This document shows, piece by piece, positions 1 through 64,000 of a DNA stretch of 64,000 nucleotides. The DNA is taken from assembly GCA_018052705.1 (NCBI GenBank), contig JAGPMW010000011.1, forward strand, positions 1-64,000, in the 5' to 3' direction. This DNA comes from Selenomonas sp. (GTDB lineage Bacteria > Bacillota > Negativicutes > Selenomonadales > Selenomonadaceae). Numbering within the stretch: position 1 is the first letter of the stretch; each line of letters begins with the position of its first letter. Made by a program: the position numbers and the translations under genes. The notes beneath the pieces were generated by a model. That model ran no database searches. It was given only the letters and a program-made list of their open reading frames with translations, and was not told where the DNA came from.

Positions 1-126
1 AGCGTCCGCGCCGTATTTTAGGCTATCGTTCTCCAACAGAACTATTCGATACATTCCTCGATGGAGTCTATTCTATTGATAATATTTATTGATTATTTTT
101 TGTTCAATTTCAACTTGCAATTTACC
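1..126 (+). mobile_element. 3' end of an IS30-family-like insertion sequence (cut by window edge)
   Basis: The first 92 bases encode the C-terminal tail of a transposase. They are followed within about 10 bases by TGTTCAATTTCAACTTGC (from position 101) running to ATTTACC, which looks like an IS30-type terminal inverted repeat. The left end lies outside the window, so the boundary at about 126 is inferred from general IS30 layout: transposase stop, then the repeat almost at once. No target duplication can be checked. Confidence 0.5.
3..92 (+). CDS. IS30-type transposase, C-terminal fragment (partial)
   Basis: An open frame enters from the left edge and stops at 90-92. The visible 29 residues contain RPRRILGYRSPTELF, which matches the conserved C-terminal end of IS30-family DDE transposases (usually written as N-x-RPRK-x-LGYRTP-x-E-x-F). 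The catalytic DDE residues would lie upstream of the window, so intactness cannot be judged. An IS3-type transposase is a less likely alternative. Confidence 0.55.
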   Translation, partial: RPRRILGYRSPTELFDTFLDGVYSIDNIY

Positions 127-215
127 TAATTATAATTATATCATAATACTTCTTTATCCTACAATATTCTAGAGAATCCGACAGAATATTTTTTTCAGAA
201 CTGTGCTGGTCAATA

Positions 216-731
216 TCAACGCTGCGGCATAACAGTAGCAACAATTGCCTCTGCAGGGTCCATCGCTGTACCATCTAATATTGCTTCGACAAGTTTTTCG
301 CCCTCATAGCGCAGCTTCAACGAAAATACCGTTTTCCGGCTCGCAAGCAGCCGGAAAAATATCTTATCCCCGGCCCATATTGGCAGATCACAAACCGCAG
401 ATTTATCGATCCACTCCAACGTGCCTTCATCACAAGTGCCAACCTTGCCCTGAAATCCAGTTGCTGTGTAAAGAAACATGTACTCGGTCTGCCAACGGTC
501 GCAACTGAAGGTGATAATTCCACGCAGCTGGTAATCAGTCAGTGTAAGGCCAGTCTCTTCCATCGTTTCGCGCAGCAGGCACTCTTCTGGTGACTCATCC
601 TTTTCAAAATGCCCGCCAATACCGACCCATTTATCCTTATTGATGTCATTTTCTTTCTTCACCCGGTGCATCATCAGGTACTGCCCATCACGCTCAATAT
701 AGCATAAGGTCGTCTGATTATTCTTTGTCAA
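216..731 (-). CDS. NUDIX hydrolase (MutT/8-oxo-dGTP diphosphatase-like)
   Basis: A 171-residue protein with a complete Nudix box near residues 39-61: GGHFEKDESPEECLLRETMEE followed by TG, fitting G-x5-E-x7-REUxEExGU. Family members hydrolyse nucleoside diphosphates linked to another moiety; the substrate cannot be read from sequence, though the N-terminus (TLCYIERDGQYLMMHR) is typical of the 8-oxo-dGTP diphosphatase group. The start is TTG, chosen because GAGGAG sits 8 bases upstream, inside the end of larE. Only 5 bases separate it from larE, so the two are probably co-transcribed and translationally coupled. Confidence 0.85.
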   Translation of the reverse strand: MTKNNQTTLCYIERDGQYLMMHRVKKENDINKDKWVGIGGHFEKDESPEECLLRETMEETGLTLTDYQLRGIITFSCDRWQTEYMFLYTATGFQGKVGTCDEGTLEWIDKSAVCDLPIWAGDKIFFRLLASRKTVFSLKLRYEGEKLVEAILDGTAMDPAEAIVATVMPQR

Positions 732-736
732 ATCTT

Positions 737-1561
737 TTACTCCTCTTTATTCAAGGCCTCGTTCATGCTGCCGGTCCGATAACCGATGAGATCCAGTGTA
801 ACATAGTCAAAACCCAGAGCGCGGAACTTCGCTGCAACATCTGCCCGGATATCCGCCGTCATAAACCGGTCAATATCGGCTGGCAGAAGTTCAATACGGG
901 CCAGACTGTCATGCTGACGAACGCGGAACTGCGTAAAGCCTTTTGCCTGCAGGAGTTCTTCCGCCACATTGATCCGCTGCAGATTCTCAGGGGTCAATTC
1001 CTCACCATAGACGAACCGGGATGCAAGACAGGCAAACGAGGGCTTGCTCCAGGTTGCAAGCCCTAATTCGCGTGACAAGTCGCGAATATCCTGCTTCGTA
1101 AAGCCTGCCTGATGCAAGGGGCTCTTAATATCCAGTTCCCCCAGAGCCTTGCGTCCGGGGCGATAGTCACCATCATCGTCAAGATTCGTACCATCCACAA
1201 CGGCCGCCAGCCCCAGCTGCCCCGCCATTTCCTTGAACTGGCTGAACAGGGCATATTTGCAGAGATAGCAGCGATTGGTCGGGTTAAATCGGATGCCATC
1301 GATCCCCAAGGTGTCAAACTTCTTGATTATATGATGCACGCCTTCTTTCTCGCAGAATTCCCGAGCCTCGGCTACATCCCGTTCCGGTACAAAAACCGAA
1401 CTGGCCGTAAAGGCAGTCACTCCATCCCCCAGGGTATCATGTGCCACTTTCAGCAAAAAGGTAGAATCCACCCCGCCCGAAAAAGCAACAGCAACAGCCC
1501 CCAGCTCCTGCAGATACGCCTTCAAATCCAACAATTTCTCATGAATCTCTTTTGCCATCAT
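737..1561 (-). CDS. larE: LarE, ATP-dependent pyridinium dicarboxylate sulfur transferase
   Basis: LarE inserts sulfur into the pincer precursor of the nickel cofactor of lactate racemase. The N-terminal PP-loop FSGGVDST binds ATP. Three cysteines (CYLC around residues 98-101 and the C in SFACLASR near 178) match the LarE subtype proposed to hold a [4Fe-4S] cluster, rather than the single-cysteine sacrificial type of Lactobacillus plantarum. The start is placed at the ATG at 1561, which has AGGA 9 bases upstream; an ATG six codons earlier lacks a good site. No larA, larB or larC is nearby, so the partner may be encoded elsewhere. Some LarE-like PP-loop enzymes have unknown roles. Confidence 0.85.
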   Translation of the reverse strand: MMAKEIHEKLLDLKAYLQELGAVAVAFSGGVDSTFLLKVAHDTLGDGVTAFTASSVFVPERDVAEAREFCEKEGVHHIIKKFDTLGIDGIRFNPTNRCYLCKYALFSQFKEMAGQLGLAAVVDGTNLDDDGDYRPGRKALGELDIKSPLHQAGFTKQDIRDLSRELGLATWSKPSFACLASRFVYGEELTPENLQRINVAEELLQAKGFTQFRVRQHDSLARIELLPADIDRFMTADIRADVAAKFRALGFDYVTLDLIGYRTGSMNEALNKEE

Positions 1562-1598
1562 ACTCACCAATCCTATCATACAACTATGTTTTATTTAT

Positions 1599-1629
1599 AT
1601 TGTATCACTGAAAGTATACTCCAAGTCAA
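1599..1629 (-). promoter_or_regulatory. Putative sigma-70 promoter of larE-nudix
   Basis: On the minus strand TTGACT (1624-1629) and TACAAT (1599-1604) are separated by 19 bases, longer than the ideal 17. The transcript would start about 30 bases upstream of larE, which separates this unit from the structured region at 1700-2210. Confidence 0.4.
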
Positions 1630-1699
1630 GTATAAACAGAAACTTGCAGGACTGTTTGCTGAAATTAGAAACAAGTTACGAGTAGATCAAGGCTCAGCA

Positions 1700-2210
1700 C
1701 GGGGCTCGGTAAAACTATTTTTTTCGCCTTGCACTAAATGTCCCGCCCTGTCCAAACGTACGGATTTAGTTTACGCGCCGGTACCACGGCGCCGCAACGA
1801 ATCGACGGACCTTGATAATACCTACGGCGTGCCAGCCTGCGGCAAGTCGTTCCAGACGAAAAAAATAGTTTCCCCTCACCCGCCGTCAATTGATTGCGGC
1901 TGCTGTAAAGTTCTCGTTCTATTGGCCGGTCGAGGTTCAATTCGAGCAGATTTGTTAAATCTTAACATCCATGAAGGAAACAGTCCCTAGCTGCATCGAG
2001 CCCAGCCGCGGGGACAGCGCATAGGCATAAGTGGAGCTTTGGTGTTCTGCGTTAAGAAGAATTTTTTTGCCTACTGCTGATCGTTTCAAAAGAGCGTCCG
2101 TTCAAACGAAGTGCGTTTAGCTGCTTTTGGAATGCTTAATTGAAAGGCAAAAAAAGTCTTTAGCAGGTTACCTAGGCGGAACGTTGGCTATGCGCTGTCC
2201 CCACGGCGGT
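1700..2210 (-). ncRNA. Candidate large structured non-coding RNA, family unknown
   Basis: The 650-bp gap between larE and apbE has no protein gene with family similarity. It holds two nested structures. Unit 1: 19-bp arms at 2006-2024 and 2188-2206 with one C/A mismatch on the plus strand that becomes G-U on the minus strand; inside it lies a second pairing in which TTTTTTTGCCT (about 2061-2072) matches AGGCAAAAAAA (about 2144-2155). Unit 2: 1708-1726 pairs with 1857-1875 (17 of 19), enclosing hairpins GCGCCG/CGGCGC (1775-1792), ACTAAAT/ATTTAGT (1733-1770), TGCC/GGCA (1830-1844) and TCGT/ACGA (1848-1860). The wobble pattern favours the minus strand. Unit 1 alone has the length and rod shape of 6S RNA, but I recognise no conserved motif. 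Confidence 0.4.
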
Positions 2211-2236
2211 CTTATTTCTGCATTTTCCCTTTTATC

Positions 2237-3283
2237 TTACTCGACGGGAAATTCTTCATTGCGTTCAGTCAATTGATCTTCAAAGCCCCGAACCGGGTGC
2301 AGATGCTGCTGTTGATCGACAATCATTCCCGTAATTCCTGCGGGCAGCTGCTCCATAAATTGCTGCCCTTTCTCCGGCCCCAATACAAAGACTGCCGTCG
2401 TCAAGAGATCTGACAACATCCCGGCATCTTCTACGCTGCCATCGATAACAATCGTATCTCCCATCACGCCAGTCCATGCCGGTGCTCCCGTCTGTGGATC
2501 AAGAATATGATGATAGCGCCGCCCATCCTGCTCAAAGAAACGCTCATAATCGCCTGATGTTGACAATGCCTGATCCGAAATCGGCACCACCGCAAGCACT
2601 GCGTCTTTATCCTCACTGCGTGGATGACGAATACCGATGCGCCAGTCCTTGCCTTTATCATTCTTCCCCAACGCATAGATTGAACTTGCTCCGAGATTGA
2701 TCAGTCCATCCTTAATCCCATGCTTCAGATAAATCTTGCGTACCTCATCCAAGGCCATTCCCTTGGCAATCCCGCCAAAATCCAAACTCATGCCGGCCTG
2801 CATTAAGCGGGCACTATGCGTCTCGGGCTGCAGCTCGACTTTCTGCCATCCGGTCAGTGACTTCGCTGCCGTAATCTCCTCTGCCGAGGGTACATGTGCC
2901 TTATCCGTACCAATCCCCCAGAGGTTCACCAGTGGCCCCATTGTCACATCCCAGGCACCACCAGTAAGCTGCGAATACTGTTGTGATACCTCCAGCATAT
3001 GATAAATCTCCGGGTGTAACGGTACCCACGCACCGGTTCCAGCGGCTGCTGACAACTTGCAGACATCACTGCCCTCGATGTTGGGGCTGGCCATTGCCTC
3101 AAGCTCTTTAAGACGTTTCATACTTTCGCTTACAGCTGCTTCCGATTCCCTGCCAGTCGCAGACAGCGTAGCCACCGTATCCATCACGGTCATTGTCTGC
3201 CGTGCCGAAGGCTCTGAACCACAGCCAGCAACCAATACCATCACTGCCAGCAGTACCGCCCCAAACCCACTCTTTGCTTTCAT
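2237..3283 (-). CDS. apbE: FAD:protein FMN transferase (ApbE), lipoprotein
   Basis: ApbE attaches FMN to Thr/Ser of target flavoproteins (Rnf, Nqr subunits, fumarate-reductase-like enzymes) outside the cytoplasmic membrane. The N-terminus has a lipoprotein signal with lipobox VAGC (Cys21), followed by the ApbE landmarks TVMDTVATLSATG, LDFGGIAKGMALD and DGLINLGASSIYALG, and the late segment DAGMLSDLLTTAVFVLG. The 348-residue length is normal. The start at 3283 is supported by GGAG 11 bases upstream; an in-frame ATG 20 codons earlier would spoil the signal peptide. It appears to be monocistronic, and no target flavoprotein lies beside it. Confidence 0.9.
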   Translation of the reverse strand: MKAKSGFGAVLLAVMVLVAGCGSEPSARQTMTVMDTVATLSATGRESEAAVSESMKRLKELEAMASPNIEGSDVCKLSAAAGTGAWVPLHPEIYHMLEVSQQYSQLTGGAWDVTMGPLVNLWGIGTDKAHVPSAEEITAAKSLTGWQKVELQPETHSARLMQAGMSLDFGGIAKGMALDEVRKIYLKHGIKDGLINLGASSIYALGKNDKGKDWRIGIRHPRSEDKDAVLAVVPISDQALSTSGDYERFFEQDGRRYHHILDPQTGAPAWTGVMGDTIVIDGSVEDAGMLSDLLTTAVFVLGPEKGQQFMEQLPAGITGMIVDQQQHLHPVRGFEDQLTERNEEFPVE

Positions 3284-3452
3284 CTTTGCTTCACTCTCCA
3301 GTCTGTTTGGAGCTATTATACCATAGAACAACAATTCACACATGGCAGCAGGAATTTGTTCGCCTTGCGGCGAAATTCTATTTTATAGAAAATTCTCACG
3401 GTAATTCCCAATTCAGACCTGACTAAATAAATCCGAAAAAGGATGTGATTCT

Positions 3453-3728
3453 ATGAATGCCCGTATGCATGCTGACAAAGTCGCCTATTTCTTCATTGCA
3501 TTCGCCGTATATCTTCTGCTGCGCGCGTTTTCTGTCTACCGGACCGCACCGCTCGTGAATGTATTGCTCTATGTGGCGATTGCCGTCTCCCTGCTCACCA
3601 GCAATGTTCCTCGCGTACTGGATATCCCGCTCCATTATGCCTACCCAGTACGCTGTGTCGAGTATTTTACCTTTGGTATTGCCATGGTGTGCTTCATCGC
3701 CCTCTGCCTCCGGCATATTATCGCATAA
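3453..3728 (+). CDS. Small integral membrane protein, unknown function
   Basis: A 91-residue protein with three hydrophobic segments (about residues 10-25, 33-49 and 70-88) and basic residues near the first turn (RAFSVYR). It resembles PsiE-like small membrane proteins only in size and topology; I do not recognise a family. AGGATGTGATTCT precedes the ATG. It stands alone, between the divergent apbE and the kor operon, and ends in a strong terminator. Confidence 0.6.
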   Translation: MNARMHADKVAYFFIAFAVYLLLRAFSVYRTAPLVNVLLYVAIAVSLLTSNVPRVLDIPLHYAYPVRCVEYFTFGIAMVCFIALCLRHIIA

Positions 3729-3774
3729 AGAAATCCCCGGTACGAAACAACTCGTACCGGGGATTTCTTTATGC
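3723..3774. terminator. Bidirectional intrinsic terminator
   Basis: A perfect 23-bp inverted repeat (3723-3745 and 3752-3774) with a 6-base loop, GC-rich at its centre (TCCCCGGTACGA) and flanked by A/T-rich arms that supply a U tract in both directions. It separates the plus-strand small membrane protein from the converging kor operon and overlaps the stop of the former. Confidence 0.9.
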
Positions 3775-3788
3775 GCCTATAGGAAGGA

Positions 3789-4319
3789 TCAGGTCTGGCC
3801 AGCCGCATCCCAGCCTACCTGCAGAGCCTTCATGTTCTGTTCTACAGTATGTGGCGGTACACGATGGGCCACCGATTGCTTGATCGTATCAAAGCTTACA
3901 AGATTTGTCAGCCGGACCAATGCGCCCAGTGCTACGATATTCGCAAAGAGCGGTTTCCCAACCTGCTCAATGGCAAGCTTCGTAATAGGAATCCGGACCA
4001 CATGGGGAAAATCTGGCGTCTCGGGAACCAGACTGTCATCGAGTACCAGCAGACCATCAGCATTGAGGTCTCCGTAATATTTATCTGCGGCCTTCTGCGT
4101 CATCGCGAGTACGAGATCCGGTACCAGGACATGCGGATGATAGATGGGGCCATCATCGATAATGACCTCGGATTTCGATGCGCCGCCACGAGCCTCTGGT
4201 CCATAGGACTGGGACTGGACTGCTTCTTTGCCCTCAGCTACTGCGGCTTCAGCGAAAATGATGGCTGCCGTGATGACACCCTGTCCGCCCGAGCCAGATA
4301 GTCTCAGCTGTTTCCTCAT
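3789..4319 (-). CDS. korC: 2-oxoacid:ferredoxin oxidoreductase, gamma subunit (KorC)
   Basis: The gamma subunit of a four-subunit 2-oxoacid:ferredoxin oxidoreductase. The N-terminus LRLSGSGGQGVITAAIIFAEAA is the signature of the POR gamma domain, followed by SQSYGPEARGGASKSEVI. The 176-residue length is usual for a KorC chain. It overlaps korB by 4 bases and is the last gene of korDABC. Choice of 2-oxoglutarate over branched-chain oxoacids as substrate rests on the whole operon, not on this subunit. Confidence 0.88.
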   Translation of the reverse strand: MRKQLRLSGSGGQGVITAAIIFAEAAVAEGKEAVQSQSYGPEARGGASKSEVIIDDGPIYHPHVLVPDLVLAMTQKAADKYYGDLNADGLLVLDDSLVPETPDFPHVVRIPITKLAIEQVGKPLFANIVALGALVRLTNLVSFDTIKQSVAHRVPPHTVEQNMKALQVGWDAAGQT

Positions 4320-5143
4320 TTAGCTGCACCTCCTGCCTTCTCAATGACCTGATCATAGGCCGTATCATAGTCCATCGCGGCTGCCTGATATAAGAGGCCG
4401 ATAGGGAACTTCTCGTCGGTTTTTTTCTCGGCCGCCAGTTTATCCCAGGCCGCTTTCATAATGGCGTTGTCCCGCATCCATTTGAGCATATCAGCTGCAC
4501 TGCCCATTTTATTCTTGCGGCCATACGCGGTCGGACACTGGACCATTGCCTCGATAAAGGAAAAGCCCTGATTATCAAAACCGCCGGTAATCATATCGGT
4601 GAGATGCTGTTCATGATAAGCTGTGGAGCGGGCTACATAGGTAGCACCGGCAGCCTCGGCCAGATTGCATGCATCAAACGGACGATCAATCGATCCATAG
4701 GGTGCCGTCGTAGCCTTCTTGCCAAGCGGCGTCATAGGTGACGCCTGCCCGCCAGTCATCCCATAGATATTATTATTGAACAGTACTACCGTCAAATCGA
4801 CATTACGCCGGCAGCCATGAATGAAATGGTTGCCGCCAATAGCGGTGCAATCGCCATCACCGGTAATCACAATAACATTAAGCTCCGGGTTGGCCAGCTT
4901 AATACCCGTAGCGAATGGAATCGCACGACCATGCGCGGTATGGAGCGTATCAAAGTCCATATAACCCGAAGCACGGGACGAGCAGCCGATGCCTGATACA
5001 ATAACGGTATTATCCTGGGTCAGTTCAGGTTTCTTCTCAATCGCCTCTACGATTGCTTTCATGGCGATACCGTTGCCGCAGCCTGGGCACCACATGTGTG
5101 GGAGCCGGTTCTGACGGAAATATTTCTCGTAGCTTCTTTCCAT
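4316..5143 (-). CDS. korB: 2-oxoacid:ferredoxin oxidoreductase, beta (TPP) subunit (KorB)
   Basis: The thiamine-diphosphate-binding subunit. MWCPGCGNGIAMKA near residue 18, the GIGCSSR motif, and the TPP/metal motif GDGDCTAIGGNHF followed by NNNIYGMTGGQ are all present, as in 2-oxoglutarate synthase and related KorB proteins. It catalyses oxidative decarboxylation of a 2-oxoacid to the acyl-CoA, with electrons passed to ferredoxin. It abuts korA (start shares a base with the korA stop) and overlaps korC by 4 bases, so expression is probably coupled. Confidence 0.9.
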   Translation of the reverse strand: MERSYEKYFRQNRLPHMWCPGCGNGIAMKAIVEAIEKKPELTQDNTVIVSGIGCSSRASGYMDFDTLHTAHGRAIPFATGIKLANPELNVIVITGDGDCTAIGGNHFIHGCRRNVDLTVVLFNNNIYGMTGGQASPMTPLGKKATTAPYGSIDRPFDACNLAEAAGATYVARSTAYHEQHLTDMITGGFDNQGFSFIEAMVQCPTAYGRKNKMGSAADMLKWMRDNAIMKAAWDKLAAEKKTDEKFPIGLLYQAAAMDYDTAYDQVIEKAGGAAK

Positions 5144-6291
5144 TACTTATTCCCCTCCCCACAAAGTGCATTGATCCCGGCTTCGATCTCAGCCGGTTCA
5201 AAAGTCTGCATGTTGTATTTGCCACAGAACTCAACCGGGCACTGTCCGTTCACAGCACGACGGACCTCATTGACAACCTGTCCATAGTTCAGCTCCGCGA
5301 CCATGATGCCCTTTACTCTGGCTGCCAGACGCGCGATTGCCTGATCGGCAAACGGCCAGATAGTCATCAGCCGCAGGAGTCCGACCTTCTGCCCCTTCTT
5401 CCGGGCATTAGCTACCGCCTCATAGGCCGTACGGGCGGTACCGCCGAATGATATGACGGCATACTCGGCATCGTCCATGAAGTATTCTTCGGTATGGATG
5501 ATTTCTTCACCCACGCGGGCAATCTTCTCATGCAGACGATGAATAGACATCTCCGTAACCTTCGGACTGCCCGACGGAAAACCGGTGTCGTCATGAAGCA
5601 GCCCCGTCACATGGATGTGGTAGCCGTGCCCAAAATCAGCTACGTTTGGCACGAGATCCTCATCTGGCGTAAACGGCTCATAGCCCTCGGCGCGAGTTTT
5701 CTTCGGCTGACGGCGCGGATAAATATCCAGACTTTCCGCAGCCGGCAGCTCAACCTTCTCACGCAGATGTCCGACAATCTCATCCATCAACAGAATAACC
5801 GGTGTGCGAAACCGCTCGGCATAGTTCACAGCCATAACCGTCACATCATAGGTCTCACGGACGCTCCACGGCGCCAGTGCAATGATCGGATGATCGCCGT
5901 GCGTTCCCCAACGCGCCTGCATCACATCGGCCTGCGACGGTGCAGTCGGCTGTCCGGTGGACGGACCGACACGCTGAACATTCACCAGCACACACGGAAT
6001 CTCGGCACAGGCTGCATAACCAATCAGTTCCTGCTTCAATGAGAAGCCTGGGCCGGAAGTGGCATCCATTACCTTCTTGCCAGCCAGCGAAGCACCAAGA
6101 ATGGCGCCCATACTCGCAATCTCATCTTCCATCTGCACAAACTTGCCGCCAACTTCTGGCAGTAATTTAGCCATGGTCTCAGCAACCTCGGTCGACGGCG
6201 TAATCGGATACCCCGCAAAAAAACGGACACCGGCAGCGATTGCACCTTCTGCACAGGCCTCATTCCCCTGCATCAGTCTTGCTCTGCTCAT
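5143..6291 (-). CDS. korA: 2-oxoacid:ferredoxin oxidoreductase, alpha subunit (KorA)
   Basis: The 382-residue alpha subunit. FFAGYPITPSTEVAE (residues about 24-38) and MDATSGPGFSLKQELIGYA mark the pyrimidine-binding domain; VGPSTGQPTAPSQADV and the C-terminal transketolase-like region (GLLRLMTIWPF) follow. Together with KorB and a separate two-cluster ferredoxin subunit this matches 2-oxoglutarate synthase, feeding succinyl-CoA or running reductively to 2-oxoglutarate; a branched-chain (Vor) substrate cannot be excluded. It overlaps korD by 4 bases. Confidence 0.9.
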   Translation of the reverse strand: MSRARLMQGNEACAEGAIAAGVRFFAGYPITPSTEVAETMAKLLPEVGGKFVQMEDEIASMGAILGASLAGKKVMDATSGPGFSLKQELIGYAACAEIPCVLVNVQRVGPSTGQPTAPSQADVMQARWGTHGDHPIIALAPWSVRETYDVTVMAVNYAERFRTPVILLMDEIVGHLREKVELPAAESLDIYPRRQPKKTRAEGYEPFTPDEDLVPNVADFGHGYHIHVTGLLHDDTGFPSGSPKVTEMSIHRLHEKIARVGEEIIHTEEYFMDDAEYAVISFGGTARTAYEAVANARKKGQKVGLLRLMTIWPFADQAIARLAARVKGIMVAELNYGQVVNEVRRAVNGQCPVEFCGKYNMQTFEPAEIEAGINALCGEGNK

Positions 6292-6488
6292 ACTGCCGCC
6301 CCCTTATCTACGAAAATCGCATAATCCGGGCAGCGCAGTTCGCACTGTCCGCAGGCGATACAAGCATCGCCATTCACTACGTGTACCTTGCCCAGCTCAT
6401 CGAGTGCCAGCACCTGCTTTGGGCAGAAGGCAATGCAGATTCCACAGCCCTTGCACCGTGCCATCTTGATGGTAATATCAGACTTCAT
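6288..6488 (-). CDS. korD: 2-oxoacid:ferredoxin oxidoreductase, delta (2x[4Fe-4S]) subunit (KorD)
   Basis: A 66-residue ferredoxin-like subunit with two CxxCxxCxxxCP cluster motifs, CKGCGICIAFCP and CIACGQCELRCP, that carry electrons from the TPP site to external ferredoxin. The start at 6488 is set by AGGAGG about 8 bases upstream; the longer in-frame extension contains non-conserved sequence. It is the first gene of korDABC, overlapping korA by 4 bases. Confidence 0.9.
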   Translation of the reverse strand: MKSDITIKMARCKGCGICIAFCPKQVLALDELGKVHVVNGDACIACGQCELRCPDYAIFVDKGAAV

Positions 6489-6642
6489 CCAGACCCCTCC
6501 TGATTCAACACCTATTCGTTCCTCACATAAAATGAAGCAACAATATGTTTTTATATCATAGAAACTATGCAACTTATGTAATACACTTTTACATCATAAC
6601 AGATGTGTTAATAAAAATCCAGCATTTTTGTAAATTTAGGAT

Positions 6643-6659
6643 ATGTGTATATCACACAT
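6643..6659. promoter_or_regulatory. Palindromic ATGTGT-N5-ACACAT site upstream of korDABC
   Basis: ATGTGTATATCACACAT is an inverted repeat about 155 bp before korD, in an AT-rich, gene-free stretch (6489-6708). Its TGTG/CACA half sites are of the kind bound by Crp/Fnr-family proteins, and a Crp-family gene lies at 36920-37612. Assignment is speculative. Confidence 0.3.
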
Positions 6660-6708
6660 GATTTCATTGCCTCTATTTAGAATTATGTGACATTTAACCC
6701 TATTAATA

Positions 6709-6739
6709 AAGGAGTTCGCCATTCAGGGACGAACTCCTT
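6709..6739 (-). terminator. Intrinsic terminator of the DMT exporter gene
   Basis: AAGGAGTTCG (6709-6718) and CGAACTCCTT (6730-6739) form a perfect 10-bp stem with an 11-base loop. Read on the minus strand it is followed by TATTAATA; on the plus strand by CTTTGT. Confidence 0.75.
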
Positions 6740-6769
6740 CTTTGTCCTTATATTTCTTGCAAAAACAGC

Positions 6770-7642
6770 TCAGGATTCAGATTCCATAACAGATCCACGA
6801 CTCTGCCTTCCCGAAAGAATGACACCAGTCAATACCATCACCGCACCAATCATACTCATTGGTCCGAATGCTTCATGCAAATAAACTACACCAATCATTG
6901 TAGCAAACACCGGCTCCAGACAGAACAGAATGCCAATACGCTCTGCCGAAGTATATTTCTGCGCCACCAGCTGCGCAATGAAACCGAAGGCCGAACAGAT
7001 GAGGCCCAGATAAAGCATGGCAAACCAGCTGCTCTCACTCCCCGGCCATGCAGGCGTTTCAACCAGGAACGCCGTAATAAGCCCGAACAAACCTGTAAAT
7101 CCAAACTGCAGCATCCCCAACGTGAGCGCATCCATCTTCCCGAGCAATCGCTCAGAATAGCTGACCTGTACGGCATTGAGAAATGCACCGAACAGGCAAA
7201 GCAGGTCTCCCGGGTTCAAATGAAGTCCATTATGCAAAGTGAGAAAGCCAATGCCCACGGCCGACAACGAGGCCGTCATCAGTATCGAACGCCGCAATGG
7301 ACGCTGATACCCAAAACGCTCGACGAACGGAATAAATATCACCATCAGACTGGTAATAAAACCCGCATTTGATGTTGTCGTATACTTGAGACCAATGACC
7401 AGACTTCCAAAACTCACGAATACCAGGAGCCCGACCAGCAGCCCTGCCCAGACCATCCGGGCAGTAATCCGCGCCCAACCGCGGCCCAGCAGCAAGGCCG
7501 CAACCAGAAATGCAATCCCGAAACGATAGGCCACAATTGTAAATGGCGCAAAAGTTTCAAGACCTTCCTTCATAAATAAATAAGACGATCCCCAGCAGAA
7601 CGTCACAAAGAGCATCAACAGCTCTGCGCGTTTCGTTGACAT
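6770..7642 (-). CDS. EamA/DMT-family transporter
   Basis: A 290-residue protein with about ten hydrophobic segments arranged as two EamA repeats (residues about 6-135 and 150-280). Landmarks are FCWGSSYLFMKEGLETFAPFTIVAYRF in the first repeat and SAERIGILFCLEPVFATMIGVVYLHE in the second. DMT proteins of this type export amino acids or other metabolites; the substrate cannot be assigned. The gene is alone between two intergenic gaps with its own terminator; RBS AGGAGC lies about 8 bases before the ATG. The gap 7643-7895 holds only AT-rich sequence and the start region of the next gene. Confidence 0.85.
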   Translation of the reverse strand: MSTKRAELLMLFVTFCWGSSYLFMKEGLETFAPFTIVAYRFGIAFLVAALLLGRGWARITARMVWAGLLVGLLVFVSFGSLVIGLKYTTTSNAGFITSLMVIFIPFVERFGYQRPLRRSILMTASLSAVGIGFLTLHNGLHLNPGDLLCLFGAFLNAVQVSYSERLLGKMDALTLGMLQFGFTGLFGLITAFLVETPAWPGSESSWFAMLYLGLICSAFGFIAQLVAQKYTSAERIGILFCLEPVFATMIGVVYLHEAFGPMSMIGAVMVLTGVILSGRQSRGSVMESES

Positions 7643-7895
7643 AAAAACCAGCTCCTTTCCTGATATTCTTTATGTATTTTTATGCTTTTTTGTATATTTT
7701 ACCGTATTGTTCTTATTAGAAGTACATTTTAGCAGGTATTCATTGCATTGTCCATAACATACAAACATTTTGGTAAACAACGTTACAAGCACTCCTGCAG
7801 CTCTCTGCTGCTTAACTTTTTCTGCATTCCAACGATAGTATTAATAGAGTGTCACTATCATTACACAACGCTGTCCAACAGAAAGGAGGATATTC

Positions 7896-8384
7896 ATGCG
7901 AATCCAGAACGAAACAAAAATTCCATCAACTACTGGCACGAGCAGCACAACCAGCGCCAGTAGTACAGACAGCACCGCTGACTTCAAAACTCTATATGCC
8001 AAAAAGGTGCAAACGCTGTGGTCGGATTATAAAGCCAGCGGTCTTACACCAGCAGACCAGTTCATCAAAGCCCGCGGTGGCGACGAACTGCTGCAATACA
8101 AGCACGAGCAGGAAAACGAACAGGAACAGAAAAAACAGCGCGCCAAAAAAGACGACGTACCACGCACCGTCACTAACACCGAGACCATCCGCAAGTATAT
8201 GCCGGATGGCTCGATTCTGGTCATCACAACCAAGAATGGGAAAGTTACTGAACAGTACCGGCAAAAACCCAAAATGATCGAGGTTCCCGATCTGGTCCAG
8301 CCAGCACGCCCTGAAGGGCAGAGTCCTGCCACCACACAGGTTAAGATGAAGTTAGTACCACACAGAAATGTGTTTGAGGACTGA
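7896..8384 (+). CDS. Hypothetical hydrophilic protein, Ser/Thr-rich N-terminus
   Basis: A 162-residue soluble protein with no recognised family. It has a Ser/Thr-rich low-complexity N-terminus (about residues 10-28), a charged helical section rich in Glu/Gln/Lys (68-85), and a segment TIRKYMPDGSILVITTKNGKVTEQYRQ that looks like a beta-strand pair. There is no signal peptide or membrane segment. AAAGGAGG 8 bases before the ATG is a strong ribosome binding site, and a strong terminator follows, so it appears to be a genuine single-gene unit. Confidence 0.65.
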   Translation: MRIQNETKIPSTTGTSSTTSASSTDSTADFKTLYAKKVQTLWSDYKASGLTPADQFIKARGGDELLQYKHEQENEQEQKKQRAKKDDVPRTVTNTETIRKYMPDGSILVITTKNGKVTEQYRQKPKMIEVPDLVQPARPEGQSPATTQVKMKLVPHRNVFED

Positions 8385-8402
8385 ACCGTATCTCTTATAA
8401 AA

Positions 8403-8445
8403 GCATGAAAAAGGTCTGGCAATATACGCCAGACCTTTTTCATGC
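8403..8445. terminator. Bidirectional intrinsic terminator
   Basis: A perfect 18-bp stem (8403-8420 with 8428-8445), sequence GCATGAAAAAGGTCTGGC, and a 7-base loop. The A/T-rich outer stem provides a U run in both directions, between the plus-strand hypothetical gene and the converging fbp. Confidence 0.9.
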
Positions 8446-8457
8446 CAATGAACAGAA

Positions 8458-10371
8458 TCAATCGACGGGTTTCATCAGTCCGTTCTGATAGGCCAGCAAC
8501 AGATTGTAAAGATCCGTGATCTCATCCTGAATGATGCGCCCTTCGTCCGTATCCCCCACCGTCGTTCGGCAAGTCTGCAGTTCTACAGTCTCTGACACCG
8601 ACTCGATATCCTGATTTTCCCGCAAGGCCTCGCGGACATCCGCAATCTTCTGATGCTCAAGCAAGCGCAGCCCACGCGAATTTGAAATCAACGTGTAACC
8701 CGATATTCCCGTCTTCTTATGATAGGCTTTGCAGAAACCACCATCAATAATGATGGCTTTCCCCCCCGCCTTGACCGGGCTCTCGCCTTTCCGGACTTTG
8801 ACCGGCACATGCCCGTTGATAATGTGCCCTCGTCTCGGATCAAGGCCAAACTCCTGCAGCACCATCGCGCAGGTTTCGACTTCATTAATATAGGTATAAT
8901 AAGGATCGGAGGGTTCCTTCCATGTGTTCTCATCCGGGATCAATGCTCGTTCGAAGGTCTTAAACTCCCGGCCTGAAAGCGGCGAGATCCGGCCGCACCA
9001 CAGGAAATACATAAAGTCCAGCGCCTCGCGTCCCCCATGCAGCCAGGCCTCTCTGGCCATACGATCACAAAAGTCGAACCACTGCCGCCCCCGATAGCTC
9101 CGGCCAGCATAATTGACAGTCCGCAGACTGCCATCCTCCGCGAGCAGTACGCAGCCATGGAACAACAGATTGCCGTTATACCGGGTATAAAGGCTCCCGC
9201 GCTGATATAAATAGTCAACATGGCGCTGAAGTACGGTGCTTTCAACAAAATACGATTTGAGGTCTTCAATGATTTCCTGCTCTTTACTCGTGAGCAGATA
9301 GGGATCAGCCATGCTGTCATCAATGGTTGGAAAATAAGCACTCTCCAGCTCATAGCGCCGCCCATCACCAAGCACTGCATATGACGAGCGAAAATCCAGC
9401 TTATCCAGCAGCAGCCGGCTGTCCATCAGAAAATCCGGATTACGGCGGATAAGCTGGCCTTCGAGCTTGAACATCATCATCGTAATTGCACGCTCGGCCG
9501 CTTTGATTGGCTGCTCATCTGGATAGATATGACCGGCAAAGGTCGACAACGGGCGCAGGCTGATGCCATAGCCTCGTTCCAGCACATCAGTATTATTATA
9601 GCGCAACGAATTGCGGATAACCGCAGCGATACAGACCTCGCTGCCTAGTGCCGCCCCCATCCAGAGCACATCATGATTCCCCCACTGGATATCAACCGAT
9701 GGATGCTCCATAAGAAGATTCAGGATCGCATCGGGCCGGTTGCCGCGGTCAAAGAAATCTCCCACGATATGGAGGCGGTCAACAGCCAGTCGCTTAATCA
9801 GTACTGTGAAGGCCTCGATAAAGTCCGCTCCGCTGTCAATCTGCACGATGGTATTCAGGAGCCGTTTATGATAGATAAATTGGGCTGTATCCGCTTCCGG
9901 CCTCGTATTCATGAGTTCAACAATTACGGATTCATAACGTTTCGGAATAAAACCATTCACCTTGGAGGCCGGATACTTATAGCTCATAAGCTTGGACAGC
10001 TCGAGCAGCTGAGACAGGTTGCGCCGGTACCATTCCGGCGTATTCTTGTGCGCATGCGTAACCTGCTCAATTTTCTCTTTTGGATAATAGATAAGGGTAC
10101 AGAACTCCGCCTTCTGCTCCGCACTCAGCCGCTCACCGAACACATAATCCACCTTCTCACGGATAACGCCGGAGCAGTTATTGAGGATATGAAAGAAGGA
10201 GGCGTATTCTCCATGCAGATCACTCATGAAATGCTCAATACCTTTTGGCAGTGAGAGCCGCGACTGCAGGTAGATCATTTTCTCATAAACGGATTCCTTG
10301 GTCGGATATTTTTCTGCCAACAGACGCAGTACCTTGTTGGGTCGCCCCTTCACAGGGAGCCCTCTCGTCAT
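8458..10371 (-). CDS. fbp: Fructose-1,6-bisphosphatase, class III
   Basis: Hydrolyses fructose-1,6-bisphosphate to fructose-6-phosphate in gluconeogenesis. The protein is about 637 residues, the length typical of the Firmicute class III enzyme, which is unrelated to class I. It uses a calcineurin-like metallophosphatase fold: FMSDLHGEYASFFHILNN near residue 48, VGDFFDRGNRPD near 200, and QWGNHDVLWMGAALG near 230. The C-terminal part includes GHIINGHVPVKVRKGESP. The start is placed at the ATG at 10371 with GGGGTGAT upstream; a GTG three codons earlier is possible. It is transcribed alone. Confidence 0.93.
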   Translation of the reverse strand: MTRGLPVKGRPNKVLRLLAEKYPTKESVYEKMIYLQSRLSLPKGIEHFMSDLHGEYASFFHILNNCSGVIREKVDYVFGERLSAEQKAEFCTLIYYPKEKIEQVTHAHKNTPEWYRRNLSQLLELSKLMSYKYPASKVNGFIPKRYESVIVELMNTRPEADTAQFIYHKRLLNTIVQIDSGADFIEAFTVLIKRLAVDRLHIVGDFFDRGNRPDAILNLLMEHPSVDIQWGNHDVLWMGAALGSEVCIAAVIRNSLRYNNTDVLERGYGISLRPLSTFAGHIYPDEQPIKAAERAITMMMFKLEGQLIRRNPDFLMDSRLLLDKLDFRSSYAVLGDGRRYELESAYFPTIDDSMADPYLLTSKEQEIIEDLKSYFVESTVLQRHVDYLYQRGSLYTRYNGNLLFHGCVLLAEDGSLRTVNYAGRSYRGRQWFDFCDRMAREAWLHGGREALDFMYFLWCGRISPLSGREFKTFERALIPDENTWKEPSDPYYTYINEVETCAMVLQEFGLDPRRGHIINGHVPVKVRKGESPVKAGGKAIIIDGGFCKAYHKKTGISGYTLISNSRGLRLLEHQKIADVREALRENQDIESVSETVELQTCRTTVGDTDEGRIIQDEITDLYNLLLAYQNGLMKPVD

Positions 10372-10438
10372 TCCTATCACCCCATCTTGTCGATCATATT
10401 CACATATTTCGATTTGTTTAAGATTATTTTATCACAAA

Positions 10439-10879
10439 TCAACGTGAAAGGATATAACAGACCAAGACAACAACAATAGCAAACAGATACTCCATAACCG
10501 ATCCGACCGTAAAAAGCCTGATGCCAACCTTCTGCGAGGGCAAGAGCAGCGGCACCTTGCCGCATACAGCATCTTCTGCAATATGAAGAAGTGCTCCAAG
10601 GCAGAGATACACACCAATTATCAGCATATCTGCCATAGCGGCAAACGCGGGATTCTGCAACAACTGCAGCTGCAAGCCCAGCAGCAGTCCATAGAGCATT
10701 GGCCAGTGCGACCAGCCCCGATGGCGGCTACGCCAGCTCCAGTAGTCACCGCTTCGCGGATTTCCTTCGATCTTATCGGGTAGAATGGCCCCCGCCATGC
10801 TGTATAATGCCAGTAACGGATCCTGTACCGCCGCATAAACAATAATCCCCGTCACAATCTCGTGATTAACCCATTTCAT
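10439..10879 (-). CDS. YdjM-like inner-membrane metal-dependent hydrolase (DUF457)
   Basis: A 146-residue membrane protein beginning MKWVNHEIVTGIIVYAAVQDPLLA, with the family pattern of an early His/Asp (GAILPDKIE) and the RHRGWSHWP segment corresponding to the HRG-x-x-HS motif of YdjM/DUF457 proteins, then three or four hydrophobic helices. Family members are predicted membrane-bound phosphatase-like enzymes with unknown substrates. The start at 10879 has GAGGGA upstream; a longer frame to 10930 lacks a site. Confidence 0.75.
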   Translation of the reverse strand: MKWVNHEIVTGIIVYAAVQDPLLALYSMAGAILPDKIEGNPRSGDYWSWRSRHRGWSHWPMLYGLLLGLQLQLLQNPAFAAMADMLIIGVYLCLGALLHIAEDAVCGKVPLLLPSQKVGIRLFTVGSVMEYLFAIVVVLVCYILSR

Positions 10880-11026
10880 AATGATCCCTCTGCCAATAAA
10901 TCGAACAACTATTCGTTTATATTTTAGCATATACGTTCGAAGTTTAATAGATATTTTTCGAAATCTTTGCCCCCAGGGGATTGCTTATAGTATAATGAAG
11001 AGTACTTTAATTAGGAGATATATGAA

Positions 11027-12124
11027 ATGGATGATTATACCTGGCAAAAAAAATTACGGCAGCGAAATATCCGGCAGCGACGCCATCTCTTCTGGGGATT
11101 TCTATTGCTGGCAGCAGTTATCGGCACGTCCTTCTGGTATTTCTTCTTCTACACCCGGACACCAGAATATGCACTGCAGCAGCTGACAACAGCAATTGAA
11201 CACCACGACGCAACAGCCTTCAAACGCTATGTGAATCTCGAAGTTCTGTCTTCCCGGGCCTATGATGATCTCACGGTCGATCTCTTCGCCTATGATGCGA
11301 CGCTCACCCCGCAGACCAAGGTCATGTTCGAGAAATTCTATATCCTCATCAAACCACAACTCAGTGAAGGGCTCGAGCAGACAACGCTGGCTCGTATTGA
11401 CAGTGGTTCCTGGAGTCTGCCAGAGGGACCGGATATCCTCAAAGGGCGGCAGCTCGGTATCGATTTCGAACGCTTTCTCGAGCGCAGCCAGCTGCGCAAT
11501 ACAACTTTCGTCAAAGTCGGAACCATTACACATGAAGGCACGACCGCAACGGCTGATATCGACGTGATTGAAGACTACACCCAGACCCCGTTTACTCTCG
11601 AGCTCGTTATGGAGCAGGCGGCTGACGGACATTGGCAGGTCTCCTATATCAAAAACTATCGGCAATATCTGGATCTGATCTCTCCCTTGCAGAACACCGA
11701 TATTGCCTCATATATTGACGCAACACAGGGAATTGTCGAAGCCAGCAACAGTACCTTCGAAAGCTTTCAGCACCAGTTCCAGCAAATGGCCACAACGATA
11801 AGCGGGCGGTTCTCCAGCCAGCAGGCAAAATCATTAGCCACGCTGCTCGAAGACAAGGTCATCCCGGCGCTCAAGAAACGCCAGCAGAAGCTTGATGAGA
11901 TTGCCGTCCCCGCCGGGGCTCAGTACCTGGCCCGTCAGCGGCAGCAGTCCACTGAGACTACCATCAAAGCATGGCAGCATTATATCAAGGGCTTGCGCGA
12001 AAATAAGCCATCCGAGTTTGATACCGCTGAGACCCTTCATAAGCAGGAGTTGTCCATTGATCTGCGCGTACAGGATATCATCCGGCATACTGCCATCAGC
12101 AAGAATATCCCCAACCTGCCTTAA
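11027..12124 (+). CDS. Membrane-anchored extracytoplasmic protein, DUF2939-like
   Basis: A 365-residue protein with a basic N-terminus, one membrane anchor (about residues 26-44) and a large external domain. The segment right after the anchor, TPEYALQQLTTAIEHHDATAFKRYVNLEVL, resembles DUF2939 (TPEYA-x-x-x-L-x-x-AI-x-x-x-D). The C-terminal third is Gln/Lys-rich and probably coiled-coil (residues about 240-330). No enzyme motif is visible. AGGAGA 9 bases before the ATG supports the start, and TATAAT lies about 35 bp upstream. Confidence 0.65.
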   Translation: MDDYTWQKKLRQRNIRQRRHLFWGFLLLAAVIGTSFWYFFFYTRTPEYALQQLTTAIEHHDATAFKRYVNLEVLSSRAYDDLTVDLFAYDATLTPQTKVMFEKFYILIKPQLSEGLEQTTLARIDSGSWSLPEGPDILKGRQLGIDFERFLERSQLRNTTFVKVGTITHEGTTATADIDVIEDYTQTPFTLELVMEQAADGHWQVSYIKNYRQYLDLISPLQNTDIASYIDATQGIVEASNSTFESFQHQFQQMATTISGRFSSQQAKSLATLLEDKVIPALKKRQQKLDEIAVPAGAQYLARQRQQSTETTIKAWQHYIKGLRENKPSEFDTAETLHKQELSIDLRVQDIIRHTAISKNIPNLP

Positions 12125-12177
12125 TGAATAATCATTCTGCTCAAAGTGTTTTTTGAATATAGTTAACGTTTTCTAGC

Positions 12178-12205
12178 TTGACTTATGCAGAGATACTAGT
12201 AAAAT
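12178..12205 (+). promoter_or_regulatory. Putative sigma-70 promoter of the EIIA-Glc gene
   Basis: TTGACT (12178-12183) and TAAAAT (12200-12205) with 16 bases between, giving a leader of about 80 bases before the ATG at 12293. No regulator site is evident. Confidence 0.5.
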
Positions 12206-12292
12206 GTAAATAAAGATGTTATTAGAAAATTCCAAAAGTAAAATAAAACATTACGCGATGAACCTATTTTTGCAAGAAGGCAGGTAAATATT

Positions 12293-12769
12293 ATGACGAT
12301 GATGAAGCAGCTCTGCCACATTCTGGCTCCCGTTTCCGGACGGACCATGGAACTCTCACAAGTCCCCGATCCGGTCTTCGCTGAGAAACTGACTGGCGAT
12401 GGTCTTGCCATCATAGCCGAAGGCGATACGGTCCTGGCCCCGTGCGATGGTGTTATTTCGCTATTCTTTGATACTAAGCATGCATTTGCTATCACCACAG
12501 ACGAGGGAGTACAGGTACTCGTCCATATCGGACTCGATACCGTCATTATGAATGGAACCGGCATTACAGCCTTCCATCAGCCTGGCGAACGGGTCAAAGC
12601 CGGCATGCCGATTCTCAAACTAGATCTTCCGCTGCTGAAGAAACGGAAAATTAACCTGATCTCGCCAGTGCTCATTGTAAACTATGAAAAAGTCGCTAGT
12701 CTCCAATCTGAACCTGCAGGCAAAGAAGTCGCTGCCGGCAATGATGCAGTGCTTGATTACGCCGTATAA
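12293..12769 (+). CDS. PTS glucose-type EIIA domain protein (Crr-like)
   Basis: A free-standing 158-residue IIA domain of the glucose/sucrose family that accepts phosphate from HPr. APVSGRTMELSQVPDPVFAEK, GDGLAI, PCDGVISLFFDTKHAFAI and VLVHIGLDTV are all conserved; His78 (in LVHIGLD) is the expected phosphoryl-accepting residue, with His63 (TKHAF) as its partner. Free EIIA proteins of this kind serve IICB partners and may regulate uptake. No matching IICB is nearby. The gene has its own promoter and a terminator. Confidence 0.92.
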   Translation: MTMMKQLCHILAPVSGRTMELSQVPDPVFAEKLTGDGLAIIAEGDTVLAPCDGVISLFFDTKHAFAITTDEGVQVLVHIGLDTVIMNGTGITAFHQPGERVKAGMPILKLDLPLLKKRKINLISPVLIVNYEKVASLQSEPAGKEVAAGNDAVLDYAV

Positions 12770-12777
12770 TATACGCC

Positions 12778-12807
12778 AAAAACGCCCCCAGCTGAGGGCG
12801 TTTTTTT
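12778..12807 (+). terminator. Intrinsic terminator after the EIIA-Glc gene
   Basis: AAAAACGCCC (12778-12787) pairs with GGGCGTTTTT (12796-12805), followed by further T residues. The A run on the left arm may also let it terminate the converging minus-strand operon. Confidence 0.85.
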
Positions 12808-12821
12808 GTCGACATATTTCA

Positions 12822-14144
12822 TCATTGCTGCAAATAGGCATTGATCTCTTTCTGCAGCCGATTCAGGGCATTGTTGATCGATTTGTCCCCTGATATAATC
12901 TTATGCAGCTCATTATCGGCCAGAATCATAACCTCCGCATAACCCTTGAATTTAGGAACGGTCTCTCCGGCAGCCATAACTTCACTGACAGTCTTAAGGT
13001 TCATGCTGTCACTGCCCGGAGTCGCAGCGGTAAAAAGCTGCTGTGCGGCTTCAGATTCTACAACATCACGGCGGGCAGGCAAGCCCTGTGACCGGGTCAG
13101 CATAACCTGTTGGATTTCCGGATCATAGCATATTTCCTTAAGCAGTTCCCAGGCCAGCTCCGGCTGACTGGTGCGGGCGCTGATCCCCATGAGCATAGTC
13201 TGCAGCGTCGACACATTGCGCCCAGATGGTCCGGCAGGCATCCGAATGCAGTCCCACTCAAACGAACTGTATTTCTTGATTCGCCACGGATAGGGCTTGT
13301 AGGTCCGATATTCCGCAAAGGTGAACGGACGAAACGCTACCCGGCCCATATCGAAATCTTTGGCCGTGACCTCGTGTCCCCTCTGCACATCATGCAGTTC
13401 CAGCATAAACCGCACAACTTCTTCCATCCGCTGGTCCGCAAAGTACGAATTCCTCCCATCTTCGCTGAATAGTTTGACGCCATTGGCTACGGCGGCCTGC
13501 CGCCAGCCATAGTCATAGATGCCGAACTGATCAAGCACACCATCACCGTCGCGGTCTTTCGTGACCTGCCGGCAGATTGACAACAGATCCTGCCAGGTCC
13601 AGTCATTATTGGGTACAGGTATGCCTTCACGGGCTAACAATGTCTTATTGACAAACATCAGCGTGGGAACGCTGCCAACCGGCAGGCCATAGCTGTGCCC
13701 GCCATAGCTGCCGGCTTCCAGGGCCGCCGGATAATACACCGACCAGTCGAACCCATGGTCCTCACCTCCCACAGCTGACAAATCTTTCAACGCACCCATC
13801 GATGCGTATAGATTAAAGTCCGCTTCCGGGATAACAAATACATCAGGTTCCGTACCACCGAGCAGCTGCTCCGCCAGCCACTCGGAATAGTCTTCTTTCT
13901 TGATGCCGCTGCTATAGGTAACATGGACCCCGGGATGCAGTGCCTCAAAACGCTGGATTGCTGCCTCAATCACGGCATAGGAATCCCCCTCCGGGACATC
14001 CCAGTTGCTGCCGGCAAACAGGCCAATGCGCAATTCCACTGGTCGTGAGTGCCAGTACCAGCTGCCCCCTATGATCAATAACAGCAAACAAAGGCTGCCA
14101 GCCAAGATCTTATGCCAGTGCTTCCAGCGCTGCCAGGGCCTCAT
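12822..14144 (-). CDS. Extracellular solute-binding protein, family 1 (MalE-type), membrane anchored
   Basis: A 440-residue carbohydrate-binding protein: N-terminal hydrophobic segment (about 12-29) without a lipobox, then LRIGLFAGSNWDVPEGDSYAVIEA, FEALHPGVHVTYSSG, LGGTEPDVFVIPEADFNLYASMGALKDL and other SBP_bac_1 landmarks. It is the last gene of a four-gene operon with another binding protein, a histidine kinase and a response regulator, overlapping the regulator gene by 4 bases. No ABC permease or ATPase genes accompany it, so a sensory role is as plausible as transport (inference). Confidence 0.85.
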   Translation of the reverse strand: MRPWQRWKHWHKILAGSLCLLLLIIGGSWYWHSRPVELRIGLFAGSNWDVPEGDSYAVIEAAIQRFEALHPGVHVTYSSGIKKEDYSEWLAEQLLGGTEPDVFVIPEADFNLYASMGALKDLSAVGGEDHGFDWSVYYPAALEAGSYGGHSYGLPVGSVPTLMFVNKTLLAREGIPVPNNDWTWQDLLSICRQVTKDRDGDGVLDQFGIYDYGWRQAAVANGVKLFSEDGRNSYFADQRMEEVVRFMLELHDVQRGHEVTAKDFDMGRVAFRPFTFAEYRTYKPYPWRIKKYSSFEWDCIRMPAGPSGRNVSTLQTMLMGISARTSQPELAWELLKEICYDPEIQQVMLTRSQGLPARRDVVESEAAQQLFTAATPGSDSMNLKTVSEVMAAGETVPKFKGYAEVMILADNELHKIISGDKSINNALNRLQKEINAYLQQ

Positions 14145-14812
14145 GATTCAGCCAGCTCCGCTGCCAGCCCCGTCTGCACCGCCCAAATAGCAAGCTGCGT
14201 ACGATCCCTGAGCTGCAGCTTGGATAACGCGCTGGACAAACCATTGCGCACTGTTCCCTCAGACAGTCTGAGTTCCTCTGCGATTTCCCGATTAGAACGT
14301 CCGCGCCCAACCAGATGCGCAATATTGCGCTCCGTCTTGGAGAGCTCATCCACCCCGCTCTCATCAACCTCTACCGGGATCTCCTGCCGGGCCATCTGGT
14401 TAAAAAATTTCACGACCTTTGTCACGATTCCGGGATTGATCATTGCCCCCCCGGAGACCACCGTGCGTATCGCCGCCGTCAGATCCGGCACCGATACGCC
14501 TTTAAGCAGATATCCGCTCGCCCCGTATTTGAGCGCGTTAAATACATACTCATCATCATCAAAAGTCGTCAGGATGATAATCTTTACCTCCGGGTAATGC
14601 ATCTTGACTTCGCGGGTTGCCTGTACCCCATCCAGCTCTGGCATCCGGACATCCATGAGTATGATTTCGGGCTGCTGACTGGCAAGGAGATCCATAAGCT
14701 GCCGGCCATTCTCAGCTAATGCAGTGACTTGCATATCCTCATTCTGGTCCAGTACGATTTTAAGACTTTCCCGGATCAGTTCCTGGTCATCGGCAATCAT
14801 TACATTTATCAT
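14141..14812 (-). CDS. Response regulator, NarL/LuxR family
   Basis: A 223-residue regulator. The receiver domain (1-120) has DD at 8-9, the phospho-acceptor Asp54 in ILMDVRMPELDG, and the Lys in GYLLKG. The LuxR-type helix-turn-helix follows (about 155-215): LSKTERNIAHLVGRGRSNREIAEELRLSEGTVRNGLSSALSKLQLRDRTQLA. It sits 3 bases after its kinase gene and is expected to be phosphorylated by it. Probable targets are this operon and the PTS genes upstream (inference). Confidence 0.92.
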   Translation of the reverse strand: MINVMIADDQELIRESLKIVLDQNEDMQVTALAENGRQLMDLLASQQPEIILMDVRMPELDGVQATREVKMHYPEVKIIILTTFDDDEYVFNALKYGASGYLLKGVSVPDLTAAIRTVVSGGAMINPGIVTKVVKFFNQMARQEIPVEVDESGVDELSKTERNIAHLVGRGRSNREIAEELRLSEGTVRNGLSSALSKLQLRDRTQLAIWAVQTGLAAELAES

Positions 14813-14815
14813 CGC

Positions 14816-16159
14816 TCAATCCACTCCCATCGTTTCGCTTTCTTTTACCTGCCCATGCGGTATGACAGCCTCCAGGGTAAATCCACGTTCACTCCAGTAA
14901 CGAAGCCGGCCGTGCAAAAGCTCGAGCCGCTCCCGCATATGCCGCAGTCCAAAACCCGGTTCAACCGCCTCACAGCCACGTCCATTATCGGCAATAATAA
15001 TATAGATGCGGCCCGGCTCGGTGCCAATCGTGATCACAGCCTCCGTTGCATGGCCATGCTGGTTGGCATTGGTCACGCCTTCCTGGATCACCCGGTAGAT
15101 GACCTCTTCCTCATCCTCACGCAGATGCTCCGGCCAGCCCAGAGCAATCAGCCGGGTCTTCATCCCCGATGACTCTGCAAACTCCGCAATCATCTTGGCC
15201 AGCGCATGGCGCATTGGCAATTTCTCCAGATCATCGGGGCGCAGTTTCTCTACGGAGCGCCGCACATCGACAATTCCCCGCCGCGCGGCTTCCCGTACCT
15301 TGGCCAGCTGCTTCTTTGCCGCCTCTGGGGCCGCATCAACCAGCACGATACAGGCATCCAGACCAGCAGCAATACCTGTCAGCGCATGACCAAGGGTATC
15401 ATGAATCTCCCGCGCCAGCCGGTTGCGTTCGCGGGTCTCCGCCATGTGCTCAGCCTCGATTGCATAGGCCCGAAGCCGCTCATTGGCCTCTCCCAGCTGA
15501 CGATTCAGGCTTGCAATCCGTTCCTTTTCCTGATGCTTGTTTTGTACCAGCAAAACCAGATAGAATACGAATAAGACAATATTTACCGACACAAAACCGT
15601 TCTTCACCGCCAGCAAAACCGCCTGTACCGACGGCTTATAGTACGCGGCATAGGCATCAAATGGCGCTACGTGTCCTTGAAAGATGAGCACGTTATAGTT
15701 GGCAATGACATACAGGCCGAACATTGCCCCAATCAGCAGCCAGCTTTGTCTGGTGCCCTGATACCGGTGCATGAGATCCGCTACTACCAGCAGTACCACG
15801 CCGTCGTAGGCCAGATTCAGGCTGCGCATCAGCAGCACACAGGTACCAATCTCGGCCACAAAGACCAGATAGCGGTTTCTCACCGTGAGATTCTCCCGCC
15901 GGTAAAGGCTGCCCAAAACCAGCAGCATTCCAAATGCCCCCAGCGCGAGCGCGAGCCCCGCCTCAGCCGGCAGCGGTACAATGGGAAGTTCCTTTAAAAA
16001 AGAACGGGCCATCATCGTGTCGATGATCTTCTGCTGCGTCAGGCTCATAAATCCTGCCATGAGCAATACAACCATGCCATTATAAAAGACCAGCAGCCGA
16101 TACAACCAGACAATACGCCGCTGCTCTCTAATTTCCGCTGCGTCCGTCATCAGTCCCAC
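14816..16159 (-). CDS. Sensor histidine kinase, NarL-type (HisKA_3), multi-pass membrane
   Basis: A 447-residue kinase. The N-terminal half (about 17-205) has six or so membrane segments. A linker coiled coil (208-240) leads into the dimerisation domain ETRERNRLAREIHDTLGHALTGI with His253 as the expected phosphorylation site, then the ATPase domain with VIQEGVTNANQHG (N box) and IIIADNGRGCEAVEPGFGLRHMRERLELLHG (G boxes). It overlaps the upstream binding-protein gene by 10 bases, implying coupled translation with the protein that may deliver the sugar signal. Confidence 0.92.
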   Translation of the reverse strand: MGLMTDAAEIREQRRIVWLYRLLVFYNGMVVLLMAGFMSLTQQKIIDTMMARSFLKELPIVPLPAEAGLALALGAFGMLLVLGSLYRRENLTVRNRYLVFVAEIGTCVLLMRSLNLAYDGVVLLVVADLMHRYQGTRQSWLLIGAMFGLYVIANYNVLIFQGHVAPFDAYAAYYKPSVQAVLLAVKNGFVSVNIVLFVFYLVLLVQNKHQEKERIASLNRQLGEANERLRAYAIEAEHMAETRERNRLAREIHDTLGHALTGIAAGLDACIVLVDAAPEAAKKQLAKVREAARRGIVDVRRSVEKLRPDDLEKLPMRHALAKMIAEFAESSGMKTRLIALGWPEHLREDEEEVIYRVIQEGVTNANQHGHATEAVITIGTEPGRIYIIIADNGRGCEAVEPGFGLRHMRERLELLHGRLRYWSERGFTLEAVIPHGQVKESETMGVD

Positions 16160-17115
16160 CCCTCCAGACTGCTATGCACATTTTCCTGCGTGATCAAATG
16201 GGTTGGCAGCCGAATAATACTCTCAACCTGCTCTCCAGCCAGTATCCGATAGGCCTGTTCGGCTGCCCGCCGGCCAATCTGCCGTGGCGATTGGCCGGCA
16301 GTCGCTGCCATATGTCCCTGCGCAATCATCTCTTTCGTTTCCGGAACCCCATCGACACCATAGACTTTCACATTGTCGAGCCGACCGGCACTCTGCAGGG
16401 CAGCCATGGCCCCCATTGCTGCCGGATCATTAAGTGCCATGACTACATCAATATCCGGATGCCGCTGCAGCATGCGCTCCATGGCCGGCATTGCCAATTC
16501 AAGCTGTCCCATACACTCCTCTTCATCAACAACCTGAAATTCCGGATGGACCCGTAACCGGTCGAGGAATCCCTGGATACGATCCACCGATGACCGGGCC
16601 GCCGAATGTTTGAGTAATGCGATCTTGCCGCCAGCCGACGTATCGAGCAGATGCTGGGCGCACTGCAGTCCGGCCAGATAATTATCCGACACCACGGTTG
16701 ATGCCACATATTTCTCATCCTGCACATTGGTATCGATAGCGATAACTGTCACATGTGCTGCATAAGCCTCCTGCAAGGCCGGCTCGATCCGCTGCCAGTC
16801 AACTGGATTGATGAACAGCACCTCGATGCCCTCAGCGATAAGTTCACGGACCTCTTCCTCCTGCCGCTCGACCGACAGCGCCGGATCACGTGAGATCAGA
16901 ATATCGCCATGCCGCTCGACGGCCATGCGTATCTCCTCGTCGACAATCTCATAAAAGGGATTATTAAGTGTCATATAGACCGCCCCCATCTTGCGCCGAT
17001 GCTCATTCTGCCGCGCCGAGAGGTCCGTCCTTGCCAGTTGCAGCACCCCGGCCAGCAGCAGGCATGTCAGCAGCACACTGACAATCCCCCAGAAATACCG
17101 TTCGCACTTCTCCAT
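16150..17115 (-). CDS. Membrane-anchored periplasmic sugar-binding protein (RbsB/LacI type), probable sensor
   Basis: A 321-residue protein with an uncleaved-looking N-terminal anchor (about 8-28), then a type I periplasmic-binding fold: GAVYMTLNNPFYEIVDEEIRMAVE, LIAEGIEVLFINPVDWQRIEPAL, VTVIAIDTNV, VVSDNYLAGLQCAQHLL, DVVMALNDPAAMGAMAALQSAG and VYGVDGVPET. First gene of the operon, overlapping the kinase gene. The arrangement matches XylFII-LytS-type systems of clostridia, where an anchored binding protein reports pentose to the kinase; the ligand here is unknown. Confidence 0.88.
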   Translation of the reverse strand: MEKCERYFWGIVSVLLTCLLLAGVLQLARTDLSARQNEHRRKMGAVYMTLNNPFYEIVDEEIRMAVERHGDILISRDPALSVERQEEEVRELIAEGIEVLFINPVDWQRIEPALQEAYAAHVTVIAIDTNVQDEKYVASTVVSDNYLAGLQCAQHLLDTSAGGKIALLKHSAARSSVDRIQGFLDRLRVHPEFQVVDEEECMGQLELAMPAMERMLQRHPDIDVVMALNDPAAMGAMAALQSAGRLDNVKVYGVDGVPETKEMIAQGHMAATAGQSPRQIGRRAAEQAYRILAGEQVESIIRLPTHLITQENVHSSLEGWD

Positions 17116-17163
17116 CTGCCTCCGCCTTTCTCAGCCCCTATCACCAACGATTATATCATAGAT

Positions 17164-17200
17164 AAAAGGAACCTGGCGATCAAAACGCCAGGTTCCTTTT
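17164..17200 (-). terminator. Intrinsic terminator of the mannose-type PTS operon
   Basis: A perfect 15-bp stem (17164-17178 with 17186-17200; AAAAGGAACCTGGCG) and a 7-base loop, with a U-rich end in the minus direction. It separates the PTS genes from the downstream sensory operon, which therefore needs its own promoter. Confidence 0.88.
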
Positions 17201-17236
17201 GGGGAATGAATTACATAATGGAATGTAGAATGTATA

Positions 17237-18061
17237 TTATGCAAACAGGCCAACGGCATAGCCGATAATGCCCAGAGCAAAGAGTCCCAGGATGATGGCC
17301 AGCGGATTGACGCCCTTGCGGAGCAGCCACATGCAGGCAAATGTCATCAGCAATGGTACGATGCCCGGCATCAGGCTGTCAAGCAATGACTGAACAGTCG
17401 TCACAACTTGCTCGCCTTTGCTGTTTGTATACGCAGAGAGAACCATGGGCATGTTGACGCTGGTCCATTTGGCGACCAGTGCGCCCATAACCAGCAGTCC
17501 GAGAACAGATGAGCCTTCCGTGAGGTAGCGCATGCGGTTGCCGCCGACTTCCTCGACAAGTTCCGTACCTTTGTCGTAGCCGTACATAACGCCATACCAG
17601 TTAGTCAGCAGCCGGATCACGTTAAACGCAATGAAGAAGATCAGCGGCCCGACGATGCTGCCAGTCAGGGCGATACCAGCGCCAAGAGCAGCCAGTACCG
17701 GGCGCAAGGTGCCCCAGAAAATTGGGTCGCCAACACCAGCCAGAGGTCCAATCAGACCAACTTTGACACCAGAGAGGGTATCTTCGCCGATATCCGCGCC
17801 ATTAGCTTTCTTTTCCTCCATGGCGGCAATGATGCCCATGATCGGCGTAGCCAGGAACGGCTGTGTATTGAAGAATTCCAGATGACGTTTCAAGGAACGC
17901 TTATATTCTTCCGGATCATCTTTGTAGAGCTTCTTCAAAGCTGGAATCAGTGACACGCAGAAACCGATGGCCTGCATACGCTCAAAGTTGAAAGAGCCCA
18001 GCAGGAAGTTCGAACGGATAAAGATCGATACAAGATCGCCTTTGCTAAGTTTCTTTTCCAT
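17237..18061 (-). CDS. PTS mannose/fructose/sorbose-family IID component
   Basis: A 274-residue membrane component of a mannose-family permease. N-terminal LSKGDLVSIFIRSNFLLGSFNFERMQAIGF matches the ManZ/IID signature; FFNTQPFLATPIMGIIAAMEEKKANG, GVKVGLIGPLAGVGDPIFWGTLRPVLAALG and a C-terminal hydrophobic segment follow. With IIC it forms the channel for the sugar. It is the last gene of the IIB-IIC-IID unit, 15 bases after IIC. Confidence 0.92.
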   Translation of the reverse strand: MEKKLSKGDLVSIFIRSNFLLGSFNFERMQAIGFCVSLIPALKKLYKDDPEEYKRSLKRHLEFFNTQPFLATPIMGIIAAMEEKKANGADIGEDTLSGVKVGLIGPLAGVGDPIFWGTLRPVLAALGAGIALTGSIVGPLIFFIAFNVIRLLTNWYGVMYGYDKGTELVEEVGGNRMRYLTEGSSVLGLLVMGALVAKWTSVNMPMVLSAYTNSKGEQVVTTVQSLLDSLMPGIVPLLMTFACMWLLRKGVNPLAIILGLFALGIIGYAVGLFA

Positions 18062-18076
18062 GATCTGTGCCTCCCC

Positions 18077-18886
18077 TTACATCAAATCCGAATCGTCAAT
18101 ATCATTAAGTCCACCAGCACCAGCACTGCCAGCACCAGCAGAATTCAGCTCCCGCTGAAGTCCACGAATGTGGAAGTATGCGCAGATGAGACCAATGGCA
18201 CCAAAACCGATCAGATTGACATTGGTGAACACGGCGATCAGGAAGCCCAGGAAAAAATAGGGCATCAGCGACTTGGCATTCATCATGTTGATGACCATTG
18301 CATAACCGACGACAACGATGAAGCCGCCCGAGACCTGCAGTCCGCGGGTGATAACTTCCGGGATAGCCGCCAGCATCGCGTTGACGGTATCCGTACCGGC
18401 TACAGCCGCAACAATTGCCGCCGGAATCGCTACACGGATTCCCTGCAGCAGCAGGCCGCCAACATGGCACATCTCAATGCCAAAGGCATTGCCTTCCAAA
18501 GCAAAGCGGTCAGCCAGATGCTGGAAGAATACCGTAATCGTCCGGACGAAGATCGTCAGGACCTGACCAGCGGCAGCCAATGGCACAGCCAGTGCAATAC
18601 CGGCACCAATGCTCTGATGGCCGATGATAACCAGAATAGCCGAGACCACGGATGCCAGCGCAGCATCCGGCGCCATAGCCGCACCGACGTTCATCCAGCC
18701 CAGCGCGAGCATCTCCAATGTACCACCAAGAATAATACCCGTTGTAATATCGCCTAAAACCAGACCGACCAGCGTGCAGGCAACCAGCGGACGATGGAAC
18801 TGGCACTCATCGAGCACACTTCCCATGCCGGCTACTCCTGCTACGACAATCAGCAAAATAAATTGTATGGTAGTCATAACGTACAA
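18077..18886 (-). CDS. PTS mannose/fructose/sorbose-family IIC component
   Basis: A 269-residue membrane protein with IIC (ManY) landmarks: FILLIVVAGVAGMGSVLDECQFHRPLVACTLVGLVLGDITTGIILGGTLEMLALGWMNVGAAMAPD near the N-terminus, and a run of eight or nine hydrophobic segments. The C-terminus is an unusual Ala/Gly-rich tail (GAGSAGAGG). Substrate may be mannose, fructose, sorbose or a hexosamine; the family does not settle it. Confidence 0.92.
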   Translation of the reverse strand: MYVMTTIQFILLIVVAGVAGMGSVLDECQFHRPLVACTLVGLVLGDITTGIILGGTLEMLALGWMNVGAAMAPDAALASVVSAILVIIGHQSIGAGIALAVPLAAAGQVLTIFVRTITVFFQHLADRFALEGNAFGIEMCHVGGLLLQGIRVAIPAAIVAAVAGTDTVNAMLAAIPEVITRGLQVSGGFIVVVGYAMVINMMNAKSLMPYFFLGFLIAVFTNVNLIGFGAIGLICAYFHIRGLQRELNSAGAGSAGAGGLNDIDDSDLM

Positions 18887-18941
18887 TCCCCCTTATTTGT
18901 TGATCTCTCATTGATTTCCCTATTAAATGCATCCGAAACCG

Positions 18942-19433
18942 TCAGGCCATTCCCTTAGCCTTAAGTGCTGCCATCAAGTCTCCCTTGGGCTCATTGGCCA
19001 GTTTGCGGATCTCTACCTCAATACCCATATCACGCAATTCGAGCAAGGCCTTGACATCCTCGGAATTGACTGCGACGGCACTCGAGATCAGCGTATCGCC
19101 GTCCTTATAAGTCATGCCACCCAAATTCACGGATGTGAACGGGATCCCGCCCTTGACTGCACGCACAACATCGGCCGGTTTCGTGAACAGGAACAAGGTC
19201 TTGAATGGTGCATACTTCGGATTCTTATATGCCTCACAGGCCTTCTCCACTGGCACAACATAGGCTTTGATTCCCGGTGGCGCTACCTGGAGCAGCAGCT
19301 TCTTGCGCATGCTGTCCGCTGCGACCTCATCGCTGCAGCACATGATCCGGTTGCAGCCGGTGACTCTGGTCCAGACCGTCGCGACCTGCCCATGGATCAG
19401 GCGGTCATCGATACGGCAAAATGCGATTTCCAT
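18942..19433 (-). CDS. PTS mannose/fructose/sorbose-family IIB component
   Basis: A 163-residue cytoplasmic IIB that passes phosphate to the sugar. RIDDRLIHGQVATVW contains the phosphorylated His14, and the rest (VAPPGIKAYVVPVEKA, LFLFTKPADVVRAVKGGI, NLGGMTYKDGDTLISSAVAVN) is typical of the sorbose subgroup. There is no fused IIA domain and no mannose-type IIA gene in the window. It is the first gene of the operon; a 55-base gap precedes IIC. RBS AAAGGGGAAT precedes the ATG. Confidence 0.92.
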   Translation of the reverse strand: MEIAFCRIDDRLIHGQVATVWTRVTGCNRIMCCSDEVAADSMRKKLLLQVAPPGIKAYVVPVEKACEAYKNPKYAPFKTLFLFTKPADVVRAVKGGIPFTSVNLGGMTYKDGDTLISSAVAVNSEDVKALLELRDMGIEVEIRKLANEPKGDLMAALKAKGMA

Positions 19434-19575
19434 TTGTTATTCCCCTTTCATTCTGTCACGCCCATCCCCTAATCGGTGCAACAGCGTTAACCTTAGTATT
19501 TTTCTGACAGTTATTATTTTAATAGAACTAACGGTCAAAGTCAGCTGAACTCTGTCACATCTTTGCCTAAATTGT

Positions 19576-19591
19576 TATGACATTTGTCATA
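19576..19591. promoter_or_regulatory. Perfect palindrome TATGAC-ATTT-GTCATA upstream of the PTS operon
   Basis: A 16-base perfect palindrome about 145 bp upstream of the IIB start and 285 bp before the divergent IIA gene. It is a plausible operator, possibly for the response regulator at 14141-14812 (no proof). The rest of 19434-19874 holds no supported protein gene. Confidence 0.35.
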
Positions 19592-19628
19592 GATATCGTT
19601 TACCTTCTTAAAATATTTTTCAGCAGGT

Positions 19629-19657
19629 TTCATAATCCATTCCTATTATTGTATAAT
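19629..19657 (+). promoter_or_regulatory. Putative promoter of the lactose-type IIA gene
   Basis: TTCATA (19629-19634) and a perfect TATAAT (19652-19657), 17 bases apart. Transcription would begin near 19664 and give a leader of about 210 bases before the ATG at 19875, long enough to carry regulation, though I see no known riboswitch in it. Confidence 0.45.
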
Positions 19658-19874
19658 AGATAAAAATGAATAAAAAAGAATCGCTTAGATGCCGCAACAC
19701 CATCGACCATCCTAATTGTACTGGTGGCGTCTTCAGTATCAATATTCACTACTGCAATAATGTATTCTTTAGCTGACTGCTATCGCGACATTTTAGCGAC
19801 ATCAGTCACTTCTACAACCACTTAGGAACCGCTGTTGGACATACTGATGATAAATGAAAGGTTAAGGTATTACC

Positions 19875-20204
19875 ATGGAAGAATTAGAATTAATTGCATT
19901 TCAAATCATATCGGCGGTAGGGACTGCCCGCAGCTGCTACATTGAAGCAATCCAGGCCGCCAAACACGGTCAGTTTGCCCGGGCAGAGGCACTGATTGCC
20001 GAGGGCGATAAATCCTTTGCCGAAGGACATGCGACCCATACCGGGCTGCTTACCAAGGAAGCAGCCAACGGTCCTGGCTGCACTCTTTCCCTGCTCATCC
20101 TCCACGCTGAAGATCAACTCATGAGCGCCGAAGGCTTCAAGATCATTGCTCTTGAATTCATTGATTCCTATAAGCGCATTGAGGAACTCGAAGCCAGGAT
20201 ATGA
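19875..20204 (+). CDS. PTS lactose/cellobiose-family IIA component (orphan)
   Basis: A 109-residue three-helix IIA of the LacF/ChbA family. The expected phosphorylated histidine is His77 in LLILHAEDQLM; GTARSCYIEAIQAAKHGQFARAEALIAEGDKSFAEGH is the typical first helix pair. These proteins deliver phosphate to a lactose/cellobiose IIB and form trimers. No IIB or IIC of that family is in the window, and it lies divergently from a mannose-type PTS that lacks a IIA, so its partner is unclear. RBS AAAGGTTAAGG. Confidence 0.9.
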   Translation: MEELELIAFQIISAVGTARSCYIEAIQAAKHGQFARAEALIAEGDKSFAEGHATHTGLLTKEAANGPGCTLSLLILHAEDQLMSAEGFKIIALEFIDSYKRIEELEARI

Positions 20205-20463
20205 TGCTGGATTTCCAGCACTATATCCTTCATATTGCGAGTTTTCTATCAGAGGCTTTCCTAAAGGCTTCTGATAAGGTTGCTGGCGCAGCCGCACTCC
20301 TGCCGCGCTATTACGCTCCTTTGAGGTCACCTGTTTTCAAACTTGGCTGCATACTATCCGATAGCTCTGGCCGCCCCATGATTCCTGCAATAACATTCTT
20401 TCCTGTTATAAAAATGTCATTGCCAACAACGGGAATACCAAAACCTCTTAGCGCGTAGAAAAG

Positions 20464-20493
20464 CGGCTGTTGCCCAGGCAACAGCCGTTTTTT
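20464..20493 (+). terminator. Intrinsic terminator after the IIA gene
   Basis: CGGCTGTTGCC (20464-20474) pairs with GGCAACAGCCG (20477-20487), followed by TTTTTT. Between the IIA stop and this terminator, 20199-20232 forms another hairpin (AGGATAT/ATATCCT around TGCTGGA/TCCAGCA) without a U run; a possible open frame at 20201-20458 has no family similarity and is not called. Confidence 0.85.
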
Positions 20494-20501
20494 AGTACCA
20501 T

Positions 20502-23500
20502 TTATTCTTTTTCTACATGATAGGCTACTGCATACATCGTCGGCAGCACCAGCAGGGTAAGTACCGTAGCCACCAACAGTCCGCTTGCGATAGCAACCGC
20601 CATCGGGCCCCAGAACGTATTGGCCATAAGTGGCAGCATGCCCAAAATGGCTGCCGCTGCGGTCAGCATGATGGGGCGGAATCGCAGGATAGCCGAGTCA
20701 ATCACGGCCTCCCACGGGGTCTCCCCTTCCTCCAGATGCTTGTGGATCTGATCGATGAGAATAACCGAATTGCGGATAATCATCCCGAATAAGGCCAGTA
20801 TCCCCAGTTCAGCCACAAATCCCATCGCTGAGTCTGTGATCAGCATGCCCCAGGATACGCCGATCAATCCCAATGGCGCCGTGAGCAGCGTCAACAGCAT
20901 CGATTTGGCACTATTAAGCTGAAACATCAGCAGCGTCATGATGATAACGATCATGGCCGGAATCGGCTTGAGCAGATAGCCCACGGAATTATTGCTGTCT
21001 TCGAGGGCCCCTGCCGGCTCTATCTTGCAGCCAAACGGCAGATTGTCACGCAGCTCCTGCGTTGCATGATAAGCTTTCTGCGTCGCATCATTGGCTGTAC
21101 CACTATGAATATCCGCCTCAACGGTAATCATCGGCATCAGGTTGCGCCGCTCAATATAACCATCTTCCGCATCATACGAAATTTTAGCAATCTGCTCCAG
21201 GGGTACGTACCCGGCACTGCCCAGATAAATAGGCAGATTCTTGATTTTTGACAGATCCTTGCGATCTTTGGCTGCCATGCGCAGATCGATATCGATGGTC
21301 CGATCCCCCGCATAGAACTGCGCCGCCGTAGCGCCTGTGACCTCCGTATAAATCATCTGCGAAACATCCTGACTGCTAAGCCCCAGCGAACGCAGCTTGT
21401 CCTGGTCGAGCTCGAGGTGCAGCGTCTTGCTCTTATCGCCCCAGGTCGTACTGACATTGTAATTGTTGGGATCAGCACTGACAATATCCGACACCTGTTT
21501 CGCCAATGCCTTCGTCTGCTCCGTCGTATAACCGGATACCCTCAGCATCACCGGATAATCGGCTGGCGGCCCGGTCTGGATATACTGGATCTTGGCCCGC
21601 ACATCGGCAAACTCGTCGGCGAAAGCCTCGTTGAGTGCCGTGGCCAGCTTTTCACGAGAAGCGGTATCCTTGGTCACGATAACAAATTGTGCCGCATTGT
21701 CCGCATCGGTCTTCGGATTGACCGTCAGCACAAAGCGGGGTGCATACTGTCCTACATAACAGGAATAGTTTGCCAGCAGATCCTGATGGTCCTGCAGCCA
21801 GGCCGACATGCGGTCACTGACCTCCTGCGTCGCTTCCATAGATGATCCTTCCGGCAGCTTAAGCTCCAGCAGCACCTCCGGCCGCGTCGATGTGGGGAAA
21901 AATTCCTGCTTAATGAATTTCATCATACCTAATGACACGATAAAAAGTGCTGCAGTTGCCCCTAATACCAGTTTCCGATGCTCCAGGAACCAGGTCAGCA
22001 GCTGGCGGAACCGGATGTAGAAACGACTCTGATAAGGATTGATCCTGCCCGTATCATCTTTCTTTACCTCTACCTTGATCAAATGATAACCCAAAAGTGG
22101 TGCTACCATAACCGATACCAGCCACGAAATCAGCAGGGCAATACTGATGACCGGAAATAAGGCCTGACAAAATTCGCTGGCCATTCCCTTGGCGAATGCA
22201 ACCGGGATAAACCCCGAGCAGGTAATCAGCGTACCGGTCAGCATCGGCTTGGCCGTCGCGCGGAATGCATAGCATGCGGCATCAAAGCGGCTGAGTCCCA
22301 TCTCAAGCTTGACACTCATCATCTCGACTGCGATAATCGCATCATCGACCAGCAGTCCGAGCGCAATAATAAGCGCCCCCAACGAAACTTTATGCAAGTC
22401 GATTCCCAGCATATACATAAAACAGAACACACCAGCCAGTACCAGCGGGATACACCCCGCCACAACCATACCGGTACGCATACCAAGAGACAGGAAGCTG
22501 ACGGCCAAAACTATAACAATAGCCTCGATCAGCGTCTTGACGAAATCATGAATTGCTCCATCGACAACACTCGGCTGATCAGATACCTTATGGATATCAA
22601 TGCCGACTGGAACTTCCTGCTGAATGCTGTCAATCTGATGCTTCAAATTCTCGCCGAGTTTGAGGATATTACCGCCATCTTCCATCGACACCGCAATGCC
22701 GATAGCTGGCTCGCCATTAAAATACATTTTGGGTTTGGCCGGGTCCTCAAACCTGCGTTCAACAGTGGCAATATCCCCGAGCCTGAAAATCCTGCCGTTG
22801 GCATTGATTGGTACTGCCCGGATTGCATCAACATCGCCAAACGTACCACTAACCCGCAAATATACATTATCCGACTCAGTCTCGACCTTTGGCACCGCTG
22901 TCATCTCATTCTGCTTCTTGAGCGCACTCGATATCGCCGCCGGACTGATGCCCAGCTCTGCCAGCTTGGCATTCTCGACCTCAACATAGACCTTCTCTTC
23001 CTGTTCGCCGATAAGCTCCACTTTCTGGACACTCGGAACATTCAGCAGCATCCGGCGGGTCTTCTCCGCATATTGGCGCATCTCTTCATAGTCGTAGCCA
23101 TCGCCGGTCACGGCGTAGATCGCGCCATAGACATCATCAAACCGGTCATTATAGTACGGACCATAAACGCCATCGGGCAGATCTTTCTTCAGATCTTCGC
23201 CAAAATTGCGCAAATCACGCCAGGTTGGACGAATCTGATTCTTATCCACATCATCCTTGAGGGTAACATAGATAACCGTCTGTCCCGCCCGTGTCTCGCT
23301 CTTGATATTGTTGAGCCCCGGAATATCCTGGAATTTTTTCTCCATCTTATCCGTGACCTGATTCTGCATTTCCTCAGCCGTAGCGCCAGGCCAGGCAGCG
23401 GATATGACCATCTGACGAATCGTGAACTGCGGGTCCTCCATGCGTCCCAGCTGTATATAGGAGAAAATGCCGCCAATGGCGGCAATGATAATGAAGTACC

Positions 23501-23549
23501 AGACCAGCGTCCGGTGCTTCAGCGACACTTCTGTAAGGTTGATCATCAC
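20502..23549 (-). CDS. RND efflux transporter permease (AcrB-like)
   Basis: A 1015-residue resistance-nodulation-division pump: TM1 with KHRTLVWYFIIIAAIGGIFSYI, periplasmic porter repeats, the TM4 proton-relay pair in GLLVDDAIIAVEMM near residue 400, and the C-terminal half repeating the fold. The position equivalent to the TM10 lysine of AcrB (AKNAILIV) reads IIRNSVILI, so an Arg replaces Lys, as in several non-enteric RND groups. Substrates are unknown. Co-transcribed after the adaptor gene (4-base overlap) and the MarR regulator gene. No outer-membrane TolC-type gene is adjacent. Confidence 0.93.
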   Translation of the reverse strand: MMINLTEVSLKHRTLVWYFIIIAAIGGIFSYIQLGRMEDPQFTIRQMVISAAWPGATAEEMQNQVTDKMEKKFQDIPGLNNIKSETRAGQTVIYVTLKDDVDKNQIRPTWRDLRNFGEDLKKDLPDGVYGPYYNDRFDDVYGAIYAVTGDGYDYEEMRQYAEKTRRMLLNVPSVQKVELIGEQEEKVYVEVENAKLAELGISPAAISSALKKQNEMTAVPKVETESDNVYLRVSGTFGDVDAIRAVPINANGRIFRLGDIATVERRFEDPAKPKMYFNGEPAIGIAVSMEDGGNILKLGENLKHQIDSIQQEVPVGIDIHKVSDQPSVVDGAIHDFVKTLIEAIVIVLAVSFLSLGMRTGMVVAGCIPLVLAGVFCFMYMLGIDLHKVSLGALIIALGLLVDDAIIAVEMMSVKLEMGLSRFDAACYAFRATAKPMLTGTLITCSGFIPVAFAKGMASEFCQALFPVISIALLISWLVSVMVAPLLGYHLIKVEVKKDDTGRINPYQSRFYIRFRQLLTWFLEHRKLVLGATAALFIVSLGMMKFIKQEFFPTSTRPEVLLELKLPEGSSMEATQEVSDRMSAWLQDHQDLLANYSCYVGQYAPRFVLTVNPKTDADNAAQFVIVTKDTASREKLATALNEAFADEFADVRAKIQYIQTGPPADYPVMLRVSGYTTEQTKALAKQVSDIVSADPNNYNVSTTWGDKSKTLHLELDQDKLRSLGLSSQDVSQMIYTEVTGATAAQFYAGDRTIDIDLRMAAKDRKDLSKIKNLPIYLGSAGYVPLEQIAKISYDAEDGYIERRNLMPMITVEADIHSGTANDATQKAYHATQELRDNLPFGCKIEPAGALEDSNNSVGYLLKPIPAMIVIIMTLLMFQLNSAKSMLLTLLTAPLGLIGVSWGMLITDSAMGFVAELGILALFGMIIRNSVILIDQIHKHLEEGETPWEAVIDSAILRFRPIMLTAAAAILGMLPLMANTFWGPMAVAIASGLLVATVLTLLVLPTMYAVAYHVEKE

Positions 23550-24643
23550 TGCGCCTCCGTCCGGACAAGCTGGCCTTGGCGCAACTTATGAACACCAGCC
23601 GTAACAACCACATCCGAGGGATCAAGACCATGGACGATTACCTGATTGTCACTAAAATCACGAACTTCAACCGGCTTCAGGCTGACGGTATTGTCCGCCC
23701 CTACTACCCAGACCTGCGGCGTATCACCATCCTGATAAATTGCCGCCAACGGCAGCAGTGCCGTATTCGTGGCTGCTGCCGCCTCATCCATATCTGGCAA
23801 TGAGTCCTTGAAGGATACACTAGCCGTCATGCCAAGCTGCATACCAGCCGGCGGTGCCGGCACCGATATGCGAACCCGATAGGTACGCGCCGCATTGTCG
23901 GCCATCGGGGCTACCTCACGGATCACACCATCCGCTTTACCATTAAGTGCCCAGAAATTAACTGTGACCGGCGTGCCGACAGCAGCTTCAGCCACATGAT
24001 TCTCCGGCACATTAATCTCAATCTCCAGCTCATTTGTCTGAACCAGTGTCAGCACAGTCTGTCCGGCGGCTTCAACCTGACCTTCTTCCGCATTAATGGC
24101 CGAAACAACGCCATCGGCACCAGCGGTCAGATTCGTATACCCCATGGCATTATGGCCCTGTGCCGCCTGTGCCAGTGCATTCTGATAAGAAGCAAACGCT
24201 GCATCATAATTGCTCTGATACTGATCCAGTGTTGCCTCCGGCACCGCATTTTGCTGGAATAACTCACTATAACGCGACAAGTTCCGCTGCGCCAGGTCCA
24301 GCTGTGCCCGGGCCGAAGCCACTTGAGCGTCGCCCTGATTCGCCTTCTGTACCACATCACGGCCATCAATGACCATGAGCACATCACCAGCCCGTACGAC
24401 ACTGCCCACCTGGACATTACGGGCAATGATCTGCCCGCCGACCTGAAATGACATATTCGTCTCATACCGGCCTCGTACCGTGCCAGCATAAGTGTTGTCA
24501 TTATCGGCAGCACCAGTACCGGCCTGCACGGTTTTGACCAGCGGTGCTTTATCAGCGGTCTGTTTGCTGCTGCCGCACCCGGCAGCCATCGTTACCGCCA
24601 TTGCCAGCAGACAGATTGACACCCCCAGCTTAAAGTTTCTCAT
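23546..24643 (-). CDS. RND efflux periplasmic adaptor subunit (MFP), lipoprotein
   Basis: A 365-residue membrane-fusion protein with a lipoprotein signal (lipobox MAAGC, Cys23). MSFQVGGQIIARNVQVGSVVRAGDVLMVID is the first half of the biotinyl-lipoyl-like domain, NAEEGQVEAAGQTVLTLVQ the second; between them lies a helical hairpin (about 105-165). A beta-barrel segment and a C-terminal membrane-proximal domain follow. It bridges the RND pump to an outer-membrane channel encoded elsewhere. It overlaps the marR gene by 14 bases and the pump gene by 4, so all three form one operon. Confidence 0.92.
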   Translation of the reverse strand: MRNFKLGVSICLLAMAVTMAAGCGSSKQTADKAPLVKTVQAGTGAADNDNTYAGTVRGRYETNMSFQVGGQIIARNVQVGSVVRAGDVLMVIDGRDVVQKANQGDAQVASARAQLDLAQRNLSRYSELFQQNAVPEATLDQYQSNYDAAFASYQNALAQAAQGHNAMGYTNLTAGADGVVSAINAEEGQVEAAGQTVLTLVQTNELEIEINVPENHVAEAAVGTPVTVNFWALNGKADGVIREVAPMADNAARTYRVRISVPAPPAGMQLGMTASVSFKDSLPDMDEAAAATNTALLPLAAIYQDGDTPQVWVVGADNTVSLKPVEVRDFSDNQVIVHGLDPSDVVVTAGVHKLRQGQLVRTEAQ

Positions 24644-25112
24644 GTACCTCTCCCCCTGCTGGCAAGCCCTTAGCTAATTTGACTAAATCGGCAGTACAAG
24701 CCCGTTCAACCAACCGGCCAAAACCATTGAACAGGACGCGTACCTCTTCTTCTTTCATATCTGCCACCAGATAATCTACCCATCCCTGAATGATATTGCG
24801 CAGGAAATGATGCTGTTCACGCCCATGATCTGTCAGGTAGATATGCCGGACGCGCCGGTCGTTTTCATCCTGCTCCCGATAAATGAGCCCCTTCTCCTGC
24901 AGCAGATTAACGGTCCGCGTAACCACCGCCTTATCCAGATACAGCATACTGGCCAGTTCGTCCTGTTTGGCTCCCTCATTATCAAAAATACGAATCAGCA
25001 TAATATATTCCGAGAAAGTCAGATTCAATTCCTGACACGCCTCTACGACAAACAGTTGCGAGCGCCGATGCAAGATTGAGAACCAGCGGCCTACATTTAC
25101 ATAATCATCCAT
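24630..25112 (-). CDS. MarR-family transcriptional regulator
   Basis: A 160-residue winged-helix regulator. LTFSEYIMLIRIFDNEGAKQDELASMLYLDKAVVTRTVNLLQEKGLIYREQDENDRRVRHIYLTDHG is a full MarR DNA-binding domain with the conserved D-x-R(D)-R-R wing. The start at 25112 has AGAGG about 10 bases upstream; an ATG ten codons earlier has no site. First gene of the marR-MFP-RND operon, so it most likely represses the pump in response to a ligand, binding sites upstream of itself (inference). Confidence 0.92.
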   Translation of the reverse strand: MDDYVNVGRWFSILHRRSQLFVVEACQELNLTFSEYIMLIRIFDNEGAKQDELASMLYLDKAVVTRTVNLLQEKGLIYREQDENDRRVRHIYLTDHGREQHHFLRNIIQGWVDYLVADMKEEEVRVLFNGFGRLVERACTADLVKLAKGLPAGGEVHEKL

Positions 25113-25159
25113 TCTATACGTTCCTCTCTGTCTGAAACTCATACTCTATCCCTGTCTAT

Positions 25160-25193
25160 TTGATCAATCATCCAATCCAGTTGATTCTATCAA
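25160..25193. promoter_or_regulatory. Candidate MarR operator pair
   Basis: TTGATCAA (25160-25167) and TTGATTCTATCAA (25181-25193), both built from TTGAT/ATCAA half sites, lie 48-81 bp upstream of the marR start. MarR proteins often bind such palindromes over their own promoters. The assignment follows from position only. Confidence 0.4.
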
Positions 25194-25302
25194 ATAATTG
25201 TACCCACATCCACCGAGAATGTCAACATTCCTCGCTATTTTCAGATAATTCCCGTCATGCAATGCAAGCGGCTGCTCATAAGTTTTGATAAATATGGTGA
25301 TT

Positions 25303-25334
25303 AGTCATTATAATGACTGTAAACAAGTTTACAG
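25303..25334. promoter_or_regulatory. Two overlapping perfect palindromes upstream of mqnA
   Basis: AGTCATTATAATGACT (25303-25318) and CTGTAAACAAGTTTACAG (25317-25334) are both perfect inverted repeats that share two bases. They lie about 90-120 bp before mqnA, upstream of a TATAAT at 25381-25386. Binding factor unknown. Confidence 0.45.
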
Positions 25335-25423
25335 TTTTGTATACTTGATAATTCTCATATATTTTCCTTTGTTATCCGTGTATAATAGGTACTATCAGAT
25401 TTCCATACAAAGGAGGAACTTCT

Positions 25424-26263
25424 ATGAGCCGTCCAAGAGTTGGACACATCAATTTCCTGAATGTACTGCCGCTGACCTGGAGTTATGCCCACGGCAGTGA
25501 ACAGGGCCTCGCCGTTACCCGTGGCGTACCTGCAGTGCTCAATAACGACATCGTCAATCACCGGCTGGATGTCAGCAACGTCTCATCGATCATCTATGCC
25601 CGGGACAGTGAGGAGCTTGTCATCCTGCCGGATGTATGTGTCAGCACCGATGGTGATGTCCAGAGTATCATTCTGGTATCGCGCAAACCAATCGAATCCC
25701 TGAAAGATGACAAGATTATCCTGACTGCCAAGTCAGCCACTTCGCACTGCCTGCTCAAGATTATCCTGCGCAGTGCCTATGGTGCCGTTCCCAACTACTA
25801 CGTGCGTCACATTGGTCCGGAGCACCCGATCCCCGAGGATGCCACCGCCGCTCTGCTTATCGGCGATGATGCCCTCTGGCTCTTTCACCATCAGCAGCCA
25901 GGCTACTACTACTATGACCTGGGCCGCGAATGGAAACAGCTGACCGGCAAGAAAATGGTCTATGCACTCTGGGTGGCAAACCAGAAATTTGCCTCGGAAA
26001 GCCCGGAGCTGCTGCAACTGGTATACGATCGGATTCATCATGCATTCGCGCAGGGACTGGCCCACAAAAAGGAAGCCATCGAATCCGTGCTTCCAGACAA
26101 GCCTTTCACCTACGAGCAGCTCGATACCTATCTTGGTCCCACGATTCGCTGGGATCTGACCGAAGAATATATCGATGGGCTCAAAACCTTCTATTCGCTC
26201 GCGCATCAGATGAATCTCATCGAACATATTCCCGAAATCAAACTGGCCAGCGTACGCCGCTGA
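25424..26263 (+). CDS. mqnA: Chorismate dehydratase MqnA (futalosine menaquinone pathway)
   Basis: MqnA converts chorismate to 3-[(1-carboxyvinyl)oxy]benzoate, the first committed step of the futalosine route. The protein (279 residues) begins RPRVGHINFLNVLPLTWSY, followed by GVPAVLNNDIVNHRLDVSNVSSIIYAR and LLIGDDALWL, all characteristic of the MqnA periplasmic-binding-like fold. AAAGGAGG lies 7 bases before the ATG. It is a single-gene unit; later pathway enzymes MqnE and MqnC are encoded about 7 kb away on the other strand. Confidence 0.92.
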   Translation: MSRPRVGHINFLNVLPLTWSYAHGSEQGLAVTRGVPAVLNNDIVNHRLDVSNVSSIIYARDSEELVILPDVCVSTDGDVQSIILVSRKPIESLKDDKIILTAKSATSHCLLKIILRSAYGAVPNYYVRHIGPEHPIPEDATAALLIGDDALWLFHHQQPGYYYYDLGREWKQLTGKKMVYALWVANQKFASESPELLQLVYDRIHHAFAQGLAHKKEAIESVLPDKPFTYEQLDTYLGPTIRWDLTEEYIDGLKTFYSLAHQMNLIEHIPEIKLASVRR

Positions 26264-26271
26264 GTCCTAAC

Positions 26272-26310
26272 AAAAACTGCTTCAAAGGCAATGCCTTTGA
26301 AGCAGTTTTT
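26272..26310. terminator. Bidirectional intrinsic terminator
   Basis: A perfect 18-bp stem (26272-26289 with 26293-26310; AAAAACTGCTTCAAAGGC) and a 3-base loop, with U runs in both directions. It separates mqnA from the converging zinc-ribbon/NagZ operon. Confidence 0.9.
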
Positions 26311-26313
26311 GTA

Positions 26314-27522
26314 TCAGGAACCCCAATAGGTCCAATGAACGGACCCCGCCGATACCTCATATTCATCAAACACCGGGATGCTGGAATTGTCTGTCACCCA
26401 TAGACTGCGGCTCTGCCGCTTATGCGGCATTACACGGCCCAGATAAATTGTATCATAGAAATTATAGCTGTTCTGGTATACTTGTTCTCCATGATTATAC
26501 AACGTAACCGATAAAACCATCGAATCAACCTTCTGCAACGGCTGTCCAGTACCATTATAGAAGAATCCATCGAAATCCAGGCGGGTAGAGCTGGTACGGC
26601 GCACATTCGTGACAAGATATTCAATAGAAGTTGTCCCCTTGAGGATGTCCTGCATCCGCTGGGCTTCACGATCCTTAATTCCCTGCAGACGTGAGGCCTC
26701 AGCCGCCTGTGCCTGCTGCTGAGCTTCCGCCCGCTTTTGTGCCTCAAGCCCCTGCTTCTTGCGGATGTAGGCATTCAGATCATCATCCAGTCCATTGAGC
26801 GGCAGCGAGGCTGCAAAATCTGTCCGGGGAATACTAATATCTCCCGCCCGGTCAGCCAGATCCTTGACATTGACCTGTACCCGTTTGACCGCATCGCTGC
26901 TGCTGCTGTCGAGCGGTGCCTTGATGACCTTCTCCACATCGTCAAGCATGCCGCGCTCAAGTGCTACGGCGTCAATTAATTTCTGGTTAACGAGCTGGTA
27001 CTTGCTGCCCGTACGTGACGATCTGAGCTCGTGCAGCAGTTTATCCAAATTCTCTTTGGCCTTGCCCAGACGCACCAGATAATCCTTGGTCGCATCAGCA
27101 TCAGGATCACCATTCAGATCCTTTGTTTCCTTCAGAAGACTTTGAACATCCGATACGACTTTCTCGCCATTGACGCATTTACCGACATAGCGGTCCTCGG
27201 TGCCCTGCACATAAGTGAAAACTCCGATCGCCGCCAGCAGCAGCAGTACTGCTGCCACCGCCAAAATCTGCGTCATATGGCTTTTCCTCGGCAGTGGAGG
27301 CATCATCGCATAGCCTGGTGCTGGCGGAATCGGCGGCTGAATGGCAGACTGGACCGGCAATTCACGTACGACTGACATATCTACCGTGTCCGAAGACACA
27401 GAATCCCGAGCCTGTAGATTTTCCTGTGGACCAGCAGCGGGCTTTGCCTGCCCGCAGTCCATACAAAAATTCCCTGTATTCTTCGTTCCGCAGGAACAAA
27501 GCCATTCCTCTTTTTCTTCCAT
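26314..27522 (-). CDS. Zinc-ribbon single-pass membrane protein with coiled coil
   Basis: A 402-residue protein of unknown function. A short N-terminal zinc ribbon (WLCSCGTKNTGNFCMDCG: CxC and CxxC, residues 8-24) precedes a Pro-rich linker, one membrane segment (about 83-104), a helical domain, and an Ala/Gln-rich coiled coil (about 255-290). The C-terminal 110 residues form a beta-rich domain. The same ribbon opens the protein at 28695-29450, three genes' distance in one operon with nagZ between. It begins 24 bases after the nagZ stop. Confidence 0.7.
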   Translation of the reverse strand: MEEKEEWLCSCGTKNTGNFCMDCGQAKPAAGPQENLQARDSVSSDTVDMSVVRELPVQSAIQPPIPPAPGYAMMPPLPRKSHMTQILAVAAVLLLLAAIGVFTYVQGTEDRYVGKCVNGEKVVSDVQSLLKETKDLNGDPDADATKDYLVRLGKAKENLDKLLHELRSSRTGSKYQLVNQKLIDAVALERGMLDDVEKVIKAPLDSSSSDAVKRVQVNVKDLADRAGDISIPRTDFAASLPLNGLDDDLNAYIRKKQGLEAQKRAEAQQQAQAAEASRLQGIKDREAQRMQDILKGTTSIEYLVTNVRRTSSTRLDFDGFFYNGTGQPLQKVDSMVLSVTLYNHGEQVYQNSYNFYDTIYLGRVMPHKRQSRSLWVTDNSSIPVFDEYEVSAGSVHWTYWGS

Positions 27523-27546
27523 GGTATAATGATCCCTTCCTGTTAA

Positions 27547-28680
27547 TCAGTTCAGATGAAGCAGCTTCGCCTTCACGATCCGCTTCACCGATTCATTGAT
27601 ACGGTCTTCACTGATGTCTCCCTGCTTGACCGCCGCAAGCAGCCCCAGATAAAGCTCGGTCTCATGCTCATACTCGTGACAGATCATGACGATATCGGCT
27701 CCAGCCTCTACGGCATTCACGCCCAACTGCCGATAACTGGCGTGCTTCGCTACCGCCCCCATCTCCATATCGTCAGTGATGATCAGCCCATTGAACCCGA
27801 GTTCTCCCCGCAAGAGATCGGTCATGATTGCACGCGACTGACTCGCTGGGTTCACAGGATCGAATGCAGGATATTTCAAATGCGAAACAAGAATAAAGTA
27901 ATCTTCGGGCTGGCGTTCATCGATCATCGTCCGAAACGGCATCAGGTCGCTGTTAAGCAGTTCCTCTTTCGATTCTGCGATTTCGGATACCTCCTGGTGC
28001 GAATCAACAACGGATCGGCCAATTCCCGGGAAATGCTTCAACGCATACAACTCGCGATGCTGTTCATAGCCCTGTGCGGCAGCCTGAACAAACTTTGTTA
28101 CCTGTTCTGGATCACTGCCATATGACCGCTGGCCTGGTGAGCCGACATCCGCAACCGGAGCAAAATTCACATTGATGCCCAGCTGCTTCAATGCGGCAGC
28201 CGTCTTTCCAGCCCAGGCCTCAGCAGCGGTTACCTCACCAGCCGTACCGATTTCCCGTTGCGATGGTGGCGGAGTAAGGAAGTTCCTGCCCCGAACGACA
28301 TCACCGCCCTCTTCATCGATACCGATAAACAAAGGGACCTTCTCATCGGCCTGTGCCTGCAGCTGTTCCGTCAGGGCTGTCACCTGTTCCGCCGATGCCA
28401 GATTGCGATCAAACAGCACCACTCCGCCGGCATGATACTGATGCAGCATATACAGACTGTCATCCGTCACCGTTTGTCCATGGATCCCGATCATGACCAT
28501 CTGCCCGACTTTCTCCGTTATCGACATCGAGCTTACGATACGATCGACCTTTTCATCCAATGTTTCCTCATGCGAAGGACTATTCCCACCAGCCAAAATG
28601 CCGCTGCCGAGACAACCAGCACTGAGCAGAGAGGCCACTACCAGACAACCTGCCGCTGCCAGTACACTTAACGTTCTCAT
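27547..28680 (-). CDS. nagZ: Beta-N-acetylhexosaminidase, GH3 (NagZ-like), lipoprotein
   Basis: A 377-residue GH3 enzyme expected to remove N-acetylglucosamine from muropeptides during wall recycling. Lipoprotein signal with lipobox SAGC (Cys23). Catalytic landmarks: FIGIDEEGGDVVRG, NFAPVADVG, ALKHFPGIGRSVVDSH (the NagZ acid/base loop), and GLIITDDMEMGA with the nucleophile Asp. Location outside the cytoplasmic membrane fits Firmicute NagZ. GGAGG 7 bases before ATG overlaps the stop of the preceding zinc-ribbon gene. Part of a three-gene operon. Confidence 0.9.
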   Translation of the reverse strand: MRTLSVLAAAGCLVVASLLSAGCLGSGILAGGNSPSHEETLDEKVDRIVSSMSITEKVGQMVMIGIHGQTVTDDSLYMLHQYHAGGVVLFDRNLASAEQVTALTEQLQAQADEKVPLFIGIDEEGGDVVRGRNFLTPPPSQREIGTAGEVTAAEAWAGKTAAALKQLGINVNFAPVADVGSPGQRSYGSDPEQVTKFVQAAAQGYEQHRELYALKHFPGIGRSVVDSHQEVSEIAESKEELLNSDLMPFRTMIDERQPEDYFILVSHLKYPAFDPVNPASQSRAIMTDLLRGELGFNGLIITDDMEMGAVAKHASYRQLGVNAVEAGADIVMICHEYEHETELYLGLLAAVKQGDISEDRINESVKRIVKAKLLHLN

Positions 28681-28694
28681 GTTGCTGCCTCCAC

Positions 28695-29450
28695 TCAGTC
28701 CGGAATACGGACACTGATATAATTAACGGTGTCCGTTCCCTGGTTCACGGCAAAACGCAGGATTCCCTGCTGTCCAGCAGTCGACGTGAAGGTATACTCA
28801 TAGAGATCCTTGCCATCGTAGGCCGACTTCGTGTAATCCGTACCATATTCAGTCTTCACTGCAGCCAGATCTGCCCCCTGATGCAGACCACGCTTCGTAC
28901 GCACTTGATCGGCCTCGGATACCAGTGATGTCACCACCCCTCCCCTCGTCCCAACCTGAAGCTCGGGATAGTTGTAAAGGATCATTCCATCCTGGGTCTT
29001 GGATGAATCCTCGGGGCCCAGAATCCGGCGCATATCGTCCACCGTCAAGCCCAAATCCACACCACCCAGAGACAGCTCCGAACGTGCCGAATCCGCCGCG
29101 GGGGCTGACGGCGAGGCTGTCTTTGCAGTTGCCGCTGCGGCTGCCTTATCCACAGCGGCTTTTTTCTGCTTCGATACGACACTGTAGGTACTGCTGTCCG
29201 CATCTGCCCCCAGGGTATTCTCTCGCACTACGAGGAATACCAACACGGCCGCCAGCACAACAATAAGGCAGATCAATGCCAGCTTCACCTTGCGATTTCT
29301 GTTTCCAGACTCTGCGGGGTACGCAGATTGATATGAAGCCTGCGCCAGCCGCGGACGTCCACAGACTGCACAGAAATTCCCCTGGTTGCCCTGCTGTCCA
29401 CAGCTGCACAGCCAGCCTGCTGGCTGATCCTTATCTATTGCTCCTGCCAT
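28695..29450 (-). CDS. Zinc-ribbon single-pass membrane protein, unknown C-terminal domain
   Basis: A 251-residue protein. Residues about 14-31 (LCSCGQQGNQGNFCAVCG) form the same CxC/CxxC ribbon as the protein at 26314-27522. A membrane segment (about 53-72) and an Ala/Lys linker lead to a C-terminal domain (about 125-251) beginning LGGVDLGLTVDDMRRILGPED, similar in style to DUF4309-type or SmpA-like repeat domains that measure charge along a sequence of strands; I do not claim the family. First gene of the operon with nagZ. Confidence 0.68.
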   Translation of the reverse strand: MAGAIDKDQPAGWLCSCGQQGNQGNFCAVCGRPRLAQASYQSAYPAESGNRNRKVKLALICLIVVLAAVLVFLVVRENTLGADADSSTYSVVSKQKKAAVDKAAAAATAKTASPSAPAADSARSELSLGGVDLGLTVDDMRRILGPEDSSKTQDGMILYNYPELQVGTRGGVVTSLVSEADQVRTKRGLHQGADLAAVKTEYGTDYTKSAYDGKDLYEYTFTSTAGQQGILRFAVNQGTDTVNYISVRIPD

Positions 29451-29546
29451 TTCAAGCCCCCCTGACTGAGTCTATTTAATACAAATCTAATAAATACATG
29501 AACTGTATTATATCATAACTTAGTACATTTGTCCTGCTGCCCGCCA

Positions 29547-29606
29547 AAATAAAAAGCCGCAGCCCTATCCTCACGATAAGGCCACGGCGCGGCAGTCACG
29601 ATAGGG
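29547..29606 (-). terminator. Putative terminator after the chemoreceptor gene
   Basis: CCCTATC/GATAGGG (29563-29569, 29600-29606) and an alternative GCCGC/GCGGC (29556-29560, 29589-29593) pairing precede, on the minus strand, TTTTTATTTT. Either hairpin could terminate. Confidence 0.55.
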
Positions 29607-29615
29607 TTGGCAACG

Positions 29616-30434
29616 TCAAACTCTGCCCGCCATCTTCTCTACATCATCCGAAGTCTGCTTAAGTGCCATGCCGTCTTCATTGATCTGACGGATCAGCTCA
29701 GCCTGCTCCACATTGACGTCTGTTAGTTGTGCAATCTCCTCGTTGATGCAATGAATCGAGTCGCGAATCTTCATCAGGGTATCTGTAATCCGTTGAGCAG
29801 ATTCGGCACTGTTATCGGCCAGCTTGCGGACCTCTTCAGCCACGACAGCAAATCCACGTCCCTGTTCACCGGCACGGGCGGCCTCGATGGCTGCATTGAG
29901 ACCGAGCATATTGGTCTGTGTCGCCACGCTCTTGATGAAGTCGATGACTTCATTGGTTTCTCTTACCTCGGATGCCGCCTTGCCGGTCAGCTGTTTCAGG
30001 CTCTTGCCGCTCGCTGCGAGCACTTCAGCCTTCTCCGCTATCCGCTTCAGGGAAACGGTCAGATCCGATGTCGCGCGAGCCAATTGCTCAGCCGTAGCAT
30101 GCATAAGCTTCTGCTGCTCCAATGACTGATGAACAGCCACGGCTCCTACGATTGTACCATTTTCCTCCAGCGGCATGCTGACCGCCACATATGGCACGCC
30201 ATAAACCTCGGCCCCAACCTGCACAACAACGCGGCGTTTTTCCCGCATCGCTACGGCTACCGCCGAAGCAGGCTTGATGGGTTCGCCTACCTTTACCTGT
30301 GCGGCAATCTCCCGGATTGAATTTGATGCCAGCCATTTCTGCTGATCAGCCACTACCATGCCCACCCGCTGAGTCATCAGCTGCGGTAAAATCGGCGTAA
30401 CAGCCTGAAATGCTTCAAGAATCGATATCGCCAT
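29616..30434 (-). CDS. Soluble methyl-accepting chemotaxis protein (YfmS-like)
   Basis: A 272-residue cytoplasmic chemoreceptor with no membrane segment. The N-terminal 120 residues ([62 protein letters not shown]) resemble the sensory region of Bacillus YfmS; the signalling tip is [45 protein letters not shown], which contacts CheA/CheW. The signalling hairpin is short. No che gene is nearby. The signal it reads is unknown. Confidence 0.88.
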
Positions 30435-30507
30435 GAGAATTCCTCCCTACAAACATCGCCTGACCATTTTGGTCCAGTTCTTTAATCATAACACAATCCG
30501 TTTCGCT

Positions 30508-30545
30508 AAAAAAGCCGAATTCCCAAACATTTCAGGAATCCGGCT
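30508..30545 (-). terminator. Intrinsic terminator of the NSS symporter gene
   Basis: AGCCGAATTCC (from 30513) pairs with GGAATCCGGCT (30535-30545) with one mismatch; in the minus direction it is followed by TTTTTT (30508-30512 on the plus strand are A). Confidence 0.75.
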
Positions 30546-30552
30546 CTTATCT

Positions 30553-31926
30553 TCATTTATTGAAAAACAACGCATAATAACCATTAAAGAAAATTGCCAG
30601 CACAATAAGCGGCAGTCCCCAGGTCAGATACGCGCGCAGCCATGTTGGAAACAGGGTTCCCTGTCCCGTATTTGCTTCCTTGATGAACGCATTCCAGCCC
30701 CAGCCGTAACGACTCATGCAGAATAACAAATAAACCAGACTGCCCAGTGGCAGCAGATTGTAGCTGACCAGGAAATCCTCCAGCTCCAGGACCCCCGAGC
30801 CCGGGCCAAATGGCTGGAACCCACTCCAGACATTGAAGCCCAATACACAGGGCAGTGACAGCAGAATAATGACCGGCATCCCCCAGCGGATGATCTGCTG
30901 GCGATCCTGATGCAGCAGCTCAAAGAAGCAGACAATCAGATTCTCGAAGACTGCAATCACTGTCGATACGGCCGCAAACGTCATAAAAAGGAAGAATAAA
31001 GACCCCCAAAGCTGTCCGAAAGGCATCGCATTGAACACATTGGGCATGGCTACAAACAACAGATTCGGACCGCTGCTGGGATCGACGCCATAGCTGAAAC
31101 AAGCCGGGAAAATAATCAGCCCGGCCATGATTGCCACAAAAGTATCCAACACAATAACCCAGACAGCCTCACCAGTCAGACGCTTGCTCTTACCGATATA
31201 ACTGCCAAAAACCGCCAACGCACCGATACCAATAGACAGTGAAAAAAATGCCTGCCCCATAGCGGCAAATATGACCTCCTTCAGGCCATATTCCATCAGC
31301 TTGCCAAAATCCGGATAAAGATAATAGTGCAGACCTGCCCCCGCTCCTGGCAGCAGGATCGAGTTAATGGCCAGCAGCCCCATGAGAATCAGCAGGGCCA
31401 GCATCATCCATTTCGTGATGCGCTCGACCCCCGCCTGAACCCCCAGATAGCAGATGCCGCCACACAGCAGCACGACGCCAGCCATATAGCTGCCCATCAG
31501 CACAGGATTCATGAGCATTCCGCTGAACACGGCTTCAATCCCGGTGGCATCGAGTCCAATAAAGCCACCGCTGGCCGTCTTATACAGATAATACAGCATC
31601 CAGCCGGTTACCGTCGTATAGAACATCATGAGCAGCAGATTACCGGCAATAGCCCCATATTTGTACCAGTGCCACCTGGTTCCCCGCGGTTCGAGCACAT
31701 CAAAGGACATCGCTGCACTGCGGATACTCGCACGTCCGACCGCAAATTCGGCAACCATGATGGGCAGACCCATAATCGCCAGGAAAAGCAGATAGATCAG
31801 CACAAAGGCCGCTCCGCCATACTGTCCCGTAATATAAGGGAAGCGCCAGACATTGCCCAGACCAATCGCACACCCCGCCGATACCAGGATAAATCCCAAC
31901 CGGGTTGAAAAATTACCACGTTCCAA
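30553..31926 (-). CDS. Sodium:neurotransmitter symporter family (NSS) transporter
   Basis: A 457-residue, 11-12 helix transporter of the LeuT/MhsT fold. TM1 contains the Na+ and substrate motif GCAIGLGNVWRFPYITGQYGGAAF, TM2 GLPIMVAEFAVGR. Bacterial members take up amino acids such as Trp, Leu or Tyr with sodium; specificity cannot be read here. Length near 450 and an apparent 11-helix topology resemble MhsT and Tyt1 more than LeuT. Monocistronic, with its own terminator. Confidence 0.93.
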   Translation of the reverse strand: MERGNFSTRLGFILVSAGCAIGLGNVWRFPYITGQYGGAAFVLIYLLFLAIMGLPIMVAEFAVGRASIRSAAMSFDVLEPRGTRWHWYKYGAIAGNLLLMMFYTTVTGWMLYYLYKTASGGFIGLDATGIEAVFSGMLMNPVLMGSYMAGVVLLCGGICYLGVQAGVERITKWMMLALLILMGLLAINSILLPGAGAGLHYYLYPDFGKLMEYGLKEVIFAAMGQAFFSLSIGIGALAVFGSYIGKSKRLTGEAVWVIVLDTFVAIMAGLIIFPACFSYGVDPSSGPNLLFVAMPNVFNAMPFGQLWGSLFFLFMTFAAVSTVIAVFENLIVCFFELLHQDRQQIIRWGMPVIILLSLPCVLGFNVWSGFQPFGPGSGVLELEDFLVSYNLLPLGSLVYLLFCMSRYGWGWNAFIKEANTGQGTLFPTWLRAYLTWGLPLIVLAIFFNGYYALFFNK

Positions 31927-32041
31927 AACAGCACCCTCTCTGTTGAAAAATCATTTACACATGTTACAAATCGCATTTATATATATTATCTCATAAAAGT
32001 CAATTTGTCCAGCAGAGAACGACATGTTTTTTAATCTAAGC

Positions 32042-32893
32042 TCAACCCTTGCTCGAAATCTCATGATAAACATCCTTGAGCAGGGTTTCTTTGCGCAGAC
32101 TCAGGCATTCGCATTGTCGGTCCCCGGCAGCAACCGTACGAATCGTCTCAAGAATGATCTCGCCGATCATTGGCGCATCATCATAGAAGATATCCGCCAT
32201 ATCTTTATGCGACCATTTCGCCCGGATGCCCTCGCCGTAGTTCACCGTGAAATACAACCCTGCATAACAGGCTCCGATCTCGCGCGCCAGATAGACCTCT
32301 GGTGCAATGCTCTGCCCGACAATATCCGCCTGGCCATTCATCATCGCCACCTCGGCCGGACTCTCGAAATGCCGCCCATCCGTCACTGCATACGTTCCAC
32401 GGATGAACACGCGCCCATCAAAGCGCTTCTTCGTCGCTGTAATCAGCGCCTGCCGCATCTCCGGACACAGGGCATCACGCATGATGAGCAGATAGCGTCC
32501 ATCAAGCATTACATCCTTGCGCACAGACAGATCGAGATAATCGTCCGGAATGATGAAATCCCGCAGATCCAGCAATTTATTGACTGTCCCGACGCCGCCT
32601 TCTGAAATGATGCGTTTCACACCGGCCTCACGGAAGGTCCAGAATACCTGTCGCGAAGCATCTGCCCGTGTAACCCCGGAGCGCCAGCCATGCATGCGGC
32701 AGGTCAGCACCTTCTTGTCGCCCACGGAAAAAAGCCGGAAGGCCGGACTCTGCCCATACGGCGTCTCAAAGTGCAGATCATCGGCCAGAATCGTCACATC
32801 TTCATCCGGCAGATTCGCCGGGAAATTGCTGGAAAGTGTTCCCGAGCCGCCAACCACTGCATAGTCAGCCTCAGGTATCGTCATATTCGTCAT
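32042..32893 (-). CDS. MTAP/PNP-family nucleoside phosphorylase, possible MqnB substitute
   Basis: A 283-residue protein of the methylthioadenosine phosphorylase/PNP family: YAVVGGSGTLSS, HFETPYGQSP, RMHGWRSGVTRADASRQVFWTFREAGVKRIISEGGVGTVNKL, RGTYAVTDGRHFESPAEVAMMN and the late IGQSIAPEVYLAREIGACYAG. It is the last gene of the mqnE-mqnE-mqnC operon (107 bases after mqnC), so it may cleave adenine from aminodeoxyfutalosine, the step normally done by MqnB/MTAN (inference), or simply salvage the 5'-deoxyadenosine or MTA released by radical SAM chemistry. The start at 32893 has GAGGTG upstream. Gly replaces the usual first-loop Pro/His-rich variant seen in some MTAPs. Confidence 0.8.
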   Translation of the reverse strand: MTNMTIPEADYAVVGGSGTLSSNFPANLPDEDVTILADDLHFETPYGQSPAFRLFSVGDKKVLTCRMHGWRSGVTRADASRQVFWTFREAGVKRIISEGGVGTVNKLLDLRDFIIPDDYLDLSVRKDVMLDGRYLLIMRDALCPEMRQALITATKKRFDGRVFIRGTYAVTDGRHFESPAEVAMMNGQADIVGQSIAPEVYLAREIGACYAGLYFTVNYGEGIRAKWSHKDMADIFYDDAPMIGEIILETIRTVAAGDRQCECLSLRKETLLKDVYHEISSKG

Positions 32894-33000
32894 AGTACAC
32901 CTCATTCAACTCACAAAAATGAAAACGACCACTCGTCAAAACATCAGGTCCAGCTGCGCTGTCGTTGCAACAGCCTTATTGCTGCCAGGCGTATGATTCT

Positions 33001-34029
33001 TCAGAACCGCCGGATGATGCGATACTCTGTATCGCGCTGGGCTGGCTGGCGCCCGGCTCCGCGGATCACATCCGCCATCTTATTGATTGACATCTCATAG
33101 CTGGTCCCCGCCGCCCGGACCACATTCTCCTCCAGCATGATACTGCCCAGATCATCGGCGCCGAACCCCAGCGTCAGCTGCCCGATCCGCTCGCCCTGTG
33201 TCACCCAGGACCCCTGGATATGCTTTATATTATCCATATAGAGCCGCGTCATTGCCAGCGTTTTCATATAGTCCCAGCCGCTCGTCTTCTCGCCGCCCAG
33301 TTCCGTATTACCCGGCTGAAAGGTCCAGGTAATGAAGGCCCGAAAACCGCCTGTCTTATCCTGCAGGCGTCGGACTTTCTCCATATGTTCAATCCGCTGT
33401 GCCATCGTCTCCCCGAACCCGATGACCATTGTCGCCGTGCTCTCCATTCCGATGGAATGCGCACACTCCATCACATGCAGCCAGTCCTCCGTCATGATCT
33501 TTTTCGGGCTGACCCGCTGCCGGACCTCATCGACAAGGATCTCCGCCCCGCCGCCTGGCAGGCTGTCAAGCCCTGCAGCCTGCAGCCGCTTGAGCGTGTC
33601 CAGAATTGAGAGTCCCTCCTGCTGGGCGAAATACTGGATCTCCGTTGCCGTAAACGAATGGATCGTAATCGACGGGAACTGCTTTTTGATCAGCTGCAGC
33701 ATCTTCTCATAATAGCCAAGCCCCAAATCGGGGTGCAGCCCGCCCTGGATCATCACCTGTGTTCCACCAGCCTCGACCGTCTCCCGCACCTTATCAAGGA
33801 TCTCATCATACGACAAAAGATAGGCATCCTTATGTCCCTGACGCCGGAAGAATGCACAGAACCGGCATTCATTCCTGCACACGTTCGTATAGTTGATATT
33901 GCGGTCTACGATAAACGTTGCCGTATCACCGAACAACCGCTGCCGGACTGCATCCGCCTCGCGCCCCAGCACGATCGGATCGCCATTTGTCAGCAGCCCG
34001 ATACCCTCCTGCTCACTCAGACGACTCAT
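33001..34029 (-). CDS. mqnC: Cyclic dehypoxanthine futalosine synthase MqnC (radical SAM)
   Basis: Catalyses radical cyclisation of dehypoxanthine futalosine in menaquinone synthesis. The radical SAM cluster motif is CRNECRFCAF (in NYTNVCRNECRFCAFFRRQGHKDAYLLS), followed by VMIQGGLHPDLGLGYYEKML, TEIQYFAQQEGLS, LPGGGAEILVDEVRQRVSPKK and GFGADDLGSIMLEENVVRAAG. The 342-residue length is normal. Its start overlaps the stop of the upstream mqnE-like gene by 4 bases. Confidence 0.92.
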   Translation of the reverse strand: MSRLSEQEGIGLLTNGDPIVLGREADAVRQRLFGDTATFIVDRNINYTNVCRNECRFCAFFRRQGHKDAYLLSYDEILDKVRETVEAGGTQVMIQGGLHPDLGLGYYEKMLQLIKKQFPSITIHSFTATEIQYFAQQEGLSILDTLKRLQAAGLDSLPGGGAEILVDEVRQRVSPKKIMTEDWLHVMECAHSIGMESTATMVIGFGETMAQRIEHMEKVRRLQDKTGGFRAFITWTFQPGNTELGGEKTSGWDYMKTLAMTRLYMDNIKHIQGSWVTQGERIGQLTLGFGADDLGSIMLEENVVRAAGTSYEMSINKMADVIRGAGRQPAQRDTEYRIIRRF

Positions 34030-35114
34030 GACTGCACCTCCTGATAAAACGTATCGCGCTCCACTGGCTCATAACCCGTCTCACGAATCATCTGTTCCAG
34101 CGTCGTCCGCGTAATGCCTGTATTTGTTTGGGCACCCGCCGCATGAATGATCTTTTCCTCGCCAATCGTCCCATCCAGATCATCTGCGCCAAAGCCCAGC
34201 GCCAGCTGCGCAATCGGCATTGTCAGCATAATCCAGAAGGCCTTCACATGATCGATATTGTCGAGAATCAGCCGCGACAAGGCCATCATCTTCATATCCT
34301 CCCATGAGCCGGTCCGCTTCAGCTGATACTCGCTGCCCAGCTTCGTATTCGCTGGATGGAACGGAAACAACATGAACGCCTGGAACCCCTGCGTCTCATC
34401 CTGAATATCCCGCAGCGTAAACAAATGCTGCAGCCGCTCCTCAATTGTCTCTACATGACCATACATAATTGACGCATTCGTGCGGATTCCCAGTGCATGG
34501 GCCTTCTTCATCGTTTCGATCCACTCTGCCGCAGTCGCCTTCTTCGGACAGATGATTTGGCGCACTCTGTCTGACAGAATCTCCGCTCCACCGCCCGGCA
34601 GACTATCAAGACCAGCCGCCTGTAAAATCAGCAGAATCTCACGGATGGACTTGCCCGTCATCTTCGCGAAATTCACAATCTCCACTGGTGTAAATGCTTT
34701 GACATCCACCTGTGGCAGCGCCGTCTTAACCTGACGGATCACCTGCACATAGTAGTCGAACGGCCGATCCGGATGCAGCGCTGAAACAATATGCACCTCC
34801 GACAGGTTCTTGACCTGCTTTGCCTCAGCCAGCATCCGGTCAATATCCGCCGTCTCCAGCACAAAGCCCCGCTTATCGCCAGCTTCCACCTGAAACGCAC
34901 ACAATGGGCAATTCGAACTGCATACATTCGTCAGATTGATATGCCGGTTGACTGTATAAAAAACCTTCCGGCCACTCTTCCGTTCCTTCGCAGCGCGTGC
35001 GCACTTTGCCAGAAACAGCAGGTCATTATCTTCATACAAAGCCAGCGCATCCGCGAGCGAAAGCCGTTCCCCCGCCTCCGCCCGTGCGCGCACCTCATTG
35101 ATACTTGTCATCAT
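34026..35114 (-). CDS. MqnE-like radical SAM protein (aminofutalosine synthase paralogue 2)
   Basis: A 362-residue radical SAM protein of the MqnE/MqnC/CofH group: HINLTNVCSSNCPLCAF carries CxxxCxxC, followed by VHIVSALHPDRPFDYYVQVIRQVK, LPGGGAEILSDRVRQIICPKKATAAEWIE, NASIMYGHVETIEERL and GFGADDLDGTIGEEKIIHAAGAQT. It is most like MqnE, which joins a chorismate-derived substrate to SAM to make aminodeoxyfutalosine. A second, diverged MqnE-like gene lies immediately upstream, so the division of labour is open. The ATG at 35114 is chosen with GAGG 5 bases upstream; a second ATG follows directly. Confidence 0.85.
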   Translation of the reverse strand: MMTSINEVRARAEAGERLSLADALALYEDNDLLFLAKCARAAKERKSGRKVFYTVNRHINLTNVCSSNCPLCAFQVEAGDKRGFVLETADIDRMLAEAKQVKNLSEVHIVSALHPDRPFDYYVQVIRQVKTALPQVDVKAFTPVEIVNFAKMTGKSIREILLILQAAGLDSLPGGGAEILSDRVRQIICPKKATAAEWIETMKKAHALGIRTNASIMYGHVETIEERLQHLFTLRDIQDETQGFQAFMLFPFHPANTKLGSEYQLKRTGSWEDMKMMALSRLILDNIDHVKAFWIMLTMPIAQLALGFGADDLDGTIGEEKIIHAAGAQTNTGITRTTLEQMIRETGYEPVERDTFYQEVQS

Positions 35115-35121
35115 GTTTTCC

Positions 35122-36222
35122 TCACTCAAACTTCCGCAGTATATTGAAATTACAATCGCAGGCAGCGGGAACCCGCCCGGCCTCACGGATAATCCGGATG
35201 ATATTGTTCTCGCTCAGGGCCGTAGGACTCGTCGCCCCCGCATCATGCAGGATTGTCTCTTTATGCACCGTCCCATCGATATCATTTGCCCCAAAGCCCA
35301 ATGCCACCTGTGCTACCGGCACCGTCAGCATGACCCAGTACGCCTTGATATTCTGGAAATTATCCAGCATCAGCCGTGAGATTGCCATCGTGCGCAAATC
35401 ATCCCACATACTTGTCTGCTTTACCCGCTGCCCAAGTTCTGTGTTCTTCGGCAGGAACGGGAAACAAATAAACGTCTGGAACCCGCCTGTCTCATCCTGC
35501 AGCGATCGCAGACGCAGCAGATGATCGACCCGCTCCTCGAGCGTCTCGATATGACCATACAGCATACTTGCATTTGACTTCAGCCCCAGCTGATGTGCTG
35601 TGCGGGCCACCTCGAGCCACTCGTCCGCCGATGCCTTATTCGGGCACAGCTCATCCCGGACCCGATCCGACAGGATTTCTGCCCCGCCACCGGCAATCGA
35701 CTGCAGACCGCCTTCGTCGCGCAGCCGGGTCAGCACGTCTGCCACCGACAGACCGGAAATCTGAGCAAAATGCGTAATCTCAACCCCCGTAAACCCCTTC
35801 ATATAAAGCTCCGGAAATGTCTCATGCAGTGCCCGGACAATCCCCAGATAATCCTCAAACGACCACGTCGGATGCAGTCCGCTCACGACATGCAGCCCCG
35901 CCAGATTCGGGTCCCGCATGGCATCACGGACTACCGCGATTGCCTGCTCTTTGCTCATCGCATAGGCACCGCACTCATCCTCATCCCGCCCAAACGCGCA
36001 AAACTTGCAGCGCGACGTGCAGATATTTGTCAAATTCACATGGCAGTTCACATTGTAATAGACAATATCCCCGCACTTCTGCTGCCGTACATAGTCAGCC
36101 ATCGCACCCAGCCAGGCAATATCGTGACAATGGAACAGGCGGATACCGTCCTCACGGCTCAGCCGTTCCCCATTCATAACCTTCTCTTCAATGTCCTTAT
36201 AATTTTCTGAAGCTAACACCAA
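35122..36222 (-). CDS. mqnE: MqnE-like radical SAM protein (aminofutalosine synthase paralogue 1)
   Basis: A 366-residue radical SAM enzyme: HVNLTNICTSRCKFCAFGRDEDECGAYAMS (CxxxCxxC), LHVVSGLHPTWSFEDYLGIVRALHE, FTGVEITHFAQISGLS, AGGGAEILSDRVRDELCPNKASADEWLEVARTAHQLGLKSNASMLYGHIETLEERVDHLLRLR and GFGANDIDGTVHKETILHDAGA. It fits aminodeoxyfutalosine synthase. The start is probably TTG at 36222, since GGAGG lies 7 bases before it and the ATG at 36246 has no site. First gene of the operon, 7 bases before the second paralogue; TATAAT on the minus strand at 36263-36268 is the likely -10 box. Confidence 0.87.
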   Translation of the reverse strand: MVLASENYKDIEEKVMNGERLSREDGIRLFHCHDIAWLGAMADYVRQQKCGDIVYYNVNCHVNLTNICTSRCKFCAFGRDEDECGAYAMSKEQAIAVVRDAMRDPNLAGLHVVSGLHPTWSFEDYLGIVRALHETFPELYMKGFTGVEITHFAQISGLSVADVLTRLRDEGGLQSIAGGGAEILSDRVRDELCPNKASADEWLEVARTAHQLGLKSNASMLYGHIETLEERVDHLLRLRSLQDETGGFQTFICFPFLPKNTELGQRVKQTSMWDDLRTMAISRLMLDNFQNIKAYWVMLTVPVAQVALGFGANDIDGTVHKETILHDAGATSPTALSENNIIRIIREAGRVPAACDCNFNILRKFE

Positions 36223-36465
36223 GCTCTTACCTCCAAACGCGCTCATTTATACATATCTATAGATTATATCATCTATACGATAGCTTTGCAGTCATTTATC
36301 CTCTCTGCCGTCAATCCCCTAAAATCTCTGCCAAAAGTTTCCTTAATCAACTTTTAACAGCAATCACAATATTCTTTAAAAACAGTGTCCTATACTGTTA
36401 ACTGTATTCAGGAAAAACAAGAATAACAGCCACTGTCAATAGAGCAGCTGAAGGAGATGAACCTT

Positions 36466-36708
36466 ATGTTCAATAAAAAAAATGTAAAAGTAACCGCAAT
36501 TGCCCTGGCCAGCTTCATGAGCCTTGGTCTTGTCAGTCTGACGGCCTCTGCCGCCGAAGCCAGCCCTTGGCATCAGAACAACTACGAAATCACCGAGCTT
36601 GCCAATAGGCACCACCGGTATCATCCGAAAGACTATTCCGAGGGAGACCGCAATACAGCAGCCATCGTCGGCGCTGTAGCTGGTTATGTTATTGCCAAAA
36701 ATACCTGA
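36466..36708 (+). CDS. Small secreted protein, glycine-zipper-like tail
   Basis: An 80-residue protein with a Sec signal peptide (KKNVKVTAIALASFMSLGLVSLTASA, cleavage after ASA or AEA expected) and a short mature part of about 50 residues. The tail TAAIVGAVAGYVIAKNT resembles the glycine-zipper motif of small outer-membrane or surface proteins. No family is claimed. The ATG at 36466 is chosen because AAGGAG lies 9 bases upstream; the ATG at 36457 is too close to it. Divergent from the mqnE operon; a CTATACTG -10-like box lies about 75 bp upstream. Confidence 0.7.
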   Translation: MFNKKNVKVTAIALASFMSLGLVSLTASAAEASPWHQNNYEITELANRHHRYHPKDYSEGDRNTAAIVGAVAGYVIAKNT

Positions 36709-36776
36709 TTTCCTAATCAAGTTCTAACGCATATCATAAATAATTCTAAACTGTTTCCATTATACTATTCCATGTG

Positions 36777-36805
36777 GTCAGGGAATTCCCACCCTGACTT
36801 GTTTT
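36777..36805 (+). terminator. Terminator of the small secreted protein gene
   Basis: GTCAGGG (36777-36783) pairs with CCCTGAC (36792-36798), followed by TTGTTTTT. Confidence 0.7.
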
Positions 36806-36874
36806 TCCGGTAATTCTTCTTCCCCAGAAGGATTTACATACATTCGATTCCTAAATCTCTAATTCTCTCAAAGG

Positions 36875-36905
36875 AAAAGGGCATGCCCCCACAGCATGCC
36901 CTTTT
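36875..36905 (-). terminator. Intrinsic terminator of the Crp-family regulator gene
   Basis: AAAAGGGCATGC (36875-36886) and GCATGCCCTTTT (36894-36905) form a perfect 12-bp stem with a 7-base loop; U runs are present in both directions. Confidence 0.85.
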
Positions 36906-36919
36906 TCTGCGCCCAGAAT

Positions 36920-37612
36920 TCAAAGATATTCTTCAAATCGGTCCATATCCGTTACCCGGATCACCTTGCCCTCGACCTCAAGAATGCCATCGCGCTGCAT
37001 CGCACTGAGTTCCCGGGAAAGTGACGGCCGGGTTACGGCCAAATAAGCGGCCAGAAACTCGCGGCTGACTCCAAGGTCCACCCTGCCGTCACTGCCCAGC
37101 TGCTGAAACAGAAACCGCACGATCTTTTCGCGCAGCGAACCGCTGGCGAGCACCTTGATCTTATTATGCATAAAATACGCCTTGCGGGCGAAAATACGCA
37201 TAAGATTCTGCTGTACCTTGAGCGCACTGCGCGTCAGCTGACCACCGGTATCTAGCGTAAAAAGTGCGCTCGACACTTCAAGCAGCTCTACCTTCGATGC
37301 TGTCTCGACGTACATATCGTATGGCTGATGCAGTACCTCGTAAACCTCACCAAACATATCTCCCGGTGCGTCAATCTCCGAAATGAATATCCGGCGGCCA
37401 GAGAATGTATCCTTCAGGATATGTACTTCACCGGCCAGCAGGATATACAGGGAATGCGGCATCTCACCTTCATGAAAGACAATCTCGCCCTTCGGATAGG
37501 ACCTGTGCCGGACCTGAGCAGAGGCCAGCAGTTCCTGCACTTCTTCATCCGTCATACCAGCGGCCAGCGAACTCTTCCGCAGCACACCGACTAGATCCTC
37601 TTTAGCATCCAT
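36920..37612 (-). CDS. Crp/Fnr-family transcriptional regulator
   Basis: A 230-residue regulator. The N-terminal cyclic-nucleotide-binding-like beta-roll (about 15-125) includes YPKGEIVFHEGEMPHSLYILLAGEVHILKDT and APGDMFGEV; the C-terminal winged helix (about 155-220) includes VSREFLAAYLAVTRPSLSRELSAMQRDGILEVEGKVIRV. There is no cysteine anywhere in the protein, so it is not an oxygen-sensing Fnr with an Fe-S cluster; effector unknown. ATG at 37612 with GGGAG 8 bases upstream. The stop codon of the flavin reductase gene lies 6 bases upstream, so the two are probably co-transcribed. Confidence 0.92.
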   Translation of the reverse strand: MDAKEDLVGVLRKSSLAAGMTDEEVQELLASAQVRHRSYPKGEIVFHEGEMPHSLYILLAGEVHILKDTFSGRRIFISEIDAPGDMFGEVYEVLHQPYDMYVETASKVELLEVSSALFTLDTGGQLTRSALKVQQNLMRIFARKAYFMHNKIKVLASGSLREKIVRFLFQQLGSDGRVDLGVSREFLAAYLAVTRPSLSRELSAMQRDGILEVEGKVIRVTDMDRFEEYL

Positions 37613-37617
37613 CCTAA

Positions 37618-38121
37618 TCACTCCCGAACGAGCAGCTTCTCAATCTCGACGACATACATCGTATGATAATCTTCGTCATACCAGCGTTCATCACAACTCT
37701 TGTCAATGAAGCCTTCCTGCTGCAGCTCCTGTGCATATAGTTTACGACAGAGCATCGTGACCCGTGCCTCGTCAAAATAGGTACGCCCATTGTCATGGCG
37801 GACAGTCAGTCCCGCCTTGGCGATCTTATCTTCATCCCGGCCGGAAACCTTGCCAAAATAACTCAACATCTCGCGGCGATCTTCCGGGAATACCGACAAC
37901 GTCAGCCCGGCTGCCTGATCAATGAACATTTTGGTATAACGGGTCGGGCGGATAAACAGGAATGCCACCGGCTTTCCCCACATAATTCCCATGCCGCCCC
38001 ACGATGCCGTCATTGCATTTGACTTCCCATCAACTTCACCAGCTACCAGCAGCCACTCCTTGCCAATCACTTTAAATACACTCTCATTAAACGCTTCTGG
38101 TTTTATTTCCTTTACTGCCAT
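37618..38121 (-). CDS. Flavin reductase-like/flavoredoxin protein
   Basis: A 167-residue FMN-binding protein of the flavin reductase-like family: GKEWLLVAGEVDGKSNAMTASWGGMGIMWGKPVAFLFIRPTRYTKMFIDQAAGLTLSVFPEDRREMLSYFGKVSGRDEDKIAKAGL includes the N-A-M-T-A-S-W and R-P-x-R-Y-T-x-x-x-I segments used for FMN contacts. Family roles are electron transfer or FMN reduction with NAD(P)H. GGAAGAGG precedes the ATG. Upstream of the Crp-family gene; the regulator may control it. Confidence 0.85.
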   Translation of the reverse strand: MAVKEIKPEAFNESVFKVIGKEWLLVAGEVDGKSNAMTASWGGMGIMWGKPVAFLFIRPTRYTKMFIDQAAGLTLSVFPEDRREMLSYFGKVSGRDEDKIAKAGLTVRHDNGRTYFDEARVTMLCRKLYAQELQQEGFIDKSCDERWYDEDYHTMYVVEIEKLLVRE

Positions 38122-38163
38122 TGTTTCCTCTTCCTTTCGCGATCTGCAATAGATATCTCATTT

Positions 38164-38261
38164 TTATCCACAGGCAACCTATCGATTTTTACCAAAAAAT
38201 CCACAAGATATGGGAGATATCCACAGCTTTGCCGTGGATATCCTCAGTATTTTGTGGATAA
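38164..38261. promoter_or_regulatory. Cluster of DnaA-box-like 9-mers between sufU and the flavin reductase gene
   Basis: A perfect TTATCCACA lies at 38164-38172 and its perfect complement TGTGGATAA at 38253-38261. Three near matches lie between: AAATCCACA (38197-38205), ATATCCACA (38217-38225) and CGTGGATAT (38233-38241). The inner two form a hairpin with 9-bp arms GATATCCAC/GTGGATATC (38216-38242). The whole cluster occupies 98 bp upstream of the flavin reductase gene. The consensus is known from bacterial DnaA; function here is inferred only. Confidence 0.55.
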
Positions 38262-38278
38262 CTTTATCATGTTGTGTA

Positions 38279-38710
38279 TTATTTCTCTTTTTTCAAGGCA
38301 TCATCAAGCGTATGCCAGGCGAGAACTGCACACTTCACCCGAGCCGGCATATGCGCGACATTCCTGAGCGCCAATGCCTCATCCAGTTCTTCCAGCTCAT
38401 CTTCATCGGTAATCTCACCTTTGATCATACTGATGAATTTATGTGCCAGCCTCCGGGCTTCCTCAACGGATTTGCCACGGATCAGCTCAGCCATGATATC
38501 CGTGCTGGCCTGGGAGATCGCACAGCCGATACCGGTAAAGGCTGCCTCCTTCACCGTGCCATTTTCGATCTGCAATTCAATAGTAATCTCATCACCACAG
38601 CTCGGATTGTGGCCCTTAAGGGCACAGGACGCACAGCTCAGATGATGCTTATGGTCTGGATTGCGGCTGTGCTCGCCCAGGACCTCCGTATAGACGTCAT
38701 CAAGCGCCAT
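38279..38710 (-). CDS. sufU: SUF Fe-S scaffold/sulfur relay protein SufU
   Basis: A 143-residue SufU/NifU-N-type protein that relays sulfur from SufS. The three conserved cysteine regions are present: GHNPSCGDEITI, GIGCAISQASTDIM and the late RVKCAVLAWHTLDDAL, with Asp in the first providing the zinc ligand as in Bacillus SufU. It overlaps the sufS gene by 11 bases and is the last gene of sufCBDSU. A Cys pair (SCASCALKGH) just before the first motif is an extra. GGC-ending RBS inside sufS. Confidence 0.9.
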   Translation of the reverse strand: MALDDVYTEVLGEHSRNPDHKHHLSCASCALKGHNPSCGDEITIELQIENGTVKEAAFTGIGCAISQASTDIMAELIRGKSVEEARRLAHKFISMIKGEITDEDELEELDEALALRNVAHMPARVKCAVLAWHTLDDALKKEK

Positions 38711-39935
38711 AACCCAGTACCCCCCTTACTTTCTTCACGGCATTGAGCCAACGATCGATGTCCTCACGCGTATTATACAGGTAAAAACTGGCCCGGCAGC
38801 TGGCATTAAGGTCCAGATACCGATGCAGCGGCTGAGCGCAGTGATGGCCGGCCCGGACCGCTACGCCATAGCTGTCGAGAATTGTCGCCACATCATGCGG
38901 ATGAACATCCTTAATGTTGAAAGCGATAATACCCGTCTTATTATCCTGCTCGCTGTCGCATCCATAAAGCTCCACATATGGCAGCTCACGCAGCTGCGGC
39001 AATGCATAGTCGACCAGTTCTTTCTCAATGGCTTCAATACTCTCAAAAGTAATCTTCTCAAGATAATCGATGGCCGCCGTGAGACCGGCAGCACCGCCGA
39101 CATTCTGCGTACCAGCCTCAAATTTCGCCGGCACCTCCGCCCAGGTAGTATCCTGCTCCTGCACATACTCGATCATATCACCGCCCATAAGAAATGGCGG
39201 CATCGCATCGAGCAGCTCATACTTGCCATAAAGCACGCCAATCCCCATCGGCGACAGCATCTTATGACCGGAGAAGGCAAAGAAATCTGCATCCATGTCC
39301 GCCACATCCACAGCCATATGTGCCACGCTCTGCGAACCATCGATGACAGCTACAGCACCAACGCTATGCGCTTTCCGGACGATTGCCTTGACATCATTCT
39401 TGAGCCCCAGGACATTCGATACCTGCGTCACAGCGACAATCTTCGTCTTATCCGTAATCTTCGTCTCGATATCTTCCTGTGAAAGATTGCCGTCCTTCTC
39501 GAGATAAATGTACTTGAGCACGGCCCCTTTCGACTTGGCCACAAACTGCCACGGCACGAGATTGCTGTGATGCTCGGACACTGAGATTACAATCTCATCG
39601 CCAGCCTGCACATTGCTCAGGCCATAGCTGTAAGCGACAAGATTCAATGCCTCCGTCGCATTCTTCGTAAAGATAATTTCTTCGGGGCGGCGGGCCTTGA
39701 TGAACTGCGCCGTCCGCTTTCTGGCATTCTCATAGATATCTGTTGCCTGAACTGACAGAGCATAAGCGCCACGGTGCGGATTGGCATTGCAGCCGCCATA
39801 ATAGCCACAGAGCGACTGAATCATCTGCTCCGGTTTCTGTGTTGTCGCGCCATTATCCAAATAGGCAATTCTCCTGCCATTGATTTCCCTATTCAATAAA
39901 GGGAAATCTTTTAAAAAATCTTGTGCTTCAGCCAT
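38700..39935 (-). CDS. sufS: Cysteine desulfurase SufS (class II)
   Basis: PLP-dependent enzyme that removes sulfur from cysteine for Fe-S assembly. The protein is about 411 residues. Landmarks: LDNGATTQKPEQMIQ near the N-terminus, TKNATEALNLVAYSYG, HHSNLVPWQ, the PLP lysine in FSGHKMLSPMGIGVLYGK, and the catalytic Cys in RAGHHCAQPLHRYL. The ATG at 39935 is chosen (AGGAGG upstream, inside the end of sufD). It overlaps sufD by 8 bases. Confidence 0.93.
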   Translation of the reverse strand: MAEAQDFLKDFPLLNREINGRRIAYLDNGATTQKPEQMIQSLCGYYGGCNANPHRGAYALSVQATDIYENARKRTAQFIKARRPEEIIFTKNATEALNLVAYSYGLSNVQAGDEIVISVSEHHSNLVPWQFVAKSKGAVLKYIYLEKDGNLSQEDIETKITDKTKIVAVTQVSNVLGLKNDVKAIVRKAHSVGAVAVIDGSQSVAHMAVDVADMDADFFAFSGHKMLSPMGIGVLYGKYELLDAMPPFLMGGDMIEYVQEQDTTWAEVPAKFEAGTQNVGGAAGLTAAIDYLEKITFESIEAIEKELVDYALPQLRELPYVELYGCDSEQDNKTGIIAFNIKDVHPHDVATILDSYGVAVRAGHHCAQPLHRYLDLNASCRASFYLYNTREDIDRWLNAVKKVRGVLGYGA

Positions 39936-40764
39936 TTGAAAGCCTCCTCTGCAAATGTTCATCGATCTCGGCCTTCAGTGCCTCATCCGGTATACGATCC
40001 AGCACTGGGTTAAAGGAAGCCTCCACCACCAGCCGCTGAGCATCAGCCAGATCAAGGCCGCGGCTCATCAGATAAAAGAGCTTTTCCTCGTCCATCTTGC
40101 CGACGCTGACGGCATGATGCCCGTCCACATCGTCTTCATGCGACAGCATGATTGGTACACTGCGATTGCGGACGGCCGGTGAAAGCAGCACCACTTCCTC
40201 GTTCTCGCGGCCAACCGAACCTTTTGTCCCCTCAAGAAAATCCAGCGTACCACGGAAAATTTTCTCACTGCTGCCCAGCAAAGCACCGCGCACCTGCATA
40301 TTGGCATCGGTACGCTTCCCCCCCTGGCGGATAACATAGTTCATATCAACCTTGCGGCTGCCGTCGCCAAAATAAAGCGCCCAAATATCACTGACGCTGT
40401 CATCACCAGCCATATCAACCGTCAGCTCTGCCGCCACATTCGAAGCACCGGCCTCAACGGCGGTATAACTGAATTTCGCGCCCTTGCCAAGGTAAACCTT
40501 GACCCTGCCTGTGCAGGGTTCAGCGGCAGACACCAGCTGGACATTGACAAGATGCAGCTCGCCACCATCGGCGATATGTACCTGAACCTCATACTGAGCG
40601 CTCTCACGGTTTGTCAGGATCACCTGATCCTTCTGGCCCGCCTCGACCAGTATCTGCTTTTTCTTTATCGTATCCGTTATATTCTCCGGCATAAGCCCTT
40701 CGTTGACGCCCAGCCAACGCCAGGTGCGCATCGGGATTGCGGAGAATGTCTTCGTTTCACTCAT
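39928..40764 (-). CDS. sufD: Fe-S cluster assembly protein SufD
   Basis: A 278-residue SufD, a paralogue of SufB that forms the SufBCD scaffold. The C-terminal half has the SufBD beta-helix pattern: LLGSSEKIFRGTLDFLEGTKGSVGRENEEVVLLSPAVRNRSVPIMLSHEDDVDGHHAVSVGKMDEEKLFYLMSRGLDLADAQRLVVEASF. The final His (VDGHH) region corresponds to the SufD metal-binding histidine. It starts 17 bases after sufB ends. Shorter than the enterobacterial SufD (about 420), as usual for Firmicutes of this type. Confidence 0.9.
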   Translation of the reverse strand: MSETKTFSAIPMRTWRWLGVNEGLMPENITDTIKKKQILVEAGQKDQVILTNRESAQYEVQVHIADGGELHLVNVQLVSAAEPCTGRVKVYLGKGAKFSYTAVEAGASNVAAELTVDMAGDDSVSDIWALYFGDGSRKVDMNYVIRQGGKRTDANMQVRGALLGSSEKIFRGTLDFLEGTKGSVGRENEEVVLLSPAVRNRSVPIMLSHEDDVDGHHAVSVGKMDEEKLFYLMSRGLDLADAQRLVVEASFNPVLDRIPDEALKAEIDEHLQRRLSNG

Positions 40765-40781
40765 CAGTAATCCTCCTTCAA

Positions 40782-42191
40782 TCAGCCAATCGTACCTTCA
40801 AGCTCGATATTCACCAGATTATTCATCTCGAGCGCATATTCAAGCGGCAATTCTTTAGCAATCGGCTCTACGAAACCACGGACAATCATTGCCCTGGCTT
40901 CATTCTCGTCGATGCCACGGCTCGTCAGATAAAAGATTGCCTCATCACTGATACGGCCGATCTTGGCCTCATGCCCGATATCGGCCTCATCGCCCTCGAT
41001 ATCCATTGTCGGCAGTGTATCGCTGCGTGATAGATTATCCAGCATCAGCGACTCGCAATTGACCGAGCATTTCGCATGATCTGCATTCTTCGTAACTTTG
41101 ACTGCGCTGCGGTACGTCGCCTGACCGCCATCCTTGGAGATAGTACGCGTATTGATGTTCGCCGAAGTATGCGGGGCCGCGTGGATAACGCTGGCACCTG
41201 TATCGAGATTCTGCCCCTTAGCCGCAAACGTCACACCCGTGAATTCGCAGCGCGCATTCTCACCATGCAGCACGCTGCACGGATAAAGCATCGAGATATG
41301 GGAACCAAACGAGCCGGATACCCATTCGATGATGCCATCCTTTTCAACCAACGCCCGCTTCGTATTGAGATTCATCATATTACGCGACCAGTTCTCAATC
41401 GTCGAGTAGCGCAGACGCGCACCTTCTTTGACAAAGAGCTCAACGCAGCCTGCATGAAGGTTCGTGACATTATATTTCGGTGCCGAACAGCCCTCGATGA
41501 AGTGCAGGCTCGCGCCTTTCTCCACGATAATCAGGGTATGCTCGAACTGGCCAGCCCCTGCTGCATTCAGACGGAAATAGCTCTGCAGCGGCATTTCAAC
41601 ATGTACCCCCTCTGGCACATAAACGAAGGACCCGCCCGACCAGACTGCACCATGCAGCGCCGCAAATTTATGATCCTTAGGCGGTACAAGCGTCATGAAG
41701 TACTCCTTCACGATAGCCTCATGCTCAATCAGAGCCGACTCCATATCAGTATAGATAACTCCCTGCTTGACCATATCCTCCTGAATGGAGTGATAGACCA
41801 CCTCGGAATCATACTGTGCCCCTACTCCGCCCAATGAAGTCTGCTCGGCCTCCGGGATACCCAAACGATCGAACGTATCCTTGATATCTTCCGGAACATC
41901 CTGCCAGCTGCCTGCCATCTTCGCATCCGGCTGAACATAGGTGACAATTTCATCCATATTCAGCTCTGAAAGATCCGGCCCCCAGGTCGGAAGCGAAAGA
42001 GAATTGTACACAGCCAGCGACTTCAGCCGGAAGTCCAGCATCCATTCGGGATCATGCTTGCGAGCCGAGATGTCGCGGACGACATCTTCCGTCAACCCGC
42101 TATGTGATTTGTAGAGGGAATGATCTTCGTCCGTAATATCATACAAAGTACGTTCAATATCATCAATGTAGGTTTTTTTCTTTTCTGCCAT
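40782..42191 (-). CDS. sufB: Fe-S cluster assembly protein SufB
   Basis: A 469-residue SufB, the scaffold protein of the SufBCD complex. Landmarks: LDFRLKSLAVYNSLSLPTWGPDLSELNMDEIVTYVQP, HGAVWSGGSFVYVPEGVHVEMPLQSYFRLNAAGAGQFEHTLIIVEKGA, SVHFIEGCSAP-like LHFIEGCSAPKYNVTNLHAGCVELFVKEGARLRYSTIENWSRNMMNLNTKRA and the C-terminal SLMLDNLSRSDTLPTMDIEGDEADIGHEAKIGRI. Gap to sufC is 12 bases; AAG-GAG type site not needed given coupling. Confidence 0.94.
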   Translation of the reverse strand: MAEKKKTYIDDIERTLYDITDEDHSLYKSHSGLTEDVVRDISARKHDPEWMLDFRLKSLAVYNSLSLPTWGPDLSELNMDEIVTYVQPDAKMAGSWQDVPEDIKDTFDRLGIPEAEQTSLGGVGAQYDSEVVYHSIQEDMVKQGVIYTDMESALIEHEAIVKEYFMTLVPPKDHKFAALHGAVWSGGSFVYVPEGVHVEMPLQSYFRLNAAGAGQFEHTLIIVEKGASLHFIEGCSAPKYNVTNLHAGCVELFVKEGARLRYSTIENWSRNMMNLNTKRALVEKDGIIEWVSGSFGSHISMLYPCSVLHGENARCEFTGVTFAAKGQNLDTGASVIHAAPHTSANINTRTISKDGGQATYRSAVKVTKNADHAKCSVNCESLMLDNLSRSDTLPTMDIEGDEADIGHEAKIGRISDEAIFYLTSRGIDENEARAMIVRGFVEPIAKELPLEYALEMNNLVNIELEGTIG

Positions 42192-42203
42192 AATATCGAC
42201 GCC

Positions 42204-42962
42204 TCACTTTGCTGCGTTCTGTTCATCGCGGATATGGGCAAAGCCCCGGGTGTTGATGTCCTCGATCAACTCCGGACCGCCTTCCTCCACAATCCGGCCA
42301 TCCATGAGCACATGAACCTTATCCACCTGCAGGTGCTCGAGGATACGTGTATTATGCGTGATAATCAGACAGGAATTATCGGCATTGTGGAACTTTGCCA
42401 CGCCCTCGGACACGATCTGCACAGCATCGACATCAAGACCAGAGTCCGTCTCATCAAGCAATGCCAGCTTCGGCTGGAGCATCAGAAGCTGCAGGATCTC
42501 ATTGCGCTTCTTCTCACCACCCGAGAATCCGACATTCATGTAACGCTGTGCATATTCCGGATTCATCTTGAGCTCTTTCATCGTTGCCTTGAGTTCCTTG
42601 CGGAACGGCATGAGTTTAGCCTTCTCACCCGTTATAGCCTGCTTGGACGTCCGGAGCATATTCTCCACGGTGATTCCCGGAATCTCCTCTGGCGTCTGGA
42701 ATGACAGGAACAGCCCCTTGCGCGCACGCTCGAAGGTCTTGAGACTGCTCATGTCCTCACCCTCAAACGACATTGTTCCGCCCGTCACCTGATACTTCGG
42801 ATGCCCCATGATGATATTCATGAGGGTCGATTTCCCAGACCCGTTTGGTCCGAGGATGACATGCACCTCTCCCTTGTTGACTGAAAGATTCAGTCCCTTC
42901 AGGATTTCCTTATCTTCCACACCGGCGTGGAGGCCGCTGATTTCCAAAAGCTTCTCTGGCAT
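42204..42962 (-). CDS. sufC: Fe-S cluster assembly ATPase SufC
   Basis: A 252-residue ABC-type ATPase that powers SufBCD. Walker A GPNGSGKSTLMN, signature FSGGEKKRNEILQ, Walker B LALLDETDSGLDVDAV, and the switch His in LIITHNTRIL. The start at 42962 is chosen because AGGAG lies 9 bases upstream; a 96-codon longer frame to 43250 is intergenic in character and contains the promoter. First gene of the sufCBDSU operon. Confidence 0.94.
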   Translation of the reverse strand: MPEKLLEISGLHAGVEDKEILKGLNLSVNKGEVHVILGPNGSGKSTLMNIIMGHPKYQVTGGTMSFEGEDMSSLKTFERARKGLFLSFQTPEEIPGITVENMLRTSKQAITGEKAKLMPFRKELKATMKELKMNPEYAQRYMNVGFSGGEKKRNEILQLLMLQPKLALLDETDSGLDVDAVQIVSEGVAKFHNADNSCLIITHNTRILEHLQVDKVHVLMDGRIVEEGGPELIEDINTRGFAHIRDEQNAAK

Positions 42963-42983
42963 GATAAAACTCTCCTTTATAAT

Positions 42984-43010
42984 TACATCGTTACAATATA
43001 ATACATCGTT
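42984..43010 (-). promoter_or_regulatory. Direct repeats AACGATGTA in the suf leader
   Basis: AACGATGTA occurs twice on the minus strand, 18 bp apart (42984-42992 and 43002-43010), inside the 5' leader between the promoter and sufC. It may be a regulator site or a leader element; no known suf regulator consensus matches that I can name. Confidence 0.35.
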
Positions 43011-43068
43011 CCAAGAAACATAACTGCTCAATTTAATCCTTAGTATTTTACTCGGGATTGATAATTTT

Positions 43069-43097
43069 ATTGTAGGTGGTTTCATGAAAAAAGTCAA
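43069..43097 (-). promoter_or_regulatory. Sigma-70 promoter of the sufCBDSU operon
   Basis: TTGACT (43092-43097) and TACAAT (43069-43074) on the minus strand, 17 bases apart, giving a leader of about 100 bases before sufC. The rest of 42963-43302 is AT-rich with no open frame of note. Confidence 0.6.
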
Positions 43098-43302
43098 TAG
43101 TCGCAGACACATCCGATAATCAGGCCATATCGTTATGAACCCATTTGAGTAAATTTTCCTTTTAGCCATGGTATTTTCTCGAAAAAGAAGGACTTTAGCC
43201 CAAAAATAAAGAATAATGATACTATTATTACTGATGTTATTTCTATGCAATAATAGTTACTCTTTTTGATAGTAAATCTCTCCCACAAGGAGGAATCAAC
43301 GA

Positions 43303-45940
43303 ATGGAATCACCCACTATGAAAAAAGTCGTATCTGGTCTTTTGGTCCTGTTATGTGGATTCTTTCTCCTGACGGCCTCAACCGCGGAGGCCGAAACGCG
43401 TCCCACCCTGCGGGTGGGCTATACCAGTATGCCCGGCTATCTTTCACGGGATTATAAGTACCACTACAAAGGCGTGGCCTATGAATATCTGGAGGCAGTT
43501 GCCACTTATCTTGGCGTCACCCTCGAGTACATCCCTGGCACCGAAGAAGAAAACACCCTGCGCCTGCAGATCGGCACAATTGACATGATGCCCGCCCCCA
43601 ATACGCCGCCCAGCAATTTGCTGGCAAACGGGCTTCAAGCGATCTCGTTAGGCCCCGGTGCTGGCGTGCTGCTCTTATCCACGCAACACAGTCAGCAGGA
43701 TCAGCTGATCCCGCGCGTACAGGCCAGTATCGACGAAATATCGCAGATCAACCCTTTTTTTCTGTATCAATTGCGGGAAAAATATCACAACTACAACGAC
43801 CAGACCCTGACTCTGACCGATGAGGAACTGGACTATCTTAATCCGTGCAATGTCTGCACCAGGAGAAGCCCCTTATACCTGGTTCAAGGACGGTGAGCAT
43901 CAGGGCATCACAGCTGATATTGCCGCTATCATTGAACGCGACCTGAACATCAAATTCGAGGTTATCCCCACAGACACTCAGGGCGAGATGCTTCAACATT
44001 TGGCGGCCGGGGATATCGACCTGGTGACTGACTTCTACTTCGACTACAACTGGGGACGGGAATACAATGCCATGCTGACGCTCCCTTACCTGACGCTTAA
44101 CTATGTCTCTGTGTTGCGTCGTGACGAGGCTATGCCTGCTGCCCCGATCATTGCCTGTCCGCGCAATCATTTCTACACCCACGCGTTCATCGAGAAAATG
44201 TATCCGGCAGAGCAGTTGCGCTACTACGACACCGTAGCAGAATGTATGGCCGCCGTCAACAACCGGCAGGCAGATATGACGTTCGCAAAATCCATCACCG
44301 CCCAAAGTGATATTTATCAAGGAAATTATTATAATCTATATACCAACGGCAATGTTATCTTTTCACACAAGATCAGCATGGCCATCAGCAAGCAGACTGA
44401 TCCGATCCTGATCCGTATCCTGAACAAGGAGATTGCACATCTCAAGCAGCAGGACATCACCAGCATAGTGAACCGCCAAGTCTATATCGTCCAATCACAG
44501 GATACGCTGCAATCGTTGATCTACCGTAATCCGCTCAGCTCGATCCTCTTCATTGTCGTGATATTTACCATCATCATCCTGTGCCTGCTGATCGTACTCA
44601 CGATGCGCCGCCGCCATGCCCAGGAACTCTACCGGCAGGCAAACACCGTTGCCGGATCCAATATCTATAACACCCATTGGTTCGCCTCCCAGCTGATTGA
44701 AACCATCCAGCAGTCTCATACGGACCGGCAAAAGGGACGACTGTTCGTGCTGGTCCTGTCCGTACAACGGCTGGCCGCACTCCGCGAACGCTATGGATTA
44801 CAGCCGTTTGAAGAGGCCTGCAAGGGTATCTTGAAAAAAACGACCCGGGAAAATCCCTGGATACTTCTCTATGGACTTTCATCCGAAGTCTCTCATGCCT
44901 TTATTTTGTGCCGGACCCAGGAGGGTCGGTCCATCCAGCAAACGGCAGAGCACCTGCTCGACATTGCCGGAACTGTCGTTGTCAATGGAACACCAACCAA
45001 TTTCACCTACCACATGGGAATTTGTCCCATTCCCCAGACAGGCCTGCTTACCCGCAGTATTCTTATGGATAATGCCCAGCTCGCCCATAACAGCATTCTG
45101 GGCACTGACCAATGCATCGCCATCTTTAACTCAGCCCTGCATGACAATGCCATGCAGCAGCATCAAATGGAACTACTCATGGAAAAGGCCCTGCAGAATG
45201 AGGAATTCAAGATCTATCTCCAGCCAAAATACGATATCCGATCGCATTCTGTCTGCTCTGCTGAGGCGTTAGTCCGCTGGGACAGCCCCGAACTGGGCTT
45301 CCTGATGCCTGGGCAGTTCATTGACCTCTTCGAGCGCAATGGCTTTGCCATCCAGCTCGATTACTATATGCTCGAGCATATCTGCCGCTGGCAGCGCGAA
45401 CGTCTGGACGGCGGCCACATCGTCGTGCCGATCTCTGTCAATCAGTCCGCCCTCCACGTCAGCGAAGAGGGCTATCTCGAAAACATGCAGACCATCGCAG
45501 ATCGCTATCAGTTACCAGCAGGAACCGTCGAGCTCGAGATTACGGAGACAGCCTTCGTCGACTTTACAACCCAAAACGAGCGGGACAATGCCTACTACAT
45601 CATCCAGACCCTGAAACAAATGGGCTTTTCTTTATCGATAGACGACTTCTGTACGGGCTATTCCTCTATTGCCATGCTGCAGACCCTGCCCGCCAACGTC
45701 ATGAAAATCGACCGGACCATGCTGCTGGCTGCCGAAACCTCAGCCAGATCGCTGACTATTCTGCAGCACATGATTGAGCTGGGACACAACCTCGGCATGA
45801 AAGTTGTCGTTGAAGGCATTGAAACCCGAAAGCAGGAACTCCTGCTCCTCAATATTGGCTGCAATACAGGACAGGGTTTCCTGTTTGCCAAACCAATGCC
45901 CCATGAAGAATTCCGAAAGTTCGTAGATGAACAAGCCTAA
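43303..45940 (+). pseudogene. Solute-binding (family 3)-EAL signalling protein, split by a +1 frameshift
   Basis: Two overlapping frames (43303-43896 and 43820-45940) read as one protein of about 880 residues. The first gives a signal peptide (cleavage near STAEA) and an SBP_bac_3-like domain (LRVGYTSMPGYLSRDYKYHYKGVAYEYLEAVATYLG). At about 43840-43860 the sense switches frame: the first continues as CNVCTRRSP while the second supplies APYTWFKDGEHQGITADIAAIIERDLNIKFEVI, a second binding-domain half. One extra base, or deletion of two, explains it. Then come a membrane segment, a degenerate GGDEF-like region with no GGDEF motif, and an EAL domain (EALVRW, VSVNQS, LEITET, DDFCTGYSS, KIDR, VVEGIET, GQGFLFAKP) with its catalytic motifs kept. 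A sequencing error or programmed shift are alternatives to a true pseudogene. Confidence 0.75.
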
Positions 45941-45953
45941 ACGACCACCGACA

Positions 45954-45997
45954 AAAAGCCTGCAAAACCGGACCACCATCCAGTCTTGCAGGCTTTT
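45954..45997. terminator. Bidirectional intrinsic terminator
   Basis: AAAAGCCTGCAA (45954-45965) pairs perfectly with TTGCAGGCTTTT (45986-45997) around a 20-base loop. It ends the EAL gene and, in the other direction, the rsmH operon. Confidence 0.8.
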
Positions 45998-46028
45998 AGA
46001 GTTTCAATCGCCTATATTCCAATACAGC

Positions 46029-47132
46029 TCAGGCCCTGACGGCCCAGCGAAGCTTTGTCGAATGAGCCCGGCTGTTCTGATAGCACTCCTCACGTCCCGG
46101 CCGAATTACGTCAACAGCGATATCACGGTATTCACCGAGCTGATGAAACGCTTTGAAGGCCTTCTTCACAATACGGTCCTCTCCCGAATGAAAGGTCAGT
46201 ATCGCCGCCCGTCCCCCCGGAGCAAGCGCCCCTGGCAGTTTCTCCATAAACTCGTAGAGCACCTCATACTCATGATTCACATCGATGCGCAGCGCCTGGA
46301 ACACCCGGGCGCTGCTTTTCTTGATCAGCTCTTCGCGGGCCGCCGCCTGCTTCTTTGTACTGTAACCCGCCTGCGCCTCGATCTCCGGCGGCAACTTCAC
46401 GCGCTGCAAAGCCTTCGTCACCACTTCATGCAGCTGGCTGGTTGTCTCAATCCGCTGCCGCCGACCAGTATTCACGATCTGCTTTGCAATCGCCTCGGCA
46501 TACGGCTCATCGGCATTCTCGACCAGCATACCAATGAGCGACTCCTTATCCATCTCCGCCAGCCGCTCAGCCGCCGAAACACCCGCAGCCGGATTCAGTC
46601 TCAGATCAAGCGGCCCATCATTCTTATAGGTAAATCCACGCTCCGGATTATCAATCTGCATTGATGAAACCCCAAGATCCGCCAGGATGAAATCAAACCG
46701 GCCAACCTCAGCGGCCAGATCATCAATCTGGCAAAAATTCATATTGCGAAGCTCCCATAAATCCGCTCCGAATCCCTGGGCGCGAATCCGCGCCTCCGTC
46801 TTCTTCGACTCAATCGGATCCACATCACCGCCTATGAGATGCCCCTGACCCTGAAGCTGTTCTAACATCGCCAACGTGTGACCACCATAACCAAGCGTCG
46901 CATCAAAACCACGCTCGCCAGGCTTTATGGCAAGAATCTCCAGGATCTCCTTTACCATAATCGGGATATGCATCCCGGCCGGCGTATTGCCCTTGGCAAT
47001 AACATGCTGAATCTCCTCGCTATAGTGCTCCGGGTTCAGCTCCTTGTATTTTTCCTCAAACCGGCGCGGATACTTGCCGCTATAATGTACACGGCGCTGG
47101 TGATTCTGATTGTCTCTCTTTTTTTCTTCCAT
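46029..47132 (-). CDS. rsmH: 16S rRNA (cytosine1402-N4)-methyltransferase RsmH-like, N-terminally extended
   Basis: Methylates N4 of C1402 of 16S rRNA using SAM. From residue about 54 the protein is a standard RsmH: HIPIMVKEILEILAIKPGERGFDATLGYGGHTLAMLE, FDFILADLGVSSMQIDNPERGFTYKNDGPLDLRLNP and LAPGGRAAILTFHSGEDRIVKKAFKAF. The extra 53 basic residues at the N-terminus are not in standard RsmH. It lies with a HAD phosphatase, not in a mur/fts cluster with mraZ, so it may be the second, RsmH-like copy seen in some Firmicutes; name is by domain. 12 bases after the HAD gene. Confidence 0.85.
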   Translation of the reverse strand: MEEKKRDNQNHQRRVHYSGKYPRRFEEKYKELNPEHYSEEIQHVIAKGNTPAGMHIPIMVKEILEILAIKPGERGFDATLGYGGHTLAMLEQLQGQGHLIGGDVDPIESKKTEARIRAQGFGADLWELRNMNFCQIDDLAAEVGRFDFILADLGVSSMQIDNPERGFTYKNDGPLDLRLNPAAGVSAAERLAEMDKESLIGMLVENADEPYAEAIAKQIVNTGRRQRIETTSQLHEVVTKALQRVKLPPEIEAQAGYSTKKQAAAREELIKKSSARVFQALRIDVNHEYEVLYEFMEKLPGALAPGGRAAILTFHSGEDRIVKKAFKAFHQLGEYRDIAVDVIRPGREECYQNSRAHSTKLRWAVRA

Positions 47133-47144
47133 ATCTCAGCGGCC

Positions 47145-47954
47145 TCAGATATCAAAATGTCTGGAAATTGCCGCAGCAATACCATCTTCATTATTCGACA
47201 GGGTAATTTCGTCAGCAATCGCCTTGAGCTCGCTGCACGCATTTCCCATAGCCACACCATAACCAGCAAATTCCAGCATACTCATATCATTCTGCGCATC
47301 ACCAAAGGCCATGACCTCCTGCGGACGAATCCCGAGCCGCTCGCACGCTGCTCCCAGCGAAGCAGATTTGCTCACGCCCTTGGCTGTTCCTTCATAGAAC
47401 CATGGCGCGGACTGGACAAACGACATCTTATCCTCGAAACCATGGCGGATATCCTCCAGATGGGGAACCAGCAGCTCATTCGGCGCAGCTGTCAGAATTT
47501 TGACTGGACGAAAATTCACCGACTCTGCAATATTCGCCACAATCCTGACCTTAAGGTTATTGTTGCGGCTTTCAGCCATGACCTTATGCCGGCTGGCATC
47601 CGTTGTATAAATGAACTCGCCATCATCAACAATCGGCGACAGCTCCGGCCATGCCTCCAGATGCCGCAGGAAATCGACCGCTATGGTCTCCTCAATACTG
47701 CTGTCGAACAGGATCTCCCCCGTCGTCGCATCCTCGATCCGGCCGCCATTATACGAAATCCGCAGCCCATGATAATCCTGCAGCCGCAACGCATCGGCCT
47801 CGCGCTGAAGGCCTGGTGCCTGCCGGCCCGATACCAGCGCCACGATAACGCCCTGTTCCTGAACTGCCATAATGGCTTCCCTGGTCATTGGCGTAATCAC
47901 TTTATCATCATTATTGAGTGTACCATCCAGATCAAAAGCCAGCATCTTATACAT
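47145..47954 (-). CDS. Cof-type HAD-superfamily hydrolase
   Basis: A 269-residue HAD phosphatase of the Cof/IIB subfamily: motif I MLAFDLDGTLNNDDKVI at the N-terminus, motif II ALVSGRQ, the cap domain in the middle, and motifs III/IV KGVSKSASL with VMAFGDAQNDMSMLEFAGYGVAMGNA. Such enzymes dephosphorylate sugar phosphates or flavin precursors; the substrate is not deducible. The ATG at 47954 has AAGGAG upstream. First gene of an operon with rsmH. Confidence 0.9.
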   Translation of the reverse strand: MYKMLAFDLDGTLNNDDKVITPMTREAIMAVQEQGVIVALVSGRQAPGLQREADALRLQDYHGLRISYNGGRIEDATTGEILFDSSIEETIAVDFLRHLEAWPELSPIVDDGEFIYTTDASRHKVMAESRNNNLKVRIVANIAESVNFRPVKILTAAPNELLVPHLEDIRHGFEDKMSFVQSAPWFYEGTAKGVSKSASLGAACERLGIRPQEVMAFGDAQNDMSMLEFAGYGVAMGNACSELKAIADEITLSNNEDGIAAAISRHFDI

Positions 47955-48048
47955 AAAGAAACTCCTTCTATCAAAATCCTTATTCCCTACGGAAAGAGAC
48001 CGACAACTCGTCGGCCCTGCTCTGCCCGAAGGCCCTATAATATCCCTT

Positions 48049-48077
48049 ATTGTATCGGAGTCTTGCCTTTTTTGCAA
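48049..48077 (-). promoter_or_regulatory. Putative sigma-70 promoter of the HAD-rsmH operon
   Basis: TTGCAA (48072-48077) and TACAAT (48049-48054) on the minus strand with 17 bases between, about 95 bases upstream of the HAD start. Confidence 0.5.
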
Positions 48078-48125
48078 GGCGACGAACAAATAAAGGCCCC
48101 TGCACCAACCCGAAGATAAACAAAA

Positions 48126-48158
48126 CGTGCGCTGCGGCCGATATGGCCACAGCGCACG
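48126..48158 (-). terminator. Intrinsic terminator of purBA
   Basis: CGTGCGCTGCGGCC (48126-48139) pairs with GGCCACAGCGCACG (48145-48158) with one C/A mismatch that becomes G-U on the minus strand, followed there by TTTTG. Confidence 0.8.
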
Positions 48159-48175
48159 CTCTATATATTATGTTT

Positions 48176-49462
48176 TTAGAAAATATCCTTCGCAATGACG
48201 ATGGTCTCGTCGCGGTTCGGTCCAACCGACACGATACCAAGATCAATACCCGTAACTTCGGCCATGCGCTCCAAATAGTTCCTGGCTTTCTCCGGCAGAT
48301 CCTCATACTTGCGGATCTTGCTGATGCTTGTCTTCCAGCCAGGGAACGTCTCATAGACCGGCTCAACTTCGGCCAGAACCTTAAGGCTGGCCGGGATCTC
48401 ATTGAGCAGTTCCCCTTTGTATTTGTAACCCGTGCACATCTTGATTTCATCGAAGTTATCGAGAATATCAAGACGTGTAACAGCCATGTAGTCAATCCCT
48501 GAGATAAGCCCTGCATAGCGGACAACACAGGCATCCAGCCAGCCCGTACGACGCGGGCGGCCCGTTACAACGCCATATTCATGGCCTTCCTCGCGGATCT
48601 TCTCACCAATGGCATTGAGCTGCTCCGTCGGGAACGGTCCCTCGCCAACACGCGTGCAGTAAGCTTTGACAATACCAACGACTTTGTCAATCTTATTTGG
48701 TGCAACACCGGCGCCAACGCCGACGCCGCCCGATATTGGATGCGAAGCCGTAACATACGGATATGTACCATAGTCAATATCGAGCATCGTAGCCTGAGCA
48801 CCCTCGAAAAGAATCTTGCGGCCGGCTTTAATCTCATCGTTCAGCAATGCAATCGTATCGCAGACGTAGGAACGCAGACGATCGGCATAACCCATGTATT
48901 CCTGCAGAATCTCATCATAGTCCAACGGCTCATGATCATAAAGCAGTTTCAGCTCTTTATTCTTGATGGCCAGGTTTTCCTGCAAACGCTTAGCGAACTC
49001 CTCGCGGTCCATCATGTCGCAGACACGGATACCAATACGATTATCGCGATCCATGTAGCAAGGACCAATGCCACGTTTCGTCGTACCGATTTTATTCTTG
49101 CCACGGGCCTCATCACCGATACCATCCATCAGACGATGGTACGGCAGTACGACATGGGCACGGTTCGAGATACGGATTCCAGACATATCGATGCCGCGGG
49201 CAGACAGTCCATCCATCTCTTCCAGCATGATCATCGGATCAAAAGCAACGCCATTACCAACAATGCAGTGCGCGCCCTTGAACAGGATGCCTGACGGCAT
49301 CAGGCGAAGCTTGTAGGCCTCGCCATCAACGACAACCGTATGGCCGGCATTGCTGCCGCCCTGAAAACGAACCACCGTGTCCGCCTGCTGTGCCAAATAA
49401 TCGACGATTTTGCCTTTGCCCTCGTCGCCCCACTGAGTACCAGTTACAACTACTGTTGACAT
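48176..49462 (-). CDS. purA: Adenylosuccinate synthetase
   Basis: Makes adenylosuccinate from IMP, aspartate and GTP in AMP synthesis. The 428-residue protein starts MSTVVVTGTQWGDEGKGKIVDYLAQ, with GSNAGHTVV, GTTKRGIGPCYMDR, LFEGAQATMLDIDYGTYPYVTASH and VTGRPRRTGWLDACVVRYA all typical of PurA. The ATG at 49462 has AAGGAGAG upstream. It follows purB by 37 bases and is the second gene of the unit, so both steps from IMP to AMP are encoded together. Confidence 0.96.
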   Translation of the reverse strand: MSTVVVTGTQWGDEGKGKIVDYLAQQADTVVRFQGGSNAGHTVVVDGEAYKLRLMPSGILFKGAHCIVGNGVAFDPMIMLEEMDGLSARGIDMSGIRISNRAHVVLPYHRLMDGIGDEARGKNKIGTTKRGIGPCYMDRDNRIGIRVCDMMDREEFAKRLQENLAIKNKELKLLYDHEPLDYDEILQEYMGYADRLRSYVCDTIALLNDEIKAGRKILFEGAQATMLDIDYGTYPYVTASHPISGGVGVGAGVAPNKIDKVVGIVKAYCTRVGEGPFPTEQLNAIGEKIREEGHEYGVVTGRPRRTGWLDACVVRYAGLISGIDYMAVTRLDILDNFDEIKMCTGYKYKGELLNEIPASLKVLAEVEPVYETFPGWKTSISKIRKYEDLPEKARNYLERMAEVTGIDLGIVSVGPNRDETIVIAKDIF

Positions 49463-49499
49463 AATCTCTCTCCTTGTATTTGACGTTTTCCTGCAGGAA

Positions 49500-50792
49500 T
49501 TACAGACCAAAACGTTCAAAAATCATATCGACATGACGCAGGAAATACTTATAATCGAAACAATCGTCGATTTCTTCCTTCGTCAGATACTTCATGATAT
49601 CCGGATCATTTTCTACACTCGTGCGGAAATCCTGATGCTCCATCCAGCGCTTCATGGCATTGCGCTGAACCCACTTATAAGCGTCTTCGCGCAGCACGCC
49701 CTTGCCGACAACGGTCAGCATGATACGCTGGCTGTAAATCAGTCCGCCCGTGCGCTCCATATCATGCAGCATCTTATCCGGATAGACGAGCAGCTTATCG
49801 ATAATATCGGTCAGCTTGCGCGTACAGTAATCCAGATTGATCGTCGTGTCTGGCAGGATCACGCGCTCAACCGAGGAATGAGAAATATCACGTTCATGCC
49901 AGAGCGTAATATCTTCCATCGCTGCTACCGCGTTACCACGATTCAAACGGGCCATACCCGAGATACGCTCGCAGTTGATCGGGTTGCGCTTATGCGGCAT
50001 AGCCGATGATCCCTTCTGCCCAGGGGAGAAATACTCCTCTGCCTCGCGGATATCCGTGCGCTGAAGATTGCGGACTTCTGTCGCAATCTTCTCCAACGTG
50101 CTGGATACGATCGCCATCGTCGTCACGAACTCGGCATGACGGTCGCGCTGGATAACCTGCGTTGCCAGACGCACCGGCTGCAGATCAAGGGTCTTACCGA
50201 CCATCTCTTCAATCCTTGGATCGATATTTGAATAGGTACCGACAGCACCAGACAGCTTGCAGACAGCAGCAGTCTTGCGGGCATGCTCAACGCGCTCAAT
50301 ATCACGCTCAATTTCTGCTGACCAGAGCAGCATCTTCAGACCGAACGTCATCGGCTCGGCATGGATGCCATGCGTACGGCCAATACATGGCGTATGCTTG
50401 AACTCCACCGCACGGCGGCGCAGAACCTCACGGAATTTTTTCAGATCATCCAAAATCATCTCCGCAGCATCACGCATCATCATACAGTATGCCGTATCCT
50501 TGACGTCGCTCGACGTCAGGCCTTTATGAACATACTTGGAATCATCACCAACATTTTCTGCCACATTGGTCAGGAAAGCAATGATGTCATGATGAGTCAC
50601 AGACTCAATCTCATGAATACGCTTGACATCGAACTTCGCTTTCGCGCGAATATTCTTGGCCGCTTCCTTCGGGATCTCCCCGAGCTCAGCCATGGCATCA
50701 CAGGCAGCCATCTCAACATTCAGAATCTGCTGCCATTCGTTCTCGATAGACCACAGATGGCCCATCTCCGGGTTGGTGTAACGTTCGATCAT
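49500..50792 (-). CDS. purB: Adenylosuccinate lyase
   Basis: Cleaves fumarate from adenylosuccinate and from SAICAR. The 430-residue protein begins IERYTNPEMGHLWSIENEWQQILNVE and has GLTSSDVKDTAYCMMM, RTHGIHAEPMTFG, and the fumarase/ASL signature GSSAMPHKRNPINCERI. The ATG at 50792 has GAGGAGG about 9 bases upstream. First gene of purBA, preceded by a 150-base leader containing an attenuator-like hairpin and by a promoter overlapped by a 12-bp inverted repeat. Confidence 0.96.
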   Translation of the reverse strand: MIERYTNPEMGHLWSIENEWQQILNVEMAACDAMAELGEIPKEAAKNIRAKAKFDVKRIHEIESVTHHDIIAFLTNVAENVGDDSKYVHKGLTSSDVKDTAYCMMMRDAAEMILDDLKKFREVLRRRAVEFKHTPCIGRTHGIHAEPMTFGLKMLLWSAEIERDIERVEHARKTAAVCKLSGAVGTYSNIDPRIEEMVGKTLDLQPVRLATQVIQRDRHAEFVTTMAIVSSTLEKIATEVRNLQRTDIREAEEYFSPGQKGSSAMPHKRNPINCERISGMARLNRGNAVAAMEDITLWHERDISHSSVERVILPDTTINLDYCTRKLTDIIDKLLVYPDKMLHDMERTGGLIYSQRIMLTVVGKGVLREDAYKWVQRNAMKRWMEHQDFRTSVENDPDIMKYLTKEEIDDCFDYKYFLRHVDMIFERFGL

Positions 50793-50853
50793 TAGTGATT
50801 TCCTCCTCATTTTCCTGGCGGCGTCTCTGCACCGCGGAAGTGAAAACACGACG

Positions 50854-50924
50854 AAAAAACTCAAATTGACTGTCCCATCCACATCCAATGCAGAACTATC
50901 GCGGGGCAAGCCTCATTTTGAGTT
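50854..50924 (-). promoter_or_regulatory. Attenuator-like hairpin in the purB leader
   Basis: On the minus strand AACTCAAAATGA (50913-50924) can pair with TCAATTTGAGTT (50858-50869), one mismatch, followed at once by TTTT. The enclosed 43 bases could hold an alternative structure. This looks like a conditional terminator; the ligand or protein is unknown and I do not recognise a known riboswitch. Confidence 0.45.
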
Positions 50925-50951
50925 TGGAGAACTACCTTATTTCCCTTGTCT

Positions 50952-50998
50952 ATCATAGCATTTACAACTAACCATGTCAATGTCAGTTGACATGGTTA
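50952..50998 (-). promoter_or_regulatory. purB promoter overlapped by a 12-bp inverted repeat
   Basis: On the minus strand TTGACA (50975-50980) and TATGAT (50952-50957), 17 bases apart, form a near-consensus promoter. TAACCATGTCAA (50969-50980), spacer TGTCAG, and TTGACATGGTTA (50987-50998) form a perfect inverted repeat that covers the -35 box, which is where a repressor would act. It does not match the Bacillus or E. coli PurR boxes. Confidence 0.6.
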
Positions 50999-51134
50999 CA
51001 AATCAAAGTCCTGTCAGTACGTTCGTCCCCAAACACTTAAATGAAATTTCTCTTGACTTGCAGCCAAATTTAACCGATAAAATAAAGAGAACCTATCCCT
51101 GATTCCGCCTTTTAATCAATGCAAGGAGAAACAT

Positions 51135-52442
51135 ATGTCTGTAGATAATAAGGCGCTGCTTACCCGCCGTAATTTTCTAAAAGGAGCAATTGGTATCAGC
51201 CTGCTGGCAGCAGGCTCCTATTGGCTGCGCGGAATAAACCTGTTCCGCCGTGCCCAAAACAGCGCCCGCATGTTGTCTGGAAGCCTCCCGGTCCGATACG
51301 TGCGCCAGATCATCACCGGCACGCCAGCTGCAACGCGGCGCATCATGTGGGAAGCCGATACCCCTTTAACAGATCCTGCAGTAGAATTCCGCCAGCTGAC
51401 GAGCGATAATATTTATATGGTGAGCGCCGACGACGAGACATTCACCGATGATGGTTATACCAGGCATCAATATGGTGCAACGATCAGCGGACTAGAGAGT
51501 GATACAGATTATGAATACCGCATCAGCAGCACCGATGCCAAAAGCGATTGGTTTCTGCTGCACACAGCACCGCGGGGAGCAGCCAGCTATAAGCTGCTGA
51601 TTTTCCCGGACTCCCAATCCAGTGACTATAGTGACTGGGCCAGACTCGCACAGGATGCCTGGAGCCGGAACCCGGATGCGCAATTTTTCGTGAACATGGG
51701 GGATCTGGTTGACAATGGCGAAGACCATACACAATGGCAGGCCTGGTTTGAGGCAGTAAGCAGGATGATCAGCCGCATTCCGATTGTCCCTGTAATGGGG
51801 AATCATGAAACCTACGACCAGAACTGGAAGGTCCGGCTGCCGGAGGCTTATCTGCACTACTTCGATGTGCCGGAAAACCATAGTGACCGTTTCTCCCGTT
51901 ATTACTATTCCTTTGACTATGGTATGGTACATTTCATCGTCCTGAATAGTCAATGGGATGAAACCAATGCCTTCAAGCAGGGGCTATTGGCGGAGCAATG
52001 CCAATGGCTGCAGGAGGATGCCCGCAAAAGTGCAGCCAAATGGAAGGTCGTACTCATTCATAAGGATGTTCTGCAGTACCGCAACCACAAGCTTCCCGAA
52101 CGCCAGGAAGGCATATCCGCTGTCGGTGAGGCCTTTATGCCGCTATTTGACCAGCTTGCTATCGATATTGTCTTCACCGCTCATCTGCACACCTACCGCA
52201 ACCGCGGTCACCTCTATAACAATCAGCCCAGCGAAAAACGTGGACCGCTCTACCTCCTCACCGGTGTTGCCGGCAACGTCCGCTATCCAGGACTCTGGAT
52301 TGATCATACCTATGACAGGGTAACTGCACCTCAGCCGGAAACAGATAATTACCTGACGATGGCTGTCACGTCCGATCAACTCAGCGTCACCTGTTATCTG
52401 CCCGATGGTACAGTGATCGACCACGTACAAGTGAACAAATAA
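51135..52442 (+). CDS. Tat-exported metallophosphoesterase, purple-acid-phosphatase-like
   Basis: A 435-residue secreted phosphoesterase. The N-terminus TRRNFLKGAIGISLLAAGSYWL is a twin-arginine signal, so it is exported folded and metal-loaded. A beta-sandwich domain (about 58-155), as in the N-terminal domain of purple acid phosphatases, precedes the calcineurin-like domain: LIFPDSQSSDY, FFVNMGDLVDNGEDH, VMGNHETYD, VVLIHKD and FTAHLHTYRN. Substrate unknown; phosphate scavenging or envelope phospho-group removal are options. Strong RBS AAGGAG. It has its own terminator, so its link to the following glycosyltransferase genes is only positional. Confidence 0.88.
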   Translation: MSVDNKALLTRRNFLKGAIGISLLAAGSYWLRGINLFRRAQNSARMLSGSLPVRYVRQIITGTPAATRRIMWEADTPLTDPAVEFRQLTSDNIYMVSADDETFTDDGYTRHQYGATISGLESDTDYEYRISSTDAKSDWFLLHTAPRGAASYKLLIFPDSQSSDYSDWARLAQDAWSRNPDAQFFVNMGDLVDNGEDHTQWQAWFEAVSRMISRIPIVPVMGNHETYDQNWKVRLPEAYLHYFDVPENHSDRFSRYYYSFDYGMVHFIVLNSQWDETNAFKQGLLAEQCQWLQEDARKSAAKWKVVLIHKDVLQYRNHKLPERQEGISAVGEAFMPLFDQLAIDIVFTAHLHTYRNRGHLYNNQPSEKRGPLYLLTGVAGNVRYPGLWIDHTYDRVTAPQPETDNYLTMAVTSDQLSVTCYLPDGTVIDHVQVNK

Positions 52443-52450
52443 CCAAAAAA

Positions 52451-52480
52451 CTGCTGCAGAACTCCCTGCGGCAGCTTTTT
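52451..52480 (+). terminator. Terminator of the phosphoesterase gene
   Basis: CTGCTGCAG (52451-52459) and CTGCGGCAG (52465-52473) form a stem with a wobble pair, followed by CTTTTT. Confidence 0.7.
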
Positions 52481-52642
52481 GTATACGACGCTCCGTCGTT
52501 ACCCCAAGAAGTTTATTTGCTGTTTATCTTCTATGCATTTCGCTGTTATCTAATTCTTTTATAATAATTCCATAAGAATATCCTATTCCTGTGCTAAAAT
52601 AAATGGTAAGGTATTCATTATCTGACGAAAGGAGTTCTGCGA

Positions 52643-53065
52643 ATGTCCATGCATCTGGCCCGACGATGCTCTCTGCCAGAGCTGCGGCGTCATTTCTGGT
52701 CGCGGTCATTTCTGATTTTCCTGTTGATTGGCGGGATCAATACATTCGACTGCACCGCACTGGCTTCCTTCCTGATCTGGAGTGGTATCGATAGCAATCT
52801 GGCGTTCAACATCGGCTATATCGCGAGCAATATCATTGCCTATTGGCTAAACAGTATGTTTCTGTTTCCTGAGCCGTTACGGCTGGCGCGCTATACGCGA
52901 TTTTTCCTGTCCTATATTCCCAATTATCTGATCCAGAACATCATCGTGTTCATAGTCTATAACCTGCTGGGCCTGCCAGCCGTGGTCAGTTTCCTGCTGG
53001 CAGCAGTTATCGGTCTGCCAGTCACTTTCCTGCTGGTCAAGTTATTCGCATTCCAGCGCCGTTGA
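52643..53065 (+). CDS. GtrA-family membrane protein, putative lipid-linked sugar flippase
   Basis: A 140-residue protein with four hydrophobic segments and the GtrA pattern (FLLIGGINTFDCTALASFLIWSG, NIGYIASNIIAYWLNSMFLF, IIVFIVYNLLGLP). GtrA proteins are thought to move undecaprenyl-phosphate-linked sugars across the inner membrane. AAAGGAG precedes the ATG. First gene of a four-gene unit with GT39, GT2 and a YdjC-type deacetylase; see the finding on lipid A modification. Confidence 0.85.
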   Translation: MSMHLARRCSLPELRRHFWSRSFLIFLLIGGINTFDCTALASFLIWSGIDSNLAFNIGYIASNIIAYWLNSMFLFPEPLRLARYTRFFLSYIPNYLIQNIIVFIVYNLLGLPAVVSFLLAAVIGLPVTFLLVKLFAFQRR

Positions 53066-53098
53066 TAAAAGCTAATTATAAAAGGAGGCTCCTCTGCC

Positions 53099-54538
53099 TT
53101 GAAATTAAAACCATTATGGATACTCGGTATCCTCTGTCTTGTATCTTTTTTTGCCGGTACCAGCCTGCTGGTTATCACTGACCCGGTCGAATCCAATTAT
53201 GTCCTGACCGCCAAAGAAATGATTGCCTCGGGCGACTATTTCTCACCACGCATCTACGGCCATTACTGGTATGACAAGCCGATCCTGTTCTACTGGGAGC
53301 TCATCGCAGCATTCCACGTGCTGGGCATCAACGACTTTGCCGCCCGCTTCTTCCCGGCACTCTTTGCCTCAGCCGGCGTTTTCATGACCTATTTCTTTGG
53401 GCGCCGTCTCTACAATCAGAAGATTGGCTTCATTGCCGCACTGATTCTGGGCACCTCGCTCGAATATTGGTATCTGGGACATGCCATTATTACCGACATG
53501 ACCCTTTTTCTTACGGTATCCGGCACACTCATCTGCTACTATTTCGGCTATACGGAGCAGCGGTCCCCTTACTACTATGCCGCCTTTGCCATTGCCGGCC
53601 TTGGTGTCCTGACCAAAGGCCCAATCGGATTTCTGCTGCCAGGCCTCATTATTCTGCTGTTCCTGATCTGGCAAAGAGATCTCAAAGCCTTGCTGCGCTG
53701 GCATATGCTCGGCGGTTTCGTGCTGATGATGGTGCTCTGCGCTGCCTGGTATCTGCCGATGTACCTGATGCACGGACAGGATTTCATCGATACCTTCTTT
53801 GGTGTACATAACGGTCTGCGGGCAACGGTACCGGAGCATCCGCGCGATGATGTCTGGTACTACTATCTGCTGATCTTCCTGGCCGGTTTTTTCCCCTGGT
53901 CCTTTGCCGGGCTGCCAGTCTTTATCCGCAACGTATATAAAAGAAACTTCCATCTAGCCACCGACCCACGCGAACGCTTCCTGATCGTCTGGGCATTGGC
54001 TGTCTTTGTCTGCTTCCAGAGCTTTGCAACCAAGTATGTAACCTATACCTTCCCATATATGATGCCGCTGGCAATCCTCATGGCAGGACACTTTATAAAG
54101 CGCCCCCGCCTCACAAAATGGCTGGGTATTGGCGGCGCTGCTATATATGCAATCCTACTGTTCACTTTAGCGGCACCGCTCTGCCAAGAACGTTCCGGTG
54201 CTGCCGCTGCCAAGCAGCTGGCACCTTACATGCAGGAAGGTACCGAAATATTCACTTACCAGACGCCCTATTCAGCCTCACTAGTCTATTACTCCGGCTA
54301 TGAGGTCAAATGCCTGGAAACAGCGGCCAATATTGAGGCAGAGCGTCCACATAAAATGGCCTGGACTGCAACCAACGTCATGCCATTTCAGGCCATAGAA
54401 GACCTGCCAGCTGACCAGTCCATCATCGTCATCACAGCAGAAAAAAGATTCGATTCCCTGCAACATAACGTCCCCGGTAACTGGGAATCAATTGGCTCCT
54501 GCGATGATATGCATTTCTATCGGAGGGCTGCTGAATAA
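53099..54538 (+). CDS. Glycosyltransferase family 39 (ArnT-like)
   Basis: A 479-residue polytopic enzyme expected to transfer a sugar from undecaprenyl phosphate on the outer face of the inner membrane. TM1 is followed by TDPVESNYVLTAKEMIASGDYFSPRIYGHYWYDKPILFYW, the acidic catalytic loop motif of PMT/ArnT proteins (Asp/Glu after TM1, then DKPI). Then come many membrane helices and a small soluble C-terminal domain (about 375-479). The TTG start at 53099 is chosen because AAAGGAGG lies 10 bases upstream. 33 bases after gtrA. Confidence 0.9.
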   Translation: MKLKPLWILGILCLVSFFAGTSLLVITDPVESNYVLTAKEMIASGDYFSPRIYGHYWYDKPILFYWELIAAFHVLGINDFAARFFPALFASAGVFMTYFFGRRLYNQKIGFIAALILGTSLEYWYLGHAIITDMTLFLTVSGTLICYYFGYTEQRSPYYYAAFAIAGLGVLTKGPIGFLLPGLIILLFLIWQRDLKALLRWHMLGGFVLMMVLCAAWYLPMYLMHGQDFIDTFFGVHNGLRATVPEHPRDDVWYYYLLIFLAGFFPWSFAGLPVFIRNVYKRNFHLATDPRERFLIVWALAVFVCFQSFATKYVTYTFPYMMPLAILMAGHFIKRPRLTKWLGIGGAAIYAILLFTLAAPLCQERSGAAAAKQLAPYMQEGTEIFTYQTPYSASLVYYSGYEVKCLETAANIEAERPHKMAWTATNVMPFQAIEDLPADQSIIVITAEKRFDSLQHNVPGNWESIGSCDDMHFYRRAAE

Positions 54539-54561
54539 TCCATAGGAAGGAGTTCCACATC

Positions 54562-55521
54562 ATGAAATTCATCTCGATTGTCGTGCCGGTCTATAACGAA
54601 GCTGACAATCTGCGTCATTTTTCCTCAGCAGTCCGCCAGGTCATGGCAGCGCTGCCCTACCAGTATCAGCTGCTATTCATCAACGATGGGTCGACAGATA
54701 CCAGTCTAAACATCCTGCAACAGTTACAGGCTGAGGACGAACATATCCATTATATCTCACTTTCCCGCAACTTCGGGCACCAGGCCGCGCTGACCTGCGG
54801 CCTGGACCAGGCCGATGGTGATGCGATCATCACGATGGACGGAGATATGCAGCACCCGCCGGCACTCTTGCCACGGCTGATGTCAGAGTGGGAACAGGGC
54901 GCTGAGATTGTACAGACGATCCGGCTCGATACGGAGGGCGCTTCCTTTTTCAAGCGAACAACATCCCGCTTATATTATCGGCTGCTCAATACCCTTTCTG
55001 ATGTACCAATCCAGCCCGGCGGATCGGATTTCCGCCTGATGAACCGTGAAGCGGTCAATGCCTTGAAACAGTATCGTGAGCAGGCCCGCTTTATCCGCGG
55101 AATTGTCGGTGCTTTGGGCTTCCATCAGGTACAAGTTTCGTTTACCGCTCCCCCGCGTTATGCCGGAACTTCCAAGTTCTCGCTGCATAAAATGATTACG
55201 TTTGCCTTGAATGGCATCCTTGCCAATTCAGTCATTCCACTCCGGCTTTCCTTCTACTGCGGCTGCCTCAGCGCATTCATCAGTCTGTTGCTGCTTACCC
55301 ATGTATTTGTCGCCTATAGTCTTGATGAAGCCGTACCCGGCTGGGCCACAATCATGGTCTGCCTGTCATTCTTCGGCGGCATCCAGCTGATGATGCTGGG
55401 AATAGCCGGCGAATATATCGGCCGCATCTTTGCCGAAGTCAAGGGACGCCCGCTCTATCTCATTGGTCAGGACAGCCGTCTAAAGACTACAGCTATGCAC
55501 CAGCGGGGCAGCCAATCATGA
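54562..55521 (+). CDS. Glycosyltransferase family 2 (ArnC/DPM-like)
   Basis: A 319-residue GT2 enzyme. The catalytic domain has ISIVVPVYNEADNL, LFINDGSTDTSLNIL (nucleotide/Mg binding), the DXD-type motif IITMDGDMQHPP and GGSDFRLMNREAV. Two C-terminal membrane helices (about 228-290) match enzymes that load a sugar onto undecaprenyl phosphate. In ArnC/FlmF2/LgmA-type systems the donor is a UDP-sugar. 23 bases after the GT39 gene; its stop overlaps the next start by 4 bases. Confidence 0.92.
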   Translation: MKFISIVVPVYNEADNLRHFSSAVRQVMAALPYQYQLLFINDGSTDTSLNILQQLQAEDEHIHYISLSRNFGHQAALTCGLDQADGDAIITMDGDMQHPPALLPRLMSEWEQGAEIVQTIRLDTEGASFFKRTTSRLYYRLLNTLSDVPIQPGGSDFRLMNREAVNALKQYREQARFIRGIVGALGFHQVQVSFTAPPRYAGTSKFSLHKMITFALNGILANSVIPLRLSFYCGCLSAFISLLLLTHVFVAYSLDEAVPGWATIMVCLSFFGGIQLMMLGIAGEYIGRIFAEVKGRPLYLIGQDSRLKTTAMHQRGSQS

Positions 55522-56363
55522 AACGAATTATTTTAAATGCCGATGATTTTGGCCGTCATCCATGCATCAACGAAGCTGTTGTCAAAGGCCTGACCAGGGG
55601 CTGTCTGCGTTCCGCGAGCCTGATGGCTGTAGGTCCGGCCTTCGACGAAGCGATCCAGATCTGTAAGCAGCATCCGGAACTGGGCACCGGACTGCATCTC
55701 ACGCTGATTGACGGACAGCCAGTCCTGCCAGCAAGTGAGATCCCGTCGCTTGTGACGGGCACCGGCTGCTTCTATGCTGACCATAATACTTTTCTCAAGC
55801 ATTTCCTGCGCGGACACATCCGGCTCAATGAGGTCCACCGCGAACTAACTGCACAGCTGCAAAAGATGCAGTCGGCTGGTATCCAGCCTGATCATATCGA
55901 CAGTCATCAGCATATGCATGTGCTGCCTGGTATCATTGATATCGCACTCGGCCTCGCTAAGGCCGCCGGCATTCCGGCGCTGCGCATCCCAACCGCGCCA
56001 CTCAAAACACCGAACGGCCTGCTGAGCGATGGTATCGGTGCTTTCATTGGCCGCGCCGGCCTTCACAGTCTGGCCGCTCTGGCGCGCTGGAAAGCAGATC
56101 GCGCCGGTCTCTATGCACCAGAGCATTTTACCGGCATTGTAGCTGGTGACGCCGTCGACCAGGCCTATCTGGTATCCATCCTCAAGCACCTGCCTGAAGG
56201 CACCACCGAAGTCATGCTGCATCCCGGCACCAACAACCTGCTGCTGCAGGCAGAATGCAACTGGGATCATGATTTCATCAAAGAACTCGAGGCCATCACC
56301 GCTCCGGAAATCCGCACCCTGATGACCCGGAACCATATCGAATGTACAAACTTCCAGCAATAA
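55518..56363 (+). CDS. ChbG/HpnK (YdjC)-family carbohydrate deacetylase, NaxD/LgmC-like
   Basis: A 281-residue zinc-type deacetylase of the YdjC family. Metal-binding landmarks: LNADDFGRHPCINEAV at the N-terminus, TGLHLTLIDGQPV near 57, and PDHIDSHQHMHVLPGIID near 115. In Francisella (NaxD) and Bordetella (LgmC) members of this family remove acetyl from lipid-linked GalNAc or GlcNAc; ChbG instead acts on chitooligosaccharides. The presence of a GT2 and an ArnT-like gene in the same unit supports the lipid-linked role (inference). Last gene of the unit. Confidence 0.88.
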   Translation: MKRIILNADDFGRHPCINEAVVKGLTRGCLRSASLMAVGPAFDEAIQICKQHPELGTGLHLTLIDGQPVLPASEIPSLVTGTGCFYADHNTFLKHFLRGHIRLNEVHRELTAQLQKMQSAGIQPDHIDSHQHMHVLPGIIDIALGLAKAAGIPALRIPTAPLKTPNGLLSDGIGAFIGRAGLHSLAALARWKADRAGLYAPEHFTGIVAGDAVDQAYLVSILKHLPEGTTEVMLHPGTNNLLLQAECNWDHDFIKELEAITAPEIRTLMTRNHIECTNFQQ

Positions 56364-56415
56364 CAGCAATGGTATTCCGGGTCATTGCGGCTGGCTGCAT
56401 ACTAGCAATAAAAAA

Positions 56416-56457
56416 GAAATAACCGCTATCACCATTTCTACGTGCAGCGGTTATTTC
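56416..56457 (-). terminator. Intrinsic terminator of the tRNA-Val transcript (distal)
   Basis: GAAATAACCGCT (56416-56427) and AGCGGTTATTTC (56446-56457), a perfect 12-bp stem; on the minus strand followed by TTTTTTATT. It can also lie at the end of the deacetylase unit in the plus direction, with a weaker U run. Confidence 0.7.
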
Positions 56458-56483
56458 TGAAAAAGCAGGTCCAATAACAACAA

Positions 56484-56512
56484 ATCGCCGGCGCTTTCAG
56501 GCAGCCGGCGAT
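56484..56512 (-). terminator. Hairpin just downstream of the tRNA-Val genes
   Basis: ATCGCCGGC (56484-56492) and GCCGGCGAT (56504-56512), perfect 9-bp stem with an 11-base loop and a short T-rich tail (TTGTTG on the minus strand). It may be a processing or partial termination site before the stronger hairpin at 56416-56457. Confidence 0.55.
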
Positions 56513-56526
56513 ATTTTATGTAAAAT

Positions 56527-56603
56527 TGGTGCTCGCTGAGGGATTCGAACCCCCGACCCCCTCCATGTGACGGAGATGCTCTAGCCAACTGAGCTAAGCG
56601 AGC
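56527..56603 (-). tRNA. tRNA-Val (anticodon CAC)
   Basis: A 77-base cloverleaf on the minus strand. Acceptor GCTCGCT/AGCGAGC with an encoded CCA; D arm GCTC/GAGC with loop AGTTGGCTA; anticodon stem TCTCC/GGAGG and loop GTCACAT, anticodon CAC; T arm with TTCGAAT. Second of two tandem valine tRNA genes, after the one at 56659-56735. Confidence 0.95.
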
Positions 56604-56658
56604 AGGTAGACAGATAAAACAAAAGGTTCCGCCGTTAGACGAAACCTGAATCAACAAA

Positions 56659-56735
56659 TGGTGGGGTTAACAGAATTCGAATCTGTGACCTCCTCGATGT
56701 CAACGAGACACTCTAACCAACTGAGCTATAACCCC
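56659..56735 (-). tRNA. tRNA-Val (anticodon GAC)
   Basis: A 77-base cloverleaf on the minus strand. Acceptor GGGGTTA/TAACCCC with encoded CCA; D arm with AGTTGGTTA; anticodon stem TCTCG/CGAGG around TTGACAT, anticodon GAC; T loop TTCGAAT. Transcribed first, 55 bases before the CAC gene. With GAC and CAC the pair reads GUU/GUC and GUG codons; GUA would need another tRNA elsewhere. Confidence 0.95.
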
Positions 56736-56985
56736 ATGTCATATCTTTAACGACAGGATTTATTATAGCATAGGTATCCCCCTTGTGGCAATAGGTCTAT
56801 TTTATTTTTTTGCTTACGAATCGTATTTCGAAACGAGGCCTGAACATGGAATTTGCGCAGTATCTGTGCTATTATAGACCCATACCTGATAAAGTACCTG
56901 GGCCGCCTCTGTATCAGCACAAATGGCTGTCCAGCTATAAATCGCCACCAATAATTTCAAGATTTAAGATAGGAGTCTCTGCTAC

Positions 56986-57696
56986 ATGAAAGATTTACTT
57001 GATGTTCATATGCACACGATTGCCAGCGTACATGCCTACAGCACGCTGCGCGAGATGATTACCGCCGGTAAAGAGAAAGGACTGTCCCTGATTGGCATCT
57101 CCGACCATGGTCCGAAGATGCCCGGAGCCTTCCATGAGTTCTATTTCTGCAACTTCAAAGTAATCCGCCCAGAAGCGTATGGCATCGATCTGATCATGGG
57201 CGCTGAGCTCAACATTGTAGACTTCAGCGGCAGCACCGATTTGCGAGAGGACCTGCTGGCCCGGCTGGATTATGCGATTGCCAGCCTGCACGATCCCTGC
57301 ATCCAGCCGGGCAGCCGCGCACAGAACACCGCCGCACTGATTGGAGCGATGCGTAATCCGCACATCCGTATCATCGGGCATCCAGACAACCCGTCCTACC
57401 CGGTCGATTTCGACCAGCTTGCCCAGTCCGCCAATGAACACCATGTTCTACTCGAGATCAATAACAGCTCCTACCAGCCCAACGGCAGCCGTCAAGGCTC
57501 CCGCGAGCTGTCACAAGGCCTCCTGGAAGCCTGTAAACGACATGGAACGATGGTCATCATGGGCAGTGACGCCCATATCGACCTGGATGTCGGCAATCAT
57601 GCCTGCTCAGAAGAAATGATCCAACAGGCCGGTTTCCCTGAGGAACTCGTAATCAACAGCGATCCAGCAAAATTCCGCGAATGGATCCGGAAATAA
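56986..57696 (+). CDS. PHP-domain phosphatase (YcdX-like)
   Basis: A 236-residue PHP phosphoesterase. Metal ligands appear in DVHMHTIASVHAY near the N-terminus, SLIGISDHGPKMP, MGAELNIVD, IGHPDN and the C-terminal MGSDAHIDLDVGNH. This layout matches the YcdX trinuclear-zinc phosphatases, whose natural substrates are little known. Strong separate unit with a long hairpin terminator after it; RBS AGGAG about 9 bases upstream of the ATG. Confidence 0.9.
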   Translation: MKDLLDVHMHTIASVHAYSTLREMITAGKEKGLSLIGISDHGPKMPGAFHEFYFCNFKVIRPEAYGIDLIMGAELNIVDFSGSTDLREDLLARLDYAIASLHDPCIQPGSRAQNTAALIGAMRNPHIRIIGHPDNPSYPVDFDQLAQSANEHHVLLEINNSSYQPNGSRQGSRELSQGLLEACKRHGTMVIMGSDAHIDLDVGNHACSEEMIQQAGFPEELVINSDPAKFREWIRK

Positions 57697-57698
57697 AC

Positions 57699-57759
57699 GC
57701 AACAGAACTGCCCTCGCAGGCCAGACCTCCAGTCTGACTCACGGGGGCAGTTCTGTTGC
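57699..57759 (+). terminator. Long-stem terminator after the PHP gene
   Basis: GCAACAGAACTGCCC (57699-57713) pairs perfectly with 57745-57759 over 15 bp, with a 31-base loop that contains its own CAGAC/GTCTG stem. Followed by AAAAACG rather than T, so termination may work better from the other strand. Confidence 0.6.
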
Positions 57760-57922
57760 AAAAACGATTTTAAAAATCCACTGGCCAAACGGTCAGAACA
57801 AGGACCACTGCTAAATAACTGAATATCTCGTCTTTTTTTCTGTCATCGATTGACGAACCTTGCTACATTTTCTATAATTGAATCATTATATTAACTATTA
57901 CATAGAAAGAATGGGATTTGCT

Positions 57923-59341
57923 ATGAACTTATTCCGCACCAAAAGCATTGAACAGCTGCAAAAAGCGGCTGCCGACTCGGGACTGGTAAAAAGTCTCGGA
58001 GCACTGGACCTCATCCTCTTGGGCATCGGCTGTGTCATTGGCACCGGCATCTTCGTCTTGACCGGTGTCGCGGCCGCAAAATACGCCGGACCAGCCGTAA
58101 CGTTATCCTTCATCTTGTCCGGATTCGCCTGCGCGCTGGCAGGCCTGGCCTACGCTGAGTTCTCCTCGATTGTGCCTGCCTCAGGCAGCGCCTATACCTA
58201 CACCTATGCTTCACTCGGTGAGTTCATTGCCTTCATTGTCGGCTGGAACCTCATTCTCGAGTATACTGTCACCGCAAGTGCGGTGGCCTCCGGCTGGTCA
58301 GGCTATGTAACAGGGCTGCTGCAGTCAGCTGGAATTGGCGTCAGTCATGCGCTGACGCATGTTCCCGCCGATGGCGGCATCATCAATGTTCCCGCCATCT
58401 TTATTACATTGCTGCTGAGTTTCTTCCTGATCCGTGGTACGCAGGAAAGCACGAAACTGAACCGCATCCTCGTCTTCATTAAGCTGGCGGCTGTATTGCT
58501 TTTCCTGCTGCTGGCCGGGCCGCATGTCAACACGGCCAACTGGGAACCCTTTATGCCGTTCGGCGTGTCCGGAATCACTGCCGGTGCGGCCATCGTCTTT
58601 TTCGCCTATATCGGCTTTGACGCCGTTGCCACATCAGCCGAAGAATGTAAGAATCCCGCCCGGGACCTGCCGATTGGCATCATCGGCTCGCTGGTCATCT
58701 GTACTGCGCTTTATGTGGTGGTTGCAGCCGTCCTCACAGGAATTGTTCCCTACACAGAACTCAACAACCCGGAACCGGTCGCTTTTGCGCTGCGCTATAT
58801 CGGCTACAATCTCGGTTCGGCGATCGTCGGTGTCGGCGCCATCGCCGGCATAACTACCGTTCTTTTGGTACTGCTCTATGGACAGGCCCGTATTTTCTTT
58901 GCAATGAGCCGTGACGGCATGGTCCCGGCCAAGGTATGCAAAATCCATAAGCGCTATCATACCCCATATCTGGTCACCGTGCTTGGTGCTATCTTTGTCT
59001 CACTGATTGCTGGCTTTGCGCCCATCGGCCTGATTGCCGAAATGGCCAATATCGGCACCCTTTCTGCCTTTACCGTAGCCTCGCTCGGTGTCATGGTCCT
59101 GCGCGTAACTAAGCCTGATGTCCACCGCACCTTTCGCTGCCCCATGGTCTGGATCATCGCACCGCTGGCCGTTATCGCCTGTGGCTATCTGATGATGCAC
59201 CTGCCAACCGAGACCTGGATCCGTTTCATCGTCTGGTGCTTCTTCGGCTGTCTGGTCTATTTTGGTTACAGCTACCAGCACAGTACACTGGGCCAACAAC
59301 AGAAAAAACTTCGTCGCCTGCGCAAGTTCGAACAGAAATAA
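57923..59341 (+). CDS. Amino acid permease, APC superfamily (cationic amino acid transporter-like)
   Basis: A 472-residue, 12-helix transporter: LDLILLGIGCVIGTGIFVLTGVAA is the TM1 substrate motif of the APC fold, followed by GPAVTLSFILSGFACALAGLAYAEFSSIVPASGSAYTYTYASLGE and FFAYIGFDAVATSAEECKNPARDLPIGIIGSL. It resembles the CAT/YfnA group that moves neutral or basic amino acids with protons. The start at 57923 is chosen; an upstream ATG at 57911 and one at 57878 are possible, the ribosome binding site being weak. Single-gene unit. Confidence 0.9.
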   Translation: MNLFRTKSIEQLQKAAADSGLVKSLGALDLILLGIGCVIGTGIFVLTGVAAAKYAGPAVTLSFILSGFACALAGLAYAEFSSIVPASGSAYTYTYASLGEFIAFIVGWNLILEYTVTASAVASGWSGYVTGLLQSAGIGVSHALTHVPADGGIINVPAIFITLLLSFFLIRGTQESTKLNRILVFIKLAAVLLFLLLAGPHVNTANWEPFMPFGVSGITAGAAIVFFAYIGFDAVATSAEECKNPARDLPIGIIGSLVICTALYVVVAAVLTGIVPYTELNNPEPVAFALRYIGYNLGSAIVGVGAIAGITTVLLVLLYGQARIFFAMSRDGMVPAKVCKIHKRYHTPYLVTVLGAIFVSLIAGFAPIGLIAEMANIGTLSAFTVASLGVMVLRVTKPDVHRTFRCPMVWIIAPLAVIACGYLMMHLPTETWIRFIVWCFFGCLVYFGYSYQHSTLGQQQKKLRRLRKFEQK

Positions 59342-59365
59342 GCCCGTTACCAGGGAATTATTCCT

Positions 59366-59394
59366 TTGACAAAGTTTATGACCTGGTATAAAAT
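59366..59394 (+). promoter_or_regulatory. Sigma-70 promoter of the acyl-CoA ligase gene
   Basis: TTGACA (59366-59371) and TAAAAT (59389-59394), 17 bases apart; leader about 55 bases. Confidence 0.6.
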
Positions 59395-59455
59395 TTCAAT
59401 AGTATTTCCTTAGTAAATCAATCATCGATAAATTTCGATAGAAAGAGGCTTTATC

Positions 59456-60940
59456 ATGTTCGTACATGAACTCATCCAACAGGGCAAACCTGACGCTATG
59501 GCTATCATTGACCATACGCGCCGTATTAGCTATAAAGACCTTCAGGAATCTGTCAGGGCCTGCCGCAATCGGCTTTATGCTGCGGGTGTGCGCCAGGGCG
59601 ACCGCGTCGGTATCTTTTCCCGCAACAGCGCAGAATATATCTACGCCTATATGGCCATCGCATCCCTCGGCGCAATTTCCGTTCCGATCAACTTCCAGCT
59701 CAGCAACCGCGAGATCGCCTACATCATCAAGGATGCCGGTATTCGCAACCTCATGACCTATGAGCCGCTGAACCTCGTTGATGCGATTGCCCAACTGCGC
59801 TGCGATATCCGCGTAGTCCAGCATGATATCCGCATCTGCGGCCAACCCAAGGCTGGAATAGATGATGCCCCAGAGCCATCCGGCGGTTTTGACGAACACT
59901 ATCCCTGCGTCATCATTTATACGTCCGGCACAACAGGCAATCCGAAGGGGGCTGTACTCTCGCACCGCAACCTCATTGCCAATGCCGAGCAGATGGAAAT
60001 GATGCATTGCGAGGCAAAACACAATGTTCTCTGTGTACTGCCGATGTATCATTGCTTTGGCTGGACCTGCTCTGTACTCTACCCGCTCTATTGTGGAGCA
60101 ACGGTTGTCATCCTCGATGCTTTCACACCGAAAGAAACGATTGGTATTATCCGTGAGGAAAAAGTCACCGACCTCTACATCGTGCCATCGATCTGCAGCC
60201 TGCTGACAAAACTGGCCAGTAAGGAAGACATGGCTTCCCTGCGGCTCGTTGTCAGCGGTGGTACGACCCTGCCCCTGAAGATCGAGCAGGATTTCATGAA
60301 TAAGTTTGGCGTAGATATCTGTGAAGGCTACGGCCTGTCAGAAACAGCACCAGTTGTCACGATGAACCCGCCCGAACGCCCCAAAGTCGGCTCCTGCGGT
60401 ATCGTCGTCAAGGGCGTCGAATGGAAACTGGTCGATGCCGCCGGCGATCAGGTCCCCGAGGGCGAGCCCGGCGAGTTCGTCGTCAAAGGCGAGAATGTTA
60501 TGCTCGGTTACTGGAATATGTCCGATGCAACCAAGGACGCCCTGCGCGGTGGCTGGTTCCATACCGGCGATGTAGCCCGCGTTGACGAGGACGGCTATAT
60601 CTACATCGTCGACCGCATCAAAGACATGATCATCAGCATGGGTGAGAACATCTACCCACGCGAAGTCGAGGAACTCATCTACCAGTTCCCCGGCATCAAT
60701 GAGGCTGCAGTTATCGGTATCGAAGACAAACTGCGCGGACAGGCTGGTTCGTGTTTTTACAGCCTCCATGAAGGCGCTCAGGTCAATGTCCGCGAACTAA
60801 AGAAGTTCCTGCAGGCTAATCTGGCACTATACAAGATTCCGCGGGAGTTTCATGAACTTGATAAACTCCCGCGGACAACGACTGGCAAGATTGCCAAACG
60901 TATCATTCTCAAGGATTTCACTGACAGTCAGTCCTCTTAA
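59456..60940 (+). CDS. AMP-dependent acyl-CoA synthetase/ligase
   Basis: A 494-residue ANL-superfamily enzyme that activates a carboxylic acid to an acyl adenylate and then to its CoA thioester. Motifs: P-loop-like IIYTSGTTGNPKGAVLSHRNL (about 152-172), PMYHCFGWTCSVLYPL, GYGLSETAPVV (about 290), GWFHTGDVARVDEDGYIYIVDRIKDMIISMGENIYPREVE, and the final lysine in TTTGKIAKRIIL. Most similar in style to medium/long-chain fatty-acid CoA ligases; the substrate is not fixed. RBS AGAGGC. Confidence 0.9.
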   Translation: MFVHELIQQGKPDAMAIIDHTRRISYKDLQESVRACRNRLYAAGVRQGDRVGIFSRNSAEYIYAYMAIASLGAISVPINFQLSNREIAYIIKDAGIRNLMTYEPLNLVDAIAQLRCDIRVVQHDIRICGQPKAGIDDAPEPSGGFDEHYPCVIIYTSGTTGNPKGAVLSHRNLIANAEQMEMMHCEAKHNVLCVLPMYHCFGWTCSVLYPLYCGATVVILDAFTPKETIGIIREEKVTDLYIVPSICSLLTKLASKEDMASLRLVVSGGTTLPLKIEQDFMNKFGVDICEGYGLSETAPVVTMNPPERPKVGSCGIVVKGVEWKLVDAAGDQVPEGEPGEFVVKGENVMLGYWNMSDATKDALRGGWFHTGDVARVDEDGYIYIVDRIKDMIISMGENIYPREVEELIYQFPGINEAAVIGIEDKLRGQAGSCFYSLHEGAQVNVRELKKFLQANLALYKIPREFHELDKLPRTTTGKIAKRIILKDFTDSQSS

Positions 60941-60993
60941 GACATAACGAAACAGGGAGCCCGATAGCATCGGGCTCTCTGTTTCGTTATGTC
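60941..60993. terminator. Bidirectional intrinsic terminator
   Basis: A 25-bp inverted repeat (60941-60965 with 60969-60993) with one G-U wobble and a 3-base loop; GC-rich core GAGCCCGAT. It begins right at the ligase stop codon and also ends the converging GalE-like gene. Confidence 0.88.
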
Positions 60994-61006
60994 GCAGCAA
61001 CAATTA

Positions 61007-61942
61007 TTACTTATTTTCCGAGCGCTGGCAAAAATCCTCATACGTACGGCGCAAACCTTCCCGCAACGATACCTGCGGCTGCCAGTCCAGCCCGGCAGCT
61101 GCCTTCTCATGTGACAGCATCGACCGGTCAATATCGCCTTCTCTTGGCGGCGCATAGTCTGGGGTGATTACCCGCCCAGCGATATCACCCAGCGTACGGA
61201 TCAGTTCCAACAGACTGATCTCCGTCTGCGTGCTTATGTTATACACCGTATTCTTGTTAGGCGTCGTCAGGGCCGCATAAATCCCATTAGCAACATCGCC
61301 GGCATAGACAAAGTCCCGTGTCTGGCTGCCGTCGCCATAGACCGTGATCCCCTGGCCTGCCGCCAGACGCTTCGTAAAGATGCTGATGACTCCGCCCTCA
61401 CCGCCATCGCCCTGCCTCTCACCATAAACATTGGCAAAGCGCAAGACTACATAATCCAGCTGGAAGCATTGCTGATAAAGTTCCAGATATCGCTCAACAG
61501 TCACCTTGCTCAAGCCATAAAAGGACAAGGGTGACAGCGGCTGCGACTCCTCTATTGGCAGCTGATCTGCTGAAACATCCCCATAACTGGCGGCTGTAGA
61601 CGCAAAAACAACACGCTGTACCTTCCCCTGCCGGGCTGCCTCAAGCACATTGACCGTGCCCTGTATATTCACCTGGGCATCATAGGCGGGTTCTCTTATT
61701 GACGCATCCACCATCGTCTGTGCCGCCAGATGCACAATCGCATCAAAACGGCCATTTGATACTACATCGATCAGTCTGTCATCACAGATATCCATCGCCA
61801 CAAAATCGGCCTGAGCAGGAACATGTTCTCGCAAGCCTGTTTTCAGATTATCCAGCACGACAACCTCATGGTCTGCCTGCAACAGTCTGCGTGTCAGATG
61901 CGAGCCAATAAACCCGGCGCCGCCGGTTACTAAAATACGCAA
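61007..61942 (-). CDS. NAD-dependent epimerase/dehydratase (GalE-like)
   Basis: A 311-residue short-chain dehydrogenase of the extended, GalE-type family: ILVTGGAGFIGSHLTRRLL (NAD loop), VVLDNLKTGL, AIVHLAAQTMVDASIREP, the catalytic YGLSKVTVE (YxxxK), RFANVYGERQG and RDFVYAGDVANG. Probably a UDP-glucose/UDP-GlcNAc 4-epimerase, which would link sugar uptake to nucleotide sugars. The TTG at 61942 is the likely start (GAGGGGGAG just upstream, immediately before MRILVTGG-like sequence); an ATG 16 codons earlier would extend past the normal start. Confidence 0.88.
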   Translation of the reverse strand: MRILVTGGAGFIGSHLTRRLLQADHEVVVLDNLKTGLREHVPAQADFVAMDICDDRLIDVVSNGRFDAIVHLAAQTMVDASIREPAYDAQVNIQGTVNVLEAARQGKVQRVVFASTAASYGDVSADQLPIEESQPLSPLSFYGLSKVTVERYLELYQQCFQLDYVVLRFANVYGERQGDGGEGGVISIFTKRLAAGQGITVYGDGSQTRDFVYAGDVANGIYAALTTPNKNTVYNISTQTEISLLELIRTLGDIAGRVITPDYAPPREGDIDRSMLSHEKAAAGLDWQPQVSLREGLRRTYEDFCQRSENK

Positions 61943-62040
61943 AAAAACTCCCCCTCGTTGTATAATCTCCCTTTTAAAAACATACCTCAATTATCCGTCC
62001 ACTCGTCCTGCTAAGTCAAGGCATTTTTTCAAGATGCATA

Positions 62041-62074
62041 TAGGCCCCGGACAAAAGCAGTTGTCCGGGGCCTA
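62041..62074 (-). terminator. Intrinsic terminator of the sugar ABC permease operon
   Basis: TAGGCCCCGGACAA (62041-62054) and TTGTCCGGGGCCTA (62061-62074) form a perfect 14-bp stem with a 6-base loop. Confidence 0.82.
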
Positions 62075-62104
62075 TTTACAACTTTTCTGGTTATTTATCT
62101 CCTA

Positions 62105-63130
62105 TTATTTGGAATCCGTACATTTGGCCGAATCTTCCATAGAGCGTTTTGAGGACAACTTACTCTTCTGCTCGGTAATGAATGCCTGCATAATAATGAA
62201 CACACACAGCAGTGCCCCGACTACGATTTTCGTCCACCAGGCAGACAGTGTCCCCTGGAAACTGATGAAAGTCAGGATGACACCCTGAATCAGTACGCCG
62301 ACAAGAGCCCCGGGAATGAAGCCTACGCCGCCGGTCAGCAGCGTACCACCAATAACCGAGGACGCAATGGCGTCCATCTCCATACCCAGACCATGCAGAT
62401 TATATCCGGTCAGCATGATAAGACTGTACGCCAATCCACCCAGCGACGAGCAAAAACCCGAGATTGCGTAAACCATAACTTTCGTACGAAAAACCGGCAG
62501 TCCCATGAGTGCTGCTGAAGACTCGCTGCCGCCGATGGCAAAAACCGTACGACCGAACCGGGTAAATTTGAGCACGATGGCCGCTGCGATGATCGACAAG
62601 ATCGCCACGACGGCACCAATAGACACAAACCCTACACCAAGATCGATACGATAGCTGGCCAGCCCTACCCAGGTCGCATTATCAATCGTAATGGTATTCT
62701 GTGAGATAACTGCCGTGAGCCCGCGGCAGAAGAACATTCCCGCCAGCGTGATAATGAATGGCTGCAGATCGAACTTCGTGATAATATAGCCCTGGACTGC
62801 GCCGAAGGCCGTGCCCATAATCATGACCAGCAAAACTGCCAGCCCTACCGGAATACTGGTATTGACCAGCAGCCAGGCCAGAACCATGCAGACCAGCGCC
62901 AGCACTGCACCAACTGAAAGATCGATTCCCGCGATAATGAGCGTAAACGTGATGCCGACCGTAACAATGATCAGCGCCGCGTTGTCTATAAAGAGATTCA
63001 GGAACACCTGCGGGCGCATGAAACCTTTATAGATAGCAATACCAGCACCGTACAGGATGATGAACAACAGCACGGTCACAAAGAACGAAAAATACTGTGA
63101 TGCGATCAAATGATTCAGTTTGTTTTTCAT
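62105..63130 (-). CDS. yjfF: Sugar ABC transporter permease, YjfF-like
   Basis: A 341-residue permease of the ribose/galactofuranose type: 8-10 hydrophobic segments, with GITFTLIIAGIDLSVGAVLALVCMVLAW in the first half and MEMDAIASSVIGGTLLTGGVGFIPGALVGVLIQGVI in the second, both family hallmarks. It pairs with the second permease gene, overlapping it by 4 bases (YtfT-YjfF order as in E. coli ytfQRT-yjfF). The ATPase and binding-protein genes would lie to the right, beyond the window. Confidence 0.88.
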   Translation of the reverse strand: MKNKLNHLIASQYFSFFVTVLLFIILYGAGIAIYKGFMRPQVFLNLFIDNAALIIVTVGITFTLIIAGIDLSVGAVLALVCMVLAWLLVNTSIPVGLAVLLVMIMGTAFGAVQGYIITKFDLQPFIITLAGMFFCRGLTAVISQNTITIDNATWVGLASYRIDLGVGFVSIGAVVAILSIIAAAIVLKFTRFGRTVFAIGGSESSAALMGLPVFRTKVMVYAISGFCSSLGGLAYSLIMLTGYNLHGLGMEMDAIASSVIGGTLLTGGVGFIPGALVGVLIQGVILTFISFQGTLSAWWTKIVVGALLCVFIIMQAFITEQKSKLSSKRSMEDSAKCTDSK

Positions 63131-64000
63131 GACTCGTTCGCCGCCTTCCCCTCAGATTTGCCAGCTGCATCGTTCTGATGCGATATATGCCGGGCCTTCC
63201 AGTTATCGAACATCTCCTGTGCCTTCTTGGACTGAATCAGACAAATGATAATAACTGCAATTGCCTTGACAACCGGCAACTGGTCAGCAGATACGCCCAG
63301 GGCATACATTGTCGTCGTCAACGTCTGGATCGTGATGGCACCGATAACCGAACCGCCAATGTAGAACTTGCCGCCTGACAGCAGCGTACCGCCCAGTGCT
63401 ACTGCCAAAATAGCATCCATCTCCATGTTAAGCCCAGCATTATTCGCATCGGCCGCCCGAATCAATGAGCTCTCAATAAGACCGGAAACACCGGCGCAGA
63501 GCCCGGAAAAGGCATAAACGAGAAAGATGACCAGTGTGACATTAATGCCAGCAAATCTCGCCGCTGTGGGATTAATACCGACTGACTGGACAAACAAACC
63601 AATACTCGTCTTCTTCATAAGCACGGCAACCAGCAGGACCATCGCCAACGCGATGAAGATATTCGTTGGCAGCGGAACCCCCGGCAGAAAACCAGCAATA
63701 TACTCGAACGGCTTGTAATAAACCGTCACGATCTGCCCCTCTGTCATAAGCTGAGCTACACCGCGGCCGGCTGTCATTAGAATCAGTGTGGCAACGACTG
63801 CCTGTATCCTGAACTTTGCCACCAGTAATCCATTCCACATGCCGCAGAGCACACCAACCGCCACTGCTGCCAGCATTGCGAGCACCATTGGTGTCTGAGC
63901 GACACCATCGCCACGCCCGCCAATCAAGGTACAGACGACAGCCGCCGAAATCGCTACGACCGCACCAACCGAGATATCGATACCGCTGGTCGCAATGACG
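63127..64000 (-). CDS. Sugar ABC transporter permease, YtfT-like (5' end cut off)
   Basis: The frame stays open to the right edge and is continuous with TSGIDISVGAVVAISAAVVC, a permease-family motif, so the true start is outside; a TTG at 63927 is not the real start. The C-terminal part holds AAVAVGVLCGMWNGLLVAKFRIQAVVATLILMTAGRGVAQL and NMEMDAILAVALGGTLLSGGKFYIGGSVIGAITIQTL. It forms a heterodimer with the YjfF-type protein; ligand could be galactofuranose or another pentose/hexose. Confidence 0.85.
   Translation of the reverse strand, partial: VIATSGIDISVGAVVAISAAVVCTLIGGRGDGVAQTPMVLAMLAAVAVGVLCGMWNGLLVAKFRIQAVVATLILMTAGRGVAQLMTEGQIVTVYYKPFEYIAGFLPGVPLPTNIFIALAMVLLVAVLMKKTSIGLFVQSVGINPTAARFAGINVTLVIFLVYAFSGLCAGVSGLIESSLIRAADANNAGLNMEMDAILAVALGGTLLSGGKFYIGGSVIGAITIQTLTTTMYALGVSADQLPVVKAIAVIIICLIQSKKAQEMFDNWKARHISHQNDAAGKSEGKAANES

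Follow-up and report, generated by a model that had tools for sequence, protein, structure and literature searches.

In a 64,000-nt window of Selenomonas sp. DNA, the gene-free block between apbE and larE is probably a non-autonomous mobile DNA element which bears a long palindrome and behaves like a BIME or a MITE, while falling outside the definition of a REP. The block was inserted at this junction and its palindrome, unit 1, is dispersed through related genomes, where the arms covary with near-perfect Watson-Crick pairing and the tip and internal loops are conserved. Unit 1 belongs to an apparently undescribed family of ~200-bp palindromes in Selenomonas and related genomes, with no Rfam entry and no mention in the literature searched. 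The features are listed in Table 1.

Table 1. Features of the apbE-larE region (window positions and strand)
Feature	Position	Strand	Basis
Whole inserted non-coding element, 606 bp, from the apbE stop to the larE upstream region	1631-2236	-	
apbE, upstream gene	2237-3343	-	tblastn synteny
larE, downstream gene, normally abutting apbE	737-1579	-	tblastn synteny
Left terminal inverted repeat TATAAACAGAAACTTGCAG, degenerate	1631-1649	+	14/19 to G015 consensus GATAAACTGGAAGTTACAG
Right terminal inverted repeat GATAAAAGGGAAAATGCAG, degenerate, adjoining the apbE stop	2218-2236	-	14/19 to G015 terminal repeat, 13/19 to the left one
Promoter-like TTGACT-19-TACAAT, just outside the element, before larE	1599-1629	-	Sequence inspection
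Unit 1, long imperfect palindrome (stems P1-P4, internal loops, tip)	2003-2209	-	Covariance model R1 match, 173.6 bits
P1 outer stem, 5' arm	2185-2207	-	
P1 outer stem, 3' arm	2005-2027	-	
P3 (T-run/A-run stem), 5' arm	2145-2160	-	Covarying in relatives
P3 (T-run/A-run stem), 3' arm	2057-2072	-	
Tip AAACGCACTTCGTTTGAACG, variant of conserved AAACGCGCTTCGCTTGRACG	2099-2118	-	Unit alignment and tip scan
Unit 2 region	1700-1905	-	Sequence conservation confined to the window species and G015

Insertion between apbE and larE

The larE-apbE junction was compared across 22 genomes of the genus, with the gap measured by tblastn. The window species has a gap of 658 nt and its sister species (G015) one of 818 nt, against -3 to +9 nt (abutting or overlapping) in the other congeners with a readable junction; among the readable junctions, only those two species carry the block. 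The block is therefore not an ancestral RNA gene of this gap, as the other readable congeners have an intact apbE-larE junction without it. The ends are set by the G015 copies, which are bounded by GATAAACTGGAAGTTACAG and its complement; in that genome this terminal repeat occurs only at elements. The degenerate versions kept in the window delimit the element to 1631-2236, with no gap between it and the stop codon of apbE.

The promoter-like sequence in front of larE has a counterpart in G015 (TTGACT-19-TATAAT). Its 19-nt spacing falls outside the range of the promoter scan and the motif was read by eye. It suggests that larE may have regained a putative promoter of its own after being separated from apbE. 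A related-locus scan queried with LarE returned no match.

Stems of the window block

The original prediction was of a large RNA made of two tandem units, each closed by a long stem. Both closing stems are present, with 18 of 19 positions paired in 2006-2024/2188-2206 and 17 of 19 in 1708-1726/1857-1875, as are GCGCCG (1775-1780) and CGGCGC (1787-1792), and the block was correctly read as gene-free. When 1700-2210 was shuffled 200 times with dinucleotides preserved, no stem as good as 17/19 arose, so the inverted repeats exceed chance. Folding of 1600-2236 gives a minimum free energy below that of shuffles by 4.4 sd for the minus strand and by 5.0 sd for the plus strand. The three mismatches in the two stems had been expected to become G-U pairs on the minus strand, which holds for two, the third being A-G. 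The absence of a known RNA family was borne out: Rfam matches none in the block, whether at gathering cut-offs or with the threshold relaxed to E=10, and a search of the relatives' units matched no family either.

In relatives, covariation is very strong for unit 1 and absent for unit 2. The latter, present only in the window species and G015, is not supported as a covarying fold: no stem in it covaries, the closing stem is lost from copy to copy, and copies with differing left and right arms are mixed. One ~35-nt stretch of it, GCGCCGGTACCACGGCGCCGCAACGAATCGACGGA (within 1771-1810), hardly differs between these two species, although their neighbouring genes are ~75% identical.

Distribution and architecture of unit 1

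A query with 1600-2236 found eight further partial matches in the window's own genome and at least 14 copies in G015 (77-84% identity). Near-identical copies occur in G010, G018, G019, and G013. In these four and in G001 many copies lie at contig ends, as expected of high-copy repeats. The R1 covariance model detected units in 21 of the 22 genus genomes, G008 having no match, and patchily in 34 of 91 family genomes (11 of 30 genera); some loci in these counts were counted on both strands because the unit is nearly symmetrical.

The architecture was derived from an alignment of 21 diverse units. From the outside inwards it consists of P1 (~20 bp), an internal loop AACGCTYCGC / GCTYCRCTTATG with related motifs on both sides, P2, a loop CTAAA / TTCTTAACG, P3 with its T-run and A-run, a further loop, P4, and the tip AAACGCGCTTCGCTTGRACG. 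The internal loops and the 20-nt tip are common to the units, conserved and non-complementary. In the stems 36 of 46 pairs change on both sides. The covariation score is 0.655, against 0.181 for shuffled alignments and at most 0.136 with slid partners; the covariation cells are non-independent events and the structure comes from the same alignment. In one locus (L027:1214-1425) the tip is inverted (CGTTCAAGCGAAGCGCGTT) between intact P4 arms, which amounts to a DNA inversion inside the hairpin.

Intermediates between paired states are few: alignment A1 has 239 double changes but only 7 G-U and 24 A-C cells. Such a pattern would also arise if replication template-switching copied one arm from the other (quasi-palindrome correction), since an arm rewritten from its partner stays complementary without any function, and the covariation would then not reflect selection. 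Central deletions and the tip inversion likewise speak of palindrome instability. This explanation is nevertheless very improbable: the exact tip recurs on unrelated stems, and the conservation of internal loops and tip, which are non-complementary, means that sequence is selected there.

Unit 1 stems are nearly free of G-U pairs

Across 95 distinct units (3392 pair cells), 95.7% of cells are Watson-Crick. On the canonical strand, which is the minus strand in the window, 21 cells are G-U (0.6%) and 81 are A-C (2.4%). The control, RNase P of these genomes folded to an RNAalifold consensus of its own, shows 9.5% G-U and 0.8% A-C. In a test for G-U use preferred over A-C on the transcribed strand unit 1 fails on the canonical strand, and the opposite strand does mildly better. 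A transcript under selection should tolerate G-U; with the wobble and its mirror both rare, the arms change together. Such joint change is compatible with a DNA palindrome, with a structure required on both strands, or with one arm being corrected from the other in replication, and the near-absence of G-U points to maintained DNA arms rather than RNA. G-U at the imperfect positions had been offered as a sign of transcript selection, which does not carry over to the family, where the long stems are almost without G-U on either strand.

The opposite strand (window plus) has the lower RNAalifold energy (-69.5, against -61.7 for the canonical strand). It carries purine-rich loops, the tip motif GCGAAGC, a stable DNA minihairpin, and one pair that is G-U in 19 of 21 units. 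If one strand folds, these models make the window plus strand the likelier, the opposite of the minus strand named in the original prediction. The energy difference and the G-U pair count against the mobile-element interpretation. They belong with the alternative that unit 1 forms a family of structured RNAs, either 3'-UTR or antisense, that mobile elements have dispersed and that is selected as a transcript, possibly from the GCGAAGC strand, an alternative to which the very strong covariation, the conserved internal loops and tip, and the position of units close behind genes, with single ones sense-oriented, also lend weight. It is unlikely given long stems that are near G-U-free on either strand where RNase P has 9.5%, insertion at an operon junction that lacks the block in other species, and no Rfam relative. 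An RNA role of unit 1 is thus lowered. As for the large RNA predicted in the window, its structure, gene-freeness, missing Rfam match, and unit 1 covariation stand, while the inserted nature of the block, the scarcity of G-U in the stems, and the lack of covariation in unit 2 tell against it.

The tip sequence outside the genus

The exact tip 20-mer is found in at least 120 stretches of GTDB genomes, where by estimate about one would be expected by chance. Among the matches listed, carriers include Selenomonas, Centipeda, and Mitsuokella, and further rumen Lachnospiraceae, Eubacterium, Blautia, Bacteroidales, and one Woykebacteria contig; most of these listed loci are palindromes with unrelated stems around the tip. 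The median folding z is -8.8 for 39 tip loci outside the core Selenomonas set, and the Bacteroidales and Woykebacteria loci are weak (z -0.5 to -2.3). Many tip loci are on MAG contigs, so misbinning is possible. Allowing up to one mismatch, the tip is present in 3 of 398 evenly sampled genomes of the phylum, all from the same family as the window species, and its occurrence outside the family is therefore sporadic. The viral contigs scanned contained no tip, and phage and plasmid collections held nothing similar to the window DNA; on these two grounds a phage or plasmid origin was rejected. A literature search for the tip sequence found no paper.

A speculative extension is that the tip defines a superfamily of palindromes whose stems diverge freely, with AAACGCGCTTCGCTTGRACG and the internal loops read by one horizontally spread enzyme, a new mobility mechanism acting on folded DNA. 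Its range would be Selenomonadaceae, rumen Lachnospiraceae/Clostridia, Bacteroidales, and possibly CPR bacteria. The superfamily and this range together are a tentative proposal, somewhat doubtful at present.

Carriers and genomic placement

Units are carried between terminal repeats that are lineage-specific: GATAAACTGGAAGTTACAG in G015; AAATTRCAGTTTGTRGG in G010, G018, and G019, with two inverted units inside; and GGGGCTGTAACGAAATA in G024, where centre-deleted derivatives of 99-160 bp also occur. In the copies read from G010/G018/G019, G015, and G024, no target-site duplication was recognised by eye. No transposase ORF recurs at terminal-repeat matches in G015 or G024, the assemblies of which are incomplete, and none was found inside elements.

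The Y1/RAYT domain PF01797 is absent from G001, G010, G011, G012, and G015. Mobilisation by RAYT/Y1 was rejected since several unit-rich genomes lack this domain. An autonomous copy with a gene between units or between terminal repeats was also considered and rejected: the Centipeda and L159 units flank housekeeping genes only, no recurrent mobile gene was recognised near 80 tip loci, and none was present at the G015 and G024 terminal repeats. The mobile-element interpretation is weakened by these results, namely by the lack of a recognised target-site duplication and of an autonomous copy or transposase found via the terminal repeats, and by the missing Y1/RAYT family in several unit-rich genomes.

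The gaps which hold units are mostly tandem (37) or convergent (18), with 4 divergent, and inverted pairs of units are common. Single units of G011 and G024 mostly lie 24-80 nt past a stop codon in the sense orientation of the gene, with genes called there from long ORFs only. Simple insertion does not predict this arrangement, which is a further point against a mobile element. In the single-contig G011 the canonical strands look balanced by eye with respect to replication, so a lagging-strand element is not favoured.

Placement behind stop codons in tandem and convergent gaps is shared with REPs (PMC3733652), and together with the frequent inverted pairs it would suit a two-way barrier used by the host, such as a transcription insulator, an mRNA 3'-end protector, or a supercoil or gyrase site. 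A barrier of this kind must work on both strands, so neither G-U nor A-C would be tolerated. The idea is improbable: most copies read lack a T-run after the stem, many species and G008 manage without the unit, and a selfish element would likewise persist mainly behind genes.

Proposed mechanism and relation to known systems

Under the preferred mobile-element interpretation, an element with degenerate terminal inverted repeats would have entered the genome of the ancestor shared by the window species and G015, landing directly behind the stop codon of apbE and separating this gene from larE. The unit 1 family is dispersed through Selenomonadaceae, in some places singly and in others as inverted pairs within elements whose terminal repeats differ by lineage. 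Mobilisation would take place in trans with the DNA hairpin as substrate: a recombinase or DNA-binding protein may recognise the hairpin, extruded or single-stranded, through its tip, the presumed recognition site, and through the internal loops. The stems would need only complementarity.

Units resemble REP/BIME/REPIN systems with TnpA-REP (RAYT) in being dispersed extragenic palindromes, often in inverted pairs and mostly behind genes, with a short motif kept while stems vary. However, a unit is ~200 bp long instead of 20-40 bp, has other conserved motifs in place of a GTAG/CGTC tag as the common feature, and abounds in several genomes without Y1 transposase genes. Bacterial MITEs (ERIC/RU, Correia, bcr-type) are likewise short, non-coding, dispersed, polymorphic, intergenic, and flanked by terminal inverted repeats, but here the terminal repeats around one and the same palindrome are unrelated from lineage to lineage, and in the copies and ends examined no target duplication was seen and no parent insertion sequence was found.

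Integron attC sites are imperfect palindromes with unpaired conserved bases, in which structure matters more than stem sequence and the tips vary. Compared with this general description, the unit shares the imperfect palindrome, the unpaired conserved bases, and the greater weight of structure over stem sequence, but is longer, has a conserved tip sequence, and was seen with no integrase or cassette array. Large structured RNAs (6S, OLE, ROOL, GOLLD, raiA) are similar in size, multi-stem fold, and lack of coding capacity; they differ from the unit, which is multi-copy, mobile, almost G-U-free in its stems, and without an Rfam match up to E=10.

If the interpretation is right, many Selenomonas genomes owe some of their intergenic DNA to this family, which is then an unusual example of strong covariation in something other than RNA. 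Covariation surveys could use the lack of G-U as a simple check for telling DNA palindromes apart from RNA genes. With so little variation, the tip is a concrete bait with which to look for the protein that recognises it.

Additional repeats near the elements

One ~294-bp element of G015 (L318:1501-1794) retains both terminal repeats and has no unit tip, which marks it as an internal deletion derivative. Several elements have a second palindromic repeat, AAGCCTTCCCC...GGGGAAGGTGCCCC...GGGGCGGATGAGGT, next to or within them (L017:1400-1450; L019:1705-1752; the spacers of L010 and L055-L060). In G018 and G019 an outer repeat, AAAGGGRCTGTGAAA ... TTTCACAGCCC, encloses several elements (flanks of L063, L069, L071, L064, and L028), and this outer repeat also holds a terminator-like hairpin, AGCCTCCATAAGTTA/TAACTTATGGAGGCT.
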